From Flavipsychrobacter sp. (lineage in GTDB: Bacteria; Bacteroidota; Bacteroidia; Chitinophagales; Chitinophagaceae), in assembly GCA_017849575.1 (NCBI GenBank), contig JAFIGV010000014.1:248001-312000 (forward strand): 64,000 nucleotides of DNA, written 5' to 3'. The notes below the pieces were generated by a model, which saw only the letters and a list, made by a program, of their open reading frames with translations, searched no databases and had not been told where the DNA came from. Numbering within the stretch: position 1 is the first letter of the stretch; every line of letters starts with the position of its first letter. Shown in pieces: positions 1-64,000 of this stretch. Both the position numbers and the translations under genes were made by a program.

Positions 1-411
1 CTTAAGCCATCCCTTCCCGAGGGCATAGTCCTCGTACAAATCCCAGGCATAGCGCATCGGAGTGTGACAGTAACAGATATGCGGAATTGACTTATCTCTC
101 CGGAACCCTTTGGCCACAGCATGTGATGAAGATAAAATGAGATCGTATCCTGCCACCCGGAACATGCGGATAAACAAAGGCATGAGTGGTAGCAGATAGC
201 GGTAATATTTATACACTCCGGGCAGGTGCTGCAGTAGCGAAGTACGGGGCTTTAGTCCGTGCAATACTTCTTTACGATCTTCTTCCGTCATCTTTTCGAA
301 AAGCGCAAAGACCTCCACTTCGTCCTCGCGGTGGTCTTGTATCAAGGCACCCACCACCTTTTCAGAGCCGGCGTTCATCCGGAACCACTCGTGTACGATA
401 GCAATTTTCAT
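1..411 (-). CDS. GT4 glycosyltransferase, N-terminal part (cut by window edge)
   Basis: A continuous reading frame of 137 codons starts at ATG 411 and runs off the left edge. The start MKIAIVHEWF followed by an AGSEK stretch is the N-terminal Rossmann strand and loop typical of GT4 (GT-B fold) glycosyltransferases, which transfer sugars from nucleotide-sugar donors at the cytoplasmic side of the membrane. HICYCHTPMRYAWDLY near the visible end also fits this family. The ATG overlaps the TGA of the upstream gene (ATGA), so the two are co-translated in one operon. The donor-binding C-terminal domain lies outside the window. The family is well supported; the sugar is unknown. Confidence 0.85.
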   Translation of the reverse strand, partial: MKIAIVHEWFRMNAGSEKVVGALIQDHREDEVEVFALFEKMTEEDRKEVLHGLKPRTSLLQHLPGVYKYYRYLLPLMPLFIRMFRVAGYDLILSSSHAVAKGFRRDKSIPHICYCHTPMRYAWDLYEDYALGKGWLK

Positions 412-1454
412 AGTTCACCGGCGCTCGCAAGCGTAGCAGAAATGCTGTCAAGAATATGACGGGCAGACCGTTCAAAATTGTATTGTTCAAAGAGATGTTC
501 CGGGCAGGTATTCAGACGCGAGCTTCCGGTTACAGTTTCCATAGATTTTATTATTTCGGCGGTATCCTCCGGAGGACAAAAATAGACACAATCCTCAAAA
601 AGTTCTCTATAAACTGGAATATCAGCGCATAAGACATTACAACCGAAATACAGTCCTTCTAAAACCGGAATGCCGAAACCCTCATAGGTAGAAAGCGAAA
701 CGAACAGCTCAGCCCGCTGATACCAGCTCATTAACTCTTCGTTGCTGAGGCCTTGATACATCTCCACACCTGCTGGAAAGATATTGTCGCCTTCGCGAAA
801 AATCTTATGCTGACCACCGATGATTACAAGACGGTATTCTGTGTTTAGTGCGCTTTGTGCAAATGCGCTGATGAGGCGCTCGTGGTTCTTTCGCTTATTG
901 GCAGAACCTACCGTAAGCAGAATCTTTTCTTTAGGATGTTGCCGGTTGCCGCCGGCCAGATTTTCAGAGATGCCATTGTAGGTAACGCTGACCGGAGTGC
1001 CGCTGCCGAAGTGTTGCTGTAATTCTCCGGCAACGGTCTGGCTTACGGCAAAAACATGCCGGGCGCTTCGATAAATGCGCGGAATAAAAAATCTGTAGGC
1101 GCGCCTGAACGATTGACTGAGCGTTTCTGGAGCAAAGAGATAAGCCAGATCATGTATCGTTACAAAACAGTTGCGGTAACGAAACGGAGCCATGTTTCCC
1201 GGACAAAAAAGTGGAGGGTGACCCACCTGGCTCAGATAGTGTGGAAGAAAGACCTGCTCCCAGACATACCCCCTACCCCGGCCCACAATCCGCACATCAA
1301 GTTCGCGTGCCATTTCTTTATGAATGGGGCCCTGCGGTGCTACAAAAACAGCTTCGGGACACAGCCTCCGGATTTGCCTGCTTATTTCTAACCCATACCT
1401 TTGTACTCCTGAAAACGATTGCGTTAGGAATCTTGCGTTAATATGTAAGTTCAT
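408..1454 (-). CDS. GT4 family glycosyltransferase
   Basis: A 348-residue GT-B fold glycosyltransferase. The C-terminal half carries the GT4 donor-site signature: STYEGFGIPVLEG has the E-x7-E pair that binds the nucleotide sugar. The strand LLTVGSANKRKNHERLISAF opens the second Rossmann domain. I chose ATG 1454, which begins MNLHINARFL and has GGAAG upstream; an in-frame GTG at 1478 would add eight residues. It overlaps the downstream GT4 gene by 4 bp and is divergent, by 53 bp, from the ABC exporter genes, so it probably helps build the glycan that they export. The specific linkage cannot be read from sequence. Confidence 0.88.
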   Translation of the reverse strand: MNLHINARFLTQSFSGVQRYGLEISRQIRRLCPEAVFVAPQGPIHKEMARELDVRIVGRGRGYVWEQVFLPHYLSQVGHPPLFCPGNMAPFRYRNCFVTIHDLAYLFAPETLSQSFRRAYRFFIPRIYRSARHVFAVSQTVAGELQQHFGSGTPVSVTYNGISENLAGGNRQHPKEKILLTVGSANKRKNHERLISAFAQSALNTEYRLVIIGGQHKIFREGDNIFPAGVEMYQGLSNEELMSWYQRAELFVSLSTYEGFGIPVLEGLYFGCNVLCADIPVYRELFEDCVYFCPPEDTAEIIKSMETVTGSSRLNTCPEHLFEQYNFERSARHILDSISATLASAGEL

Positions 1455-1507
1455 GTTACGACTTCCGGAACCGGTCACATCCGCAAAATAGGAGATACTG
1501 ACACTAC

Positions 1508-2257
1508 ATGCAAACTATTACGAAGCTTTACGCCTTGAGCAAGCGAAATGTAATTCTCCGGTATAAAAACTCAATCATTGGATTTTTCTGGGGCTTCATC
1601 AAGCCATTACTTTACCTGCTCATATTCATCGTGGTTTTTAGTTCGCAGTTTTCGTCCACAAAAAATTATGTTTTGTACGCCACATCCGGACTTATAGGCT
1701 GGTTCTTTTTCTCTAACGTCACGGCTCAGAGCATAGCGGCCATCGTCAATTCTGCAGGCCTTATTAAATCGGTGAAATTGCCCGTCATTCTCTTTCCGTT
1801 CTCTGAACTAATGAGCGAGCTCTTCAATTTTTTGCTGACCATTTTCGTTTTTCTCATTGTGATGTACTGGTTCGGTATTACCTACAGTATTCAGCTATTT
1901 GCACTGATCCCCGCCGCTCTGCTTTTTGCTGCTTTCTCTTTGGGGGTGATCTTGTGCTTGTCCGCATTGAATGTATTCTTCCGTGATATTGGCATACTGT
2001 GGAACACCCTGCTGCCGGCACTTTTTTACCTCACGCCGATAGCCTATCCCGAAAAGCTTATACCTGAAAAGTTTAAGCTGGTCATCACCATTAACCCGAT
2101 TTACCAATTCATCCGTTGTTTCCGGACCATCCTTTACGAATCGTCACTACCGGCAAGAGAGATCTGGGTACAATGCGGCGTGTTAAGCGGTGCATCGCTG
2201 ATCGTGGGATTGCTGGTCTTTAACCGGTTGAAAAATCAATTTATCTCCACCATCTGA
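1508..2257 (+). CDS. ABC-2 type polysaccharide export permease (Wzm-like)
   Basis: 249 residues with about six hydrophobic segments after a short basic N-terminus containing RNVILRYKNSIIGFFWGFIK, the amphipathic start typical of ABC-2 permeases that export O-antigen, teichoic acid or capsule. LLPALFYLTPIAYPEKLIPE between the last helices is a recognisable feature of the Wzm/TagG/KpsM family. It lies 8 bp upstream of the ATPase gene, its obvious partner. Together they should move an undecaprenyl-linked or lipid-linked glycan across the inner membrane. The family call is strong; the substrate is inferred only from the neighbouring glycosyltransferases. Confidence 0.9.
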   Translation: MQTITKLYALSKRNVILRYKNSIIGFFWGFIKPLLYLLIFIVVFSSQFSSTKNYVLYATSGLIGWFFFSNVTAQSIAAIVNSAGLIKSVKLPVILFPFSELMSELFNFLLTIFVFLIVMYWFGITYSIQLFALIPAALLFAAFSLGVILCLSALNVFFRDIGILWNTLLPALFYLTPIAYPEKLIPEKFKLVITINPIYQFIRCFRTILYESSLPAREIWVQCGVLSGASLIVGLLVFNRLKNQFISTI

Positions 2258-2265
2258 CTTTTATC

Positions 2266-2991
2266 TTGAGCACGCGAAATTTGATCTCGGCGGAACATGT
2301 AACGGTATCGTTCTGGCAAAACACGATCGGTGTTTTTTCTATGAAGGACTTGATCACCCAGCGAAAAAACCCCTTTTCCCACAAGGCTATTCTCAAAGAT
2401 GTGTCGCTGCAATTGCATGAGGGGGAATGCCTTGGAATTCTGGGGCGAAACGGATCTGGCAAAAGCACCTTGCTGCGCACCATGGCGGGCATCATCAAGC
2501 CTCATATCGGACAAGTGAAAGTCAATGCAAGCATAGCCCCTATCCTGGCCATCGGTGCGGGTTTGGAACTGGAACTGACCGGTTACGAAAATATTAGCCT
2601 ATTGCTTTCGCTTTATGGACATTCCCGGACCCCGGAAGATATAGAGCGGATTCAGGCTTTTTCAGAACTATCGGATACGGTGCTGCGCATGCCGGTGAAG
2701 ACGTATTCAGCAGGAATGACGGCAAGGCTTGCGTTTAGCATATCGCTGGCAAATGATTGTGACATCCTCATCATCGACGAAGTGCTTGCTGTCGGCGATC
2801 AGGGGTTTCAAAAAAAGTGCATGCATAAAATATTTGAAATAAAGAACTTTGGAAAATCAATTATTTTCGTGTCCCATTTCCCGGACGAGGTTTTGAAAAT
2901 TTGCAATACCGCCGTGTTATTAGAAGACGGGAAAATTGTGCGTAAAGGAACCGCAGAAGAAATATGCAAGCTATATCAAAACCTGTTTTAG
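2266..2991 (+). CDS. Polysaccharide export ABC transporter ATPase (Wzt-like, short form)
   Basis: 241 residues with Walker A (GRNGSGKS), the signature YSAGMTARLAF, Walker B (DILIIDEVLAVGD) and the switch histidine (FVSHF). It stops directly after the nucleotide-binding domain, so it lacks the C-terminal carbohydrate-recognition domain of the long Wzt proteins; this is the KpsT/TagH-core size. The likely start is TTG 2266: the first in-frame ATG (2341) would remove the first beta strand. It follows the permease by 8 bp, and its 3' end overlaps the next gene by 28 nt, pointing to translational coupling with the giant glycosyltransferase. Confidence 0.9.
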   Translation: MSTRNLISAEHVTVSFWQNTIGVFSMKDLITQRKNPFSHKAILKDVSLQLHEGECLGILGRNGSGKSTLLRTMAGIIKPHIGQVKVNASIAPILAIGAGLELELTGYENISLLLSLYGHSRTPEDIERIQAFSELSDTVLRMPVKTYSAGMTARLAFSISLANDCDILIIDEVLAVGDQGFQKKCMHKIFEIKNFGKSIIFVSHFPDEVLKICNTAVLLEDGKIVRKGTAEEICKLYQNLF

Positions 2992-5900
2992 CAACCCGCC
3001 ATTTTCATATTGGCACACATCCGGTATTTATCGTTGCACAACATCTGGGAGATGCGCTCAGGCTGGGTCGCTCTCTGTCTGAAGCATGCGTTGTCCCTGA
3101 TGAATTCTGCCGTATTTCGGATGAGATCAATCTGCCCAATAACTATTTTGTCAACGACACCTTACTATATCTCCAAAACCAGTTTCTTCAGGGCGCGTGG
3201 GAACTAAAAAAGCAAGAGCTTGGACTCCGTCTTTCGCTGGCTATAGAAGAAGGGTTTGCCAACGGCAAGTTATGGGGTATGGCAGTAAGCTACGACTTTT
3301 TTTGGGGTGCTGAGCTGGCTGAGAAATATCCTGACGGGGTTTTTCTAATGCTCTACGACGACACTGTGCCCGCTGTTTTTGCGGAAGACATTCTTTCCCT
3401 TTCAGAAGAGCGTCCGTCGGCTACGATAGTCATCAACCAACAACAATTACATCGGATTCCGGGAATTATCTATAGAAGTCTGCCCCTGAGTAACGTAATA
3501 AGAATTAAAGATTCCATCTCACTCTATGAAAAGGACCAAATGTCTCTGGCGGTCGAAAGCCGCTACGAAAAGCTGGTCTCCAAAAGCCTTGCGGATGAGG
3601 CACTTTTTGCAGCAGAAGAAGAAATAAACTTGCTTAGAAAAAAGTCGTTTAAATGGATCAGCGACAAATGGCTGTTTGGCCCTGAGCTCAGTGTTATACT
3701 GCTCTGCAGCCGAGCTACTGCAGCCAAAACCTTAAACAAGATCCAGGAGTTTACAGACTATTTTTCAGCTTCGCCCGAATTTTACATCGTTTGTTATGAC
3801 GAACCGGCAAAAGCCGCGTTGCAGGAGCTGGAGACAAAATGTGCCCATGCCCAGGTCATCTCTACACTTCATGGCTTCAGTAAGGCCATTAACAACCTGC
3901 TGCGCGATAGTCATGGCCGATATGTTGTAATGGACAACCTTATTCAGGAATACGATCTGGCCGATATCCTTGGAGCTGTTACAACGGGCGAATGTGCTTT
4001 TGCAACTGCCTGCCCCGCACCAGCAGTAAAGGCGACAAGGAAGGACAACAATCTTACGCTCCGGCAATTGCTTACCTCCATGCTCGCCATAGATAATCTT
4101 GCATTTGGCAGAGAGGACTGGCGAATAGCTGGTGGACTGGACGAAGCATTGACAGGCAACTTTGCCCTTTGGGATTTTGGCATACGATTGATTGACTTGC
4201 AGAAAAAAAATGGCCGGTTGATTTATGCTTCCGGCACATCAGACGAGGAAACCACCCCATTGTTGTATCCTGACGACCCACAGTACAAGACACTGCTCGG
4301 CAAACACAAAGCTGCCTTTGCCTCCATACTCGACGACGTGATCAGTATGGTAACCGAAAGCCAGCACCTTCCTCAAAATGAAATTCGCGCCCTTCAGAGT
4401 AAGCTGTCAGCATCATTCAGCCTGCTCGACCACTCAAAAGACGAGGTAAAAGCGCTCAATGAACTGGCAGGTGAGTTACAACGACGGGTAGTACAAATAG
4501 AATCGCGTTGGTATTTCCGACTGGGCAAAAAGATCAAAAAGATTAAGAAGATCTTCTTTAAAAAGCAAACGGGAAAGACAAGCGCCCTGAAGCGCGTGCT
4601 TAAGTTCCTCGCCTTTGCTACCAGTCGTCCGGGTTTAGTCATTGTACGCAAAATGTTCACCCGGCTCTTTAGGATGGCCTATCTGGCAACAGAACTGCGC
4701 CCAGTGCGTATTCAATATCTTGATGAAAGAGACACGGAGAACATTGAGACGTATCAAGACTGGATATTAAACAAACTTGACCCCGAAAAGCTGCAGGACG
4801 ACTTCGACGAGCAGTTTGAAAAGCTGACGCATCAGCCACTCATCAGCATTGTGATGCCGGTATTCGATCCGCCCGCAAAATTTTTAAAACAGGCTATCGA
4901 ATCGGTGATCAGCCAGTCTTATCCCCACTGGCAATTGTGTATTGCCGATGATTGTTCTCCCAACCCGAAAATTCGCCGGTTGTTACAGGTCTATGCATCA
5001 AAAGATCCAAGAATTGAAGTGGCCTTTCGTACGGAGAATGGTCATATTTCCGCCTCTTCGAACTCAGCACTTCAAATGGCCAAAGGAGAGTATGTGCTGT
5101 TGATGGATCATGACGATCTGATTACCCCCAACTGTCTTTTTGAGGTAGTGAAGCATATCAATGCACATCCGTCCGACAAAATCATTTACTCTGATGAGGA
5201 TAAGATCAATGAAGCAGGACATCACAGTGTGCCGCACTTCAAGCCCGACTGGTCGCCGCATAATTTGCTGTCGAGAAACTACCTCGGTCATGTGGTGGTG
5301 ATCAAAAAAGAAATTGTTGACCGCATCGGCGGCTTCCGTCTTGGCTTTGAGGGCAGTCAGGACTACGACCTGTTGCTACGTGCTACTGAGGAAACGCAGG
5401 AGATAGGACATATACCCAAAGTGTTGTATCACTGGCGCATCCACAGCAAGTCGGCTGCACAGAGCGAGGAAGTGAAACCTTATGCTTACATCGCCGCCAA
5501 AAAAGCGCTGGAAGAAGCGTTGATACGAAGAAACCTTAGGGGAAATGTTTCCTATTTGTCGGGCCTTCGGGGTTATCGGATCAGTTACGAAATAGACCGT
5601 CCGGGCAAGGTGAGCATTATCATCCCAACCAAAGATCAGGTCAAGCTGCTCAAAAACACCATTGACTCCATCATTGAAAAAACCAGCTATCAGGATTTTG
5701 AAATTATTCTTCTCGATAATAACAGCAAGAGCAGTGAGTTTTTTGAGTTGGTGAAGTATTATGAACAGAAACTTGGAGCACGTTTTCTTTATGTAGAAGC
5801 GAAATTTCCGTTCAACTTTGCCCGCCTGATGAACCTGGGCGTAAGCCACAGCACCGGCGACTATATTCTGTTTCTCAATAATGATGTGGAAATCATTCAG

Positions 5901-6440
5901 CGCGATTGGCTGACCAGGATGGTTTCTTATGCGCAATTGCCGCAAACAGCCGCCGTGGGCGTAAAACTGCTCTATCCCGATGACCATATACAGCACGCAG
6001 GCGTTATCATCGGATTGGGAGGAGTGGCAGGCCATGCTTTTGTAAACCTGTTTAAAGATGAGCCGGGTTATTTTAATTACGTGCAGACTGTCAATAATTT
6101 TTCTGCGGTGACCGCCGCTTGCATGATCTTTCGCCGGGAGATTTATGAACAGGTCGGGGGCATGGACGAAAGCTTTGAAGTGGAATACAATGATGTGGAT
6201 CTCTGTCTTAAGTTTTTGGATGCAGGATACTACAACGTTTATCTTCCCGACGTAGAACTTTACCACTACGAGTCCGCTACACGGGGTCATCCGCATCAAA
6301 GCAAAGAGTCGTGGAATCGCCACGTTAAGGAGATCGCATTATTTAAGGAGAAGTGGCAACGCTATATTGACCACGATCCCTGTTACAACCCTAACCTGAA
6401 CCTTGGCGTGCATGATTTCGGAATGGATTTTTCCGCATAA
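2964..6440 (+). CDS. Multidomain glycosyltransferase: two GT2 domains plus a degenerate GT-A domain
   Basis: 1158 residues. The C-terminal half has two GT2 (GT-A fold) domains. The first, about 625-830, has ISIVMPVFDPP, the metal-binding DHDD at 715-718, and SQDYDLLLR. The second, about 882-1110, has VSIIIPTKDQ, NND at 972-974 and YNDVDLCLKF. Residues 240-425 resemble a third GT-A fold (SVILLCSR, HGRYVVMDN, AGGLDEAL, ALWDFGIRL) in which the DxD metal site and the ED motif are missing. Residues 1-235 are unrecognised; 465-515 look coiled-coil; 518-540 are very basic and may touch the membrane. The start overlaps the Wzt-like gene. The protein probably assembles the exported glycan as a bifunctional polymerase or decorating enzyme; the product is unknown. 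Confidence 0.85.
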   Translation: MQAISKPVLATRHFHIGTHPVFIVAQHLGDALRLGRSLSEACVVPDEFCRISDEINLPNNYFVNDTLLYLQNQFLQGAWELKKQELGLRLSLAIEEGFANGKLWGMAVSYDFFWGAELAEKYPDGVFLMLYDDTVPAVFAEDILSLSEERPSATIVINQQQLHRIPGIIYRSLPLSNVIRIKDSISLYEKDQMSLAVESRYEKLVSKSLADEALFAAEEEINLLRKKSFKWISDKWLFGPELSVILLCSRATAAKTLNKIQEFTDYFSASPEFYIVCYDEPAKAALQELETKCAHAQVISTLHGFSKAINNLLRDSHGRYVVMDNLIQEYDLADILGAVTTGECAFATACPAPAVKATRKDNNLTLRQLLTSMLAIDNLAFGREDWRIAGGLDEALTGNFALWDFGIRLIDLQKKNGRLIYASGTSDEETTPLLYPDDPQYKTLLGKHKAAFASILDDVISMVTESQHLPQNEIRALQSKLSASFSLLDHSKDEVKALNELAGELQRRVVQIESRWYFRLGKKIKKIKKIFFKKQTGKTSALKRVLKFLAFATSRPGLVIVRKMFTRLFRMAYLATELRPVRIQYLDERDTENIETYQDWILNKLDPEKLQDDFDEQFEKLTHQPLISIVMPVFDPPAKFLKQAIESVISQSYPHWQLCIADDCSPNPKIRRLLQVYASKDPRIEVAFRTENGHISASSNSALQMAKGEYVLLMDHDDLITPNCLFEVVKHINAHPSDKIIYSDEDKINEAGHHSVPHFKPDWSPHNLLSRNYLGHVVVIKKEIVDRIGGFRLGFEGSQDYDLLLRATEETQEIGHIPKVLYHWRIHSKSAAQSEEVKPYAYIAAKKALEEALIRRNLRGNVSYLSGLRGYRISYEIDRPGKVSIIIPTKDQVKLLKNTIDSIIEKTSYQDFEIILLDNNSKSSEFFELVKYYEQKLGARFLYVEAKFPFNFARLMNLGVSHSTGDYILFLNNDVEIIQRDWLTRMVSYAQLPQTAAVGVKLLYPDDHIQHAGVIIGLGGVAGHAFVNLFKDEPGYFNYVQTVNNFSAVTAACMIFRREIYEQVGGMDESFEVEYNDVDLCLKFLDAGYYNVYLPDVELYHYESATRGHPHQSKESWNRHVKEIALFKEKWQRYIDHDPCYNPNLNLGVHDFGMDFSA

Positions 6441-6443
6441 TAT

Positions 6444-8198
6444 TTATTGAAGTGCGGCAGAGTTTGGCGTCAGCAATGCGGGCAGAGCAAAGCGTTGAAG
6501 ACATTCGAAAATGACGATGTCTGGCTTTTCCTGTTCAATAAACTCATCGAGAAAATCATAGGTCCACAGATAAACCGCCTCTTTAACATGCGTATTGAGG
6601 TAAGGTATCAGATAGTTTGCGTAAGAATCGCGAAACATAAGCAGCTTGAGCTTCTTACCAGTGCTATCGGGGTTTTTAAATCGTAGCACCAGCTCCGAAC
6701 TTGTTGGAGGAAATAATCGTTTAGTAGTGTCCTTAAAGTGTATCAAAAATTCTTTCCTCTTATAAATTCTTTGTAAACCCACCATTTGGGCGATATCTCC
6801 TTCTTCAACTTCTGAAGTCTTTAGCTCTATATCGCGCTCACTGATCGCATGCAGATCCGGAAAATCTTTTTCTATTTCCTTCATCAGACAGGTATATCCG
6901 ATAAACCCGCCATAAGCATTCCAATGTGTATCGGTCTTGAAGTAAAGCTCTCGTTTTTTCTTCGCAGCTATTAATGCCTCTGTGGGGTCAATGACGTGCA
7001 TACCAATACTTTCAGCAAGAAACATCTTGTACATATCCAGCCGACACTGTTCTCTGTTGCCGGTAAGCGTATAGCCATCCGGCAGATATTCCGGGTAGAT
7101 ACGATCCTTATTAGGAGGGATAATAACATAAAACTTAATGTTCTTGCCGGCGAGCCAACGTTGCCGCTCAGACATATTTTTACTTACGCCCATGAGCTCG
7201 TTCGGCGAAATTGCAGAGAGTCCCCTTGTGTCTTCTATACTTCCAGCATCGTTATAGAACATCCATCCATTTTTTCCCGCAATAATCTCCTGACGCAACG
7301 GACTAGCATTAAAAATCTTCATCCGGATGTAGGAGTTGGCAAAAAACAGATAGTTGCGAAACGAAAAATTGTCTTTACAATAATTGGTGAGCAGATCCGG
7401 AAAATCGAAAAAATTCTCGCTGCTTAGCTCGGGCTTAACCGCGGCCTTTCGATTCTCGTTCACCTCCAGATCTGAAAAATAGCCGAAGTTGTTATTCACG
7501 AAAACTCCGAATATCACCGCAAGAAAACCGCAGACCAACACTCCTCCGCTTTGGGAAGCTTTATTAAGATATTGCGACGAAAGGCGGCGCCGGAGTAAGT
7601 AGATCAGGATTGCTCCTAAGAAAATGACTATAATCAAGGAGGTGAGTAGCGATTTGTAGTCCGTAATACTTGTGCGGGCATAGTAGCGCTCTACCGCTGC
7701 GTGTACACTATCTGAAATCTGTATGTAGGGGTCGTTACCCTTTATCTGAAATTGACTAAATGCCTTATTATATTTAAGGAGCGCTATATCCTGCGACTCT
7801 GAGATAAGCTCGCTGAAGCAACGGCCGGGCCATATCATCAAGGTGTCTCTACGCCCGGGTTTAATAATATTGAGCCCTACTTTCTCAATGGTTACAAGGT
7901 TGTCACCACCAGAAAATCGCAACTGCATATTTTCTGTTTGCGAAGGCTGCGGAATTTGCAGAACGATATTGCTGAAAAACTGAGTAGAATTGAAAAAAAG
8001 CTGGCTCATCTGGGCCGGACTCAGATGCTGACTTTTACTTGCGTACAAAAGGCTTATACTAGTGGGCTTAACCGACTTGAGCGTAACAAATAGCTCAGCA
8101 TGGTGTTGAAACACCCTCGATACCCCCTTGTACAACAACGGGAAAAGCGCTGCGAAAAACAGCAGAAATGCAATGCCGTACTGAATCGTGCTTCTCAA
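6444..8198 (-). CDS. AlgX/AlgJ-like SGNH O-acetyltransferase, membrane-anchored
   Basis: 584 residues. The C-terminal part (about 245-575) is an AlgX/AlgJ-type SGNH domain with a DTHW motif at 423-426 and a serine in FRDSYANYL (Ser525), matching the Asp-His and Ser of the catalytic triad. A TM segment near 7-23, an extracytoplasmic domain of unrecognised type (35-175) and TMs near 184-202 and 218-236 precede it. Proteins of this kind receive acetyl groups passed across the membrane by an MBOAT partner and place them on a polysaccharide. The start is TTG 8198, overlapping the TGA of the MBOAT gene (TTGA), so the pair is coupled. It is convergent with the giant glycosyltransferase, with a 3-bp gap. 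Confidence 0.8.
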   Translation of the reverse strand: MRSTIQYGIAFLLFFAALFPLLYKGVSRVFQHHAELFVTLKSVKPTSISLLYASKSQHLSPAQMSQLFFNSTQFFSNIVLQIPQPSQTENMQLRFSGGDNLVTIEKVGLNIIKPGRRDTLMIWPGRCFSELISESQDIALLKYNKAFSQFQIKGNDPYIQISDSVHAAVERYYARTSITDYKSLLTSLIIVIFLGAILIYLLRRRLSSQYLNKASQSGGVLVCGFLAVIFGVFVNNNFGYFSDLEVNENRKAAVKPELSSENFFDFPDLLTNYCKDNFSFRNYLFFANSYIRMKIFNASPLRQEIIAGKNGWMFYNDAGSIEDTRGLSAISPNELMGVSKNMSERQRWLAGKNIKFYVIIPPNKDRIYPEYLPDGYTLTGNREQCRLDMYKMFLAESIGMHVIDPTEALIAAKKKRELYFKTDTHWNAYGGFIGYTCLMKEIEKDFPDLHAISERDIELKTSEVEEGDIAQMVGLQRIYKRKEFLIHFKDTTKRLFPPTSSELVLRFKNPDSTGKKLKLLMFRDSYANYLIPYLNTHVKEAVYLWTYDFLDEFIEQEKPDIVIFECLQRFALPALLTPNSAALQ

Positions 8199-9610
8199 AA
8201 TCTAAAGTAAATAAATGGGTTAAATGTTGAAGAAGACATGACCGTAAGGCTAACTAAAAAAAGCAATAAATAAGAGAGATCGGCCCCCAGCTTCCAGGCC
8301 ATTCCATATCGGCGGGGCGTCGCCGGGCCTTTGCCGAACCAGGGCCAGGAGAAGAACACACCGGCGATGAGTATGAAAATATCATAGTTGTTTAGAAAAT
8401 AGGCCACAGAGTATATCTGCGCGTTGACAGTAGCATCGAACACAAACATTTTGGCAAGCATCATCTTCAGCAGCCCGAAATCCTCAATCCTAAACAACAC
8501 CCAGCCCACAAGCACCACAAACAAAGTGTAGCCATGCCGCAGCAACCGGGGAAGACGCTCCAGAACATTGCCAAAACCGATACGTTCCACAATAAGAAAC
8601 GCCCCATGAAAAAGTCCCCAAAGCACGAAGTTCCAGCTTGCGCCATGCCAAATGCCGGTAAGGAAGAAAACAATCAATAGATTAAGATAAGTTCGAAATT
8701 TACCTTTCTTATTGCCCCCCAACGGGATATAAACATAGTCGCGAAAAAAGGTGCTGAGACTGATGTGCCAGCGACGCCAGAAGTCTTTGATAGAACTGGC
8801 CGCGTAGGGAAAATTGAAGTTCTCCAGAAAATCAAAACCAAAAAGTTTTGCCAAGCCGATGGCCATATCAGAATAGCCCGAGAAATCGAAATAGATTTGC
8901 AGGGCATAGCTCAGAGCTGCCAGCCAGAGTATGGACGCGTGCAGGTAATGCGGAGGCAATCCATAAATGCTGTCTGCTATTTCGCCCGCAGTATTGGCTA
9001 TCAACAGCTTCTTTGCAAATCCAATGATAAATCTCCGCGATCCCTCGTAAAGCCTTTCCCCCGTCACCGTTCGCTTTCTCAACTGCTGATCAATATCCTT
9101 ATAACGAACAATGGGACCAGCGACCAACTGCGGAAAAAACAAAGTATAGAGTCCCACATTCAGCGGATTGTAGGACACTTTTGCGTCCTTCCGGTAGATA
9201 TCAATGAGATAGGTAAGTCCATGAAAAGTGAAAAATGAAATGCCGAGAGGCAAGTGTATTCCGCGGGCGCGATCATGCCAGGCAGCACTGGCAAAGCCAC
9301 CCAAAGTATTGATAAAAAAGCCCAGGTACTTGTACCAGAAAAGAATTGCGAGATTGACCCCTATGGCCAGGGCCAGGGCAAATGTCTTGAACGGCACCCT
9401 CGACCGGTCCACCACTACACCCATCACATAGTTGAAGAGTACGGAAGCGAGCACCAAAACGGTGTATTGCTTTTCTCCCCAGAAATAAAACACGCAGCTT
9501 GCAAAAAACAGCACAATATTTTGCAACACCAGCTTTCCCTGGGTCAGAAAATAAAAGATAAATATGATTGGCAGAAAGTAAAATAAGAATATGGCGGAAC
9601 TAAAAACCAC
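8195..9610 (-). CDS. MBOAT family O-acyltransferase (AlgI/DltB-like)
   Basis: 471 residues, polytopic. It shows the MBOAT core: FWRRWHISLSTFFRDYVYIP (His282) and LTGIWHGASW with the invariant His322, plus NFPYAASSIKDF just before. AlgI-type proteins move acyl groups, usually acetyl, from a cytoplasmic donor to the extracytoplasmic acetyltransferase, here the coupled AlgJ-like protein encoded downstream. The only usable start is GTG 9610. A perfect -7 box (TACATTTG) lies at 9645-9638 on the same strand, 27 nt upstream. The glycan modified is probably the product of the adjoining glycosyltransferase and exporter genes, although that is inferred from proximity only. Confidence 0.92.
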   Translation of the reverse strand: MVFSSAIFLFYFLPIIFIFYFLTQGKLVLQNIVLFFASCVFYFWGEKQYTVLVLASVLFNYVMGVVVDRSRVPFKTFALALAIGVNLAILFWYKYLGFFINTLGGFASAAWHDRARGIHLPLGISFFTFHGLTYLIDIYRKDAKVSYNPLNVGLYTLFFPQLVAGPIVRYKDIDQQLRKRTVTGERLYEGSRRFIIGFAKKLLIANTAGEIADSIYGLPPHYLHASILWLAALSYALQIYFDFSGYSDMAIGLAKLFGFDFLENFNFPYAASSIKDFWRRWHISLSTFFRDYVYIPLGGNKKGKFRTYLNLLIVFFLTGIWHGASWNFVLWGLFHGAFLIVERIGFGNVLERLPRLLRHGYTLFVVLVGWVLFRIEDFGLLKMMLAKMFVFDATVNAQIYSVAYFLNNYDIFILIAGVFFSWPWFGKGPATPRRYGMAWKLGADLSYLLLFLVSLTVMSSSTFNPFIYFRF

Positions 9611-9878
9611 AGAGCATATAGATTTATCTCAAAGGCACAAATGTAGTGATATTCATCATTTTTGCAGCTGCATTTATCGACCGGCAGGCGGAGCAGCAAT
9701 GCATAGGATACCGAACTGCTTTAGAGCTATATCAGGATAAGTTTCAATCGTAACACTTCCTCGTTTTCAATAAACTTCTGTTGGGTTCGCCCTACGGCTT
9801 GCGTATGCCGTTGTCCGGCATAATTATTATCATTTTCGAGAAAACTAAATTCAATTTCTTTCCGTTTATCCAATAGAT
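9611..9878. other. Intergenic region between divergent MBOAT and GNAT genes
   Basis: 268 bp without a gene. On the minus strand it holds the -7 box TACATTTG at 9645-9638 for the MBOAT gene. Positions 9805-9821 form a small inverted repeat (ATGCCG / CGGCAT, 5-nt loop) followed by an A/T-rich stretch. I see no tRNA or other RNA gene and no clear -33/-7 pair for the GNAT gene. Confidence 0.5.
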
Positions 9879-10457
9879 ATGGTACATGAACTTACTGACC
9901 GGAAAATAAACAGCTTCACTGTCACGCTTCGTGATGAGTCGCGATTGATTATCCGGGAGGCGGTACTGCAGGATGCTGCCGGACTTATCCGTTGTGTCAA
10001 AAATTATGTGAATGAAGGCGACTATATGGTAATGGAGGCAGATGAGTTTGCTCCGGACATCCGGCAGGGACGCGAATTCATCAACAGCTTTATTGAGGAC
10101 GAACATTCACTGTTATTGGTAGCCACGCACAATGACGAAATAGTCGGCAATCTCGATATTACCGGAGGCAAAAGGAAGCGACTCAGACATACCGGGCTTG
10201 TGGGCATGGGCATACTGCAGGAATATAGAAGTAAAGGTCTGGGAAAGGCACTGGTAGCCGCCGGCCTACGCTGGGCCAAAGAACATACACAACTGGAAAA
10301 ACTATGGCTACAGGTACTGGCGGGCAACGATGCTGCGATTCGCCTTTATACCAGTTTCGGCTTTTCAGAAGAAGGCAGGCAAAGTCGCTTTGTAAAAGAC
10401 GCATCAGGACGCTATTACGACAACCTGCTTTTCGGCCTCGATCTATCTATCCGTTGA
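9879..10457 (+). CDS. GNAT family N-acetyltransferase
   Basis: 192 residues. The GNAT acetyl-CoA binding motif A is visible as GLVGMGILQEYRSKGLGKAL, with the loop R-x-x-G-x-G that holds the pyrophosphate of CoA, followed by the motif B-like region AAIRLYTSFGFSEEGRQSRF. About thirty residues precede the domain. The family transfers acetyl from acetyl-CoA to amines, ranging from protein N-termini to small molecules, so the substrate cannot be named. The 3' end overlaps the convergent alpha/beta hydrolase by 11 bp, so read-through transcripts of the two genes would be antisense to each other. Confidence 0.88.
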   Translation: MVHELTDRKINSFTVTLRDESRLIIREAVLQDAAGLIRCVKNYVNEGDYMVMEADEFAPDIRQGREFINSFIEDEHSLLLVATHNDEIVGNLDITGGKRKRLRHTGLVGMGILQEYRSKGLGKALVAAGLRWAKEHTQLEKLWLQVLAGNDAAIRLYTSFGFSEEGRQSRFVKDASGRYYDNLLFGLDLSIR

Positions 10458-11136
10458 AATGATGTCGAAGCATTATCGCCAGCAGTGAAATGTCTGCCTG
10501 CTCCAGCGGATGTGCTGTATCCGGCAAAATACACAGCGAACCCTGCCTGAGTAAATCGTAGGTGGCCATGGTTTCCTCTCGGGTCACCATGCGATCTCTA
10601 TCTCCGAGCATGATCAGCATTTTATGTGTTATGCTCTGGAAATCTTCTGGCTTCATAGCCCGATCGTTACCAAGAGACTGTAGCAGTTCCGCGGTCTGTC
10701 CTAATAACTTCTTCCAGTCTCCCGGAGCGTGCCGGCCCGCAAGGGTGTGGGCAAATGCCGGAAGTTTTTCCTGTATCCGTTCCGGGTTGAGCATTCCGAT
10801 CTCCTTGGCTGCCGTGGCCGCATCCCAATGAAATTTTGTAGCGAGCGTTGCTAACTTCCCTACCCGATCCGGATGATGGGCGGCGAGCCAGGTCGCTACA
10901 TAGCCCCCCATGCTGTAGCCAAAAATATCAGCCTGATGCAGGTTGTTTTCGTCCATATACCGGAGCAATGCGTGGGCAAAGCCCTCTATAGAAAATTTAT
11001 TTTCGCCCACCGGAACACCGCCGTGGCCGGGAAAATTGAAGGCATGGAACACAAAAGAGTCAGACAATGCATGCATTAAGGGTTGAAACTGAGTAGCAGA
11101 ACCCATAGCGCCATGTAAAAGGAGGAGCGGCTTCAT
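10447..11136 (-). CDS. Alpha/beta-fold hydrolase
   Basis: 229 residues with LLLHGAMGSATQF (HG oxyanion-hole motif) near the N-terminus, the nucleophile elbow GYSMGG (Ser near residue 96), and a late Asp and His (LGDRDRMV, DTAHPLEQ) that complete a Ser-Asp-His triad. This is the ordinary MenH/esterase-like size. The insert between the core strands that would define substrate is short and not diagnostic. No signal peptide is seen, so the protein is likely cytoplasmic. It is transcribed alone, divergent from the helical protein at 11185. An esterase or C-C hydrolase role is known for the family; the substrate is unknown. Confidence 0.88.
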   Translation of the reverse strand: MKPLLLLHGAMGSATQFQPLMHALSDSFVFHAFNFPGHGGVPVGENKFSIEGFAHALLRYMDENNLHQADIFGYSMGGYVATWLAAHHPDRVGKLATLATKFHWDAATAAKEIGMLNPERIQEKLPAFAHTLAGRHAPGDWKKLLGQTAELLQSLGNDRAMKPEDFQSITHKMLIMLGDRDRMVTREETMATYDLLRQGSLCILPDTAHPLEQADISLLAIMLRHHFNG

Positions 11137-11148
11137 GCTATGAAAGTA

Positions 11149-11156
11149 TAGATTTG
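11149..11156 (+). promoter_or_regulatory. -7 promoter box TAGATTTG
   Basis: An exact match to the Bacteroidota -7 consensus TAnnTTTG, 28 nt upstream of the proposed TTG start at 11185. No TTTG element sits at the expected -33 distance, so this is a weaker case. Confidence 0.4.
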
Positions 11157-11184
11157 TCGTTTTAAAAATTCCGATCGGTGATTT

Positions 11185-11811
11185 TTGTCACAAATTTCAC
11201 TGACGAAGGTCAGCGCCGCCGAAGAAGTTTTTGGCTTATTTGCCGCGCTAACCATGATTGTTCCTGACATTGATATCGATAAGACGAGGTCTCTCGGAGA
11301 TGTAGCGCTCATGTTGCAGGAGAGCTATTACAAGCCCCTGTGTACGCTCTGTGATGAAGCGGGAGATATTGCTCTGCAGCTCCGGGCCCGGGAAATCGAC
11401 CAACCATCGGTAACGGAGATTTACACGGTATTGTGCATCAACTTCACCAAGCATCTCAGGCAGTATCAGCAGCAGAAGATAGGTTCAACCATCCCCTATA
11501 TATTTTCGCTGGCGGAGAAACAGGAAGAGAAGCACGACTGCCTGAATTGTAACCACAACTGTCAGGCTAACCACGGCCTTCATGTTTCTTTTTTGATCGA
11601 ATCGCACGACTTTGCCCGCACGCACCTGACGAGGCTCAATAACGTAGCCGTTACCCCAGAGGGCGAGCCTGAAAATGCGGAACTCTACCGGCAACTGCGC
11701 GATAAAATGTACCAGATCGAACGGTATCTACTCGACAACCGTTTTATCGAAGAAACAGTTCTCATCCCGGGCATTCAAAGCGCTCAAAAAGCCATCAACA
11801 TTCGTCATTAA
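11185..11811 (+). CDS. Helical Cys/His-rich protein, possibly hemerythrin-like
   Basis: 208 residues, predicted largely helical. I do not recognise the family with certainty. The order of features recalls hemerythrin-type four-helix di-iron proteins: NFTKHLRQ, then SHDFARTHLTRL, then a last helix ending NRFIEETVLIPGI, similar to the His-x3-Glu-Glu-x2-Leu-Phe-Pro metal motif, although with Asn where His is expected. A CLNCNHNC cluster in the middle, next to several His, could bind a metal. The best start is TTG 11185 (ATG 11254 would cut the first helix). A TAGATTTG box is 28 nt upstream. It could equally be a structural helical protein. Confidence 0.6.
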   Translation: MSQISLTKVSAAEEVFGLFAALTMIVPDIDIDKTRSLGDVALMLQESYYKPLCTLCDEAGDIALQLRAREIDQPSVTEIYTVLCINFTKHLRQYQQQKIGSTIPYIFSLAEKQEEKHDCLNCNHNCQANHGLHVSFLIESHDFARTHLTRLNNVAVTPEGEPENAELYRQLRDKMYQIERYLLDNRFIEETVLIPGIQSAQKAINIRH

Positions 11812-11923
11812 AGGCAGTACACAGGCTCAGAGCAGACTCCCGTCGATATTGCTTTATTTTTTTGTACACAACGGCTATCCCATAGGCCGAATAATTACTT
11901 TTGCCCTCCAAACGAAGCATCTA

Positions 11924-12370
11924 ATGACTGACAACGCTTTTCAAAAAGTGAATGAGTTTTTTGAGTCTTATGCCAGAGCGCTTGAAAACTTCGAGACCAA
12001 ATCAATGGTTCATCACCATAATGTTCCCGTCAGTTTCATTTCGGAAGAGTCGGTAACGGTCTTTACAGAATTGAGTAAGCTGGAAGGTTTTTTCAATCAG
12101 GGAACGAGCTATTACAAACATTACGGCATCGTGCATGCACGGCCCGAAATCTGGAGTAAAAGATTTTGGACCGACCGCATATGCAAGGTTAAAGTGCACT
12201 GGAAATATTTTGACAAAGAAAATCAGCCGCTTTATGAATGCGACTACCAATACCTTCTCCGGCTCGACAAGCACGAGCATTGGAAGATTGATGTGTCTGT
12301 GTCGCTCAATGAAAAAGAGCGATTGGAAGCCTGGCTGACCCGTCGGGACGAGGGAGAGACAAGAGCATAA
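11924..12370 (+). CDS. Conserved-looking protein, NTF2/SnoaL-like
   Basis: 148 residues from ATG 11924 (MTDNAFQKVN). An exact -7 box (TACTTTTG, 11896-11903) lies 20 nt upstream, which supports this start over longer in-frame extensions that would run back over the preceding gene. The pattern of an N-terminal helix pair (FFESYARALENF), then aromatic-rich strands (KVKVHWKYFDKENQPLYECD, YLLRLDKHEHWKIDVSVSL), suggests the cone-shaped NTF2/SnoaL fold. No catalytic residues are evident. It is followed by a strong terminator, so it is monocistronic. Function unknown. Confidence 0.75.
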   Translation: MTDNAFQKVNEFFESYARALENFETKSMVHHHNVPVSFISEESVTVFTELSKLEGFFNQGTSYYKHYGIVHARPEIWSKRFWTDRICKVKVHWKYFDKENQPLYECDYQYLLRLDKHEHWKIDVSVSLNEKERLEAWLTRRDEGETRA

Positions 12371-12375
12371 AAAAA

Positions 12376-12411
12376 GCACCGGTTTGCAGGACCGGTGTCT
12401 ATTTTTTTCTT
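12376..12411. terminator. Bidirectional intrinsic terminator
   Basis: Stem CACCGGT (12377-12383) / ACCGGTG (12391-12397) with a 7-nt loop, followed on the plus strand by a run of T at 12402-12408 and preceded by seven A (a T run for the minus strand). It sits between the convergent 11924 gene and acyl-CoA dehydrogenase gene and can serve both. Confidence 0.85.
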
Positions 12412-12422
12412 TTGGTGATAAT

Positions 12423-13601
12423 CTATTTAAAAGCGTTGATGCCGGTAACATCCATGCCTGTTATGAGCAGGTGGATATCGTGTGTACCTTCATAAGTGAT
12501 CACAGATTCCAGGTTCATCATGTGGCGCATAATGCTGAACTCGCCCGTAATGCCCATTCCTCCCAGCATCTGTCGGGCGTTTCTTGCTATATCCAGCGCT
12601 ATTTCGCAACTATTTCTTTTAGCCATGGATATCTGCGCCGGAGTAGCACGATCCTGATCGCGCAGTACACCCAGCCTCCAGACCAGCAACTGGCCTTTGG
12701 TGATCTCTGTGATCATTTCTGCCAGTTTCTTCTGCTGCAATTGAAAGCCACCGATAGGTCTGTCGAACTGCACACGCTGAAGGGAATACCTCAGAGCGGT
12801 GTCATAGCAATCCATAGCACAGCCCAACGCACCCCAGGCAATGCCATAGCGGGCGCTCGACAGGCAGCTCAACGGACCTTTCAGACCCTTTACACCCGGT
12901 AGGATATTTTCTTTAGGAACCTTTACGTTGTCAAACACTAACTCGCCCGTTGCTGAAGCGCGCAGAGACCATTTGCCATGTGTTTCGGGCGTAGAGAATC
13001 CTTCCATGCCCCGTTCCACGATCAAACCCTGAATTTCACCTGCATCATTCTTTGCCCACACTACTGCAATTTGTGCAAATGGGGCATTCGAAATCCACAT
13101 TTTTGCACCGTTCAGCACCACATGGTCGCCGGCGTCTGTAAACCGGGTCTCCATTCCTGCCGGATTTGAGCCATGGTTAGGCTCAGTGAGTCCGAAACAG
13201 CCCATCCATTCGCCAGAAGCCAGGCGGGGTAAGTACTTCTTCTTTTGCTCTTCACTGCCGAACTTATAGATCGGAAACATCACGAGCGAACCCTGAACTG
13301 AAGCTGTAGAACGAACACCCGAATCCCCTCTTTCCAGTTCCTGCATCATAATTCCGTAAGAAATATAATCAAGGCCGGCACCCCCATATTCCTGAGGAAT
13401 GAAAGGACCAAAGCAGCCGAGTTCCCCCAACCCTTTGATAATCTGAGACGGAAATGTAGCCGCCTGAGCCTGCTCTTCAATGATCGGCGAGATCTCCTTT
13501 TTTACAAAAGAACGTACCGCTTCACGAATAAGTTTGTGTTCATCGGTCAGCAGTTCATCGAGCAGATAATAATCGGGATGTTGATATAAATCTTTTTGCA
13601 T
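12423..13601 (-). CDS. gcdH: Acyl-CoA dehydrogenase, glutaryl-CoA dehydrogenase type
   Basis: 392 residues with all acyl-CoA dehydrogenase landmarks: GCFGLTEPNHGSNPAGMETR (flavin-binding middle domain), FAQIAVVWAK, and the C-terminal RHMMNLESVITYEGTHDIH. The catalytic Glu is Glu371 in YEGTHDIH, the sequence that marks glutaryl-CoA dehydrogenases within the family. GCDH oxidises and decarboxylates glutaryl-CoA to crotonyl-CoA in lysine and tryptophan breakdown, passing electrons to ETF. A -7 box TACCTTTG (13638-13631) is 29 nt upstream of ATG 13601. A saccharopine dehydrogenase-like gene 5.6 kb away could belong to the same pathway. Other short-chain substrates are possible. Confidence 0.85.
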   Translation of the reverse strand: MQKDLYQHPDYYLLDELLTDEHKLIREAVRSFVKKEISPIIEEQAQAATFPSQIIKGLGELGCFGPFIPQEYGGAGLDYISYGIMMQELERGDSGVRSTASVQGSLVMFPIYKFGSEEQKKKYLPRLASGEWMGCFGLTEPNHGSNPAGMETRFTDAGDHVVLNGAKMWISNAPFAQIAVVWAKNDAGEIQGLIVERGMEGFSTPETHGKWSLRASATGELVFDNVKVPKENILPGVKGLKGPLSCLSSARYGIAWGALGCAMDCYDTALRYSLQRVQFDRPIGGFQLQQKKLAEMITEITKGQLLVWRLGVLRDQDRATPAQISMAKRNSCEIALDIARNARQMLGGMGITGEFSIMRHMMNLESVITYEGTHDIHLLITGMDVTGINAFK

Positions 13602-13932
13602 AAAATGTTAAAGCTTGGCAAACGAGCGGGCAAAGGTAGCAATTTTGACATATTGAAGCTACTTTTGCAGGCTGTCATGACACAAAAAGAATGTTTAAAG
13701 ACATACTATTTGTCCATCATCAAAATCCATAGTCCCTGAAAATACTATCTCCGACCGCTTTGCGTTTGTTAGGGTGTATCAATAACGCGTCGGACATAAA
13801 AAGTTTGCCTGATACGGGAACGTTTTTTGCGGTTAAGAAAAATGTCGGATTTGACCAAAAAATTATCTAACAATTTTCTCTTATTCGGCGTCTTTTAATA
13901 TTTTGTTCTTCAATCTCTAAATTTTAATTTTT
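13602..13932. other. Divergent promoter region and long rpoD leader
   Basis: 331 bp without an assured gene. Two perfect -7 boxes lie back to back: TACCTTTG on the minus strand (13638-13631, for the dehydrogenase) and TACTTTTG on the plus strand (13660-13667). A plus-strand transcript from the latter would carry roughly 260 nt before rpoD, with a 20-codon open frame at 13677-13739. The last 100 bp are very A/T rich. A 6-bp inverted repeat (TCCGAC 13750 / GTCGGA 13789) is the only secondary structure noticed. Confidence 0.5.
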
Positions 13933-14790
13933 ATGAGGCAGTTAAAAATTGCCACCCAGATTACTAACCGCGATTCACAAGCCGTAGAAAAATATCTGCA
14001 GGAGATCTCGAAAATTTCGATGATCACGCCGGAAGAAGAAACTACGCTTGCACAACGTATCCATATGGGCGACCAACGCGCTTTGGAAAAGCTGGTAAAA
14101 GCCAATCTGCGTTTTGTGGTATCTGTGGCCAAGCAATATCAGCATCAGGGCTTGTCTCTGAGCGATCTAATCAATGAAGGAAACCTTGGCCTGATCAAAG
14201 CTGCTCAGCGTTTTGACGAAACAAAAGGTTTTAAGTTTATCTCCTACGCCGTATGGTGGATTCGTCAGTCCATCCTGCAGGCACTTGCGGAACAGGGACG
14301 CCTTGTTCGTCTTCCGCAAAATAAAATAGGCACGTACAATAAAGCCAACAAAGCCTATATCGCATTCGAACAGGAACATGAGCGCGAACCTTCTACCGAA
14401 GAGCTTGCTGAGATATTGGAAATGAGTGAAACAGAAATCACCAACATTTTTACCAGCAATACCCGCCACACTTCGCTCGACGCGCCGGTACATGAGGCTG
14501 AGGATGTGGCTATGGGAGACCTTTTGGAAGGAAGCAGCGACACGGATGATGATGTGATGAAAGACTCTCTGCGCAACGAAATCCGCAGAATATTGAAGTC
14601 GCTGAGCGTGCGGGAAGCGGAAATTCTTGCTGCATATTTCGGCCTCGAAGGCGATGATGGGCCTACAATTGAAGAGATTGGCGACAAATATGATCTCACC
14701 AAAGAGCGTATTCGTCAGATCAAAGAGCGCGCTATCAAACGACTACAGAAAGCGCGATACAGCAATGCACTGAAAGGCTATCTTGGATAG
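13933..14790 (+). CDS. rpoD: Primary RNA polymerase sigma factor (sigma-70, short Bacteroidota type)
   Basis: 285 residues, about half the length of E. coli RpoD, because regions 1.1 and the non-conserved insert are absent; this is normal in Bacteroidota. Region 1.2 is at about 16-48 and region 2 at about 55-125, with DLINEGNLGLIKAAQRFD and the -10-binding ISYAVWWIRQSILQALAEQG. Region 3 follows RLVRLPQNKIG, and region 4 ends with the helix-turn-helix DLTKERIRQIKERAIKRL. It directs core RNA polymerase to TTTG / TAnnTTTG promoters, many of which are visible in this window. It stands alone between a long A/T-rich leader and an intrinsic terminator. Confidence 0.97.
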   Translation: MRQLKIATQITNRDSQAVEKYLQEISKISMITPEEETTLAQRIHMGDQRALEKLVKANLRFVVSVAKQYQHQGLSLSDLINEGNLGLIKAAQRFDETKGFKFISYAVWWIRQSILQALAEQGRLVRLPQNKIGTYNKANKAYIAFEQEHEREPSTEELAEILEMSETEITNIFTSNTRHTSLDAPVHEAEDVAMGDLLEGSSDTDDDVMKDSLRNEIRRILKSLSVREAEILAAYFGLEGDDGPTIEEIGDKYDLTKERIRQIKERAIKRLQKARYSNALKGYLG

Positions 14791-14816
14791 ACCTGCCTCT
14801 TACTTTTACTTTTCAG

Positions 14817-14846
14817 AACCGCCCCGTAACAGGAGCGGTTTTTTGT
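14817..14846 (+). terminator. Intrinsic terminator of rpoD
   Basis: AACCGC (14817) pairs with GCGGTT across a short loop containing CCCGTAACAGGA, immediately followed by a T-rich tail. It lies 26 nt after the rpoD stop codon. Confidence 0.85.
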
Positions 14847-14925
14847 TTTCGATTGGTTAATGATTTTTTGTGCCGGATTAGAAAAAAAGCAGGCTTGCTA
14901 TTTTGTGCACACTCACAGCAACGCC

Positions 14926-15642
14926 ATGAAATCAAATAGTTTACTGCAGCAGTCGCTGCGCGAAAACGCCGCGGTGTACAACGCCGATATGAGCCTAAAT
15001 TACCGTCGCTACGATGAACAGTTCATTCACACCCCCGCCTATACGCATATAGCGGGCAAAATCAGCGCCCTCACATCAGCCTTCCAACGCCCTATTTCGA
15101 TACTCGATATCGGATGCGGAACTGGCCGATATTTCCACGCCCTACACAATGCGCGCTCCATTATGGGGATAGATGTTTCTCCTGAAATGCTTCGGGAAGC
15201 CAGGACTCCCTTCGGGGCAGAACGGCTCGCCAACATACGGGTGGAATTGGTTTCCGGCAACTTTTATGATCATGAGTTTGGAGGACGCAAATTCGACTTC
15301 ATATACTCAATCGGTGTGCTGGGCGAGCACACTGTCTTCGATAGCCACGTAGCGGGTAAAATGTTCGAATTGCTTCGTGAAGGTGGCGTTTGCTTTTTCT
15401 CCGTTGTAGATATTGAGCCCCGAAAAAACGCCAAACGAAGACTGGCGGAAGTGGCCTACCCCTTTCTTCCCCGCCCGGTGAAAGCCGTGTTGGACAAACG
15501 CTGGGAAACCTGCTATATGACGCTTGAACAACTCACAGAGATCATGAACAAACAAAACTTCCGGAATTTCGAAATAGAGCGCTACATCTCAGAAGACCCG
15601 CTTTGGGAAGGTGTGCATCTGGAGTGCATTGCCCGAAAATAA
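14926..15642 (+). CDS. Class I SAM-dependent methyltransferase
   Basis: 238 residues. Motif I ILDIGCGTGRYFHAL binds S-adenosylmethionine, GIDVSPEML supplies the acidic residue that holds the ribose, and FDFIYSIGVLGE is motif IV. I chose ATG 14926 (MKSNSLLQQS); an upstream ATG at 14860 would put residues before the fold that look non-coding and start inside the preceding A/T-rich spacer. The C-terminal part is helical, with LEQLTEIMNKQNFRNFEIE as usual in small-molecule methyltransferases. Its stop abuts the stop of the convergent GT2-DUF2062 gene. The substrate is not indicated. Confidence 0.85.
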   Translation: MKSNSLLQQSLRENAAVYNADMSLNYRRYDEQFIHTPAYTHIAGKISALTSAFQRPISILDIGCGTGRYFHALHNARSIMGIDVSPEMLREARTPFGAERLANIRVELVSGNFYDHEFGGRKFDFIYSIGVLGEHTVFDSHVAGKMFELLREGGVCFFSVVDIEPRKNAKRRLAEVAYPFLPRPVKAVLDKRWETCYMTLEQLTEIMNKQNFRNFEIERYISEDPLWEGVHLECIARK

Positions 15643-16833
15643 TCAGCGAACCGTAGCAGGCTTCTTTCGAAAAAGTCCCAAAGCAACGCGCGTCACGACA
15701 TAGCCTGCCACACCCATAGCGACAGATAGAGCGGCGCCGCCTAAAAAGAAGGCCAGTCCTTCCTGTGTCACTCGCTCCAGCGTCAGTGTCTTCCATTCCA
15801 ACGACCAGGTTTTGTAGCCCAGCAACCATTTGCCAGTAGCCAGGCTGGCCATCCACCAAAAAGGGGTGAACGGAAAAATGCTGATGTTTGCGGCCAGGAG
15901 GAATAAGGCCTTGTTGAGTCGAAAAAATATCGATGCAGGAATGCCGATTGCGAGCTGAAAACCCCAAACCGGAACTATGCCCATAAAAAACCCGAAACCC
16001 ACAGAGGCCGCTTTTTCATGATTACTTTCCTGAGGATTAACAAAAAGCATCTTCCACATTGTCTTCCAACCTTCTTTTTTCAGCAGCATTTTCACAAAGT
16101 CGCGCGGCTTAATCCAAAGCAAGGCTATAAGCACCAGCACGGTATTGAGCAGGCTGATACGAGTAAAGTCTTTGAACGGGCGAAAATGCGAAACCCGGTC
16201 TTCCGGATTAGGATAATAAACGGACACGGGTACACTGAGTACAGGTATTCCGCTCCATGAAGCACGAACGATCACTTCAATCTCAAACTCGTATTTGGAG
16301 GTAAACCAATATTTGCGCACGAGCTTTTTGAGTGGATAGCCCCGATAGCCCGATTGTGTATCGGGAAGCCGGATGCCGGTATTCACCCAAAACCAGAAGT
16401 TGGAGAAACGGTTACCAAAAGAACTTTTTGTAGGTACATTCTCCTGATCCATATTACGCGCCCCGATCAGCAGCGCCCCGGGCGTATGGTCGAGCTGGTC
16501 CAGAAAAACCTTTATGTCCTTCGGATAATGTTGTCCGTCGCTATCCATAGTGATGGCATAGTCGAAGCCTAATCGGGCCGCTTCTTTGAAGCCTTTTTGC
16601 AGCGCCCTTCCTTTACCAGCATTGGGTGAATAGGTCAGTACGTGCACCTGCGGAAACTGTCTGAGCACTTCTGCGGTAGCATCTGTTGAACCATCGTTTA
16701 CTACCAAAACCTCACGGGCATATTCCAGCACCTTGTATAATACAGCCGCAAGGCTACCCGCATTATTGTATGTAGGAATCAGTACACAAGCCTTATGCTC
16801 CTTTAGCCGGTCTTCAAATTCAGGCGCAGACAT
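15643..16833 (-). CDS. GT2 glycosyltransferase fused to DUF2062
   Basis: 396 residues from ATG 16833 (MSAPEFED); a TTG at 16851 would add six. Residues about 15-235 are a GT2 domain of the dolichyl-phosphate mannose synthase type: VLIPTYNNAGSL, VVNDGSTDAT, and DSDGQH as the metal-binding DxD. Residues about 275-350 are DUF2062 (ESNHEKAASVGFGFFMGIVP), with two to three hydrophobic segments extending to the C-terminus. DPM-like enzymes load a sugar onto a polyprenyl phosphate at the membrane; DUF2062 is a small membrane domain of unknown role. Fusion of the two occurs in Bacteroidota. The acceptor and sugar are not determined. Confidence 0.85.
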   Translation of the reverse strand: MSAPEFEDRLKEHKACVLIPTYNNAGSLAAVLYKVLEYAREVLVVNDGSTDATAEVLRQFPQVHVLTYSPNAGKGRALQKGFKEAARLGFDYAITMDSDGQHYPKDIKVFLDQLDHTPGALLIGARNMDQENVPTKSSFGNRFSNFWFWVNTGIRLPDTQSGYRGYPLKKLVRKYWFTSKYEFEIEVIVRASWSGIPVLSVPVSVYYPNPEDRVSHFRPFKDFTRISLLNTVLVLIALLWIKPRDFVKMLLKKEGWKTMWKMLFVNPQESNHEKAASVGFGFFMGIVPVWGFQLAIGIPASIFFRLNKALFLLAANISIFPFTPFWWMASLATGKWLLGYKTWSLEWKTLTLERVTQEGLAFFLGGAALSVAMGVAGYVVTRVALGLFRKKPATVR

Positions 16834-16868
16834 CGTCGGGAAATTTTGCAAAGAAAACGGTCGCTAAT

Positions 16869-18539
16869 CTAATCCTTTAATTGTTTTTGACACTGGACTA
16901 TTTTCCCGGAAATAGCATTCCGTTCATCCTGTGTTGCCACTTCAAGACTAAGCGCTTTGCGATAATAATCTATAGCCGCCGGGTACCACTTCTTTTCATA
17001 GCAATAGTCGCCGGCTATGCGATAGGCATCATAGAAATGTGGATTGCTGCGGACTACAGCGGAGGTATCTACAGCCTGATGAAACAGTAAGGCAAGTTTA
17101 TTTTTTCTGAATTCCAGAAAACTGCGATATTCTTTGCTGTATAAAAAACTGTCGGCACCGATGGTCCTGTTCACGGTTGCTATTTCGCTGTCGTGCTGCA
17201 AACCGTTTATTCCGAAAACTTTTTTTAAGTCGTAGCAAATGTAAGGACCAAGCTGCCAGGGCGCGGTGCTCACCCAAAATCGCAGGCTGTCGGGCTCAAA
17301 GATTACCGAATGATGCGCTATCAACTGGTTTACGGCTTTTTCATTTCCGTTGCCGATATCCTTGCCGCCTATACCCCGACGGTCTCTCAAGATGGTGGCC
17401 ATCTTTTGCGGGGTGAGTGGATATTGCTGAGTCATGAGTTCCTGTAGCCGCTGATAGCGATAGACCGAAGCACTTTTCTTCATCTGCTCAGAATTTAGCT
17501 TCTGGTGCAGTAGCAATTTGCTCTGGTAATGGTTGGTGCATTGGATATGATCGGATCCGGGGTCATAAACTGCCAGTTGTTTGGGTGTCTTTTCTATCAC
17601 AACAGCTTTTTTGTCCGCAGCACTTGCTACAAGAAAGCTTTCTGAGACAAACATTTCTCTGCTTTCAGCGATCGCCAGTGCCTCTTTGAGATTGGAAGCA
17701 TACTGCAAAACTTCTCTTGCCACCAGCGAGACAGGAGTGGCGGCGCCCAAGGGGATATCAGATCTTGCGGCATTGATCGTGACGGTAAGTCCTTTTTCGT
17801 TCATGCCGCTCACTACGCCAATGAAACCGCCCCAGGTAACCGATGCAAAAGCGTAGCCCGCGGAGGGCTTTTCAAAACACAGAATTTTATTTTCAGCAAA
17901 TTTGTCGCCCACCCAAAAATCAAAATTTCGACCGATGAGCATAGACCCATCTTCGGTCTTGTCGCCCCAGGCACCAAAACTGGTGCAGCCTACCAGCATC
18001 ATGTTTTGCAAAGCATGCCCTATATCGTGAGCCGCATGATAGTTGAGCAGCCGTGCGTAATTATTACCGATCCAACTAAAGCTGTCGGCTGCGGCATGAG
18101 AAATGCCATAGATTTCTTCTTTATACTCTTCTTTGACATGCTCCGGCAAGTCGCGGTTCATAAATCCAACCACGTATTTCAGAAACTTAAGATAGCCGGG
18201 TGAGGGAACCATTCTCTTGATCTCGCTGGTGAATGCAGCTTCCTGAGCTATAATCTCATCTTGCGAAAGAACACCCTCTTTCACCCCGCGTTCGAAGGCA
18301 GCCCCCGACACATACATTTCATACATACCCCAGGCATTTTTTCGTATCCAGTTGTCACCGATGCGGTAAAGCGAGCCCTCTACATGTTGCTTTTGTAAGG
18401 CAAAGGCCGATGTATCGGCCACCACGGGCGGCCTGATGTCAGACACTCTCCAGATGTAAACTGCGAAGACGATGATCAACAACAAAAGGACAGCCACCAC
18501 AATGCCGGTTACTTTGAGCACTCGCCTAAAAAATCGCAT
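16869..18539 (-). CDS. C45-type autoproteolytic acyltransferase/hydrolase with TPR-like tail
   Basis: 556 residues. An uncleaved N-terminal anchor (about 10-30) is followed by a region ending in GCTSFGAW, whose Cys185 would become the N-terminal nucleophile after self-cleavage, as in acyl-CoA:6-aminopenicillanate acyltransferases and other Ntn hydrolases. SMLIGRNFDFW and VSGMNEKGLTVTINAA are also family landmarks. The last 50 residues (YCYEKKWYPAAIDYYRKAL) resemble a TPR unit. It is likely periplasmic, membrane-tethered and active on an amide or a lipid-linked amino compound. A -7 box TAACTTTG (18551-18544) ends only 4 nt before the ATG. It is 17 bp upstream of the GT2-DUF2062 gene. Confidence 0.8.
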   Translation of the reverse strand: MRFFRRVLKVTGIVVAVLLLLIIVFAVYIWRVSDIRPPVVADTSAFALQKQHVEGSLYRIGDNWIRKNAWGMYEMYVSGAAFERGVKEGVLSQDEIIAQEAAFTSEIKRMVPSPGYLKFLKYVVGFMNRDLPEHVKEEYKEEIYGISHAAADSFSWIGNNYARLLNYHAAHDIGHALQNMMLVGCTSFGAWGDKTEDGSMLIGRNFDFWVGDKFAENKILCFEKPSAGYAFASVTWGGFIGVVSGMNEKGLTVTINAARSDIPLGAATPVSLVAREVLQYASNLKEALAIAESREMFVSESFLVASAADKKAVVIEKTPKQLAVYDPGSDHIQCTNHYQSKLLLHQKLNSEQMKKSASVYRYQRLQELMTQQYPLTPQKMATILRDRRGIGGKDIGNGNEKAVNQLIAHHSVIFEPDSLRFWVSTAPWQLGPYICYDLKKVFGINGLQHDSEIATVNRTIGADSFLYSKEYRSFLEFRKNKLALLFHQAVDTSAVVRSNPHFYDAYRIAGDYCYEKKWYPAAIDYYRKALSLEVATQDERNAISGKIVQCQKQLKD

Positions 18540-18543
18540 GGCG

Positions 18544-18551
18544 CAAAGTTA
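18544..18551 (-). promoter_or_regulatory. -7 box TAACTTTG next to start codon
   Basis: Exact TAnnTTTG on the minus strand, with 4 nt between its last G and the ATG at 18539. If it works as in other Bacteroidota, transcription would begin at or very near the start codon. Confidence 0.55.
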
Positions 18552-18619
18552 ACAGAATGAAGCCAAGTGCATGACTGGTAAAAGGTTAAGGTTGCCCGCC
18601 ATAGTCAATGAGATTCCGA

Positions 18620-19066
18620 TCAACTTTCACCTGTCTTTCTCTTTTTCAGCACCGCTACGGTAAGCCTTCCCGCACAAACCAGCCGGCCGGATTCGTCGCG
18701 TATCTTTATTTCCCACACATGCGATGTAGAGCCCAGGTGCAGCGGTTCGGCCACACCACGCACCCAGCCATCCTTCTTGCCGCGCAAATGGTTGCAATTG
18801 ATTTCCATACCGACACAAATTTGAGTTTCCGGATCAATACAAAGCGACGAAGCCACACTTCCCAGTGTTTCTAACAGTGCTGCGGATGCCCCGCCGTGGA
18901 GTAAACCATAAGGCTGTTGCGAACGTTCATTTACGGGCATGGTCGCTTCGAGCGTTCGTTCGGTACGACCCGTAAACTGAATACCTAGCCACTCTGCCAT
19001 AGTTCCTGAGCAAAGCGCATTTACAGCCTCAGCGTCAAAGTCTTTTTGCTTCCAGATGGATGACAT
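18620..19066 (-). CDS. Hotdog-fold thioesterase (PaaI family)
   Basis: 148 residues forming one hotdog domain. PYGLLHGGASAALLETLGS carries the HGG motif and the following catalytic acidic residue (Glu) on the long central helix, as in PaaI and YdiI/MenI thioesterases. VRGVAEPLHLGSTSHVWEIKI is the conserved strand pair facing CoA. The enzyme would hydrolyse an acyl-CoA; members act on phenylacetyl-CoA derivatives or on 1,4-dihydroxy-2-naphthoyl-CoA for menaquinone synthesis, and sequence alone does not choose between them. No other men or paa genes are present here. It is divergent from the saccharopine dehydrogenase-like gene. Confidence 0.85.
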   Translation of the reverse strand: MSSIWKQKDFDAEAVNALCSGTMAEWLGIQFTGRTERTLEATMPVNERSQQPYGLLHGGASAALLETLGSVASSLCIDPETQICVGMEINCNHLRGKKDGWVRGVAEPLHLGSTSHVWEIKIRDESGRLVCAGRLTVAVLKKRKTGES

Positions 19067-19111
19067 TTAGATATTTTATTTGTTATGCGAAAAATATAAA
19101 TAGCACTTTTT

Positions 19112-19144
19112 TTTGTAATAAAGGAGGGTTTCGATTTACTTTTG
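19112..19144 (+). promoter_or_regulatory. Full Bacteroidota-type promoter (TTTG-N21-TACTTTTG)
   Basis: TTTG at 19112-19115 and TACTTTTG at 19137-19144, spaced 21 bp, upstream of the dehydrogenase-like gene at 19183. This is one of the clearest complete -33/-7 pairs in the window. Confidence 0.75.
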
Positions 19145-19182
19145 CCCCTCATTGACCGTTTTCACCTTACTTTTTCAAAAGT

Positions 19183-20508
19183 ATGCAAACAATATTGGTT
19201 GCCGGGGCAGGTAAGTCGTCCACTTATCTGATCCATTACCTACTGTCGCATGCATCGCGCAACAAGTGGAGCGTAATTGTAGCGGATGGGAGTGCGCAGG
19301 CAATAGAAGAGAAGATTAAGGGAAGTCCCTTCGCCCGGCCTGCAGTTATAGACATTACTAATGCCTCCGAAAGGCAGCCCCTTGTTGCTGAGGCCGACAT
19401 CGTTTTGTCGTTAATGCCACCCCATCTTCATATTCATCTGGCAAAAGACTGTCTTCAGTTGGGCAAGAATCTGATTACCTCATCGTATATTTCTGAGGAA
19501 ATGCGGGAGATGGATGCGGCGGTGAAAGCAGCGGGGCTGATGTTTATGTGTGAAATGGGTCTCGACCCGGGTATCGATCACATGACGGCCAATCAGATCA
19601 TCCACAGTACGCAAAGGGTGGCAGCCTCCATCACTTCTTTTAAGTCTTATTGCGGCGGACTGATCGCACCGGAAAGCGATGATAATCCCTGGCACTACAA
19701 GTTTAGCTGGAATCCTAAGAACATTATTACTGCCGGTCTGGGCGGGGCACACTACCTCAGCAACGGCAAAAAACTGGAAATACCTTACGAGGAGATCTTC
19801 CAGAACAATAAAAAAATTAAGGTTGATGGCCTGGGGTCTCTGGCCTATTATCCTAATCGTGACTCTCTGCGTTACCTTGATCTTTACGACGTACCCGAGA
19901 TAAAGACTTTTCTGAGGGCAACGCTCCGTCACCCGGATTTTTGTAAGGGTTGGCAGGCCATCATAGAATTGGGGCTTACCCGCGAAGATGACGAGACTTC
20001 CTCGCTTCAAACCTATGCCTCATGGCTCACCGCCAGAACAGGGTTTGATGGCAGCGGTAGCCTTGAGCAGCATGTTGCCGGATTATTAAAGGTAGCGCCC
20101 GACGATAAAATCATGCAAATGCTGTCCTGGCTTGGGCTCTTTAGCGAAAAACACCTACCGGCGATAAGGCCCAACTCTGCTGCCCTGTTGCTCGATTTGC
20201 TCCTGGAACGCTGGTCCATGCAGCCTTCGGATAAAGACATGGTGGTGATGCAGCACGAAGTTGAATACATGCATCGTGAGCGAAAAATCAAGTTGACCAG
20301 CACCATGGTACTGAAAGGGGAAAACAGGGAATATTCTGCTATGGCCAAAACGGTAGGACTGCCTATGGGCGTGCTGGCAAGGATGGTACTGAACGGAAAG
20401 GTAACGCGGCCTGCAGGTGTGGTGATTCCTAACATGCCATCCGTATATAAACCGGTGATGACAGAATTGCATCATCATGGTATTTTGTTTACGGAAGAAG
20501 TATCGTAA
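19183..20508 (+). CDS. Saccharopine dehydrogenase-like protein (LYS9 type)
   Basis: 441 residues. The N-terminal Rossmann motif ILVAGAGKSSTYLIHYL binds NAD(P); EADIVLSLMPPHLHIHLAKDC and MGLDPGIDHMTA are strongly typical of the glutamate-forming saccharopine dehydrogenase family (LYS9/AASS C-terminal half), and the length fits. That enzyme cleaves saccharopine to glutamate and aminoadipate semialdehyde in lysine catabolism, although some bacterial homologues act on other opine-like or carboxynorspermidine substrates. It has its own promoter at 19112-19144 and is convergent with smpB (5-bp gap). Family secure, exact reaction likely but unproven. Confidence 0.88.
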   Translation: MQTILVAGAGKSSTYLIHYLLSHASRNKWSVIVADGSAQAIEEKIKGSPFARPAVIDITNASERQPLVAEADIVLSLMPPHLHIHLAKDCLQLGKNLITSSYISEEMREMDAAVKAAGLMFMCEMGLDPGIDHMTANQIIHSTQRVAASITSFKSYCGGLIAPESDDNPWHYKFSWNPKNIITAGLGGAHYLSNGKKLEIPYEEIFQNNKKIKVDGLGSLAYYPNRDSLRYLDLYDVPEIKTFLRATLRHPDFCKGWQAIIELGLTREDDETSSLQTYASWLTARTGFDGSGSLEQHVAGLLKVAPDDKIMQMLSWLGLFSEKHLPAIRPNSAALLLDLLLERWSMQPSDKDMVVMQHEVEYMHRERKIKLTSTMVLKGENREYSAMAKTVGLPMGVLARMVLNGKVTRPAGVVIPNMPSVYKPVMTELHHHGILFTEEVS

Positions 20509-20513
20509 GTGCC

Positions 20514-20969
20514 TTAATACCGGTTCAGGTGTCGTTTGATTTCTCTGTCGGCTTCGCGTCCCTTTATTGAGGCCCGTTTATCGTGGAGTTTTTTCCCGCG
20601 GCCAAGGCCTATTTCCATTTTCGCAAAGCCATTTTCGTTGATAAATACAGCAAGGGGGACAATGGTATAACCTTTTTCTTTGAGTTTTTGTTCCCACTTT
20701 CTGAGCTCTCTGCGATTGAGCAATAGCTTTCGCTCGCGGGTAGGATCGTGGCCCGCATATCCGGCATTCACATATTCGGAAATATGCAGGCTCTTCACCC
20801 ACAGCGCTCCATCACTAAAAAAGCAATAGCTGTCGTTGAAGCTAACTTTGCCGTTGCGAATCGACTTAATCTCGGAACCGGTAAGTACCATGCCCGCAGT
20901 AAGCCGGTCTTCGATAGCATACTCAAAGGTAGCCGGACGGTTTTTGATATAAACATTAGCCTGTCGCAA
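20514..20969 (-). CDS. smpB: SsrA-binding protein SmpB
   Basis: 151 residues. It delivers tmRNA to stalled ribosomes for trans-translation. TAGMVLTGSEIKSIRNGKV, DSYCFFSDGALWVKSLHISEY and RERKLLLNRREL are the family's beta-barrel and tmRNA-contact regions, and the basic C-terminal tail KLHDKRASIKGREADREIKR inserts into the mRNA channel. The start must be TTG 20969, since a stop codon lies upstream and no in-frame ATG precedes the first strand. It is 31 bp downstream of accD on the same strand. The tmRNA gene itself is not in this window. Confidence 0.95.
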   Translation of the reverse strand: MRQANVYIKNRPATFEYAIEDRLTAGMVLTGSEIKSIRNGKVSFNDSYCFFSDGALWVKSLHISEYVNAGYAGHDPTRERKLLLNRRELRKWEQKLKEKGYTIVPLAVFINENGFAKMEIGLGRGKKLHDKRASIKGREADREIKRHLNRY

Positions 20970-21000
20970 AGGGCCGTATCGGTTTGTGCCTTAATAAATG

Positions 21001-21858
21001 TCAGGCGGGTTGCTTCATGAACCACTCCACCACCTGAGCGATCTTTTCCTTTAAATCTTTTCGATCTACTATAAAATCCAGAAATCCGTGATCGAGTAAG
21101 AACTCTGAACGCTGAAAACCTTGGGGCAGATCTTTCTTAATGGTCTCCTTGATCACCCTTGGACCTGCGAATCCTATCAATGCCTTAGGCTCTGCAATGT
21201 TGATATCGCCGAGCATGGCATAGCTGGCGGTAACACCACCGGTAGTGGGATCGGTCATGAGCGAAATATACGGGAGCCGTGCGGCTGCAAGACGAGTGAG
21301 TTTGGCGGATGTCTTAGCCATCTGCATCAGCGAAAACGCGCTTTCCATCATCCGTGCACCACCGGATTTGGAAATGATCATAAACGGCATTTTGTGCTCA
21401 ATGGCATAGTCAATGCCCCGGCTGATTTTCTCCCCTACCACACTGCCCATCGAACCGCCAATAAAATTGAAGTTCATGCAGGCGACAACAAGCGGCTTAC
21501 CGGCCACATCGCCTACAGCCACGGTCATGGCATCCTTCAGGCCAGTACCTTCCTGTGCTTCCTGCAGCCTTCGGTCGTAGGGCTTGATATCCACAAAACC
21601 AAGCTTGTCCACCGGCGCTATTTCTTCAAAAAGCAAGGTGCACGCCCCTTCGTCAAAAAGTATTTCAAAGTATTCCCGGCTATTAATGCGGTTATGAAAA
21701 TTGCATTTAAGACAAACAAACATATTGTCTTTCAGCTCTTTAACAGTGTAGGTGGTCTTACACTCAGGGCATTTGTGCCAAAGTCCATCCGGTGCTTCCT
21801 TCTTCTCCGTAGTAGATGTTTGTATTCCTTTTTTAATTCGTCGAAACCAGGTGGACAT
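21001..21858 (-). CDS. accD: Acetyl-CoA carboxylase carboxyltransferase subunit beta
   Basis: 285 residues. The N-terminal zinc ribbon has Cys30, Cys33, Cys49 and Cys52. The crotonase-like carboxyltransferase core follows, with [19 protein letters not shown] and [20 protein letters not shown], where the two oxyanion-hole Gly pairs sit. With AccA it moves carboxyl from biotin to acetyl-CoA, making malonyl-CoA for fatty acid synthesis. accA, accB and accC are not in the window; a separate biotin-carrier protein is at 43832 but belongs to a different type. It shares orientation with smpB. Confidence 0.96.
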
Positions 21859-22066
21859 AATTGGTCAGATTAATGAACAATCGATATTTCAAAATCGGGC
21901 GGTAAAGATACAAATTGAGGTGAAAGCAGGAACTGTTTTCGGCGGCGTGGCTCAGCGCAGCTCTTTTGCGCGTAGAAACTCCTTACACCCTCCTCCCTAC
22001 AGCCCAAATTGCCAGCGGGCAAGCCCTTCATAAACCGCAGGCTATAGATGAAAAAAATAAAATTAA

Positions 22067-22105
22067 TTAAACGTTTGTTTAGTTTTAAACGACTGTTTAA
22101 TTTTG
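22067..22105 (+). promoter_or_regulatory. tetR promoter with two tandem palindromic operators
   Basis: Two 16-bp palindromes with an 18-bp period: 22067-22082 (TTAAAC-GTTT-GTTTAG, one mismatch) and 22085-22100 (TTAAAC-GACT-GTTTAA, perfect arms). A complete promoter lies inside them: TTTG at 22074-22077, a 20-bp spacer, TAATTTTG at 22098-22105. The first operator covers the -33 element and the second covers the spacer and start of the -7 element. This is the expected design for autorepression by the TetR protein encoded 5 nt downstream. Confidence 0.8.
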
Positions 22106-22110
22106 CAGCC

Positions 22111-22761
22111 ATGGAAGAGAAAAGATCTGCGGCGGCAAGCGATAAACGAAATCATATCCTGGAGGTGGCGGAGCGGCTCTTTGCTACGGAAGGCTATGTG
22201 GGAACGTCCGTCCGCGACATAGCGCAGACCGCTGGCGTAAATATTGCTATGATCTCCTACTATTTTGGTTCAAAAGAAAAGCTACTGGAAGCTGTTTTTG
22301 AAATGCGTACCCAATATGCCATAGATCAGGTGACTGCGATAGTAGAGAACGAGGATCTACAGCCTCTGGATAAGGTCTTTAAACTTATAGACAACTACGT
22401 CGACCGGATGGTGCGGTTTCAGCATTTTCATAAAATAATGGTGCGGGAACAAATCTCTACCAAAGATGACACCCATATTGGCGGGCTCATCCGTCAGACG
22501 AAAAAGAAAAACCAGGGATTTATCAAAAAACTGATTCAGGACGGACAAAAAAAAGGTGTCTTCAAGAAAAATATTGATATACCCCTGATGATGGTGACTA
22601 TGATTGGCACCGTAAACCAGCTCATTTCGACCCAACACTACTACCGTGAACTCAACAATCTGGTGGATATGCCCGACGATGATTTTGAAAAACTAATTCG
22701 TAAAAAACTAAGTGTGCACCTGAAAACACTGTTTAAAGCAATACTTACTTATGAGCAATAA
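22111..22761 (+). CDS. TetR/AcrR family transcriptional repressor
   Basis: 216 residues from ATG 22111 (MEEKRSAAAS). The N-terminal helix-turn-helix runs NHILEVAERLFATEGYVGTSVRDIAQTAGVNIAMISYYFGSKEKLL, the TetR signature; the remaining helices form the ligand pocket and dimer interface. A longer frame to 22048 exists but would translate through the promoter and operators. It is the first gene of the efflux operon, overlapping tolC by 11 nt, so the repressor and pump are made together and induction by a pump substrate would be self-limiting. The inducer is unknown. Confidence 0.93.
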   Translation: MEEKRSAAASDKRNHILEVAERLFATEGYVGTSVRDIAQTAGVNIAMISYYFGSKEKLLEAVFEMRTQYAIDQVTAIVENEDLQPLDKVFKLIDNYVDRMVRFQHFHKIMVREQISTKDDTHIGGLIRQTKKKNQGFIKKLIQDGQKKGVFKKNIDIPLMMVTMIGTVNQLISTQHYYRELNNLVDMPDDDFEKLIRKKLSVHLKTLFKAILTYEQ

Positions 22762-24133
22762 AATAAAGTCACCCGCTATTATCCTCGCTGCCTTGCTGTC
22801 GCTGCCCTTCTTTGGAGCAGCACAAACAACAAGACCTCTCTCGCTGAATGAGGCCATAGAATTAAGCCTCCAAAACAGCAATCAACTCAAGCTCAGCCGG
22901 GCAAAAATACTTGAAGCCAGCGCTGCGCTCAGAGAAGCACGGGAGCGACGATTGCCCGACGCCAGTATTTCTGGTTCTTACCTGCGCCTCAACCAGCCTA
23001 ATGTGGATCTAAAACTCAAACTTGGATCCAGCCAGCAAAACAACTCCGGAAATGGAAGCAGTACAGAAGGCGAACCTAATACCAGCTCTTCCGTTTCGGT
23101 TGATCAGGCAGCCTATGCTATGGCAAACGTATCCCTTCCGCTGTTCGGCGGCTTTCGCATACAAAATGGTATTGAATCGGCACGTTATCTGCAAAAAGCA
23201 GCGGAATTAGATGGAGAGAGCGACAGGGATGCCGTGATCGCCAATACAATTGCCGCCTACAGTAATCTCTACAAAGCTCAGGCAGCACTGCAACTGGTAC
23301 GCGAAAACCTGAAACAGTCGCAGCAAAGAGTCAGCGATTTTTCAAGCCTGGAAAAAAATGGATTGCTGGCGAGAAATGATTTGCTGAAGGCACAACTCCA
23401 GCAATCGAACGTAGAACTAACCCTGCTGGATGCCGAAAACAATTGGAAACTCACCAATATCAATATGGACCTTATGCTGGGGCTTCCGCAAGAAACATTG
23501 CTCATACCTGATTCTTTGGCCTTTACTCGGTTGGCAGATGCGCGCAGCTATGCCGACTGGGAAGCTCAGGCATTAGAAAGCCGAAAAGATGCGCTGGCGC
23601 TTGACTACCGCAAAAAAGCTGCTGACGCCGGTGTACGGGCGGCTAAAGGCGAATACTTTCCGTCTCTTGCCGTGACGGGTGGATACGTGGCTGCAAACAT
23701 TCCGAATTTCATTACCATAACCAACGCAGTAAACCTGGGCCTGGGGCTGAAATATAGTCCGTCGTCACTCTGGAAAACCGGAGCCAGGGTTACCCAGGCA
23801 AAGGCAAAACAAAACCAGCTTGAGATTAGTCAAAACATCCTGAACGACGAGATACGCCTTCAGGTGGCGCAGGCCTACCAAAGCTATCTGAGCAGCCAGA
23901 AGAAAATTGATGTTTATCGTAGTGCCGTAGAACAGGCGAAGGAAAACTACCGTATTGTGAAGAACAAATACGACAATGCACTGGCCACAACAACAGACCT
24001 GCTCGACGCCGACCTCGCCCAACTGCAGGCACAACTCAACTATGCCTACGCACAGGCAGACGCCGTGGTAGCCTATAGAAAACTGCAGCAGGTAAGCGGT
24101 GTTTTGCAAACCCCACAGCAGGAAAAGTATTAA
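22751..24133 (+). CDS. tolC: TolC-family outer membrane efflux protein
   Basis: 460 residues with a signal peptide (MSNKIKSPAIILAALLSLPF, cleavage after FGAAQ). Two OEP repeats are visible: a first half from LSLNEAIELSLQNSNQLKLS and a second ending DNALATTTDLLDADLAQLQ, with long coiled-coil helices that build the periplasmic tunnel. A low-complexity Ser/Asn/Gly loop near 95-120 is probably an exposed segment. It forms the outer-membrane channel of the tripartite pump with the EmrA- and EmrB-like proteins encoded just downstream. Confidence 0.93.
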   Translation: MSNKIKSPAIILAALLSLPFFGAAQTTRPLSLNEAIELSLQNSNQLKLSRAKILEASAALREARERRLPDASISGSYLRLNQPNVDLKLKLGSSQQNNSGNGSSTEGEPNTSSSVSVDQAAYAMANVSLPLFGGFRIQNGIESARYLQKAAELDGESDRDAVIANTIAAYSNLYKAQAALQLVRENLKQSQQRVSDFSSLEKNGLLARNDLLKAQLQQSNVELTLLDAENNWKLTNINMDLMLGLPQETLLIPDSLAFTRLADARSYADWEAQALESRKDALALDYRKKAADAGVRAAKGEYFPSLAVTGGYVAANIPNFITITNAVNLGLGLKYSPSSLWKTGARVTQAKAKQNQLEISQNILNDEIRLQVAQAYQSYLSSQKKIDVYRSAVEQAKENYRIVKNKYDNALATTTDLLDADLAQLQAQLNYAYAQADAVVAYRKLQQVSGVLQTPQQEKY

Positions 24134-24159
24134 CCAAAACAATTAATGAACCAGACAAG

Positions 24160-25275
24160 ATGGAATCACAAACAAAGAAAACCACTGAAGTGCCCGAATC
24201 TGAAGCTCCGAAAAAACGGAAAATATTTCCGATCATTCTTGCAATACTGATCATCGTAGGCGGAACTTTCGGCGTCACAAAATTCATCCATTCACTGCAT
24301 CATGAAGAAACAGATGATGCCCAGATCGATGCCAACATAAGCCCCGTCATTCCACGGGTGCCGGGCTATGTGGCTGCGGTGTACGTACACGATAACCAGC
24401 GCGTGAAAAAAGGAGACACCCTGATAGTGCTTGATGACCGCGATCTGAAGATCCGGCTCGACCAGGCAAAGGCTGCGCTGCTCGCTGCACAGAGCGGGCT
24501 GGATGTAGCACAGGCCACCACCAGCGCTTCAAAAGCAAACATATCCACTTCTCAGGCCAACGTCTCTACGGTGCAGGCCCAGATAGAAGCGGCAAAGGTG
24601 AACCTTTGGAGAGCTAACCAGGACTATGAGCGGTATGCCAACCTCATCAAAGATCACTCTATCACCCAGCAACAATACGAGCAGGCGCTGGCAGCCAGGC
24701 AGACTGCAGAGAAGCAACTGCAAATTCTTCAGGAGCAGAGAAATGCTGCCACCCGGCAGACCAGTGCTGCCGCTTCGCAGAGCAATGCCACCTCGCAGCA
24801 AATCAGTGTTGCCCAGGCCACCATTGAGCAGCGCAAAGCAGACGTTGAGAACGCCCAACTGAACCTTTCCTATGCAGTGATTACTGCACCGGAAGATGGT
24901 GTGGTTTCAAAAATTAATATGCAGCCGGGGCAGTTCGTGAATGCGGGGCAGTCATTGTTCAGCATCGTTATTGACAAGAACATATGGGTGACGGCCAATT
25001 TCAAAGAAACCCAGATGGAAAAGATGCGGGCCGGACAGAAAGTAATTATTCATGTTGATGCATTTCCGGGTCACGATTTTGAGGGCAAAGTGGTGTCTTT
25101 TGCGCCTGCCACCGGAGCCCGCTTTTCATTGCTTCCACCGGACAATGCCAGCGGCAACTTCGTAAAAGTGGTTCAGAGACTGCCGGTAAAAATCGAATTC
25201 ACCGACCCGAAAGATCAGGATATTGCCATGCTGCGGCCGGGGATGAACGTAGATGTGGATGTGCATATTGACTAA
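24160..25275 (+). CDS. emrA: EmrA-type membrane fusion protein (HlyD family)
   Basis: 371 residues. One N-terminal TM helix (about 25-45, IFPIILAILIIVGG) anchors it in the inner membrane. TDDAQIDANISPVIPRVPGYV is the conserved EmrA/HlyD entry to the barrel-sandwich domain; GDTLIVLDDRDLK and the later ITAPEDGVVSKINMQPGQFV are the two lipoyl half-motifs, separated by an Ala/Gln-rich coiled coil (about 105-235). It bridges the EmrB-like transporter and TolC. The spacing to tolC is 26 bp. Confidence 0.93.
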   Translation: MESQTKKTTEVPESEAPKKRKIFPIILAILIIVGGTFGVTKFIHSLHHEETDDAQIDANISPVIPRVPGYVAAVYVHDNQRVKKGDTLIVLDDRDLKIRLDQAKAALLAAQSGLDVAQATTSASKANISTSQANVSTVQAQIEAAKVNLWRANQDYERYANLIKDHSITQQQYEQALAARQTAEKQLQILQEQRNAATRQTSAAASQSNATSQQISVAQATIEQRKADVENAQLNLSYAVITAPEDGVVSKINMQPGQFVNAGQSLFSIVIDKNIWVTANFKETQMEKMRAGQKVIIHVDAFPGHDFEGKVVSFAPATGARFSLLPPDNASGNFVKVVQRLPVKIEFTDPKDQDIAMLRPGMNVDVDVHID

Positions 25276-25386
25276 ACCCCTGACTAAAAATCTTTTTAGT
25301 GTGCCTTTTTGCTGGCAACAGCCTCGTATAGAAATTCGGGCGTCTCTTCAGAAAAGCGCACTGCAGTAACAACTCACTACCTGAAC

Positions 25387-26967
25387 ATGACTGATCAAAA
25401 TTCTTTGGTTGAATATGGTTTCCGACGGGCCATCGTCACGATAACGGCGATTTTTTGCGCGCTACTGGAAATTGTTGATACCACTATCGTAAACGTGGCG
25501 CTAAATGATATGCGGGGCAACCTCGGGGCAACGCTCACCGAGATCGGATGGGTGATTACGGCCTATGCCATTGCCAATGTAATCATCGTACCGATGACAA
25601 GCTGGTTGTCGCAGCAGTTTGGGCGGCGCAACTACTTTGCTGCTTCGATCATCATTTTTACTGTTTCCTCTTTTTTATGCGGTAATGCTTCCAATATCTG
25701 GGAGCTCGTCCTGTTCCGGTTCATACAAGGCCTTGGCGGCGGAGCGCTCCTGGTTACATCGCAAACCATCATCACCGAAAGCTACCCACCGGAGAAGCGA
25801 GGCATGGCACAAGCCATCTACGGACTGGGCGTCATTATCGGACCCACTCTTGGCCCGCCACTCGGAGGCTATATTGTGGATCATTTTTCGTGGCCTTACA
25901 TCTTTTACATCAACATACCCATCGGCATTATTGCCACCTTGCTTACCCTGCAGTTTGTACGAAGCCCGAAATATGCAGAGAAAACCAGCCGGAAAGACAT
26001 TGACTGGGGCGGTATTGCGCTCCTTGCCATAGCGGTCGGGTCGCTTCAGTATATATTAGAGAAGGGTCAGGAAGACGATTGGTTCAGCAGCGGACTCATC
26101 ATTTTGCTCACAGTATTCGCCGTTTTCGGCATCTTCTTTTTCATATGGCGGGAACTAACCTACCGGAATCCAATTGTAGATCTCAGGGTATTGCGCAACG
26201 GCAATCTGCGTGTGGGAACAATTTTATCTTTCATCCTTGGTTTCGGGCTCTACGGCAGCACATTTGTCATTCCGCTCTACACACAGGCTACCCTCGGCTG
26301 GACCGCCCAGGAATCCGGCATGTTGATGATACCGGCGGCGCTCACCACAGCCTTCATGATGCCGATTATAGGACGCATCCTGCAAAAAGGTGTTCCCCAG
26401 CAATATCTTGTTGCGGCGGGGATGTTCCTTTTTTTTGTGTATAGCTTCTGGGGCTACAAAATTCTTACACCCGACACAGGAAAGGAGGCTTTTTTCTGGC
26501 CGCTGATTGTAAGAGGAATAGGCATGGGTATGCTCTTCATTCCCATTACCACCCTATCACTCTCCACACTTAAGGGCGCGGACATTGGCAAAGGTGCTTC
26601 CTTTACCGGCATGATGCGACAATTAGGAGGATCGTTTGGTGTAGCGTGCATCACAACTTTTATGGCGCACGAAAACATGGTGCATCGCAGCGACCTGGTC
26701 AGCAAGCTCAATGTAAATGCTGCGCCTGTGCAACAAAGAGTGCAGGCTCTGCAACAGAGTTATATGACCAAGGGGATGTCTCCCGATGTAGCCTTGCAAA
26801 GTGCCTATAAATCCCTGGACTATATGGTAACCAAACAGGCTTCCATTCTCTCCTACATGGATGTATTTCTCTACGTCGGCCTGATGTTTTTGTTCTGCAT
26901 CCCCTTCATCCTTTTGGTCAAAGGAAAAAAGAATAAGAAAGTGGACATGAGTGAAGCCATGCATTGA
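25387..26967 (+). CDS. emrB: EmrB-type DHA2 multidrug transporter (MFS)
   Basis: 526 residues from ATG 25387, fourteen predicted TM helices. EIVDTTIVNVALNDM is DHA2 motif D1 in TM1, GRRNYFAAS follows as motif A in the loop 2-3, and LGVIIGPTLGPPLGGYI is motif C of drug:proton antiporters. A TTG at 25309 would add 26 unlikely residues. It uses the proton gradient to drive export of hydrophobic compounds through the EmrA/TolC conduit. It is the last gene of the operon, before a long inverted repeat. Confidence 0.93.
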   Translation: MTDQNSLVEYGFRRAIVTITAIFCALLEIVDTTIVNVALNDMRGNLGATLTEIGWVITAYAIANVIIVPMTSWLSQQFGRRNYFAASIIIFTVSSFLCGNASNIWELVLFRFIQGLGGGALLVTSQTIITESYPPEKRGMAQAIYGLGVIIGPTLGPPLGGYIVDHFSWPYIFYINIPIGIIATLLTLQFVRSPKYAEKTSRKDIDWGGIALLAIAVGSLQYILEKGQEDDWFSSGLIILLTVFAVFGIFFFIWRELTYRNPIVDLRVLRNGNLRVGTILSFILGFGLYGSTFVIPLYTQATLGWTAQESGMLMIPAALTTAFMMPIIGRILQKGVPQQYLVAAGMFLFFVYSFWGYKILTPDTGKEAFFWPLIVRGIGMGMLFIPITTLSLSTLKGADIGKGASFTGMMRQLGGSFGVACITTFMAHENMVHRSDLVSKLNVNAAPVQQRVQALQQSYMTKGMSPDVALQSAYKSLDYMVTKQASILSYMDVFLYVGLMFLFCIPFILLVKGKKNKKVDMSEAMH

Positions 26968-26976
26968 CAAGCTGAC

Positions 26977-27021
26977 ACAAACGAAGAAGCAGATCCACCA
27001 ACGATCTGCTTCTTCGTTTGT
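26977..27021. terminator. Perfect 19-bp inverted repeat between convergent genes
   Basis: ACAAACGAAGAAGCAGATC (26977-26995) and its exact reverse complement (27003-27021), with a 7-nt loop. It lies 9 bp after the emrB stop. Neither strand has a proper T tail directly after the stem; TAAAAAATATTATTT follows on the plus strand. It could act as a terminator or a 3'-end stabiliser. Confidence 0.65.
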
Positions 27022-27093
27022 AAAAAATATTATTTGACCCGGGAAATATCATCCGGTTTCGGATAAACGATGCGGCCCGGCCTTAGCCCAGCG

Positions 27094-27750
27094 CTATCGG
27101 GGAATTCTGGCCATGTACTTACTCATCTCGTTGATCTGCGAGACAATCTGTTCATTCTTACTCTTGCAGCTTTTTGCCTTGGTAAAATAATTTTTGGCAC
27201 CGCGAAAATCGCGTCGCTGCATGCAGATGCCTGACAACTGCAGGTAGGCGGTAGCTTCGCTGTCCTTGTCGGGAAGACCAATTTTTACGGCTTTTCGCAA
27301 ATGCTCGTAGGCTTCTTTGGTGTTTCCCTTTTTAAAAGCTATTGCACCAAGTTGAAGGTAGGCGGTGCCCTCATACTCCTTTTCAGGCATGCCGGCTTCG
27401 AGCCCCTTGCGCAAGTCGGCCTCGGCCTTATCGAGGTCGTCGGTCATGGTGCTCATATTGGCGCGAAGCATGTAGTAGGACGATCGGATGGGCTTATACA
27501 GCAGGTTAGGATACTTCACCCGATCCATCAGTTTTTGCGCCCCTTCCATATCACCCTCATCAATATATCCCTGAATCAAGGTCATTGGCCCCACCATAAG
27601 ATGTGCCACGATCATGAGTATGGCGATGAGAAAAGGTAGCCATGCTATCCACCAGGTAACGGCAAAACCCAGCCAAAACCCCAGAGCGATCAGAGCTATG
27701 GCAATATAGAGACGATTGAAAACTAAAAAACGACGTAATCCTGGTTTCAT
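27094..27750 (-). CDS. Membrane-anchored TPR protein
   Basis: 218 residues from ATG 27750 (MKPGLRRFLV); a TTG at 27771 is less likely because the -7 box TATCTTTG covers 27776-27769. Two hydrophobic helices (about 10-30 and 35-60) are followed by TPR-like units: YIDEGDMEGAQKLMDR, YLQLGAIAFKKGNTKEAYEHLRKAV, YLQLSGICMQRRDFRGAKNYF. TPR arrays bind partner proteins, but the partner is unknown. It is convergent with the efflux operon and not part of it. No catalytic motif. Confidence 0.8.
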   Translation of the reverse strand: MKPGLRRFLVFNRLYIAIALIALGFWLGFAVTWWIAWLPFLIAILMIVAHLMVGPMTLIQGYIDEGDMEGAQKLMDRVKYPNLLYKPIRSSYYMLRANMSTMTDDLDKAEADLRKGLEAGMPEKEYEGTAYLQLGAIAFKKGNTKEAYEHLRKAVKIGLPDKDSEATAYLQLSGICMQRRDFRGAKNYFTKAKSCKSKNEQIVSQINEMSKYMARIPR

Positions 27751-27768
27751 TATTTTTAAAATTGGCCG

Positions 27769-27776
27769 CAAAGATA
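27769..27776 (-). promoter_or_regulatory. -7 box TATCTTTG
   Basis: Exact TAnnTTTG on the minus strand, 18 nt upstream of ATG 27750 of the TPR gene. Confidence 0.5.
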
Positions 27777-27860
27777 AGCGTTAGTTCCTGAAGCCACCGA
27801 CCGTAGTGTGAGGCCCTTATTCCATTATTTCTATTTATTTTTCCAGAAACAGCACTCACC

Positions 27861-28511
27861 ATGACAGACATTGCATACCTAAGACAACTGCGCATACCTA
27901 CAACCGAAGATCCTCTGCGTATTCTCATGAGTGCCTGTCTCGCCGGGGTTACCTGCGGCTACGACGGCACAGCCAATGGCACGTATCCTTCCGCCCTCAG
28001 ACTACTGGGCTATGCCACAGCAAGGATTGTTCGTTTTTGTCCGGAAGAAGCTGCCTTTGGCGCCCCGAGAGAAATGTGCGACCTGCATGGTGGCGATGGC
28101 TTCGATGTGCTGGATGGAAAGGCTAAAATGCTTTCGGAATCAGGTATAGACTGGACCGACGGAATTATTGAAGCAGCCCACAGTATGCTGCATCTGGCTC
28201 AAAATGAAAAGATAGAGCTGGCGGTGATGATGGACATAAGCGGAGCCTGCGGTAGTCAGGTAATCTATGATGGCAACCGTTTTGGAGAAAATAAGAAGTA
28301 TCAGATCGGTGCGGGAGTTGCTGCAGCCTTGCTGATCAGGAATGGGTTCAAAGTAATCAGCCAACGGGATTTCGCTTCGTTGGAATTATTGTACCATAAG
28401 TTAGATCCAACGCATGTCATTGATTCTTCCAGGATAGACCACCACCAGACCGATTGGTACCTTGAGTATTTTAAAGACAGTCCGAAACTCAATACAACAG
28501 CACAGCTATGA
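27861..28511 (+). CDS. DUF523 protein, TudS-like (putative [4Fe-4S] desulfidase)
   Basis: 216 residues. DUF523 is recognised from MSACLAGVTCGYDG, VRFCPEEAAFGAPRE and DISGACGSQVIYDG. Cys26, Cys60 and Cys130 correspond to the three cysteines that hold a [4Fe-4S] cluster in TudS, a thiouracil desulfidase of this family; that such a cluster is present here is inference. The last 60 residues (QRDFASLE onward) are less conserved. ATG 27861 gives a 22-residue lead before the family start at Met23. Its stop overlaps the next gene's ATG (ATGA). Sulfur removal from thiolated bases is the best-supported guess. Confidence 0.8.
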   Translation: MTDIAYLRQLRIPTTEDPLRILMSACLAGVTCGYDGTANGTYPSALRLLGYATARIVRFCPEEAAFGAPREMCDLHGGDGFDVLDGKAKMLSESGIDWTDGIIEAAHSMLHLAQNEKIELAVMMDISGACGSQVIYDGNRFGENKKYQIGAGVAAALLIRNGFKVISQRDFASLELLYHKLDPTHVIDSSRIDHHQTDWYLEYFKDSPKLNTTAQL

Positions 28512-28873
28512 AACTAACCTTGCAGCGGCCCATGTTTTGGACCGACAAGCTTGACGAAACCATAGACTTTTGGGTCAACACACTCGGTTTCACGTTGGGA
28601 GAAAAAAACGAAGACTGGGGCTGGGCATCGCTCTACAGAGATGAGGTGCACCTTATGCTTGCAAGGCCCAACGAGCATACCCCTTTTGAAAAGCCGGTAT
28701 TTACAGGAAGTATTTACTTCAACACCGATGATGTGGACTCCCTGTGGCAATTGGTAAAGGATAAAGCAAAAGTTTGCTATGCTCCGGAAAATTTCGATTG
28801 GGAAATGCGCGAATTCGGGATCTATGATAATAACGGTTACCTTCTTCAGTTTGGCCAGAGTCTAAAAGACTGA
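28508..28873 (+). CDS. VOC superfamily (glyoxalase/bleomycin-resistance-like) protein
   Basis: 121 residues with the paired beta-alpha-beta-beta-beta modules of the vicinal oxygen chelate fold: LDETIDFWVNTLGFTLGE, then GWASLYRDEVHLML, PVFTGSIYFNTDDVDSLW and FGIYDNNGYLLQFG. Metal-ligand positions are partly kept (His in EVHLML). It may be a small-molecule binding protein or a metalloenzyme; sequence does not tell. It overlaps the DUF523 gene by 4 bp, so the two proteins are probably made together. Confidence 0.82.
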   Translation: MKLTLQRPMFWTDKLDETIDFWVNTLGFTLGEKNEDWGWASLYRDEVHLMLARPNEHTPFEKPVFTGSIYFNTDDVDSLWQLVKDKAKVCYAPENFDWEMREFGIYDNNGYLLQFGQSLKD

Positions 28874-28926
28874 CCCCCTTTGCGGGAAAAGAAGACAAAT
28901 TCATATTTGCCCGTTCAGTCTTTTAG
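28862..28926. repeat. 12-bp inverted repeat containing both stop codons of convergent genes
   Basis: CTAAAAGACTGA (28862-28873) and its exact reverse complement (28915-28926), 41 nt apart. Both convergent genes end with Leu-Lys-Asp-stop using identical codons, so each arm is a gene's last twelve bases. The stem could form a hairpin at the end of either transcript. Confidence 0.6.
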
Positions 28927-29688
28927 GTCAATCCATACAGGCGCATGGTCACTGGTTTTCTCCCACCCTCTTACAAACCGGTCCACACCAGCCGACGAAA
29001 GACGATGACCGAGTGCAGTACTGAGCATAAAGTGATCAATACGAAGACCTGCATTGCGTTCAAAGGCATTTCTGAAATAATCCCAAAAAGTGTAGATTGT
29101 CTCTGTGGGATAGAGTGTACGCAAAGCATCTGTCCAGCCCTGATGCATAAGCTTCTGGTACACCTCCCGGCTTTCGGGCCGGAATAAGGCATCGTCCACC
29201 CAACGCTCGGGCTTATAGACGTCTTCTGCTGTAGGGATGATATTGAAATCACCGGCGAGTACCGTTGGCCGTTCACTACGGATCAACCCTTGCGCATGAG
29301 CAAGAAATCTTTCCATCCATCGGAGCTTATAATCAAATTTTGGTCCCGGGGCAGGATTGCCATTCGGCAGATACAAGCAAGCCACCACCAGTGTTCCTGC
29401 CTCTGCCTCAAGGTATCTGCTATTCAGGTCTTCATCGTCCCCTGGCAATGATCTGCGAACTTCGGTAAGGTCAGTTCCTTTCGACAATATGGCTACCCCA
29501 TTCCAGCTTTTTTGTCCCTGCCAGATCGCCCGGTAACCAGCCGCTTCTATGGCCTGTAATGGAAATTTTTCCTGGGGTGCTTTGAGCTCCTGTAAACAAA
29601 CAATATCAGGCTGTGCCTCCTGTAACCAGCGCAGCAAAACCGGCAATCTGCCATTGATACCATTCACATTATAGGTTGCTATCTTCAT
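28915..29688 (-). CDS. xth: Exodeoxyribonuclease III (AP endonuclease)
   Basis: 257 residues from ATG 29688 (MKIATYNVNG). The exonuclease-endonuclease-phosphatase fold is clear: IATYNVNGINGR (Asn), DIVCLQELK (metal-binding Glu), LAGDFNIIP (Asp/Asn), and SDHAPVWIDL (final Asp-His pair). It cuts DNA at abasic sites and trims 3' ends during base-excision repair. A GTG upstream start is possible but would run into the preceding gene. It starts 8 bp after the amidohydrolase gene's stop, suggesting co-transcription without an obvious functional link. Confidence 0.93.
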   Translation of the reverse strand: MKIATYNVNGINGRLPVLLRWLQEAQPDIVCLQELKAPQEKFPLQAIEAAGYRAIWQGQKSWNGVAILSKGTDLTEVRRSLPGDDEDLNSRYLEAEAGTLVVACLYLPNGNPAPGPKFDYKLRWMERFLAHAQGLIRSERPTVLAGDFNIIPTAEDVYKPERWVDDALFRPESREVYQKLMHQGWTDALRTLYPTETIYTFWDYFRNAFERNAGLRIDHFMLSTALGHRLSSAGVDRFVRGWEKTSDHAPVWIDLKD

Positions 29689-29696
29689 AATCTCTT

Positions 29697-32600
29697 TTAT
29701 TCGTGTCCGCACACACAATGAATGCTCTGTTGCCCACCCGACATATCCTGCATCCAGAGAAATTCACCCGCATGCTTCATGGTTTGCCAGTAAAATACCG
29801 GGCCCGTGGATCGACTGCCGGTGAGCTCTTTCATCGTGGCTGCTTCATACAAATGTCCGTTGATCATCGTGTACAATACAGAGCTGGTATTTCTGATATC
29901 CTCAAGCGGATTGTTTTCGAGTATGATCAGATCTGCAAGCTTTCCAATTTCGAGGGAACCGATTGAACTATCGAGGCCCAGGGCCGTGGCAGGATTTATC
30001 GTTGCGGTGCGCAGCACATCAAAGTTTGACATGCCGCCTTGTTGTAGCATCCACATTTCCCAGTGCGCGCCTATGCCCTGTATCTGTCCATGCGCTCCCA
30101 TGTTGATGGTCACACCCGCATCGTTCAGCTTTTTGATGCTGCGCGCTACCTGCATATATCCTTGTACATATTCTTCTTCGGGCAGCATGGTACGGTGGCG
30201 GCTGCGGGTATCAATTACATTTCTCGGGGTAAAGCGAAGCAGCTTACTGTTTTCCCAGACGTTAGTATGTTGATACCAGTAGTATTCTCCGCTCACGGCA
30301 CCGTAAGAAACGATGAGTGTGGGCGTGTATGCTGTCGCGGAGCGCTTCCAGAGCTGCACCACATCGTCGTAAAGGGTGGCTATGGGCAGATTATGCTCTA
30401 TTGTGGTGTGTCCGTCGAGGATCATGCTTAGATTATGAAAGAAAAAAGAACCGCCTTCGGGCACCACTTCCATATTGAGGCGGCGTGCGGCGTACATGAT
30501 CTGCTGTCGCTGTTCGCGGCGGGGTTGATTATAACTTTTCACAGAAAATGCTCCGAACGCTCTGGTGCGTCTTAGGGCACTGGCCGCATCATTAGTATCA
30601 TTGATCACCGCTTTAAAATCGCCATCTGCACCATACAGAATAGTGCCTGTTGAGAATACACGGGGGCCAGTCATCTGACCGGATTTTATCAATTCACTCT
30701 GTGCAAAGACCATTTCTGAATTTGCAGAAGGATCGTGTAGCGTGGTCACACCATAAGCCAGTGCGGCAAAGTATGGCCAATGCTTTTGTGGCGTAATGCC
30801 TGTGCGAAAATGATTGGCATGGGCGTGAGCATCAATTAACCCGGGCATTATCGTCTTCCCGGTCATATCCATCACCCTTGCTGTTGGCGGAACCGTGATT
30901 GTTCCGGTCGGGCTAACGGCTATAATGTGATTACCATCGGTGATCAGGGTGCCGTTCTCTATTACTTCATTTCCCTTCATGGTCAGAATGCGTGCATGGG
31001 TGAAAGCAATGATTCCGTTTGGACGATCATTTTTCACCCGTATAGAAATCGGCAAACCCTGATCCGGTATTTTGAAAACACTATCAGGAACGCCGGCTAC
31101 AAAAGGGAAACTCTGGGTAAGATCGATTGTGAAATATTGATTCCCCAGGGTGTAATGTAGCTTACGCGAATCGCCATTCCAGTGCAGATTTAGCCCGGCA
31201 TCGCGCGAGACCTTCTTTACCGGAAAATCTTCTGTAGCACTACCAAGATCAATGGTTTTGCCGGTTTGAGGAAAGCTGGCGATGTACACATTGTGGAGAT
31301 CAATAAAAGCTATCCAGCGCTCGTCGGGCGAAAGTCGAAACTGACTACCGTAGGTGCTTTTTATATGCACCCGCTCATCCAACCCATCAGTCCGGCAACT
31401 GGAATAATTCCGGTTCATCCCGTCACCCGACTGAAAGTAGAGCCTATGGCCATCTTTGCTGAACGAAGGCAACTCTCCGGACGCTGTCACAAAGTGTTCG
31501 TCGCCGCCCGATACCGGGATAAGGTAGATGCCGGGCCTTGATGTCCCGGAAGGGCCCAAAACATTATTTCCTTCCTCTTTCACAAAGGCAATCTGTCCGC
31601 CATCTGGTGAAAAGACCGGAGTACGATAGATCCCTTTTTTTTGTGTGATGCGTATGGGTTTACTTTTTCCCGACAAAGCAAGGGTGTAGAGCGCGCCGGT
31701 GGTGTTGTCATTCCATGTGGTGAAAACCAACTGCCGTCCGTCTGTAGAAAATGAAGGTTCAAACTCATAGTCGGTCAATTGCGTCAGTCGTTCCGGCTTG
31801 CCCGAGGGCAGGTTCATTTTGTAAAGATGTCCCAACGCGTGAAAAACGAGCATACTGCCGTCTGGTGAGGTTACGGCCTGACGAATGACCCGCACATCAA
31901 AGCTATCAGTATCAAAGTGTTGCCGGAAACGCACGGCTTCAGCTATTTCCGTCTGTACTTCTACCGTAAAGGGAATGTCTGACACGGCATTTGCCCTGCT
32001 TACATCAATCTTATTCAGCTTACCATTACTCCAGATAATGATATTCCGGTCGTCTGGCGTCCAGGCAAAGCCCGTAAAAACACCGAAAATAGTCCAGGCT
32101 TCCTGCTGATCTTTGCTGAGCTGATCGCATACCGGCCATTCTTCTCCGGTTTCGAGATCGCGAAGGAACAAAACCGTTTGAGTACGAACCCGACGAACAA
32201 AAGCAAGGATCTTTCCGGAGTGAGAAAGTTGCGGGCGAAAAGCGCTTCCGGGACCTCCGGTTACATTCTCTACAACTCCCTTTTTTCTGTCAAACCGCCG
32301 GATCATAAAGATCTGTTGGTTTGGGTCTTTGTTATATTGAAAATAACCGCCGCCATACATGTCTTCACTGAAATAAACATAACGTCCATCCGGCGAGACA
32401 ACGGGTTCGTTAACATCCTGCTGATCATTTTTTCGTGTGGTAAGTTGTAACCCCTTGCCTCCGCTGATATGATACATCCATATCTCACCGGCTCCGAGCG
32501 ACCTGCCGGAAGTAAAATGCTTGCGGGCAACAAAATACTGGCCGTCCGGCATCCAGGCAGCATTGTTCAGCAATCTGAAGGATTCCCGGGTCACCTGACG

Positions 32601-32960
32601 CGCATTTGCACCGTCCGCATCCATGATCCAGATATTGTCGCCGCCGCCGGCATCGGAAGTAAAGAGAATACTTTTACCATCAGGGCTAAAACGAGGCTGC
32701 ACCTCCATGGCAAGGCCGGTGCGCAGGGGCTGCGCTTTTCCGCCTTCCAGAGGCAACCGGTAAATATCTCCCAAAAGATCGAAGACAATGGTCTTTCCAT
32801 CAGGAGAGAGATCGAGGTTCATCCAGGTTCCCTCGTTCGCTAAGAAAGAAACATCTTGTAAAGGTCCTCCGGGATGATTTACATCCCATGATTTTTTATC
32901 CTCTGCCCGGATATTAAGTCCGGTGGACAATAAACTTATGAGTAAAAATAATCGGCGCAT
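29697..32960 (-). CDS. Secreted beta-propeller (TolB-like) amidohydrolase fusion
   Basis: 1087 residues from ATG 32960, beginning with a signal peptide (MRRLFLLISLLSTGLNIRAE). The first two thirds are a large propeller with repeated PD40/TolB-like strands (GKTIVFD, GKSILFTSD, GRYVYFSED, GRQLVFTTW). The last third is an amidohydrolase barrel: GLIDAHAHANH (two metal His), HTTIEHNLP, then NMGAHGQIQGIG and LADLIIL. Such fusions are found in Bacteroidota and Proteobacteria and are presumed periplasmic hydrolases of cyclic amides or peptides; the propeller may select substrate or block the entrance. Substrate unknown. Confidence 0.9.
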   Translation of the reverse strand: MRRLFLLISLLSTGLNIRAEDKKSWDVNHPGGPLQDVSFLANEGTWMNLDLSPDGKTIVFDLLGDIYRLPLEGGKAQPLRTGLAMEVQPRFSPDGKSILFTSDAGGGDNIWIMDADGANARQVTRESFRLLNNAAWMPDGQYFVARKHFTSGRSLGAGEIWMYHISGGKGLQLTTRKNDQQDVNEPVVSPDGRYVYFSEDMYGGGYFQYNKDPNQQIFMIRRFDRKKGVVENVTGGPGSAFRPQLSHSGKILAFVRRVRTQTVLFLRDLETGEEWPVCDQLSKDQQEAWTIFGVFTGFAWTPDDRNIIIWSNGKLNKIDVSRANAVSDIPFTVEVQTEIAEAVRFRQHFDTDSFDVRVIRQAVTSPDGSMLVFHALGHLYKMNLPSGKPERLTQLTDYEFEPSFSTDGRQLVFTTWNDNTTGALYTLALSGKSKPIRITQKKGIYRTPVFSPDGGQIAFVKEEGNNVLGPSGTSRPGIYLIPVSGGDEHFVTASGELPSFSKDGHRLYFQSGDGMNRNYSSCRTDGLDERVHIKSTYGSQFRLSPDERWIAFIDLHNVYIASFPQTGKTIDLGSATEDFPVKKVSRDAGLNLHWNGDSRKLHYTLGNQYFTIDLTQSFPFVAGVPDSVFKIPDQGLPISIRVKNDRPNGIIAFTHARILTMKGNEVIENGTLITDGNHIIAVSPTGTITVPPTARVMDMTGKTIMPGLIDAHAHANHFRTGITPQKHWPYFAALAYGVTTLHDPSANSEMVFAQSELIKSGQMTGPRVFSTGTILYGADGDFKAVINDTNDAASALRRTRAFGAFSVKSYNQPRREQRQQIMYAARRLNMEVVPEGGSFFFHNLSMILDGHTTIEHNLPIATLYDDVVQLWKRSATAYTPTLIVSYGAVSGEYYWYQHTNVWENSKLLRFTPRNVIDTRSRHRTMLPEEEYVQGYMQVARSIKKLNDAGVTINMGAHGQIQGIGAHWEMWMLQQGGMSNFDVLRTATINPATALGLDSSIGSLEIGKLADLIILENNPLEDIRNTSSVLYTMINGHLYEAATMKELTGSRSTGPVFYWQTMKHAGEFLWMQDMSGGQQSIHCVCGHE

Positions 32961-33070
32961 AACGGCTGAAATTGCGAAATATACTTTCTCGCTGAGCATA
33001 TTTGCCTTCAAGATACAAGTCGCAACCTATTTACTCAAACTAAACTGGCCAACCCAATGGAATTGCTTGC

Positions 33071-33078
33071 TATTTTTG
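33071..33078 (+). promoter_or_regulatory. -7 box TATTTTTG
   Basis: Exact TAnnTTTG, 10 nt before ATG 33089 of the methyltransferase-PAP2 pair. No clear -33 element. Confidence 0.5.
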
Positions 33079-33088
33079 CAGGCAGCGT

Positions 33089-33829
33089 ATGCAACAGGAA
33101 CAAGTAGATTGGTTTGAGAGTTGGTTCGGCTCGCCTTATTATCACATATTGTACGAACACCGCGACGAATTCGAAGCACAGGCTTTTGTAGATCAGCTTA
33201 TTGATTATTTACAGCCGCCGCCCGGCAGTAAAATGGTAGATATAGCCTGTGGCGAGGGTCGCTATGCCGTTCAGCTTGCCAGCCGGGGTTTTGACGTCAC
33301 AGGCATCGACCTTTCGTATGAAAGCATAGAGAAGGCGAAAAAATCTGAAGGCAAAAATCTGCAGTTTCTGGTGCACGACATGCGATTCCCTTTCTACATC
33401 AATTACTTCGACTACGCTTTTAATTTCTTTACCAGTTTTGGATACTTCGCGGCGCAACGCGATCATCTGATGGCTGCAAAAGCATTCGGACTATCGTTAA
33501 AAAAGGGCGGCCTTTTGGTCATTGACTACCTGAACCGCGAATACACGCTCGCCAGAATGCAACCTGAATCCACTGTCCGTCGGGGTGACTATGAATTCCA
33601 GATAAAAAAACGATTGGAGGATGGTCATATCGTTAAAGACATCAGTTTCAGAGACTCGGAAAATAAACTGCGCAACTATCGGGAGCGTGTGGCTGCCTTT
33701 TCACTTTCGGATTTTGTACGGATGTTTCGCGAAGCCGGTTTGTCGCTCATCGGGACCTATGGCGACTATGCGTTGAACCCTTATCATCCATTCGATTCGC
33801 CGAGGATGATCATGACCTTCAAAAAATAA
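33089..33829 (+). CDS. Class I SAM-dependent methyltransferase
   Basis: 246 residues. Motif I MVDIACGEGRYAVQLASRG binds SAM; VTGIDLSYESIEKAKK holds the ribose-binding acidic residue; FDYAFNFFTSFGYF is motif IV. The N-terminal WFESWFGSPYYHILYEHRDE is a recognisable lead for a family of small methyltransferases of unknown substrate. DSPRMIMTFKK is the C-terminal strand. It lies 2 bp upstream of a PAP2 phosphatase gene, so the two are co-expressed, though no joint pathway is known to me. Confidence 0.85.
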   Translation: MQQEQVDWFESWFGSPYYHILYEHRDEFEAQAFVDQLIDYLQPPPGSKMVDIACGEGRYAVQLASRGFDVTGIDLSYESIEKAKKSEGKNLQFLVHDMRFPFYINYFDYAFNFFTSFGYFAAQRDHLMAAKAFGLSLKKGGLLVIDYLNREYTLARMQPESTVRRGDYEFQIKKRLEDGHIVKDISFRDSENKLRNYRERVAAFSLSDFVRMFREAGLSLIGTYGDYALNPYHPFDSPRMIMTFKK

Positions 33830-33831
33830 GG

Positions 33832-34446
33832 ATGTACGAGAAGCTCCACGAGATTTTTGTTTACATAGACTACACCGCCTGGTATTATCTGAATACCATG
33901 TGGCACACCAAATTTCTGGATGCTGTAGTACCCTATCTACGCAATCAGTGGACCTGGGCTCCGCTCTACCTGTTTCTGCTGGTATTTATGCTTAAAAATT
34001 TTGGATGGCGCGGAGCCCTTTGGTGTTTGTTCTTTCTTACCACCTTCGCGCTGAGTGATCAGTTGAGTGCACATCTGTTAAAGCCCATGTTCGGACGCCT
34101 GCGTCCTTGCAACAATCCGCAGCTTGCCGGTCTGGTGCATATCATCGTACCCTGCGGCAGCGGGCTAAGTTTTCCTTCTTCCCACGCCGCCAATCATTTT
34201 GCGCTCGCCACTTTTATGGCCGGCACTCTGGGATTTCTTGCTAAATGGATAAGGCCTGCAGCACTCCTCTGGGCCCTGTCTGTAGCTTATGCACAAGTGT
34301 ATGTAGGAGTGCACTTTCCGCTTGATGTTACCTGCGGCGGACTGCTCGGCGCCGCTGTAGGCCTTGTAATGGCAAGGCTTTTCGTTGTCCGGTTCCATTT
34401 GAATAGACCAGCGCTACACGCCATTGAGCATGATGAAAATGGCTAA
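33832..34446 (+). CDS. PAP2 family membrane phosphatase
   Basis: 204 residues, about six hydrophobic helices. The three phosphatase motifs are present: KPMFGRLRP (motif 1), PSSHAANHFA (motif 2, catalytic His) and VYVGVHFPLDV (motif 3, nucleophilic His). The family removes phosphate from lipid phosphates such as undecaprenyl pyrophosphate, phosphatidic acid or phosphatidylglycerol phosphate on the outer face of the inner membrane. A role in recycling the lipid carrier is plausible but not shown. Same operon as the methyltransferase before it. Confidence 0.9.
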   Translation: MYEKLHEIFVYIDYTAWYYLNTMWHTKFLDAVVPYLRNQWTWAPLYLFLLVFMLKNFGWRGALWCLFFLTTFALSDQLSAHLLKPMFGRLRPCNNPQLAGLVHIIVPCGSGLSFPSSHAANHFALATFMAGTLGFLAKWIRPAALLWALSVAYAQVYVGVHFPLDVTCGGLLGAAVGLVMARLFVVRFHLNRPALHAIEHDENG

Positions 34447-34528
34447 GCGGGAAGGAATAGGATTTAAAACCTGTACAACTCAGAATCCCCTCATGGAACG
34501 TCAACAGGAGGGTCAATAAACTATTGCA

Positions 34529-35272
34529 TTAGAGCCCACCCATCAGATGCGAACATAGAATACCCGCGGATACCGCCGCATTGAGCGACTCCGCACCGCC
34601 CCGTCGCGGAATGGTGATAGGCTCGTCCGCAAGCCGAATCAATTTTTCCGACAACCCTCTCGACTCGTTACCAATGAGCAAAGCAGCCTGTGCAATGGGC
34701 GATTGTTCATACACGCTTTTGCCCTTCAGCACGGCAGCCAGCTTTATAATGGAAAGCATTGGAAGAAAAACCTCCAATTCCACAGTGTGCATCTGTACAC
34801 GCAAATGACCTCCCATAGCGGCTTGGATCACCTTAGGGCTAAAGGCTTCTGCACAATCTGGCGAACACACAACATTGGGTATCCCAAACCAGTCGGCAAT
34901 ACGGATAATGGTGCCCAGATTGCCTGGGTCCTGAATCTGTTCGAGAACGATCATCCACCCTGCTTCCGGCAATGCGGCTGGTGCCGGGGTTTGCTGAACC
35001 ACCAGAAGTACATGGTTGGGTGTTTTGAAAGAAGAAATCTGCATCAGCGAAGACTCGTCTGCAACCAGCGTTGCGGCTTCGGTGTGGCGCCCGACAAGCG
35101 CAGCATTTTCTACCAGCCAGGATTGCGTAGCAACGATATGCGTAATAGCCTGGGAGGACCTCAGCCATTCCTTTGCCAGCTTGTCGCCTTCTACCATAAA
35201 TACATTGTGCTCTTTACGGTACTTTTGCAGCGATAACGAACGAATGTATTTAATTTGTGCTTTTGACAACAT
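34529..35272 (-). CDS. SpoU/TrmH family RNA 2'-O-ribose methyltransferase
   Basis: 247 residues from ATG 35272 (MLSKAQIKYI). The N-terminal substrate-binding domain (FMVEGDKLAKEWL) precedes the SPOUT trefoil knot: motif 1 LEQIQDPGNLGTIIR, motif 2 ALLIGNESRGLS, motif 3 PRRGGAESLNAAVSAGIL. It methylates a ribose in rRNA or tRNA (RlmB- or TrmH-like); the exact nucleotide is not evident. A -7 box TAGCTTTG (35286-35279) is 6 nt upstream. Divergent from tamL, with only 36 bp between start codons. Confidence 0.88.
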   Translation of the reverse strand: MLSKAQIKYIRSLSLQKYRKEHNVFMVEGDKLAKEWLRSSQAITHIVATQSWLVENAALVGRHTEAATLVADESSLMQISSFKTPNHVLLVVQQTPAPAALPEAGWMIVLEQIQDPGNLGTIIRIADWFGIPNVVCSPDCAEAFSPKVIQAAMGGHLRVQMHTVELEVFLPMLSIIKLAAVLKGKSVYEQSPIAQAALLIGNESRGLSEKLIRLADEPITIPRRGGAESLNAAVSAGILCSHLMGGL

Positions 35273-35278
35273 CGTGCA

Positions 35279-35305
35279 CAAAGCTATATTAATTGTCTAA
35301 TCTTG
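35279..35305. promoter_or_regulatory. Divergent promoter pair for spoU-like gene and tamL
   Basis: Minus-strand box TAGCTTTG (35286-35279, exact) serves the RNA methyltransferase. Plus-strand box TAATCTTG (35298-35305, one mismatch) serves tamL. Only 11 bp separate them, so the upstream halves of the two promoters must overlap and polymerase binding is probably mutually exclusive. Start codons follow after 6 and 3 nt. Confidence 0.5.
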
Positions 35306-35308
35306 CAC

Positions 35309-37720
35309 ATGGGTTTAAGGAGCGCGGCAACTCAATTTTCACTCTGTATCCTTTTGATCTTGACTATTATCGTTGCCGGCTGCGACGCTACAAAACATCT
35401 GTCGAATGACGAGTACCTTCTGCGCAGCAATAACGTAAAGCTTCAAACCAATAAAGGCATTACCCGAAGGGGCGAACTTAAAGACAATATCAACAGACTC
35501 ATTGCTCAAAAGCCCAACACCTACCTTTTGCTCAATCAGTTTCCGTACAAAGTGTGGGCCTATAACCTGCGTTATGATAAGTACAAAAACGACAGTGAAG
35601 CCGTTGAGAAAAACAAGCTGATAGAAGCGCCGGTGGTCTTCGACAGCACTCAGGTACGACGGTCGGTTACCAACATCAAAAGCTATCTCTTTAATCAGGG
35701 TTATTTCTACCCCAATGTCACCGACACTGTAACTTACAAAGACAAAAAGGCCTCCGTAACCTACGATATCAACACCGGCACCAACTTTCTGATTGGCAAG
35801 GTGACAATAGATGCAGATGATAGTACCATTGCCACCATTGTACGCAGAAACATGGAGGAGTCGAACTTAAAAGATGGGCAACCGTTTGCCATGAGCTTGC
35901 TGGAACAGGAAAGAAGCCGCCTGGCCAATGTTTTGCGGGAGCATGGATACTACCGTTTTACACAGGAAAATATTGTTGACTTTTCGCTGGATACCTTTAA
36001 TAAGGATCTTGTACGGAACGTATATAACCCCTTCGAAACTGCAATTAACTTTCTGACCGCACAAAAAAAGTCCGAAAACCCAACGCTTGATGTAAAGATT
36101 GTCATCCGGTCGGATAATAAAGACGTCGTTTATAAGCGGTACGCAATCAACAAAATACTGGTGTTTCCGGACTTCAACGACCGTTCCGATATCAGGGATT
36201 CCACACTTTTACAATCCGAGATCAATGATGTTACCTTTCGATACCACCGACGATTTGTGAAAGAGAAAGTATTGTTGAAGCATATTTTCTTTGAGCACGA
36301 TAAACCCTTCAGTCAAACCGACTATGACGCCACCATAAATAAGCTCAATCAGTTGGGCGTTTTTCAGACCATAAGGATTTTTTTAGTCAACGACAGTACA
36401 CGCACCGATGACACCAGCCGAAGGTATCTGAACGCCTACATCATTATGAGCCCTTCTAAAAAATTTGACATTACCTGGTCGGTTGAACTATCCACCGGTA
36501 CCACCTATGTGCTGGGCGGGATGCCCACCGTTTCCTTCAGGGATTTTAACCTGGCCAAAGGCGCAAACCTTCTCACGGTATCGGCAAGCGTTGGACTGGA
36601 AAGCACGTATAACACCGACGTGGGAGACAATTTTTTTCAACATTTCAGTTTGCTGACCAAAACCTATGCCCTCAATGCGAGTGTAGACTTCCCCAAGTTT
36701 CTGGCACCCTTTGGAGGAAAGTTTACGAAGAGAAATATTCCCAGAACCGTAATTGGCTTTGGCACCAGTCTGCTCGACCGGGTGAACTATTTTACCCTCA
36801 CGAACACGGTAGCCAATTTTACTTACAACTGGCGGGAAACAAGCACCAACAACTGGGAGCTTTCACCCGCTTTCATGAACATTATCCGTCTGCCCAATGT
36901 CTCCGATTCTTTTCAACGAAGACTGGAGGGCAACGACTTTTTGAAAAACAGCTATCGCGAGACCTTTATTGAGGGCGAGAATATTTCCTTCACTTACTCG
37001 AACCAACTGGATAAGCACGGCGGAAGCTACAGCTATGCCCGGATAGCCCTGGAAGAAGCCGGTGGCCTTGTAGGCCTGTTGTCGAACACAGGCATCAACA
37101 AGTTCAACTTCTCTCAGTACCTCCGTATCGATTTTGATGCTCGGAGGTATATCAACCGCCGTCACGCTCAGATCGCCTTCCGGTTCTATGGAGGTGTGGG
37201 TATTCCCTACAACCAATCCAACACCCTGCCTTACATCAAACAATACTTTGTAGGCGGCGCATACAGCATACGAGGCTGGCGCATCCGCACACTCGGGCCC
37301 GGAAGCTATTACAATCCGGATGATCAGAACACAAACAGTTTTATTGACCGTACCGGCGATCTCAAGCTGGAGCTTAACGGAGAGTATCGCTTTGATGTCA
37401 TTCAACTTTTCTCCGGTGGAATAAAAATGCGGGGCGCTCTGTTTGCAGATGCCGGCAATATCTGGCTTATGAAGGAATCGTCGGCCTATCCGGGCGGGGC
37501 ATTTCACCTGAGCAATCTTTGGAATGATGTAGCCCTAAGCACAGGCGCGGGGGTTCGATTCGATCTCGCTGGCTTTTTCATCATCCGGTTCGATGGCGCC
37601 TTCCCTATAAAACGACCCTACAACAGCATTTACGATTACGGCGGGTGGACCGGCCCCTTCAACGGAAGCTGGGGCATTAGCGATGTAGTGCTGAACATAG
37701 CCGTGGGCTATCCGTTTTAG
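35309..37720 (+). CDS. tamL: BamA/TamA-like outer-membrane assembly lipoprotein (TamL)
   Basis: 803 residues from ATG 35309. A lipoprotein signal ends in VAGC, so the mature protein starts with a lipidated Cys; CDATKHLSNDEYLLRSNNVKL is the usual TamL N-terminus in Bacteroidota. Two or three POTRA domains follow (about 30-400), then a 16-strand Omp85 barrel with YFVGGAYSIRGWR, the VRGF-type motif in barrel loop 6 that is diagnostic of the superfamily. It helps insert proteins or lipids into the outer membrane, classically with TamB, which is not in this window. Confidence 0.9.
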   Translation: MGLRSAATQFSLCILLILTIIVAGCDATKHLSNDEYLLRSNNVKLQTNKGITRRGELKDNINRLIAQKPNTYLLLNQFPYKVWAYNLRYDKYKNDSEAVEKNKLIEAPVVFDSTQVRRSVTNIKSYLFNQGYFYPNVTDTVTYKDKKASVTYDINTGTNFLIGKVTIDADDSTIATIVRRNMEESNLKDGQPFAMSLLEQERSRLANVLREHGYYRFTQENIVDFSLDTFNKDLVRNVYNPFETAINFLTAQKKSENPTLDVKIVIRSDNKDVVYKRYAINKILVFPDFNDRSDIRDSTLLQSEINDVTFRYHRRFVKEKVLLKHIFFEHDKPFSQTDYDATINKLNQLGVFQTIRIFLVNDSTRTDDTSRRYLNAYIIMSPSKKFDITWSVELSTGTTYVLGGMPTVSFRDFNLAKGANLLTVSASVGLESTYNTDVGDNFFQHFSLLTKTYALNASVDFPKFLAPFGGKFTKRNIPRTVIGFGTSLLDRVNYFTLTNTVANFTYNWRETSTNNWELSPAFMNIIRLPNVSDSFQRRLEGNDFLKNSYRETFIEGENISFTYSNQLDKHGGSYSYARIALEEAGGLVGLLSNTGINKFNFSQYLRIDFDARRYINRRHAQIAFRFYGGVGIPYNQSNTLPYIKQYFVGGAYSIRGWRIRTLGPGSYYNPDDQNTNSFIDRTGDLKLELNGEYRFDVIQLFSGGIKMRGALFADAGNIWLMKESSAYPGGAFHLSNLWNDVALSTGAGVRFDLAGFFIIRFDGAFPIKRPYNSIYDYGGWTGPFNGSWGISDVVLNIAVGYPF

Positions 37721-37738
37721 GCTTCACGGATTGTGCTT

Positions 37739-37746
37739 TATCTTTG
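37739..37746 (+). promoter_or_regulatory. -7 box TATCTTTG
   Basis: Exact TAnnTTTG, 7 nt before ATG 37754 of the arginase-family gene. A TTTT at 37715-37718, 20 bp upstream, is a one-mismatch -33 candidate. Confidence 0.55.
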
Positions 37747-37753
37747 AAGAGCT

Positions 37754-38701
37754 ATGCGCAACCTGAAAATTATAGAAGTAAAGTCTGAGATCGGTGCCGG
37801 CACCCGCGGTGCAAGCCTCGGCATAGATGCCATTCAGATCGCTGCACTCGACTTTATGAGCAGCTTTTTTGTAAACTTTCCTACAGAACAGGTAGAAACA
37901 GAAAACAAACTGCTTTACGAACCGGTACAATCGCCTTATGCTAAAAGAATACATGGCGTGCTGACAATGTATGAACGTGTAGCCAAAAGTGTGAGCGACA
38001 CTTTAAGGTCCGGCCTTTTTCCACTCATACTGGCGGGCGACCATAGCACCGCCGGTGGTACAATAGCCGGTATCAGAATGGCCAAACCCAAAAACAGATT
38101 GGGTGTGGTATGGATTGATGCACATGCCGATCTCCACTCGCCCTACACTACCCCCTCGGGCAATATGCACGGCATGCCGCTGGCTACAGCCCTGGCGGAA
38201 GACAACAAAGAAAATCAGGTACACCACCCGGATGAGAAAACCATCAACCTTTGGAATCAGCTTAAGAACATCGGTAAGATCTCTCCCAAAATAAGACCTG
38301 AAGATATCGTGTTCATTGCCCTACGCGACTACGAAAAAGAAGAAGAGCACATCATCAAAAAGTCGAACATCAAAGTAATTCCGGTACAGGAGGTAAGACG
38401 CAAAGGTGTGGAAAATGTGGTTCGACAGACGCTGATGCATCTCAGCAACTGCGACGATATCTATGTTTCCTTCGATGTGGACTGCCTCGACAGTTCTATC
38501 TCAAGAGGTACGGGAACACCGGTAAGCAACGGCCTGCGCGAACGGGAAGCCGAAGATATGCTGGCCTCCCTGATGCAAAACCATAAAATTTGTTGCTTTG
38601 AAGTAACGGAGGTAAATCCCACACTGGACAAAGAAAACCTGATGGCAGAGATAGCCTTCAATATACTGCAGAGGAGTGTGAACATTCTTTTGATGAACTG
38701 A
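37754..38701 (+). CDS. Arginase/agmatinase/formiminoglutamase family enzyme
   Basis: 315 residues with the complete binuclear manganese site: His97 (AGDHS), Asp122, His124 and Asp126 (DAHADLH), Asp241 and Asp243 (DVDCLD). Arginases give urea and ornithine; agmatinases and formiminoglutamases share the fold. The NMHGMPLAT loop and overall length best fit arginase (RocF-type), and the C-terminal EVTEVNPTLD region also matches that group. It is followed 8 bp later by the YdeP-type gene, so the two are likely co-transcribed, although no metabolic connection is known to me. Confidence 0.85.
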   Translation: MRNLKIIEVKSEIGAGTRGASLGIDAIQIAALDFMSSFFVNFPTEQVETENKLLYEPVQSPYAKRIHGVLTMYERVAKSVSDTLRSGLFPLILAGDHSTAGGTIAGIRMAKPKNRLGVVWIDAHADLHSPYTTPSGNMHGMPLATALAEDNKENQVHHPDEKTINLWNQLKNIGKISPKIRPEDIVFIALRDYEKEEEHIIKKSNIKVIPVQEVRRKGVENVVRQTLMHLSNCDDIYVSFDVDCLDSSISRGTGTPVSNGLREREAEDMLASLMQNHKICCFEVTEVNPTLDKENLMAEIAFNILQRSVNILLMN

Positions 38702-38709
38702 TCTTTTCT

Positions 38710-41076
38710 ATGGGTGAAACGGGTTTGGCGGACCTAAAAAAATATCCAGACTTTATGAGTGAGGAGCAGAAAATACCTAATGCGGAAAACCCGGAGATCT
38801 TCACCGGACTCAGGCTCACGAAGCCATCAACCGTAGCGGCAGGTATTCCTGCAGTGCTCTCCTCCGCACGTCATGTCTTTGGTGCTATGAATATGGCCAG
38901 GGGATTGAAAGCGCTTTTTGCCCTAAATCAAAAAGATGGTTATGACTGCCCCGGTTGTGCCTGGCCTGACCCGGACGACGAACGATCGGGCATTGCAGAA
39001 TACTGCGAAAACGGAGCAAAAGCCATTGCAGAGGAGGCTACGACGAAAATGCTTACGCCCGAATTTTTTGCAAAAAACTCCGTAGCCAGTCTTGCTGACC
39101 TTACAGATTATGAGATCGGCAAGAAAGGCAGAATAGCGCAGCCGATGTATTTACCCAAAGGCGCCACACACTACGAACCCATAAGCTGGGATGATGCATT
39201 TCAAAAAATAGGCAAGGCTCTGAATTCTTTACCAGACCCGGACGAGGCGATTTTTTACACTTCCGGTCGCACGAGCAACGAAGCTGCCTATCTCTACCAG
39301 TTATTTGTACGGGCTTACGGCACTAACAATCTGCCGGACTGCTCAAACATGTGTCATGAATCCTCCGGTGTAGCGCTCACAGAAAGCCTTGGCATTGGTA
39401 AGGGATCCGTAACACTCGAAGACTTCTTCAAAGCGGAAGTGATCATCATCCTTGGTCAAAACCCGGGCACCAACCACCCGAGAATGCTCACCGCACTGCA
39501 AAAAGCTAAAGAAAAAGGTGCAGTGATCATTTCTGTCAATCCGTTGCCTGAAACGGGCCTGCTGGGCTTCAGAAATCCGCAGACCGTAAAGGGCGCATTA
39601 GGCATCAGCGCGTCGCTCACAGATATTTTTCTGCAAGTACGGCTTAATGGCGATATGGCCCTGCTTCAGGCCCTTGAACTGCTGCTGTTAGCCGAGGAAG
39701 ACAGGGAACCGGGCAGTGTTTTTGATGGTAGCTTTATTGCAGAACACACAACGGGATATGAGGACTTTATCAGTCACCTCCGGAAACAGGATTTGAAAAG
39801 GCTGGTAGGAGCGTCGGGCATCAAGCTGGAACAAATTAGCGAAGTAGCCGCGATCCTGAAAAATAAAAACAAGATCATTGCCTGCTGGGCCATGGGACTT
39901 ACGCAGCATAAGAATGCTGTGGATACCATAAAGGAGGTCGTAAACCTGCTTTTGCTTAAAGGCAGCATAGGCAAGCCCGGCGCCGGTACTTGTCCGGTTA
40001 GGGGGCATAGCAATGTGCAGGGCGACCGTACAATGGGCATTTATGAAAAGCCGTCTGCAGCATTTCTGGATCGGCTTCAGTCTGTATATGGATTTGAGCC
40101 GCCCCGAAAATGGGGATATGATACCGTTGAAGCCATACACGCCATGCACGAGGGCAAGGCAAAGATATTTTTCGGTATGGGCGGAAATTTTTTATCGGCT
40201 ACGCCAGACACACAATACACAGCAGAGGCGCTTCGCCGCTGCAGGCTAACGGTACAGGTTTCCACCAAATTGAACCGAAGTCACTTAATCACCGGCGAGG
40301 AAGCTATTATTCTGCCCACGCTGGGCCGAAGCGACAAAGATGTCGTCAACAATCAGGTGCAGTTCATTTCCTGCGAAAATTCAATGGGCGTGGTGCAGAT
40401 GTCTAAGGGAAACCTAAAGCCGGTTTCTGAACAGTTGTTGAGCGAACCCGTAATCGTATGTCGGTTGGCAAAGGCAACACTGAGGCCTGACGTCCCGATC
40501 AACTGGGATTTGTACCAGCAGCACTACGACTACATTCGTAATGATATTGAACTGACGATACCCGGCTTTCAGGACTACAACAATAAAGTCCGGCAGCCCG
40601 GCGGCTTTTATCTCCCCAATGGTGCTCGGGAAGGACGGTATCATACTCTCAGCGGAAAAGCACACTTCAATACAGCAGCGGTAACGATCACCGAACTGGC
40701 ACAGGATGAATATATGATGATGACGATCCGCAGCCACGATCAATTCAACACCACCATATACGGATTGCACGACAGATACCGGGGCGTCTATAATGAGCGC
40801 CGTGTGATCTTTATGAACGAAGCGGACATGAAGCGCGAGGCTCTTGCCAGTGGCGACCTGGTAGATCTGTACAACTACTTTGAGGGAGTAGAGCGTGTCG
40901 CAAAAAAATTTATTGTCGTGCCTTTTAACATCCCTGAACGATGCACGGCCACGTACTTTCCGGAGACAAATGTGCTGGTGCCTATCAACAGCACTGCCGA
41001 TAAAAGCAACACACCCACCTCAAAAATGGTGATCCTGAACATACGCAGACATCCGGTGCAGGAACCAGCTATTTAG
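38710..41076 (+). CDS. FdhF/YdeP family molybdopterin oxidoreductase
   Basis: 788 residues, a DMSO-reductase-superfamily large subunit. GYDCPGCAWPDPDDERSG (Cys80, Cys83) and EYCENGAKA are hallmarks of the YdeP branch, replacing the [4Fe-4S] motif of formate dehydrogenase. LPDCSNMCHESSG supplies a Cys at the Mo-ligand position used by Sec/Cys in formate dehydrogenases. GQNPGTNHPRML and GHSNVQGDRTMG bind the bis-MGD cofactor. Its reaction is unsettled; YdeP is linked with acid resistance in E. coli. No signal peptide. An alternative start is ATG 38755. No FdhD or cofactor-synthesis gene is nearby. Confidence 0.9.
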   Translation: MGETGLADLKKYPDFMSEEQKIPNAENPEIFTGLRLTKPSTVAAGIPAVLSSARHVFGAMNMARGLKALFALNQKDGYDCPGCAWPDPDDERSGIAEYCENGAKAIAEEATTKMLTPEFFAKNSVASLADLTDYEIGKKGRIAQPMYLPKGATHYEPISWDDAFQKIGKALNSLPDPDEAIFYTSGRTSNEAAYLYQLFVRAYGTNNLPDCSNMCHESSGVALTESLGIGKGSVTLEDFFKAEVIIILGQNPGTNHPRMLTALQKAKEKGAVIISVNPLPETGLLGFRNPQTVKGALGISASLTDIFLQVRLNGDMALLQALELLLLAEEDREPGSVFDGSFIAEHTTGYEDFISHLRKQDLKRLVGASGIKLEQISEVAAILKNKNKIIACWAMGLTQHKNAVDTIKEVVNLLLLKGSIGKPGAGTCPVRGHSNVQGDRTMGIYEKPSAAFLDRLQSVYGFEPPRKWGYDTVEAIHAMHEGKAKIFFGMGGNFLSATPDTQYTAEALRRCRLTVQVSTKLNRSHLITGEEAIILPTLGRSDKDVVNNQVQFISCENSMGVVQMSKGNLKPVSEQLLSEPVIVCRLAKATLRPDVPINWDLYQQHYDYIRNDIELTIPGFQDYNNKVRQPGGFYLPNGAREGRYHTLSGKAHFNTAAVTITELAQDEYMMMTIRSHDQFNTTIYGLHDRYRGVYNERRVIFMNEADMKREALASGDLVDLYNYFEGVERVAKKFIVVPFNIPERCTATYFPETNVLVPINSTADKSNTPTSKMVILNIRRHPVQEPAI

Positions 41077-41089
41077 TTGAGACCGCTTT

Positions 41090-43699
41090 CTATGGGCTCA
41101 TCATACCCTTGTACCGGGTAAGATTTTCCGGATCGGGCTCTGCAGCCATAATTTCTTCCAGATATTTTCCCGCGAGTGCGGCAAGTTCTTTATCGTGGAC
41201 CAGCGCAGCATTATCATCATCCGCTTTCATTTTCCTTTTTGCCTCTGTGTACACGCCCACAACGGTTGAGCCGATCGCAAGCCGGTAAGATTTGATGCTC
41301 TCGGTGGCGGCCATCTTTTTGATGAGCAAAAGGGCTTTCTCCGCCGCTTCCAGGTCGTCCGTATGCAGGGCATAAATCCTGAGGTTATCAGCCAGTGCTA
41401 TCTTCATCCTGCCGTATTTGTGATCGGCGAGTGAAGAAAACAAACTCAGGTCTTCGCTCATACCGCGTTCGGCCACCATGTTCCAGGCCACCGTCTGCAG
41501 ATCGCTTTTGGGGTCGCCTTGCATGATTGTTTTTGCAGCCCGGTAGGCTTCTTTTCTATCAAATTGGCCAAGTGCCTCAAGCGCGGCACCAGCTATCATG
41601 TAAGAGCTGTCCTGCAATGCCTGTTCCAGTTCTGTCTTCATGCCGGTGAGTTTCCAGGCGCCCACCACATCTATAGCAGCAGCACGCACGCGGTGGTCGG
41701 GGTCAAGAAGGGCAAGCTCGCTCACCTTCCGGTCATAGACCTTTCGTAGGCCGTTTTTTTCCGGCAGGCGAGCCAATAATTGTAGCGCATGAACCCGAAT
41801 TGCATAAAGCGAATCACTCAGGGCATGCGTAATGATTTGCTGCGCGTTACTGTCCGCAAGAGCCAGCATAGCGCTCGACACCGCCCGCCGTTTGTTCACA
41901 TAGTCCCGGCTAACATTCATCTGTATCAGCCAGTCGGCGGTCGATTTCTTTTCTTTAATCACCCCCACCAGCCAATGCCGGTAGTCCGGCAGGAACACTG
42001 GCCGCTGCCCATTCTGATAACTGTAGGTAAAGCTTTTCCGCTTTTTATCAACCGTCCAGTCTATCTCCCGCACCTGATTGCCATAAACAAGAGCAGCTTT
42101 CAACGGAAGCACATAGGATGTGCCACTGTCGGAAGTCTGTTGCACTACATTCACCGTCATGAGTGCCTTTGCATCGTCATAGAGATATTGCAGATCGAGT
42201 GTGGGATGCCCGCCGCGGAAATACCATTGGTTAAAAAACCAGTTCCAGTCTTTGCCCGATGCTTGCTCTACCGCCATTCGCCAGTGGTGCGCTTCCGCGG
42301 GTTGCAGGGCATTTTGGGTGAGGTAGATATTCATGGCTTTAGCAAAGGCCTCATCACCCAACAAACCATTGAGATAGTTGAGCACTGCACCACCTTTTTC
42401 ATAGGATATGCGGTCGAACATTTCTTCCCTGTTGCCATAATGAAAGCGCACAAGCGGTTCGTCATTATACTCCGACTGATTGAGGTATTTGGAAAGATCG
42501 TTGTAGGCCAGCTCATCTTTTGAGGCCCGGCCGTACTTGTATAAACGCCAAAGCTGCTCTCCGTAATTTGCAAAAGACTCATTGACCGTAAGGTTGCTCC
42601 ATGACTCTGCCGTAACATAGTCGCCAAACCACTGATGGAAAAGCTCGTGCGAGACCACGTCTTCATTGCTTCGATCCGCTATCTCCCTTGCATTCTGGTT
42701 CACAAATTCACCAAAAAGGCTGGCGCTTGTATTTTCCATAGCGCCGGAAACATAATCCCGCACAACCACCTGACCGTACTTTTTCCAGGGATAAGGCACA
42801 CCGGTTAGCTCTGAAAAATGGGCAATCATCTCCGGTGTATTCCGGAACATCAGCTTCGCGTAAGGGGCGTATTCAGGCTCCACATAATAGTTTACTTTCA
42901 CACCCTTCCACGACTGATCTTCTACCACGGAGAAATTTCCTATCGCAAACATGGCTGCGTAGGGTTGTATCGGTTGATCAATGGCCCATACATCACGACG
43001 AAGATCCTTTCCGGCCACTTCTCGGCGTAAAAGTGTACCATTGCTCAGTGTTTTAAAACTGTCGGGAACGGTAAGTTCTACCTGAAAAGTCATTCTTTCA
43101 TTCGGCTGATCAAGCGTCGGCATCCAATGTGAATTCGATTGTGTTTCGCCCTGAGTCCATATCTGCACGGGCTTGCCCGGCACCTCGTTGCGGGTGTTGA
43201 TAAAATACAGTCCTCGGTCCTCCGTAATAGCCCTGCTGCCGCCTGCCGGTGTGGCATACGGTTGGGCAAGGTACTTGATGAAAATCTCGGGCTCTTCGGT
43301 GCGGGTATAAGTACGTTGAAAGTGCACCGTGAGGCGATCATCCTGATTGTCAAACCTGAGGGGGGTCTTTCTTCCATCTTCGACAAGACAAACACTATCT
43401 ATCTGCATGCTTTGGGCATCGAGAACCAGACTGTCCGTAGCATAGAAATAGGGATGCAGCTTTATCCAGGCACTGCCTGAGGCTGTTCTTTCCGTCAGAT
43501 CGAACGTAAGAGCCACTGTAGTATGCGTGATATCCCAATACCGGGGCTCAGCCGCTCGATACAAGTCGTAAGGATTATTTGCCGATACCACCACGGTATT
43601 GAGCGTTTTGTGTTCGGCACCAGCGGACTTGCGCGAAGAGCTGCATGAACTACCCGCGATAGCGAGAATGCCTGCGCCGATGAGGAGGAAATTTTTCAT
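41090..43699 (-). CDS. M1 family aminopeptidase, lipoprotein, with HEAT-like C-terminus
   Basis: 869 residues from ATG 43699. A lipoprotein signal (lipobox SSC at residue 19) places it on a membrane facing the periplasm or surface. GAMEN (319-323) recognises the free N-terminus; HELFHQWFGDY at 351 with the third zinc ligand Glu374 is the HExxH-x18-E site. A beta domain precedes and helical HEAT-like repeats (about 600-830) follow, containing SLYAIRVHALQLLARLPE. It removes N-terminal residues from peptides, likely for nutrition. It is convergent with the YdeP gene. Confidence 0.93.
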   Translation of the reverse strand: MKNFLLIGAGILAIAGSSCSSSRKSAGAEHKTLNTVVVSANNPYDLYRAAEPRYWDITHTTVALTFDLTERTASGSAWIKLHPYFYATDSLVLDAQSMQIDSVCLVEDGRKTPLRFDNQDDRLTVHFQRTYTRTEEPEIFIKYLAQPYATPAGGSRAITEDRGLYFINTRNEVPGKPVQIWTQGETQSNSHWMPTLDQPNERMTFQVELTVPDSFKTLSNGTLLRREVAGKDLRRDVWAIDQPIQPYAAMFAIGNFSVVEDQSWKGVKVNYYVEPEYAPYAKLMFRNTPEMIAHFSELTGVPYPWKKYGQVVVRDYVSGAMENTSASLFGEFVNQNAREIADRSNEDVVSHELFHQWFGDYVTAESWSNLTVNESFANYGEQLWRLYKYGRASKDELAYNDLSKYLNQSEYNDEPLVRFHYGNREEMFDRISYEKGGAVLNYLNGLLGDEAFAKAMNIYLTQNALQPAEAHHWRMAVEQASGKDWNWFFNQWYFRGGHPTLDLQYLYDDAKALMTVNVVQQTSDSGTSYVLPLKAALVYGNQVREIDWTVDKKRKSFTYSYQNGQRPVFLPDYRHWLVGVIKEKKSTADWLIQMNVSRDYVNKRRAVSSAMLALADSNAQQIITHALSDSLYAIRVHALQLLARLPEKNGLRKVYDRKVSELALLDPDHRVRAAAIDVVGAWKLTGMKTELEQALQDSSYMIAGAALEALGQFDRKEAYRAAKTIMQGDPKSDLQTVAWNMVAERGMSEDLSLFSSLADHKYGRMKIALADNLRIYALHTDDLEAAEKALLLIKKMAATESIKSYRLAIGSTVVGVYTEAKRKMKADDDNAALVHDKELAALAGKYLEEIMAAEPDPENLTRYKGMMSP

Positions 43700-43799
43700 G
43701 AACAATGCTGAGCTTGCGAAAGTAAATTAATTCGGGAGCGCAGATATCCCCCGTTTTGCAGTATTCCCGCTATTTTTTATCAGGTCCCACGCAAATGAC

Positions 43800-43807
43800 T
43801 ATTTTTG
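43800..43807 (+). promoter_or_regulatory. -7 box TATTTTTG
   Basis: Exact TAnnTTTG, 24 nt before ATG 43832 of the biotinyl-carrier gene. Confidence 0.5.
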
Positions 43808-43831
43808 CAGCCTAAAATTAGATGATTCTTC

Positions 43832-44332
43832 ATGCTACAGGCCACTGTAAATGATCAAAAGACCATGACCGTATCTTCAGAGAAGGGTACATGGCTTATC
43901 GACAACAGCCCGGTTTCGCTGGACATACAACAGCAACCGAATGGTTTGATAAGCGTGCTCTTTAACGGAAAAAGCTTTACGGCCTCCGTAGAAAAAATTG
44001 ATCGCGCAGCCAAAGTATTGCAGATCCGCGTGGACGGACAGCTTCATTCTGTAGCCATCAGCGAAGAAATTGATCTTTTGTTGAGTAAAATGGGTTTGGA
44101 TCTCAAATCCGCACAAAAGGCTGAGCCTGTGAAAGCCCCCATGCCCGGCATGATACTGAAAGTATTGGTAGAGCCGGGTCAGAGCATTCAAAAAGGCGAT
44201 GGGCTGCTGATTCTTGAGGCGATGAAGATGGAGAACGTCCTAAAAGCTAATGGTCCGGCTACGGTGAAAAGCATTCGGGTAAATGAACGCACCGCCGTAG
44301 AAAAAGGAGCCATCCTTATTGAACTTGAATAA
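43832..44332 (+). CDS. Biotin carboxyl carrier-type protein (biotinyl domain)
   Basis: 166 residues. The C-terminal 75 residues are a biotinyl/lipoyl barrel with EAMKMENVLKANGPA; the Lys of AMKM would carry biotin. PMPGMILKVLVEPGQSIQKGD is the other half-motif. The first 90 residues are a beta-rich domain like that of the biotin-carrier part of propionyl/methylcrotonyl-CoA or oxaloacetate carboxylases. No carboxylase or biotin carboxylase subunit lies next to it, so its partner must be elsewhere. ATG 43832 is 24 nt after a -7 box. Confidence 0.88.
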   Translation: MLQATVNDQKTMTVSSEKGTWLIDNSPVSLDIQQQPNGLISVLFNGKSFTASVEKIDRAAKVLQIRVDGQLHSVAISEEIDLLLSKMGLDLKSAQKAEPVKAPMPGMILKVLVEPGQSIQKGDGLLILEAMKMENVLKANGPATVKSIRVNERTAVEKGAILIELE

Positions 44333-44360
44333 AAATCTTTTCCGCAATTTTCTTTTCGAA

Positions 44361-45518
44361 ATGAAATTCTTCAAAATAGTTACCGTTGCTCTTACCTTAT
44401 GTGCTTCCCTGCCCCTGCATGCTCAGGACTGGTCTTATGTGTACATACAAGGCGACAAACAGACACCTTTTTATGTAAAGCTGGAAGGCGAGATGCTGCC
44501 GCGCTACAGCAAGAATTATTACATTATTCCGGAATTGGGTCCTGGCCCGGTAAACCTTCAGATCCTGTACCAGCAAAACGAATACCCTCCGCAAACCTAT
44601 CAGATCCTGGTTCCGAAAAACAGTCACCGCGGATTTATGCTGGCGAAAAACAATAATGCCTATGCGCTGTACGATATCCAGCAGAAATTCTTTCTTACGC
44701 CGGGCGGCATGGATCATCTACCCGAAAACCTTGCTGCTACCGCTATTTCTGCTACGGAGCAAGGCGCACAAACCAGCGGTAATGACCCGGGCTTTTTGAA
44801 TGATGTTGTGCTGGACAATGAGCATACCGCACCCACTGCCACAGAGGCTGGTGTAAACATTGCTACGGAACCAGCAGTTGAAGAACAGGTAACGCAAAGC
44901 GCCCCGGAGCCGGTGATGCCGGCTACAGAAACCGATGCGAGCATCGAAACCACGAACGCAGCAGAGGAGGAACCGCTAAATAATGTACCCGTGGCGGAGA
45001 CCGCACCCGAAAACGAACCACCGCAACAAAACCTGAATGAGCCGCCGGCAGAAGCTGAAAACCCTCAGGAAGCAGCGACGTACGAAGAAGAAACATCGGC
45101 ACCTGAAGTATCCGAACCCGTGAACACCGTATCAGTGCCTACACCAAGAACAGTAGCACCGGCTGCTGCCCCACAATTGGACTTTGGAAGCAGTAGCCCT
45201 GCACAAAAGGCGCATATCAATGAAAATTGCCCCGAACCCACCGACGCCGTAGCATTCGACAAAATGTACCAATCTGTTCGTGGAAAGGAAGATGACGATA
45301 GTAAGATTGACTACCTGCTGAAGCTGGCAAAGTCTAACTGCTTTACTACCCGTCAGGTTTACTTTCTTACCAAAGAGCTGGGACCTGAATCCATGCGGTA
45401 TTCCTTTCTGAAAAAAGTGTATGGTCATGTAACCGATCAGGACAATTTCAAAAAGCTCGAAGATTATCTGTTCACAACCCTCGAATGGAAAAGTTATTTC
45501 CGCCTGATCTATAAATAG
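44361..45518 (+). CDS. DUF4476 protein, secreted, with acidic low-complexity linker
   Basis: 385 residues from ATG 44361 (MKFFKIVTVALTLC) with a signal peptide ending HAQDW. Residues about 20-125 form a beta-rich domain (YVYIQGDKQTPFYVKL). Residues about 140-285 are a Glu/Pro/Ala/Thr-rich linker. The last 95 residues are DUF4476: DAVAFDKMYQSVRGKEDDDS, LLKLAKSNCFTTRQVYFLTK, LEDYLFTTLEWKSYFRLIY. The domain is common in Bacteroidota and its function is unknown. It is probably a cell-envelope protein. An upstream TTG/ATG frame overlapping the biotin carrier was rejected. Confidence 0.8.
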   Translation: MKFFKIVTVALTLCASLPLHAQDWSYVYIQGDKQTPFYVKLEGEMLPRYSKNYYIIPELGPGPVNLQILYQQNEYPPQTYQILVPKNSHRGFMLAKNNNAYALYDIQQKFFLTPGGMDHLPENLAATAISATEQGAQTSGNDPGFLNDVVLDNEHTAPTATEAGVNIATEPAVEEQVTQSAPEPVMPATETDASIETTNAAEEEPLNNVPVAETAPENEPPQQNLNEPPAEAENPQEAATYEEETSAPEVSEPVNTVSVPTPRTVAPAAAPQLDFGSSSPAQKAHINENCPEPTDAVAFDKMYQSVRGKEDDDSKIDYLLKLAKSNCFTTRQVYFLTKELGPESMRYSFLKKVYGHVTDQDNFKKLEDYLFTTLEWKSYFRLIYK

Positions 45519-45525
45519 CCTTTTC

Positions 45526-46047
45526 GTGAAAAAACTACTCTTTTTAGCGCTTCCCCTACTGACTGTTCTTTCCTGTAAAGAATCTAAAAAAGACATACTC
45601 ACCAAAAAGTGGCAAGCTGTGACGGTGGAAAACGAAGAGCTGAAAAAGCAGATCTCCGAATCACGCATTTTTTTCGATACCGTCGGGAAGAGCACGGATG
45701 CTGCTGCAAACGAAATATTGTATGGTGCCCGAAACATGGACAGTCTTAGGGTTTTGCTCAAGATTCAGCTCGATAGTTTTGTAGCCCTGCAGGAACACGC
45801 CGTACAGAACACCTGGATGGATTTCTATGCAGACTCTCTGGTAGCGACTTCCTTCGATTCGGACCCCGATACGGTGAACTGGTATTTCGATGATGAGGGA
45901 AATCTGATGCTTGATGAGTTAGATAAAAAAGGCGCCGGAGCAAAAATCAAAATGGAAGTCCTGAAACTTACCGATACCCTTCTGCAACTTCGTTTCAACG
46001 AAAATGGATTTAGCAGTGTGGCAAGTTTTCGCCCTGCTACCAAATAA
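45526..46047 (+). CDS. Small predicted lipoprotein
   Basis: 173 residues from GTG 45526. The signal MKKLLFLALPLLTVLSC has a lipobox-like VLSC, followed by a charged helical stretch (KKWQAVTVENEELKKQI) and a C-terminal strand-rich part, WYFDDEGNLMLDEL and KLTDTLLQLRFNENGFSS, resembling lipocalin-like or DUF4923-like domains that report on stress in Bacteroidota. I do not recognise a specific family. It follows the DUF4476 gene by 7 bp and precedes the ArsC-like gene by 6 bp, in a four-gene run starting with the biotin carrier. Confidence 0.72.
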   Translation: MKKLLFLALPLLTVLSCKESKKDILTKKWQAVTVENEELKKQISESRIFFDTVGKSTDAAANEILYGARNMDSLRVLLKIQLDSFVALQEHAVQNTWMDFYADSLVATSFDSDPDTVNWYFDDEGNLMLDELDKKGAGAKIKMEVLKLTDTLLQLRFNENGFSSVASFRPATK

Positions 46048-46053
46048 TTGAAG

Positions 46054-46413
46054 ATGGAGGCTCAGTTCATTTACCTTTCCACCTGCGATACGTGTAGAAA
46101 GATATTGCGGGAAGTTTCCGGTTCGGCTATAGCATGGCAGCTACGCGATATAAAATCTAACCCGCTTGCAGAAAAAGAGATAGACGAACTGGCGGCACAG
46201 TGCGGCAGTTATGAAGGGCTGGTGAATAAAAGGGCTACCCTCTGGAAGGATCAAAATCTTTCCGAAAAGCAACTTACCGAGCAAGACTACCGGGCGCTAC
46301 TGCTGCAACACTATACTTTTTTGAAACGGCCTGTGGTTCGACTATCAGGAAACCTGTTCATCGGCAACGACCGCAAGACGGTGGATGCGCTGAAGCTCGC
46401 TGTTGGCCTATAG
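46054..46413 (+). CDS. ArsC/Spx family protein
   Basis: 119 residues from ATG 46054. The thioredoxin-like fold opens with IYLSTCDTCRKIL, with Cys-x2-Cys at the ArsC/Spx redox position. The WQLRDIKSNPLAEKEIDELA and LVNKRATLWKD segments and the late FLKRPVVRLSGNLFIG loop complete an ArsC domain. True arsenate reductases of this type use the first Cys with glutaredoxin; Spx-like members bind RNA polymerase. Which role applies here is undetermined. No arsenic-resistance genes are nearby. Confidence 0.85.
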   Translation: MEAQFIYLSTCDTCRKILREVSGSAIAWQLRDIKSNPLAEKEIDELAAQCGSYEGLVNKRATLWKDQNLSEKQLTEQDYRALLLQHYTFLKRPVVRLSGNLFIGNDRKTVDALKLAVGL

Positions 46414-46473
46414 TACCCCTTCGTTTCGTTGTATTGGATTATCTTGCAGCCTCATATCACAAGACGATTCAGA

Positions 46474-48564
46474 ATGGACTTTAAGCGATACCTGATTACA
46501 GCCGCACTACCCTATGCGAATGGGCCCGTACATATTGGGCACCTTGCTGGTTGCTATCTGCCAGCGGATATTTATGTTCGTTATCAGCGAGCCCGGAAAA
46601 GGGATGTAAAATTCGTTTGTGGCAGCGATGAGCATGGGGTTCCCATTACCATCCGCGCTATGAAGGAGGGTGTCACGCCTCAGGAGATTGTGGACAAGTA
46701 CCACGCCCTCATCAAAGAAAGTTTCGCGCAGATTGGAATATCCTTCGATATTTATTCACGCACTTCAGCGGCTATACACCACGAAACCTCACAGGCATTT
46801 TTTAAAAATCTTTACGACAAAAATCTCTTTGAAGAGCGTACCAGCGAACAATACTTCGACGAGGAAAAAGGAATGTTTCTTGCTGATCGTTATATCCTTG
46901 GTACCTGCCCGGTTTGCGGCAACGAAAATGCCTATGGAGATCAATGTGAAAAATGTGGGACTTCCCTTTCGCCCGAACAACTGATCAACCCACGCAGCGC
47001 GCTGAGCAATGCCGCACCCGTGAAGAAAAGTACGAAGCACTGGTTCTTTCCACTGAACGAATATGAAACCTGGCTGAAGGAATGGATCGTAGAAGGAAAG
47101 AAGGACAGTTGGAAAACCAATGTATATGGTCAGTGTAAAAGCTGGCTCGACAGTGGGCTGCACCCGCGTGCAATGACCCGCGATAGTAGCTGGGGTGTAC
47201 CCGTACCGCTACCCGAAGCTAAGGGCAAAGTGTTGTATGTATGGTTCGACGCACCGATCGGATATATCAGCGCTACCAAAGAACTTACGCCCCTTTGGAG
47301 CGATTACTGGCAAAAAGAAGATACAAGGCTAATACACTTCATCGGTAAGGACAATATTGTTTTTCACTGCATCATTTTTCCGGCCATGCTCAAGGCACAT
47401 GGTGGCTTCGTTTTGCCGGATAATGTGCCCGCAAATGAGTTTCTGAACATTGAAGGAGAAAAGGTCTCCACGTCCAGAAACTGGGCGGTATGGGTACATG
47501 AATATCTCAATGATTTTCCGGACCAGCAGGATCAGCTTCGGTATGTACTCTGCGCGAACGCTCCGGAAACTAAGGACAATGACTTTACGTGGAAGGATTT
47601 TCAAACCCGCGTCAACAGCGAACTTTCCGGAAATTTCGGAAACTTCGTCAACCGTGCCTTTGTGATGATGCACAAACTCTGTGGCGGACGTGTCCCTGCT
47701 TTGCACGACCAGGCACTCAATGATACAGACCGTGCGCTGATCTCGGATATTCAGTGGACCAAAGAAAGGGTAGAAAAATCTATCGAAGAATACAAGTTTC
47801 GCGATGCGCTGAATGAAATCATGGCGCTCTCTGCAAAAGGCAATAAATATCTGCAGGTCAATGAACCCTGGAATCTTGTGAAGTCCGTCGCTGAAAATCC
47901 GGAGCAGCAGCAGCGTATCGACAACTGTATCCATTTATCGCTGCAGCTTTGCGCAAATCTGGCCATACTTATCAATCCCTTCCTCCCCTTTACAGCACAG
48001 AAAATGTGCGGCATGATGAAGGTAGTAGAGCGCATGCTGGACTGGGAGCATGCAGGAAAAATAGATCTGCTCAAGGTAAATTACCCGCTGCGTGAACCAC
48101 AGATACTCTTCCGGAAAATTGAGGATACCGAAGTGGCCCAGCAGGTAGAAAAACTACATAGCAATCTTAAAACTGGCGGAATGGCGCCTGCTGCGGCTGT
48201 AGAAAGTCCGACAGCAGCGAAAGCTTCTCCTGCGCTGCCCGAAATACAATACGACGATTTTGCAAAAGTAGAATTGCGGGTAGGCACGATCACTGCCGCC
48301 GAGAAAGTGGCCAAAGCGGATAAGCTGCTGAAACTCGAAGTGGATATGGGGACGGAGAAACGCTGCATCGTTTCCGGCATCGCCCAGCATTTTTCGCCGG
48401 AAGATATTGTGGGAACACAGGTGACGGTTGTGGCTAACCTGGCCCCACGCAAAATGCGCGGCATTGAAAGTCAGGGCATGATACTGATGGCGGAAAATAA
48501 AGAGGGAAAGCTCATCTTTGTTGCGCCGTTGCAACATGCCGATGAGGGCAGTATGGTAAAATAG
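46474..48564 (+). CDS. metG: Methionyl-tRNA synthetase
   Basis: 696 residues from ATG 46474 ([20 protein letters not shown]). HIGH is in PVHIGHLAG and the KMSKS loop is [11 protein letters not shown] zinc knuckle [17 protein letters not shown] inserts in the catalytic domain, and the C-terminal 115 residues are a tRNA-binding OB domain ([20 protein letters not shown]), as in the dimeric long-form enzymes. It charges initiator and elongator tRNA(Met). An earlier start at 46429 would add fifteen unlikely residues. Confidence 0.97.
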
Positions 48565-48609
48565 ACTGCTGATAAGCGAAAACATTACGAACACAACGCA
48601 TAAACGCAA

Positions 48610-49929
48610 ATGAAAAAGAAGACCCTTTGGTGGATTATTGGCGGGTCGGTAACCTTGCTGACCATACTGATAATCGTTGGTAAAAGCAGCAGTGATCATG
48701 GAACGAAAGTAGCTGTCGAAAAAGCGGATAAGCACACCATCACAGAGACGGTAACAGCAAGCGGGAAAATATACCCAGAGACAGAAGTAAAAATAAGTCC
48801 TGAGGTGAGCGGTGAAATTATAGAACTGACGGTGGAAGAAGGCGACAGCGTACGCAAGGGTCAGTTGCTCGTGAGGATCAACCCGGCCATCTACAGCTCG
48901 ATCGTAAACCAGGCTGAGGCAACAGTGCAGGAGAGCCGCGCACGGGTAGCCAACTCCCGGGAAATGGTTGCGCAGTCGAAGGCCAGTTACGATCAGGCTG
49001 CCGCAAACTACAAGCGGAATAAAAAACTCTTTGAAGACAAGGTAATCTCAGCACTCGAATTCGAACAATCGGAAAGTGCCTACCTCAGCGCAAAAGCTGC
49101 CTACGAAGCAGCTCAGGCAAATGTTTCCGGCGGAAGTTTTTCGGTGCAGGGAGCATCGGCCGGCCTCAGTCAGGCAAGGGAAAACCTGAGAAAAACCACC
49201 ATTATTGCACCCACCTCCGGAGTGATCTCTGCACTGAATGTAAAACTGGGCGAGCGTGTGGTAGGTACCGCACAAATGGCTGGTACGGAAATGCTGACCA
49301 TAGCCGACCTCGGAAGGATAGAAGTGCGTGTGGACGTGAGCGAAACGGATATTGCCAAAGTAAAGCTGGGAGACACCACAGTGATCGAAGCCGATGCTTA
49401 CCGCAACCGTAAATTTACCGGCGTGGTTTCCAAAATCAGCGTAAGCAGTAAGGCCACCGGACTGGCACAGGTCAGCACCGACCAGGTGACCAACTACACC
49501 GTGCATATACTCATATTGCCTCAGAGCTATGAAGACCTGCTCGCACAGCACCCCAACAGATTCCCGTTTAAACCAGGCATGTCTGCCAGTGTGGAAATAC
49601 AAACCCGGCGTGAAAGAAATACCCTTTCTGTTCCCGTCAATGCGGTGACTACAAGGGATTACCCCGATAGTTTGAAGAAAAAGTCGGCTAATCTGGATGA
49701 TGTACGCCAGGTTGTTTTCGTATATGATGCGGCCACTAAAAAAGTAAAGGTTCGCGATGTGAAGACCGGTGTACAGGACAATTTGTTCATTCAGATCGTT
49801 TCGGGCCTCAACGATGGCGAAGAGGTGGTGACCGCCCCCTACGGAGCCATAGCCCGCACGTTGAAAGACAACAGCAAGGTGCAGGTGGTAAAAAAAGAGC
49901 GCCTGTTCGACACGCAAACCGACAAGTAA
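48610..49929 (+). CDS. Periplasmic adaptor subunit (HlyD/MacA-like), orphan
   Basis: 439 residues. One N-terminal TM (about 6-23) anchors it in the inner membrane. Entry and exit of the barrel-sandwich domain are visible as GKIYPETEVKISPEVSGEII and TTIIAPTSGVISALNVKLGERV, with a coiled-coil hairpin between (about 100-195), then beta-barrel and membrane-proximal domains with the VPVNAVTTRD pattern. The family bridges an inner-membrane ABC or RND pump to an outer-membrane channel. No pump or TolC gene is adjacent: metG lies upstream and gpsA downstream. Partners must be elsewhere. Confidence 0.87.
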   Translation: MKKKTLWWIIGGSVTLLTILIIVGKSSSDHGTKVAVEKADKHTITETVTASGKIYPETEVKISPEVSGEIIELTVEEGDSVRKGQLLVRINPAIYSSIVNQAEATVQESRARVANSREMVAQSKASYDQAAANYKRNKKLFEDKVISALEFEQSESAYLSAKAAYEAAQANVSGGSFSVQGASAGLSQARENLRKTTIIAPTSGVISALNVKLGERVVGTAQMAGTEMLTIADLGRIEVRVDVSETDIAKVKLGDTTVIEADAYRNRKFTGVVSKISVSSKATGLAQVSTDQVTNYTVHILILPQSYEDLLAQHPNRFPFKPGMSASVEIQTRRERNTLSVPVNAVTTRDYPDSLKKKSANLDDVRQVVFVYDAATKKVKVRDVKTGVQDNLFIQIVSGLNDGEEVVTAPYGAIARTLKDNSKVQVVKKERLFDTQTDK

Positions 49930-49991
49930 ACAGCCCGGAGCGCACGACGATGTAGCCCGATCACGATACCCGGATCAAAAACAATATTGAA

Positions 49992-51014
49992 TTGACTTTA
50001 CCGACTACAGGAAAAATTGGAATCATAGGCAACGGAAGCTGGGGCACCGCACTGGCCAAAATCCTTACCGACAACGGTCAATCCATCCACTGGTGGGTAC
50101 ATAACCGTGCGTCTGTTGATTATCTCATTGAGCGAAACCATAATCCCAACTATCTCACTTCGGTGACGTTTGCAGAAGACAAGATAGCACCTACAGATGA
50201 TCTCGAGGCTGTGCTGCGGGCCTGCGACATCATCGTATTTGCGGTTCCCTCTGCTTATGCGCAGGGGGTCATAGAAAGTGTAGAAAAAACATTCTGGCAG
50301 GGCAAAAAAATTGTATCGGCGATCAAGGGCATTCTTCCCGACTGCAATTTGTTACTCAACGACTACCTTACGCAGCATATGGGCTACGACGCCATGCAAT
50401 ACGTTGCCATCACAGGCCCATGCCATGCCGAGGAAGTGGCCGAAGAACGCCTGAGTTACCTGACTTTTTCCGGACTCAACGAGTCACTTGCAGGCTCAGT
50501 AGCCGAAATATTTCGTACCCATTACATCCACACTACTTACAACCACGACATCTGGGGCGCACAGTTTGCTGCGGTGCTAAAAAACATCTATGCCATCGGA
50601 GCAGGCATGGCCCACACCTTAGGTTATGGCGATAACTTTCTGAGTGTATATATTACTAACTGCTATCGCGAAATGTACCACTATCTCCATGCACACTTTC
50701 AGAAGGTACATCCCTCCAACATTCTACCCGATTTTCATACCAGCGCCTATCTCGGCGATCTCCTGGTGACCTGCTACTCCCTGCACAGCCGCAACAGAAC
50801 CTTCGGTGCCATGCTCGGCAAAGGATACTCCGTAAAATCCGCCATGCTGGAGATGAACATGGTAGCAGAAGGCTATTATGCTTCAAGAGGAATGCAGGCT
50901 ATGTCGCGCGAATATATCATTGACTTGCCGCTGGCCACTTGTCTGTACGAAGTGCTTTGGGAAGGAATTCAACCCGATGATTGCTTTCGGCAAATAGAGC
51001 ATATGCTATCTTAG
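49992..51014 (+). CDS. gpsA: NAD(P)H-dependent glycerol-3-phosphate dehydrogenase
   Basis: 340 residues from TTG 49992, the only start before the Rossmann motif IGIIGNGSWGTALAKIL. SAIKGILPDCN and ITGPCHAEEVAEERLSYLTFS follow, and the C-terminal helical domain has AAVLKNIYAIGAGMAHTLGYGDN with the catalytic Lys. TSAYLGDLLVTCYSLHSRNRTFG binds glycerol phosphate. The enzyme reduces dihydroxyacetone phosphate to sn-glycerol-3-phosphate for phospholipid synthesis. GpsA in Bacteroidota often carries the AEEVAEERLSYL variant seen here. Convergent with the propeller protein. Confidence 0.95.
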   Translation: MTLPTTGKIGIIGNGSWGTALAKILTDNGQSIHWWVHNRASVDYLIERNHNPNYLTSVTFAEDKIAPTDDLEAVLRACDIIVFAVPSAYAQGVIESVEKTFWQGKKIVSAIKGILPDCNLLLNDYLTQHMGYDAMQYVAITGPCHAEEVAEERLSYLTFSGLNESLAGSVAEIFRTHYIHTTYNHDIWGAQFAAVLKNIYAIGAGMAHTLGYGDNFLSVYITNCYREMYHYLHAHFQKVHPSNILPDFHTSAYLGDLLVTCYSLHSRNRTFGAMLGKGYSVKSAMLEMNMVAEGYYASRGMQAMSREYIIDLPLATCLYEVLWEGIQPDDCFRQIEHMLS

Positions 51015-51024
51015 TCCCACACGT

Positions 51025-51831
51025 TCAGCGTTCATCAGGCTTGTACCACACCAGGCGGTCCGCATAGAGCACATACAGCGTGTTGCGTACCCAAGCCGCG
51101 TTAATGATCGGCATCTGTGTAGCCGGGATGGGTAAGACTTGCGATCTGATCGTCTTCAGGTCCCAACTGAAAAGGCTGTCATCGCGATAATAAATAATTT
51201 GTGAGCCCAATACCTGCATTTGCTTTACACCGCGAAGCGCCAGTGTATTCAGGTAGTTACCATACCTGTCGAAAGTAAAGATGCCCCTCGCCGTATCTGC
51301 CAGAAAGACTTTCCAGTCGCGCTCCACCAGGCAGGAGGGCATGGGCACCGACTGGGCTTCAAGTCGCATGTCATTCGTTTCAGAAACAATTTCCAGTTGC
51401 GCATTGATCTTCTTTAGCCGGGCATTGAAAACATCATAGATCCAGATATTGCCGTCGGCGCTTGTTGCCACCACGGGTACATTTGGAATGTTCAGGTTTC
51501 TCAGGTCTAGTTCGTTCTTTGCCGCCAGCATACGATCCAGCAACACCAGCTTCGAATAGGCGGGATAATATACTACCAGCCGCAAAGGATTCGTAGCATC
51601 AACATAACCGATTGCACCATTTTGCACACTCCTGAAAAATCCTGTGCTGTCTCCGGATTCATTGTACCGGACCAGATCGTTGTCGCCTTTCACCACGTAA
51701 ACATTCCCCAGTTCATCTACCGTCATAAACGTTGCCTGCATCGGTAAGGATGCCGCGGCCTTCCAACCCGCCAACTGTGCCGAAGAAAAAAACGAGAGGA
51801 AAACACAACTGATACCGATGAGCCATTTCAT
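51025..51831 (-). CDS. Exported beta-propeller-like protein
   Basis: 268 residues with a signal peptide (MKWLIGISCVFLSFFSSAQ). The rest is a series of beta-strand repeats of the propeller type: FMTVDELGNVYVVKGDNDLVR, DGNIWIYDVFNARLKKI, and WKVFLADTARGIFTFDRYGN. I see no catalytic residues. It resembles the NHL/6-bladed propeller proteins common in Bacteroidota envelope operons but stands alone here. Likely periplasmic; function unknown. It is convergent with gpsA, with a 10-bp gap. Confidence 0.75.
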   Translation of the reverse strand: MKWLIGISCVFLSFFSSAQLAGWKAAASLPMQATFMTVDELGNVYVVKGDNDLVRYNESGDSTGFFRSVQNGAIGYVDATNPLRLVVYYPAYSKLVLLDRMLAAKNELDLRNLNIPNVPVVATSADGNIWIYDVFNARLKKINAQLEIVSETNDMRLEAQSVPMPSCLVERDWKVFLADTARGIFTFDRYGNYLNTLALRGVKQMQVLGSQIIYYRDDSLFSWDLKTIRSQVLPIPATQMPIINAAWVRNTLYVLYADRLVWYKPDER

Positions 51832-51895
51832 ACCGGGCTTAAAGTTAGTCAGATTCTACGTGCCGACCCCGGCTATTGCCCCCTCAGCCAGAGCA

Positions 51896-51924
51896 CGAAA
51901 AAGCCTTCCGCTAAGAGAAGGCTT
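51896..51924 (-). terminator. Intrinsic terminator of the YtxH-like gene
   Basis: Stem AAGCCTTC (51901-51908) / GAAGGCTT (51917-51924), perfect 8 bp with an 8-nt loop. Reading the minus strand, TTTTTC follows the stem. It sits 24 nt past the stop of the small membrane-protein gene. Confidence 0.8.
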
Positions 51925-51948
51925 CTACCCTACTTCCATAATGTCGCA

Positions 51949-52185
51949 TCAGGCCATTTGTCCGTTAGCATGCTTACGTGCTTTGCGGGCTACCTGCTCT
52001 GCATCGTCCATGAAGTCTTCCGCATAATCTTCAGACTGATCGCGGAGTTTTCTTAGTCTGCGGGCAAGATCTCCGGAACGATCCGCAATGTTTCTGCGCA
52101 ATTCATTACCTTTTTCAGTTTGGGTAAGCAATAAACCTACGGCAACCGCAGCACCCGCCAGCAGCAATACTCTTGAAAGTTTCAT
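51949..52185 (-). CDS. Small YtxH-like membrane protein
   Basis: 78 residues from ATG 52185 (MKLSRVLLLAGAAVAVGLLL). One N-terminal hydrophobic segment is followed by a charged amphipathic helix (GNELRRNIADRSGDLARRLR, then DYAEDFMDDAEQVARKARKH). Shape and composition match YtxH/gas-vesicle-like stress proteins that are abundant in this phylum, although the family match is weak. It has its own terminator and is followed on the right by the transaldolase terminator, so it is monocistronic. Confidence 0.72.
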   Translation of the reverse strand: MKLSRVLLLAGAAVAVGLLLTQTEKGNELRRNIADRSGDLARRLRKLRDQSEDYAEDFMDDAEQVARKARKHANGQMA

Positions 52186-52279
52186 AAGTAGTTTTGTTTT
52201 AACAGTGAATATCACGGACAAATACTACAGAATCATGCCATCGACCCCTGCGGTGGCCGTGTGCCTATGGAGCATAACA

Positions 52280-52316
52280 AAGCCGGGAAGCGAACCTCCC
52301 GGCTTAATATTTTTTC
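52280..52316 (-). terminator. Intrinsic terminator of the transaldolase gene
   Basis: Stem AAGCCGGGA (52280-52288) / TCCCGGCTT (52297-52305), perfect 9 bp. On the minus strand the stem is followed by TTTGTTATG, on the plus strand by TTAATATTTTTT, so it may work in both directions. It lies 11 nt past the transaldolase stop. Confidence 0.85.
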
Positions 52317-52327
52317 CACTTCGTGTT

Positions 52328-52981
52328 TTACTTCATCGTAGCTGCATCTTTCAGAAACTGCTGCAGACCAAGATCCGTGAGCGGATGCTTCAGCAATCCA
52401 AGAATAGAGGGCAATGGGCAGGTACAAACGTCAGCCCCGGCTGCTGCGCAGCGCACAATGTGTAGGGGCGTACGGATAGATGCAGCCAGCACTTCGGTCA
52501 TATAGCCCTGTGCATTATAGATGCCTACAATCTCTTCAATCAGTTGAACACCGTCCCAGTTGCTATCATCAATACGACCCAAAAACGGCGACACAAATGT
52601 TGCTCCTGCCTTGGCGGCCAGAATAGCCTGCCCTGCAGAAAATACCAGCGTACAATTGGTCTTAATATCGTTGTCGGTAAACCATTTGATCGCTTTGATA
52701 CCCTCTTTGATCATCGGCACCTTTACTACAATATGCTCGTGGATTTTTGCCAGTTCCTTTCCTTCAGACACAATCTCATCGAAGGTAGTACCCAACACCT
52801 CTGCACTGACGGGTCCATCCACCATTTCGCAGATGGTCTTATAGTGTTCAAAAATTGCATCCCGGCCTTTGATGCCCTCTTTCGCCATCAGCGAAGGATT
52901 GGTAGTAACACCGTCGAGAATACCCAGGTCCTGGGCTTCACGTATCTGATCGAGATTGGCAGTATCAATAAAAAACTTCAT
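52328..52981 (-). CDS. Transaldolase (small TalC/Fsa type)
   Basis: 217 residues, the short type of transaldolase. The (beta/alpha)8 barrel starts MKFFIDTANLDQIREAQDLG. GVTTNPSLMAKEG is the family signature and the Schiff-base lysine is Lys87 in HIVVKVPM. TLVFSAGQAILAAKAGATFV and the C-terminal PLTDLGLQQFLKDA are usual. It moves a dihydroxyacetone unit between sugar phosphates in the non-oxidative pentose phosphate pathway; a fructose-6-phosphate aldolase activity is the alternative. It sits directly downstream of the SRP RNA gene on the same strand. Confidence 0.92.
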   Translation of the reverse strand: MKFFIDTANLDQIREAQDLGILDGVTTNPSLMAKEGIKGRDAIFEHYKTICEMVDGPVSAEVLGTTFDEIVSEGKELAKIHEHIVVKVPMIKEGIKAIKWFTDNDIKTNCTLVFSAGQAILAAKAGATFVSPFLGRIDDSNWDGVQLIEEIVGIYNAQGYMTEVLAASIRTPLHIVRCAAAGADVCTCPLPSILGLLKHPLTDLGLQQFLKDAATMK

Positions 52982-53133
52982 TTTGTTGCTTTTTCTTCTT
53001 GTGTAAAATTAGTTCCTGATGTGCAGCGACGGAAAATTTTAAGGGGATTTTTGCGGAAGTATGAATCCTTTGTGGAGAAAATAATCAGTGTCGGATCTGC
53101 AAAAAATTACCATCTCTGCCACCCTGCGCACAT

Positions 53134-53241
53134 AAAAAAACTGACAGGTTACTCACATCGCACCGCTACAACCGCCTACCCTTGCTACATTCCTGTCCTG
53201 GGGGAGTTCAGCAGGAGCTGGTCGTGCAAGACCTGCCAGGG
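53134..53241 (-). ncRNA. ffs: Signal recognition particle RNA, small bacterial type (4.5S)
   Basis: About 105 nt on the minus strand, ends approximate. The apical helix-8 motif reads CAGGACAGGAATGTAGCAAG (minus strand), with a GGAA tetraloop and the AGCA side loop that contacts Ffh. A closing stem forms between GGCAGGT at the 5' end (from 53237) and ACCTGTC at the 3' end, with further pairing CGACC / GGTTG. Seven T follow immediately (53140-53134). The full promoter TTG-N21-TATCTTTG lies upstream. The RNA with Ffh and FtsY targets membrane proteins to the Sec translocon. The identification rests on motif and structure recognition. Confidence 0.87.
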
Positions 53242-53244
53242 CGG

Positions 53245-53277
53245 CAAAGATAAAGCGGGAAACCGAACCAAAGCAAG
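53245..53277 (-). promoter_or_regulatory. ffs promoter
   Basis: Minus-strand TATCTTTG at 53252-53245 with CTTG at 53277-53274 (TTG 21 nt upstream) or TTTG at 53272-53269 (16 nt) as the -33 element. Transcription should begin near 53241, where the RNA stem starts. Confidence 0.7.
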
Positions 53278-53401
53278 CCGTAGTCAAAATGTTTTCAAAA
53301 AAATGTTTTTGTAATAACTAAGGGTAAAAGCCGCTACAGTTGTTTTACGGGAAAGCGATAAATTGTCTGCTACTTTTATCATCGATCTGCAATACCCGCT
53401 C

Positions 53402-53962
53402 ATGCACGAATCACAGCCCGGAGACGGACTTTCCATTTCTGCGGCAGAATTGAAGTTTAAGGAGCTTTTTGGCACATACTATGAGCCCCTTGTTCGCTAC
53501 GCCTATTCTACAGTACAAAGCGTAGCGCTTGCCGAAGAAATTGTGCAGGAAATTTTTTGCAGAGTGTGGGAAAGAAAAGGGCCGGAGGGTTTGTGGAAGA
53601 TCAATCAGGCCTATCTCTACGCGGCCGTGTTCAATGAATCTGTGAACCTACTGAAGCAAAGGAAAAGAAACAGTCCGTTTGAAGATGACCAAATTGAAAG
53701 TGTAGCACCGAGGCATACCGCCGACGAAAAGCAGCTTCAGGAGGCAATAAGAGCCGCACTTAATGATTTACCGGAACAGTGTAGAACCATCTTCCATCTG
53801 AGCAGAAACGAAGGAATGAAATATAGGGAAATCGCTGAGAAACTAGGCATTGCACAAAAAACAGTAGAAGCACAAATGAGCAAGGCGCTGAAGATATTGC
53901 GCTCGCGGCTCTCGGATTATCTCCCCGCTATCCTTTTGCTATTCATCCAGGTAAAAAAATAA
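53402..53962 (+). CDS. ECF-type RNA polymerase sigma factor
   Basis: 186 residues from ATG 53402 (MHESQPGDGL); a TTG at 53363 would add thirteen residues. Region 2 is at FKELFGTYYEPLVRYAYSTV and SVALAEEIVQEIFCRVWERK; region 4 has AALNDLPEQCRTIFHLSRNEGMKYREIAEKLGIAQKTVEAQMSKAL, the DNA-binding helix-turn-helix. Regions 1 and 3 are absent, as in all ECF factors, and the pattern matches the Bacteroidota FecI-like group. It precedes its anti-sigma gene by 4 bp. Its target genes are probably this operon and others not seen here. Confidence 0.93.
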   Translation: MHESQPGDGLSISAAELKFKELFGTYYEPLVRYAYSTVQSVALAEEIVQEIFCRVWERKGPEGLWKINQAYLYAAVFNESVNLLKQRKRNSPFEDDQIESVAPRHTADEKQLQEAIRAALNDLPEQCRTIFHLSRNEGMKYREIAEKLGIAQKTVEAQMSKALKILRSRLSDYLPAILLLFIQVKK

Positions 53963-53966
53963 GGCT

Positions 53967-54875
53967 ATGAGCAATACATTTTTCATAGACGACGGAATGC
54001 TGTTAAGCTACTTCAACCAGGAGCTTTCTGCCGAGCAAGCCAAGAATGTGGAAACCTGGCTTTCTATCCCCGCTAACCAGCATTATTACGAACAGCTTCA
54101 GATGATCTGGCATCTCAGCGCTTCGAATCTGCCCAGGGCCATTCACACCCATGCGGCCTATCAAAAAGTAAAACAAAGGATAGACACCAGAAGCAAACAC
54201 AGATATAGGTTGAATGTCTATTATAAGATAGCGGCCAGCTTCCTGCTGCTCCTTGCCGGCTACTATAGTTTGCGACAGTTCAATTTCCAAAAAACCGATA
54301 CCGACATAACCCGCATTGCCCCTGCCGAACGCAGCCAGCCTGCTGCCGCACCAACGCAAGTGGCGGCACCACCGTCTATTCCTACCAGGGAGCCGCAGGC
54401 CGAACTTGCCCGAAGCGTCGAAGAACAGCCCGCCGAAACCACAATTTCTGTTGTGTCAAAAAATCCTGAACCTCAGCCGTCCACCGTGCATAGCAAAGAA
54501 GAAATTTGTAACAATACCACCTGCCCTTTGGAAATCTGTATCGTACAAACGCTGAACTGCGATGGTAAGGCCAGCACCTTTGCCCACTGCAGTCTGCTGC
54601 AGCCCGACCAGTCGGGAGCGGTTCACTACAAACGCTTTAATACCGGCAACTGCGATGCACCGGTGAAACAAATTACCATAAGGCGGACCACCACCGGCGA
54701 AACCATAGTATTGAACGATACGAGCAAAGTGACGGCCGGCGACTTTTTTGACTACATTACGGGCAGCAAGACGGGTGATATCGTGGCCGGCATTTTCGAG
54801 ACCGACTGCGATAACCGCTGCAGCGACCAAAGCATACAATTAGATAACCGGCATGGAATGCCAGTTTTAAGATAA
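53967..54875 (+). CDS. Anti-sigma factor with cysteine-rich periplasmic domain
   Basis: 302 residues. The N-terminal part (MLLSYFNQELSAEQAKNVETWLS) is a cytoplasmic anti-sigma helix bundle as in FecR-type proteins, and one TM (about 90-105, YKIAASFLLLLAGYYSL) follows. The periplasmic part lacks an obvious FecR domain: a Pro/Ala/Gln-rich linker (about 115-175) leads to a region with eleven Cys (CNNTTCPLEICIVQ, LNCDG, HCSLLQ, NCDAPVK, TDCDNRC). The role is to hold the upstream ECF sigma until a signal arrives. The sensory domain is unfamiliar; it could bind metal or form disulfides. Confidence 0.78.
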   Translation: MSNTFFIDDGMLLSYFNQELSAEQAKNVETWLSIPANQHYYEQLQMIWHLSASNLPRAIHTHAAYQKVKQRIDTRSKHRYRLNVYYKIAASFLLLLAGYYSLRQFNFQKTDTDITRIAPAERSQPAAAPTQVAAPPSIPTREPQAELARSVEEQPAETTISVVSKNPEPQPSTVHSKEEICNNTTCPLEICIVQTLNCDGKASTFAHCSLLQPDQSGAVHYKRFNTGNCDAPVKQITIRRTTTGETIVLNDTSKVTAGDFFDYITGSKTGDIVAGIFETDCDNRCSDQSIQLDNRHGMPVLR

Positions 54876-54913
54876 ACTGAACGACTTTTTTTAACCACTT
54901 AAAAACAAAATGC

Positions 54914-55357
54914 ATGAAAAAACTTTTCATTGCCTTCTTCTGTCTCTCGCTCTACGGCACTGCTCAGGCGCAGGACAAACAAACACCGGCAACAGAACAA
55001 ACCAACAAGAATGCCGGTAAATTTCAATTCGAAGAAGAAACCCACGACTTCGGTGAAGTACCGGAAGGTCCATCTGCAGAAACGGACTTCGTTTTCAAGA
55101 ACGTAGGAAAAGAACCGATCATTATCAGCAATGCAATTGGTTCCTGCGGCTGTACGGTACCCCAATGGCCCAAGGAGCCCATCATGCCGGGCAAGAAGGC
55201 CAAGATCCATGTTACGTACAGCACAGCGGGCCGCCCGGGAACAATCCAAAAAAGCGTGACCATTACTTCCAATGCACAGCAACCCACTATGGTGCTGCAC
55301 ATTAAGGGAACTGTTGCAGCCAAAGCAGCCTCAGATGCGGCAGCACCTGCACATTAG
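54914..55357 (+). CDS. DUF1573 exported protein
   Basis: 147 residues with a signal peptide (MKKLFIAFFCLSLYGTAQAQ). One Ig-like DUF1573 domain: FEEETHDFGEVPEGPSAETD, FVFKNVGKEPIIISNAIGSCGCT, and VTYSTAGRPGTIQKSVTITSN. The GSCGCT motif with two Cys is the family hallmark. The family is abundant in Bacteroidota and its role is unknown. It follows the anti-sigma gene by 38 bp and is followed by a terminator, so it may be the last gene of the ECF operon and an envelope target of that system. Confidence 0.87.
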   Translation: MKKLFIAFFCLSLYGTAQAQDKQTPATEQTNKNAGKFQFEEETHDFGEVPEGPSAETDFVFKNVGKEPIIISNAIGSCGCTVPQWPKEPIMPGKKAKIHVTYSTAGRPGTIQKSVTITSNAQQPTMVLHIKGTVAAKAASDAAAPAH

Positions 55358-55376
55358 CCGGTAAACTTTTTCAGAC

Positions 55377-55410
55377 ATGGGGCCGCTCTTCAGAACGGTC
55401 CCATTTTTTT
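55377..55410 (+). terminator. Intrinsic terminator after the DUF1573 gene
   Basis: Stem ATGGGGCCG (55377-55385) / CGGTCCCAT (55396-55404), nine pairs with one G-U, 10-nt loop, then seven T. It ends the ECF sigma operon. Confidence 0.85.
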
Positions 55411-55463
55411 ATTGGCAAAAAGAGTCGAACGAAAATAGAGTCGTTCGCGCTGCGCCTTCACGT

Positions 55464-55916
55464 TCATTTGCCATCATAGGCCGCCTGCAATGCAGAGATG
55501 TCGAGTTTTTGCATCTGCATCATGGCATCAAATGTTCGCTTAGCCGCTTCAGGGTCGCCGAGGTACACCTGCGGAATAATATCCGGAGTGATCTGCCACG
55601 AAATGCCAAACCGGTCAGTAAGCCAACCACACATCGAATACCGTCCTCCTTCGCCCAGCTTTTCCCAATAGTAATCTACTTCCTGTTGATCCTTACAGCT
55701 TACAACAAAAGAAATCGATTCATTGAAACGCACATGCGGGCCGCCATTCATAGCCGTAAAGTTTGTCCCCCTTATGGAAAAAGCCTGTGTTATTACTTTC
55801 CCGTCAGGGCCGGTCATTCGTTCGAGTTTTTTTCCCTCAGGAAAAGCAGAGAGGTAGAAATCAACCGCCTGCTCGGCGTTGCTGTCGAACCATAGGAAGG
55901 GAGTGATCTGCTGCAT
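55464..55916 (-). CDS. PhnB-like VOC family protein
   Basis: 150 residues from ATG 55916. MQQITPFLWFDSNAEQAVDFYLSAFP is the characteristic start of PhnB/YjdN-like proteins, followed by two beta-alpha-beta modules, including GTNFTAMNGGPHVRFNESIS and WLTDRFGISWQITP. The fold is that of glyoxalase, but metal-binding and substrate are not evident. Often annotated as 3-demethylubiquinone methyltransferase-like by homology; methyltransferase activity is not supported by sequence. A -7 box TATATTTG is at 55946-55939, 22 nt upstream. It is divergent from the 56034 gene. Confidence 0.87.
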   Translation of the reverse strand: MQQITPFLWFDSNAEQAVDFYLSAFPEGKKLERMTGPDGKVITQAFSIRGTNFTAMNGGPHVRFNESISFVVSCKDQQEVDYYWEKLGEGGRYSMCGWLTDRFGISWQITPDIIPQVYLGDPEAAKRTFDAMMQMQKLDISALQAAYDGK

Positions 55917-56020
55917 AGTATATCGCTTTTGTGAGTAACAAATATAGCAGTGCGCAGCGGCAGATGGCGGTGAGGTATGCGACAATTGCAGGGGCGAAAT
56001 ACGCCCTCGGCGTAGTTCAT

Positions 56021-56028
56021 TAGTTTTG
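56021..56028 (+). promoter_or_regulatory. -7 box TAGTTTTG beside start codon
   Basis: Exact TAnnTTTG with 5 nt to GTG 56034. Predicts a near-leaderless transcript. Confidence 0.5.
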
Positions 56029-56033
56029 CATTT

Positions 56034-56468
56034 GTGAAAGACAAAAAGCCCGCAGTAGATGTTCTGAATGAGGTGTTGGAAGACAGCCTTCTGGCCTACC
56101 CCTTGTCTTCTTTGCTCATCAGTCTCTATCAGCAATACAACAGACGCGGGTTTCTTACCAAAAAACAGATTTTGGCCTTGCATAAAAAAGCATCCGGAAT
56201 ACCAGGATTTTCGGTAGCGCGGCTGGCCACTCTGGAAGCTATAGCACGGAAAATGCCCAACCGTTTCAAATCTGAGCTTCCGGTTGAGGTAGAAAAGCCA
56301 AAGGATACTTCTGCAAAAGACCTTCTGGTAAAAATACTTTCTCAATACCCTCAGCACAAACGAGTGCTGTATTTGCAAACCCGGCTGGAATCGGAAGGAG
56401 CGCTACATCCAAAAGAAGTTGAGGAGCTTAAGAAATTTGAAAAGTTATTGCTGCAATCCAAAAAATAA
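56034..56468 (+). CDS. Hypothetical helical protein
   Basis: 144 residues from GTG 56034. Basic and helical; no signal peptide or membrane segment. Visible pieces are FLTKKQILALHKKASGIPGF, ARLATLEAIARKMPNRFKSE and a C-terminal KEVEELKKFEKLLLQSKK. I do not recognise a family. The exact -7 box at 56021-56028 is only 5 nt upstream of the start, which supports a real gene and this start. It is divergent from the PhnB-like gene. Confidence 0.65.
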   Translation: MKDKKPAVDVLNEVLEDSLLAYPLSSLLISLYQQYNRRGFLTKKQILALHKKASGIPGFSVARLATLEAIARKMPNRFKSELPVEVEKPKDTSAKDLLVKILSQYPQHKRVLYLQTRLESEGALHPKEVEELKKFEKLLLQSKK

Positions 56469-56629
56469 AGCGCGGCTCTCACCGCACTCTATTATCTCAC
56501 AATTTTATGCACTATAGAAATAGTACATCCTTGCCCTATGAAAACCCATATATGCTTGCGCTGTAAAAGTGGTCTTCGCCTGCCATACTTCGAAATCAAT
56601 GAGACAAAACGATTCAAAACTGCGGTGAA

Positions 56630-57991
56630 CTAAGATGCGGACTTCCTGATGATCAGCGCAATGTCGCTTTTGCCGGTGCTAAACACCTGGTCGTCGGCAC
56701 GCACATCACGCAGAATGATTCTTTTGGTTTCTCCCTCCACAAAGTCTCTTTCATAAACCGATACACCGTCGCTCATGCGCATGATCCTCACAGAAATACG
56801 ATCAGGAGATTTGCTGATAAAAATTTGTTCCGGCTCGGCTGCGGCATCTATGGTTACTTCTTTGGCGAGATAGTCGTAGTACTTGAGTCCACCCTTAAGC
56901 ATTTCATCGCGCCTACTCTTCAGTTTATCAATAATTTCACGGCCGCTAATGGCAAATATTTCAGGCGGCAAACGATGAATGGCTTTTTCAATCACACCGT
57001 CCGTAAGCCCTGCCTGAAAAGTCCGGATTCCGGATGCCCATTCCTGTCTGTCGAGTTCGTTGAGAAAAAAGCGGTCGAAGTCGTGCACCTTATGATTGAG
57101 CTTTTTAAGATGGTCGGGATGCTTCCTAAAGCCTACCAAATGTTTCATGGCGAAGAGCCGCACAATGCGGGTAAGCAAACCCGTAGAAAGGAAGTAGGCC
57201 TGATCGCGGTCTTGCGGAACCGGGTAAATATATTTTGTAGCGCCAGAGTCTGCAAAAACCCAGTCCCACTGTCCTTTGTGTCGATCCCAGTCGGCCACCA
57301 GCATATCGAAAAGACGCGCAGTAAGCAAACGTTTTTGCATGAGTTTAAAATGACAGGAAGAATCGATGCAATACCGTACGGAGTCGGTTGATTCGGTATG
57401 CAGGTCCTTGCCATTAATATTTTCAGACATCAGCATACACACACTATGGGCCATCACCGGTCTGTACTTTCCGAGCGCCGGATCGTCAGGAACATAGTAA
57501 AGTTGCGCGACCGGAGCGGGTATGGACACCGCTGCACAGAGATCATGTACGGTGAGGATGGCATAGGGATACGCAGCAGAAATCTGATCCTGCACGATAG
57601 CTTCCACAAAGGTTCCCTGTACGGAACCGGGCAAAGCACCGGTCACAATCTTATCTACGGTTCGAAGTACCCATTCAGAGCCGTCGCGATTAGTGATATG
57701 GAGACTTCGGGTCTGCTGACCACCCCCAAGTTTTTCAATGGTAAAGCCGCCCATGGTACTGTTGAGGTGGAAGACCGGCATTCGCACAGGTTCCGACCAC
57801 TCACGCCGGTAATTTTTTCCAAGAAAAAGCCATTTGAGTGGCGTAAGGTGGGCATAGCGGTGACTCGCCGGCACGATTACCGAGTCCTGATGCGGAGTAT
57901 GATTTTCGTTTGACCTGTTGTATGTCCAGCCCAGTAAATGATTGCATACCAGAGCGATCGTCACTATTGCAAGTTTCATCAGCAATCTCAT
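56630..57991 (-). CDS. Exported kinase-fold-like protein of unknown function
   Basis: 453 residues. A hydrophobic N-terminus (MRLLMKLAIVTIALVCNHLL) acts as signal or anchor. Motifs reminiscent of atypical kinases (HipA/Fam20-like) follow in order: WVLRTVDK (Lys114), GTFVEAIVQD (Glu130), FDMLVADWDRHKGQWDW (Asp-x-Asp-Arg-His, about 234-238) and YPVPQDRDQAYF (DRD, about 261-263), which would be the nucleotide lysine, the catalytic aspartate loop and the metal-binding aspartate. I have seen this block in Bacteroidota joined to phosphoesterase or Omp85 barrel domains; here it stands alone. Kinase activity is a guess. The C-terminal 70 residues look beta-rich. Confidence 0.7.
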   Translation of the reverse strand: MRLLMKLAIVTIALVCNHLLGWTYNRSNENHTPHQDSVIVPASHRYAHLTPLKWLFLGKNYRREWSEPVRMPVFHLNSTMGGFTIEKLGGGQQTRSLHITNRDGSEWVLRTVDKIVTGALPGSVQGTFVEAIVQDQISAAYPYAILTVHDLCAAVSIPAPVAQLYYVPDDPALGKYRPVMAHSVCMLMSENINGKDLHTESTDSVRYCIDSSCHFKLMQKRLLTARLFDMLVADWDRHKGQWDWVFADSGATKYIYPVPQDRDQAYFLSTGLLTRIVRLFAMKHLVGFRKHPDHLKKLNHKVHDFDRFFLNELDRQEWASGIRTFQAGLTDGVIEKAIHRLPPEIFAISGREIIDKLKSRRDEMLKGGLKYYDYLAKEVTIDAAAEPEQIFISKSPDRISVRIMRMSDGVSVYERDFVEGETKRIILRDVRADDQVFSTGKSDIALIIRKSAS

Positions 57992-58169
57992 TAATCACCT
58001 GTATTCGTCCAGTTGTTTTCCTATAGCCCAACAACTTTGTGCCAGCCTTTGAGCAGGCTTTGTTGAGCGGCGCATGCAAAGGGTCAAAAAATAAGTTCAT
58101 CAGGGATATTTTATTTAGTTTAACGGACGAAAAACCGCACAACAATCTTTTTTTTCAATAACGACCGTA

Positions 58170-60218
58170 ATGAGCATACCCCGGCAGTCATGGCCCGCTA
58201 TTAAGACTATTTTGTTTGCGCTATTGGTGCTTACCACCCATCTGTGCCTGGCGGCAGACAGTACCAAGGTTCGACCCAGGGTGGCGGTACAAACGGTACA
58301 GACGAGCACCAGTTCGACGTTTAATTTATTGCGAAACCTCAACTGGCAGGTGCATATGGCCGACCGGCACGGCAAAACGCTCAACGCCTATTCGCGCCAG
58401 CCGGATACCTTGTTCGAAAGCTTTTTGCCGGATACAGTTGTGCTTTCGGCAGATTTTCGTACAGACACTCTCGGCCTGGGAGACAGACTGGCGCTGCGTT
58501 ACGAGCTTAGCGGGTCGATGGCTGTAATGGCCGATGGACAACCGGTGATCGCTACGGGGAAATTATACAAGGGAAAGGCCCGAAAGTTTTTTACGCACAC
58601 CAAGAGCGGATATATAGCATTGCCGGATGCTGACAGTTCCCTGCATCTCCAGGTCACCTATGTGCCTTCAAAACAGGCAAGGGCTTTTGAACTGACACTA
58701 ATCGTAGAATCGCTGGAACGAGCGATAGCGCGGCACGAAGAAACAGAGGCGGACAACCGGCAAACCTTCGGCACCGGATTTTATTTTCTGGCACTCGGTA
58801 TTGTCTATGGACTATTATTTATGTACTTCCGGGAGAAAAAAGAAAACTTGTACTTTTCCCTGTTTTGCTTTTTAGTGGCCCTTTCCTGTGTATGGGAAAG
58901 TTTTCAGACCGACACATTTACTGACCTCGATAGTTTCTTTAACATCATCGCTTTCGAGATGTTGTCCATTTTCCTGTATAAAGTGCTCAAGGATAAGGAA
59001 AAATCAAAAATACCGCTCCTCGTTATCCTGCTCACCTTTTTAGTGTGCCTCATTCCAGCCGTTCGGTATCGCTATTGGTATGTTTCCGGCGAGCCCATTC
59101 CCATTGTCCTGGCTATAGTATTTGTTGCGTTGTATGGGTACACCTGCATTTATGTACTGTATCTGCTGCTGGCCGGCATAGGTCAAAAAAGGTGGGAGGC
59201 CCGCGTGATTCTTTGGGTATGCCTCACCCCGATTGTACTGCTGGTTATTGATTTTATTGCCATCATTGTGGCCGCAGTTATTGAACGGGGTGTGAAGTCC
59301 GCCAGCATTTTTGCAAGCAGTGTAGAATACTTCATCACTTTCATTTCTTTCTCCTACCCTTTGGCTGCAGTTATCATTTTGGGTCGCCGCAATGGTCTTA
59401 CACAGCAGCAACTTACCCGGCAAATAACATCCATCCAACAACTCTCCGAAGAAAAACTTGCCGTAGAACAGGAGAAGAAGCAAATATTGGAAAAGCAAAA
59501 TGAACGGCTTGAAGCTGAAGTGGCGGAACGTACAGGCGAGGTAGTGCGCCAGAAAGAAGAAATAAGACGGCAGCACGATGAGCTTAAAATCGAAAAAGAA
59601 AAGTCTGACGAACTGCTCCGGAACATCCTGCCGGAGAATGTGGCCAATGAGCTCAGGGAAAAAGGCTTTTCAGAAGCACGGCTGTTCGACAACGTGACGG
59701 TACTATTTGCCGATTTCGTAAACTTTACGGATGCCGGTGAAAGTATGAGCCCTAAGGAACTGGTCAACGAGCTTGATGCCTGCTTCAAAGCCTTCGATGG
59801 TATCATCAGTCACTACAACATAGAAAAAATCAAAACCATCGGCGATGCGTATCTTGCGGTTTGCGGCCTGCCCCAGCCCGATGAAGACCATGCGGCAAAA
59901 TGCGTTTCGGCGGCAATAGAAATTGTAAAGTTTATGGAAGATCGCTTTGCCGTCTATGGCGAGAACACTTTCAGGATTCGGGTGGGTATCCATTCCGGAT
60001 CGGTGGTAGCAGGCATCGTAGGCGTAAAGAAATTTGCCTACGATATTTGGGGCGACACGGTGAATACCGCAGCCCGCATGGAGCAAAACAGCGATCCCGG
60101 CAAGATCAATATTTCTGAAACTACCTATCAGATGATCAAAGACCGTTTTACCTGCCTTTACCGCGGGGAAATAGAAGCAAAAAATAAAGGGGCCCTTAAA
60201 ATGTATTTTGTCGGATAG
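58170..60218 (+). CDS. Membrane-bound adenylate cyclase, 7TM sensor type
   Basis: 682 residues. A signal peptide (to about residue 29) leads to an extracellular domain (30-195), seven TM helices (about 203-405) as in 7TMR-DISM receptors, a coiled coil (410-485) and a class III cyclase domain (505-682). Metal Asp515 (FADFVNF) and Asp559 (TIGDAY) are present; Lys555 and Asp625 (YDIWG) select adenine, and Asn632 and Arg636 complete the site, so it should make cAMP. The extracellular domain would sense a ligand. It precedes an HD phosphohydrolase gene by 60 bp. Confidence 0.9.
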   Translation: MSIPRQSWPAIKTILFALLVLTTHLCLAADSTKVRPRVAVQTVQTSTSSTFNLLRNLNWQVHMADRHGKTLNAYSRQPDTLFESFLPDTVVLSADFRTDTLGLGDRLALRYELSGSMAVMADGQPVIATGKLYKGKARKFFTHTKSGYIALPDADSSLHLQVTYVPSKQARAFELTLIVESLERAIARHEETEADNRQTFGTGFYFLALGIVYGLLFMYFREKKENLYFSLFCFLVALSCVWESFQTDTFTDLDSFFNIIAFEMLSIFLYKVLKDKEKSKIPLLVILLTFLVCLIPAVRYRYWYVSGEPIPIVLAIVFVALYGYTCIYVLYLLLAGIGQKRWEARVILWVCLTPIVLLVIDFIAIIVAAVIERGVKSASIFASSVEYFITFISFSYPLAAVIILGRRNGLTQQQLTRQITSIQQLSEEKLAVEQEKKQILEKQNERLEAEVAERTGEVVRQKEEIRRQHDELKIEKEKSDELLRNILPENVANELREKGFSEARLFDNVTVLFADFVNFTDAGESMSPKELVNELDACFKAFDGIISHYNIEKIKTIGDAYLAVCGLPQPDEDHAAKCVSAAIEIVKFMEDRFAVYGENTFRIRVGIHSGSVVAGIVGVKKFAYDIWGDTVNTAARMEQNSDPGKINISETTYQMIKDRFTCLYRGEIEAKNKGALKMYFVG

Positions 60219-60278
60219 TATGCCTCAGCATGTACCGGTTGCTGGATTTTAAAACTATTTTCGCTTTAACATAGGCTT

Positions 60279-60869
60279 ATGCAGTTTCGAGAAGCAAAAA
60301 CCTTCATTCTTAAAAAACTCCGGAAAGAGTTACCCAGGCATCTCTCCTACCACAGTGTGGAGCATATCAAAGATGTGTATCAGTCATCAAGATTGCTAGC
60401 GGCCGAGGAAAAGGTTAAGGGAGAAGACCTTAAGCTGCTGCTTACAGCGGCTTTATTTCATGATTCGGGATTTCTGATCCAGCAAAAGGAACACGAAAAG
60501 ATTTCCTGCGATATAGCCCGGCAGTATCTTCCGGATTTTGACTATACTCCTGAGCAAATAGAACGCATTTGCGGCATGATTATGGCCACACGCATCCCGC
60601 AAACGCCAACAAACAAACTGGAACAGATTATTGCGGATGCCGATCTTGACTATTTGGGTCGTGACGACTTTTTTACCATTGGCGATAAGCTCTTTGCCGA
60701 ACTTTCGGTTTATGGCATGCTCAATACCGAAGATGAATGGAATAGCCTGCAGGTGAGATTTTTGGAGAACCACCACTATTTTACCGACACGGCCATAGCC
60801 CTGCGTAAACATAAAAAAGACCAGCACCTGGCCACCATAAAATCGAAGCTGAAGCAATCCAAATCATAA
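60279..60869 (+). CDS. HD-domain phosphohydrolase
   Basis: 196 residues. An HD domain with YHSVEHIKDVYQ (His25, His29), the central His61-Asp62 in ALFHDSGF, His72 in KEHEKISC, and a late Asp in IIADADLDYLG, enough for a metal-dependent phosphohydrolase. HD proteins hydrolyse nucleotides, including cyclic ones. The gene follows the adenylate cyclase in the same orientation and precedes yitT by a one-base overlap (TAATG). A link to cAMP breakdown is an inference from position. No sensor domain or signal peptide is seen. Confidence 0.85.
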   Translation: MQFREAKTFILKKLRKELPRHLSYHSVEHIKDVYQSSRLLAAEEKVKGEDLKLLLTAALFHDSGFLIQQKEHEKISCDIARQYLPDFDYTPEQIERICGMIMATRIPQTPTNKLEQIIADADLDYLGRDDFFTIGDKLFAELSVYGMLNTEDEWNSLQVRFLENHHYFTDTAIALRKHKKDQHLATIKSKLKQSKS

Positions 60870-61750
60870 TGTTGAAAAGACTATCCCTTCCGCACAACGT
60901 AGAAGACCTGATTTATACTTTGCTGGGTGTGCTCTCCGCGGGCTTTGCCCTTCGCAGTTTGTTTATCCCCAATCATTTTCTCGATGGCGGCGTCACCGGC
61001 CTCAGCCTTTTGCTCCATGAGTTTTACCACTGGCCGCTGAGCATTACTATTGTGGTCGCCAACATACCCTTCATTTTGATGGGTAGCTTTCTGGTCAATA
61101 AAAAATTTGCCTGGAAAACTTTTCTGAGCATCGTTCTGCTGGGCATCTGCCTACAGTATTTTCCCTACCCTAATGTTACGCAGGGTTGGAGCAGCCTGAT
61201 ACTGGTATCCATTTTCGGCGGGTTCTTTCTGGGTCTCGGCATCGGTTTGGGTATGCGTGGCGGATGTTCTATAGACGGTATAGAAGTGCTCGCTCTGTAC
61301 ACCTGGCGCAAAGTAGGCTTTACGATGAGTGAGATCATTATGGCATTGAATGCGGCCATCTTTCTCATTGCTGCACTGGCCTTTGGTCTTGAAAAAGCAT
61401 TCTATGCCATGCTTACCTACTATGTGGCCACACGCACCATCGACTACATTGTAGAAGGCATTGAAGAATACACCGGCGTCACCATCATCTCAGGAAAAAG
61501 CGAAGACATCAAACAAAAGCTGGCGCTGGAAATGGGGCGCGGCATTACGATTTACAAAGGAGAACGCGGGTTCATGAAGGAAAGCTTTGAAGTAAGCCAC
61601 GACTGCGATATCGTTTTTACCGTCATTACCCGGCTGGAAGTACGAAAACTCAAACGCGTGATCGAACATATTGATCCAAGGGCCTTTGTCTTTACCCATA
61701 CCATCAAGGAAGCGGCCGGCGGTGTGCTCAAAAGGCATCACGGCCATTAG
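60869..61750 (+). CDS. YitT family membrane protein
   Basis: 293 residues. Five or six hydrophobic helices (about 10-180), with PNHFLDGGVTGLSLLLH, FVNKKFAWKTF-type loop and GLGIGLGMRGGCSIDGIEVL, precede the cytoplasmic DUF2179 domain (about 210-285), YTGVTIISGKSEDIKQ, GRGITIYKGERGFMKES. The family is broad and of unknown transport function. Its start overlaps the HD gene by one base, so it is translated from the same message, downstream of the cyclase. Not specifically tied to cAMP. Confidence 0.92.
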   Translation: MLKRLSLPHNVEDLIYTLLGVLSAGFALRSLFIPNHFLDGGVTGLSLLLHEFYHWPLSITIVVANIPFILMGSFLVNKKFAWKTFLSIVLLGICLQYFPYPNVTQGWSSLILVSIFGGFFLGLGIGLGMRGGCSIDGIEVLALYTWRKVGFTMSEIIMALNAAIFLIAALAFGLEKAFYAMLTYYVATRTIDYIVEGIEEYTGVTIISGKSEDIKQKLALEMGRGITIYKGERGFMKESFEVSHDCDIVFTVITRLEVRKLKRVIEHIDPRAFVFTHTIKEAAGGVLKRHHGH

Positions 61751-61872
61751 ATCTATTGCCGGCGGTGCAAGCTTTCGGGTCGGTTATTCCAGCGTACTTT
61801 AGCATTCCATTTTTTTCAAAATACAAAAAGAGAATGTGTCATTGCTTATTTTGCAGAATCTAAGGACTTGAC

Positions 61873-62280
61873 ATGTACGTTTCGGAAACAAAGATCAGAG
61901 TGCGCTATGGAGAGACAGATCAGATGGGTTTTTTATATTACGGTTATTATGCCCTTTATTATGAATCCGGGAGAGCTGAAGCCTTTCGGACGCTTGGGGT
62001 AACCTACAGACAGCTCGAAGAATCAGGCATCATGATGCCGGTGACAGAACTCAATATACAATACCTCCGGCCTGCGCTCTATGACGACCTCATTACCGTT
62101 AAAACCATAGTCAAAGAATTACCCACCGGACCCAAGATCCATTTTCATTCCGAACTCTACAATGAGCAGGGCCAACTGCTCAATAAGGGCGTAACCACTC
62201 TTGTTTTTTATGACAGCAAAGAGAAAAAGAAGGTTCCCCTGCCCGATTCGCTGAAGCAGATATTGCTACCCTATTTTTAA
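61873..62280 (+). CDS. Acyl-CoA thioesterase (YbgC/FadM-like)
   Basis: 135 residues, a single hotdog domain of the 4HBT type. RYGETDQMGFLYYGYYALYYE carries the catalytic Asp16 in the YbgC-type motif (D-x-x-G), and LNIQYLRPALYDDLITVKT is the next conserved strand pair. YbgC works near the Tol-Pal system in other phyla, but no tol genes are present. It likely hydrolyses a short- or medium-chain acyl-CoA. The near-match TATTTTG lies about 15 nt upstream of the start. Confidence 0.88.
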   Translation: MYVSETKIRVRYGETDQMGFLYYGYYALYYESGRAEAFRTLGVTYRQLEESGIMMPVTELNIQYLRPALYDDLITVKTIVKELPTGPKIHFHSELYNEQGQLLNKGVTTLVFYDSKEKKKVPLPDSLKQILLPYF

Positions 62281-62295
62281 ACAAAACAGAAACAG

Positions 62296-63543
62296 ATGGC
62301 CAATACTAAAGCCTCTATCATCACAATCGGAGACGAATTGCTGATAGGGCAAACCATAGATACCAATTCCGCCTGGATAGCGCAACAGCTTAACCCCTTA
62401 GGCATAGACATCGTAAGGCGTGTGGCTGTGGGCGACAACAAAGCCGATATTGTAGCGGCGCTCGATGCAGAACTGAGCCGCAGCGAAATTGTTATCATCA
62501 CCGGTGGGCTTGGCCCCACTGCCGACGATATTACCAAACCCTTGTTAGCACAATACTTTGGCGGCAAAATGGTGGTTGACGAACGCGTGCAGTTGCATGT
62601 CCGCTCAATTTTTGAAAGGAGAAATCTGCCGCTGCTGGAGGTAAACCTCAGGCAGGCGGAGGTGCCGGAATCCTGTACGGTATTGTTTAACAAAAGCGGA
62701 ACAGCCCCGGGAATGCTTTTTGAAAAGGAAGGAAAAATGATTATTTCCCTGCCGGGTGTGCCCCATGAGATGATGGGTATTGTAGAAGACGAGGTGATAC
62801 CACGACTACGTCAGCGCTTTACCAGCGACGCAATGGTGCATCGTTCCGTAATTACAGCAGGACTTGGCGAAAGCTTTCTGGCAGAAAAGATAAAAGATAT
62901 AGAAAGCGCCCTACCTGAGCATATCCGGCTGGCCTATTTGCCCGGGTTTTGGATGGTAAAACTCAGACTCACCGGTAGAGGGAAAGACGAGATGCAGCTT
63001 ATCCGTGAAGTGGACATGCGGCAGGAAGAGATTGCTAACAGGCTGGAAGAATATGTAGTGGCGCTGGAAGACCTGCCCATGGAAGAAATAGTGGGCAGAA
63101 AGCTGACTAGTCTGGGGCAAACTGTTGCGCTTGCCGAAAGCTGTACCGGTGGATATCTGGGTCACCGCCTGACACAGGTGATTGGCTCATCTAAATATTT
63201 TCAGGGCGGAATTATTTGTTATCAATATGAGGTAAAGGAGCAACTGCTCGGCGTAGAGCATGCATTGCTGGAGCAAGAGGGAGCGGTAAATGAAGCGGTT
63301 GCGCTGCAGATGGCCCTGGGTGCCCAACGAAGCATGAAGTCGGATATTGGATTTGGCATAACCGGACTGCTCAGCCCGGGCGGAGAGGAAGGAGTGCCCG
63401 TGGGTACGGTATGGATGGCCATTACGAATGGCGACACCCACAAAACCAAAGCATTTCATTTTCCGTATGATAGAGTAAGGAATAAAGAAGTAGCGGTAAA
63501 TATGGCCCTGCTGATGATCTGGAAATTTGTAAACCATCAATAA
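62296..63543 (+). CDS. cinA: CinA family competence/damage-inducible protein
   Basis: 415 residues, full-length CinA. The N-terminal MoCF-biosynth-like domain (about 1-170) has IITIGDELLIGQTIDTNSAW and GGLGPTADD; the C-terminal PncC domain (about 255-410) has VALAESCTGGYLGHRLT and FGITGLLSPGGEEGVPVGTVW, where the catalytic serine loop sits. Activities of the family are ADP-ribose pyrophosphatase (N-terminal) and NMN deamidase (C-terminal). It lies 15 bp downstream of the thioesterase, and its stop directly precedes the aroK ATG. Confidence 0.95.
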   Translation: MANTKASIITIGDELLIGQTIDTNSAWIAQQLNPLGIDIVRRVAVGDNKADIVAALDAELSRSEIVIITGGLGPTADDITKPLLAQYFGGKMVVDERVQLHVRSIFERRNLPLLEVNLRQAEVPESCTVLFNKSGTAPGMLFEKEGKMIISLPGVPHEMMGIVEDEVIPRLRQRFTSDAMVHRSVITAGLGESFLAEKIKDIESALPEHIRLAYLPGFWMVKLRLTGRGKDEMQLIREVDMRQEEIANRLEEYVVALEDLPMEEIVGRKLTSLGQTVALAESCTGGYLGHRLTQVIGSSKYFQGGIICYQYEVKEQLLGVEHALLEQEGAVNEAVALQMALGAQRSMKSDIGFGITGLLSPGGEEGVPVGTVWMAITNGDTHKTKAFHFPYDRVRNKEVAVNMALLMIWKFVNHQ

Positions 63544-64000
63544 ATGAGCAGAATTCTCTTTCTGGTAGGAATGTCGGGAGCGGGCAAAACCGCGTGGGGA
63601 AGAAAAATGAGCACGGCGTACAAGATGAATTTTCTGGACGTAGATGAATACGTAGAGCGACAGCAAAACAAAACAGTATCCCAAATATTTTCCGAACAGG
63701 GGGAACAGGGTTTCCGGACCCTGGAAGCCAAGGCGCTGAAAGAAATTGTGGAACGAAACAAAGAACCCCTGATCGTAAGCTGCGGGGGCGGCACACCCCT
63801 GAATCCCGGCAACTACGACCTGATGCGGCAAAACGGCTATCTGGTTTATCTGGAAGCCTCGGTAGAAACCATTCTGGAAAATCTCAAAGATCATCTTTCG
63901 GACCGGCCACTCCTGAAAAATGGTGTAATCAGTCCTGCAGCGCGCATCAGAGAATTGTACGGTAAGAGGCGGGAGATCTATGAACGTGCTGATTATAAAT
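63544..64000 (+). CDS. aroK: Shikimate kinase, C-terminus cut by window edge
   Basis: The frame from ATG 63544 stays open to the window end: 152 complete codons of an expected 165-175. Walker A is GMSGAGKT; LDVDEYVE holds the shikimate- and Mg-binding Asp pair; GEQGFRTLEAKALKEI has the conserved Phe-Arg, and CGGGTPL is the GGG loop over shikimate. The lid region SDRPLLKN and RREIYERADY follow. It phosphorylates shikimate in aromatic amino-acid synthesis. It is adjacent, with no gap, to cinA. Confidence 0.94.
   Translation, partial: MSRILFLVGMSGAGKTAWGRKMSTAYKMNFLDVDEYVERQQNKTVSQIFSEQGEQGFRTLEAKALKEIVERNKEPLIVSCGGGTPLNPGNYDLMRQNGYLVYLEASVETILENLKDHLSDRPLLKNGVISPAARIRELYGKRREIYERADYK

Follow-up and report, generated by a model that had tools for sequence, protein, structure and literature searches.

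What does a stand-alone protein with kinase-like motifs and a membrane anchor do, and on which side of the membrane does it do it? Analysis of the open reading frames in the window, meaning the whole 64-kb stretch of DNA analyzed here, assigned positions 56630..57991 of the minus strand to a single gene, which starts with ATG and encodes a protein of 453 aa (the interval includes the stop codon). A stop codon in the same frame, one codon ahead of the ATG, and the AGGTG ribosome-binding site that precedes the ATG fix the N-terminus of the protein, and the gene has an orthologue, L003. All features described below lie on the same minus strand unless other genes are named. The initial annotation had read the motifs WVLRTVDK, ADWDRHKGQWDW and PVPQDRDQAYF as a nucleotide-binding lysine, a catalytic aspartate loop and a metal-binding aspartate. 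All three were located in this one gene, at residues 107-114, 233-244 and 257-267, confirming the order of basic residue, aspartate loop and metal aspartate. The proposed signal or membrane anchor was also recovered, as residues 2-19 (57935..57988) form a hydrophobic helix in both the sequence and the AF2 model. This helix begins with the positive residues R2 and K6 and could be either a signal anchor or an atypical signal peptide.

Inspection of the N-terminal sequence found no convincing signal-peptidase cleavage site in the window protein, which would be compatible with a kinase that is anchored in the membrane, faces the cytoplasm and uses ordinary ATP. We consider this arrangement very improbable, however, since the positive residues ahead of the hydrophobic stretch point to an N-in, C-out orientation, and the fused relatives described below combine a signal peptide with an outer-membrane barrel. 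In addition, the stand-alone relatives have N-termini that are signal-peptide-like (L007) or carry a lipobox (L109). On the basis of these relatives, export of the window protein from the cytoplasm is very probable.

The AF2 model, built on an 89-sequence alignment (mean pLDDT 92.1, pTM 0.90), contains a kinase-fold core at about residues 69-376 (56864..57787) that matches atypical kinases. In a Foldseek search of the PDB, CtkA ranked first (4.7e-6), followed by HipT-type (1e-4 to 3e-4) and RIO kinases. VIA-align gave Z 13.8 against CotH (rmsd 4.0, 248 aligned residues, model residues 70-373), followed by PI4KIIalpha (13.5), CtkA (13.4), HipA (10.9), Fam20A (10.8) and Fam20C (10.7); as Z differences under 1 count as ties, CotH, CtkA and PI4K are tied. 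The predicted structure thus has the two-lobed fold of the atypical kinase superfamily (Z 10-14 across five families). The kinase-like fold that had been guessed from the motifs is borne out by these three methods, and the comparison with Fam20C, HipA and PI-kinase folds leaves little room for an unrelated fold.

Sequence profiles point to the same group of kinases. The window protein matched no Pfam or NCBIfam family, even at E <= 10, including PF08757 (CotH), PF07804 (HipA_C), PF06702 (Fam20C) and PF00454 (PI3_PI4_kinase). The kinase region of the stand-alone relatives was likewise without a Pfam or NCBIfam match, and PF08757 was absent from the seven relatives examined with the Pfam model. 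The profile search proposed at the outset gave CtkA as the best match in the whole PDB (E 0.014 with 30 sequences and 0.0046 with 89), in register at the catalytic loop, where DRHxxQW aligns with DRHNGNW of CtkA. Against Bacteroidota CotH, hhalign returned E 7.5e-6 in global and 2.6e-4 in local mode over 264-284 columns, with a probability of only 42-66%. For calibration, reversed CotH gave E 0.1-0.7, and the comparison of CotH with HipA, whose distant kinship is accepted, gave E 5e-5; HipA_C (PF07804) reached only 0.017 against our profile. The profile-profile match to CotH together with the lack of a PF08757 match makes the domain a remote CotH relative and not a member of PF08757. A PADLOC match to PDC-M03A (E 9.6e-4) was rejected as an identification, because it covers only residues 206-246, just the region of the catalytic loop.

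Following the core, residues 378-450 (56642..56860) are predicted to form a seven-strand beta domain (pLDDT 92 when modeled alone). Foldseek found no PDB fold for this domain below E 0.001, and a sequence search of the PDB gave nothing below E 0.3. The domain is conserved, and fused proteins continue from it into the barrel.

Comparison with the known families clarifies what is shared. CotH (PF08757) is the best structural match, its profile similarity spans the whole core, and it has in common with the window protein the W-D catalytic loop and the P-x-D-x-D metal motif; like the protein proposed here, it works outside the cytoplasm. The glycine loop differs, being GGGxQTxSLR in this family and RGNTSxxxxKKS in CotH, as do the DRHxxQW loop and the fusions to Omp85 and phosphatase domains. 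The source genome contains no PF08757 match. CtkA, the top Foldseek and PDB-profile match, has a DRHxGxW loop matching that of the stand-alone forms, although the Pfam model shared by CtkA, HipA and HipT (PF07804) is not matched. HipA itself is cytoplasmic and works with HipB. Fam20 (PF06702) shares the kinase fold (Z 10.8) and a place of work in an exported compartment, without a sequence match; PF06702 was found in 0 of 99 Bacteroidota genomes, a search in which the control genomes were likewise silent. In a survey of the Legionella kinome, CotH, Fam20C, HipA_C and PI3/4 kinases were given as Pfam families of the clan (PMC9758233).

The domain is widespread in Bacteroidota. It was detected in 117 of 296 genomes (about 40%) of an even sample of the phylum and in 126 of 296 genomes sampled from the same family as the source genome. 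A genome scan returned at least 590 related loci, and the best 80 of these are nearly all named as Bacteroidota. Among 120 relatives analyzed, three recurring forms with clean boundaries were found, besides a few truncated proteins. The commonest (68/120) is a protein of ~1210 aa composed of a phosphatase, the kinase-fold domain and an Omp85 barrel; 38 are kinase-barrel proteins of ~860 aa, and 11 are stand-alone. These fusions bear out the statement in the initial annotation that blocks of this kind occur attached to outer-membrane barrels. The N-terminal domain of the fused forms has purple acid and tartrate-resistant phosphatases and GAP50 as its PDB relatives (5e-9 to 5e-11). The pairing of a kinase domain with a TRAP-like phosphatase recalls Fam20C and TRAP, which both act on secreted phosphoproteins. 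On the modeled fold and this distribution, we regard the domain as a real, conserved and unnamed kinase-fold family; what is new here is the family and its architectures, not the fold.

Part of this family has been seen before under another description. Heinz and Lithgow (2014) defined the Omp85 subfamilies 'Metallo' and 'noNterm', of which 'Metallo' combines PF00149 with an Omp85 barrel and was called a metalloprotease; the word kinase is absent from that survey (PMC4104836). The fused relatives, with PF00149 and the barrel, fit 'Metallo' and were treated there as metalloproteases. The window protein lacks the barrel and ends after the beta domain, whereas its paralogue L002 has both 'Metallo' elements. 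Work from 2025 on outer-membrane assembly in Bacteroidota mentions neither 'kinase' nor 'phosphoesterase', and we found no account of the kinase-fold domain in the literature, of which few subscription papers and preprints were covered. Pfam and NCBIfam are without a model for a kinase-fold domain of ~400 residues that occurs in about two-fifths of the sampled Bacteroidota genomes.

The stand-alone form had been called unusual. It is indeed the minority form, but it is not unique to this locus: the tree requires at least two changes, so that it is present in at least two lineages. The window protein pairs with its same-genus orthologue L003 (59% identity, support 100), and the two next join L036 and L039 (support 85). 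The source genome (3.6 Mb, Chitinophagaceae-like by its nearest matches) encodes a second copy, L002, a protein of 1214 aa with metallophosphatase, kinase-fold domain and Omp85 barrel. Within the genus, two genomes carry both the stand-alone and the fused form and three near-complete genomes carry neither. Two or three adjacent stand-alone copies were observed at L109:5854-9151, G129:C27:62257-66955 and G223:C1:1087651-1090597, and represent local expansion of the free-standing form; those in L109 have lipobox-like N-termini.

The conservation of the active site bears on whether the protein is catalytic. Residues R110, D234, R237 and D263 are invariant in all 120 relatives, and D261 (119), H238 (119), K114 (118) and D236 (117) nearly so, as is the glycine-rich motif GGGQQT at residues 89-94 (57710..57727; G89 in 119, G90 and G91 in 118 each). 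This near-invariance extends to relatives down to ~28-30% identity, and the glycine loop, basic residue, catalytic aspartate and metal aspartate characteristic of the superfamily stand in order in 117-120 of the 120 rows. Together with the predicted fold, this makes a chance occurrence of the motifs an inadequate explanation. The same count holds for the aspartates, whose loss would have spoken against a kinase. By alignment to the DRH aspartate of CtkA, D236 is most likely the catalytic aspartate, within the loop D234-W-D236-R-H-K-G240-Q241-W242 (57266..57292). D261, in the motif D261-R-D263 (57203..57211), is most likely the metal aspartate according to the CtkA and CotH alignments, the latter matching its D-x-D; two further aspartates, D234 and D263, are also invariant. 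In CotH, the substitutions D228Q and D251A (CotH numbering) give inactive protein (PMC7821199). The proposed nucleotide-binding lysine fared less clearly. The stretch R110-T-V-D-K114 (57650..57664) does provide candidate nucleotide-binding basic residues, but K114 lies just past the model strand 106-111, and R110, within that strand, may take the position of the beta-3 lysine in its place. Q241, present in 115 relatives with N in the other five, replaces the usual catalytic-loop Asn, and together with the possible use of R110 for Lys this suggests a geometry that may differ from that of active kinases.

These substitutions would fit an exported pseudokinase, an option raised in the initial annotation. 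In that case the fold would bind a nucleotide or ligand without any transfer and would support the fused phosphatase-kinase-barrel protein as a scaffold or allosterically, in the way that Fam20A assists Fam20C. The window protein departs from the fused consensus at 6 of 52 strongly conserved columns, three of these changes being E188M (hinge region), D240G and E424R. The near-invariant hinge-region E188 (118/120) is lost in the window clade, being M in the window protein and S in L003. A partnership would also agree with the phylum sample, in which 9 of 11 genomes with the stand-alone form also encode a fused one, compared with 106 of the 285 remaining genomes (Fisher 0.004, uncorrected for kinship). 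Degenerate paralogues do occur: L021 (1393-3921) has D236N plus D261N, the second copy in L109 (7478-9151) has D236S, and both are likely true pseudokinases within the family. The window protein and its 59% orthologue, however, keep K114, D236, D261, D263 and the glycine motif, so that by its residues the window protein does not look like a pseudokinase. Moreover, the change from N to Q is family-wide and hence no sign of decay. We therefore judge the pseudokinase explanation to be unlikely, though not negligible. D240G is shared by 9 of the 11 stand-alone members and spans both lineages, and most of the 11 lack E424, which indicates that the free-standing copies carry a signature of their own; CtkA likewise has G at the D240G position of the loop.

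Gene neighborhoods were compared between the forms. Among 42 phosphatase-kinase-barrel loci, genes for HD-PycTM (28), SdiA-regulated (23), class III cyclase (15) and PPK1 (10) proteins recur, in contrast to the kinase-barrel loci, where HD-PycTM was found in 1 of 22. The source genome and G001 share one gene order: SdiA-regulated lipoprotein, fused protein, HD-PycTM, PPK1 and class III cyclase (L177:2805-11759, on contig C25 of the source genome, and L178:2384-11486). This five-gene run recurs across Bacteroidota, and its gaps and overlaps of a few bases make it very probably one operon. Its cyclase and HD-PycTM match the PycC and PycTM models and resemble components of Pycsar that have been combined with a polyphosphate kinase; a role in Pycsar defense is not claimed, because the arrangement with SdiA-regulated, PPK1 and Omp85 genes differs from the reported pair.

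The stand-alone gene lies outside any such run, and its neighbors differ between loci. In the window, a class III cyclase with a 7TM-like region (58170-60218) and an HD-domain protein (60279-60869) are encoded divergently from it; the latter is one of only two proteins of its kind in the genome, the second of which adjoins the fused gene. A functional link to these neighbors had some appeal, given that the fused form is flanked by cyclase and HD-PycTM genes. It was set aside, as G002 has an orthologue of the HD gene (77%) without any kinase-fold copy, and the stand-alone gene of G001 is instead next to LigD and unrelated genes.

We infer the side of export, the catalysis and the phosphate chemistry from a fold, conservation, architectures and gene neighborhood that were computed. 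The reaction cannot be read from a kinase fold, which pseudokinases, AMPylators and glutamylases also have. Our favored reading, which we hold to be probable, is an enzyme that faces the periplasm, either secreted or anchored in the membrane, and that belongs to an unnamed family of Bacteroidota. It is predicted to combine an atypical kinase fold with a beta domain and would likely act as a phosphotransferase. With similar confidence, the structural models and profiles are best read as a new family of extracytoplasmic phosphotransferases nearest to CotH. Such an enzyme would most likely transfer a phosphoryl group, transfer of a nucleotidyl or different group being less probable. The acceptor would be a protein, either secreted or of the envelope, or else a periplasmic lipid or glycan. 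D236 would be catalytic, D261 with D263 and Q241 would hold the metal, and R110 and K114 would hold the donor phosphates. The stand-alone protein may cooperate with its fused paralogue in the source genome or work in parallel with it. With a kinase-fold domain and a phosphatase in one outer-membrane protein, that paralogue could control the phosphate carried by a target in the envelope. If active, the family would pair a kinase with a phosphatase in the periplasm, attached to the outer membrane.

A variant of this phosphotransferase reading differs only in the substrate: a PI4K-like lipid or glycan kinase of the outer envelope that, with the fused phosphatase, would determine how far an envelope lipid, or an acceptor resembling lipid A, is phosphorylated. 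PI4KIIalpha ranks second among the structural matches, the Omp85 barrel seats the fused forms in a lipid membrane, and PAP2-type phosphatase genes lie <6 kb from several barrel-fused loci. The tied scores of CotH, CtkA and PI4K and the lack of a constantly adjoining lipid-synthesis gene nevertheless leave this variant somewhat doubtful.

Free ATP is scarce in the periplasm, which makes the donor the central question for a phosphotransferase acting there. The polyphosphate kinase in the operon of the fused paralogue suggests an alternative to ATP, and polyphosphate would be a candidate donor. An entire ATP-independent extracytoplasmic phosphotransferase system can be envisaged, with another donor such as polyphosphate made by the operon PPK1, control by the cyclase and HD-PycTM, and a stand-alone protein that modifies soluble or inner-membrane targets, but this is a speculative scheme with a low probability. 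If the enzymes are active, the operon would provide a genomic link to polyphosphate and cyclic-nucleotide enzymes and would bring the choice of donor outside the cytoplasm into focus. Low-phosphate operons of Flavobacterium include a PPK-like gene, and the available text of that study holds no link to the kinase-fold family (PMC8115612).

Finally, mobile origins were considered and rejected: there was no phage match, and the five plasmid matches (21-33% identity) are all from Bacteroidota. In a plasmid of Hymenobacter radiodurans (L173:1903-6550), a fused-type gene of this family encoding 1252 aa is preceded, at a distance of 100 bp and on the same strand, by a gene for an undecaprenyl-diphosphate phosphatase.
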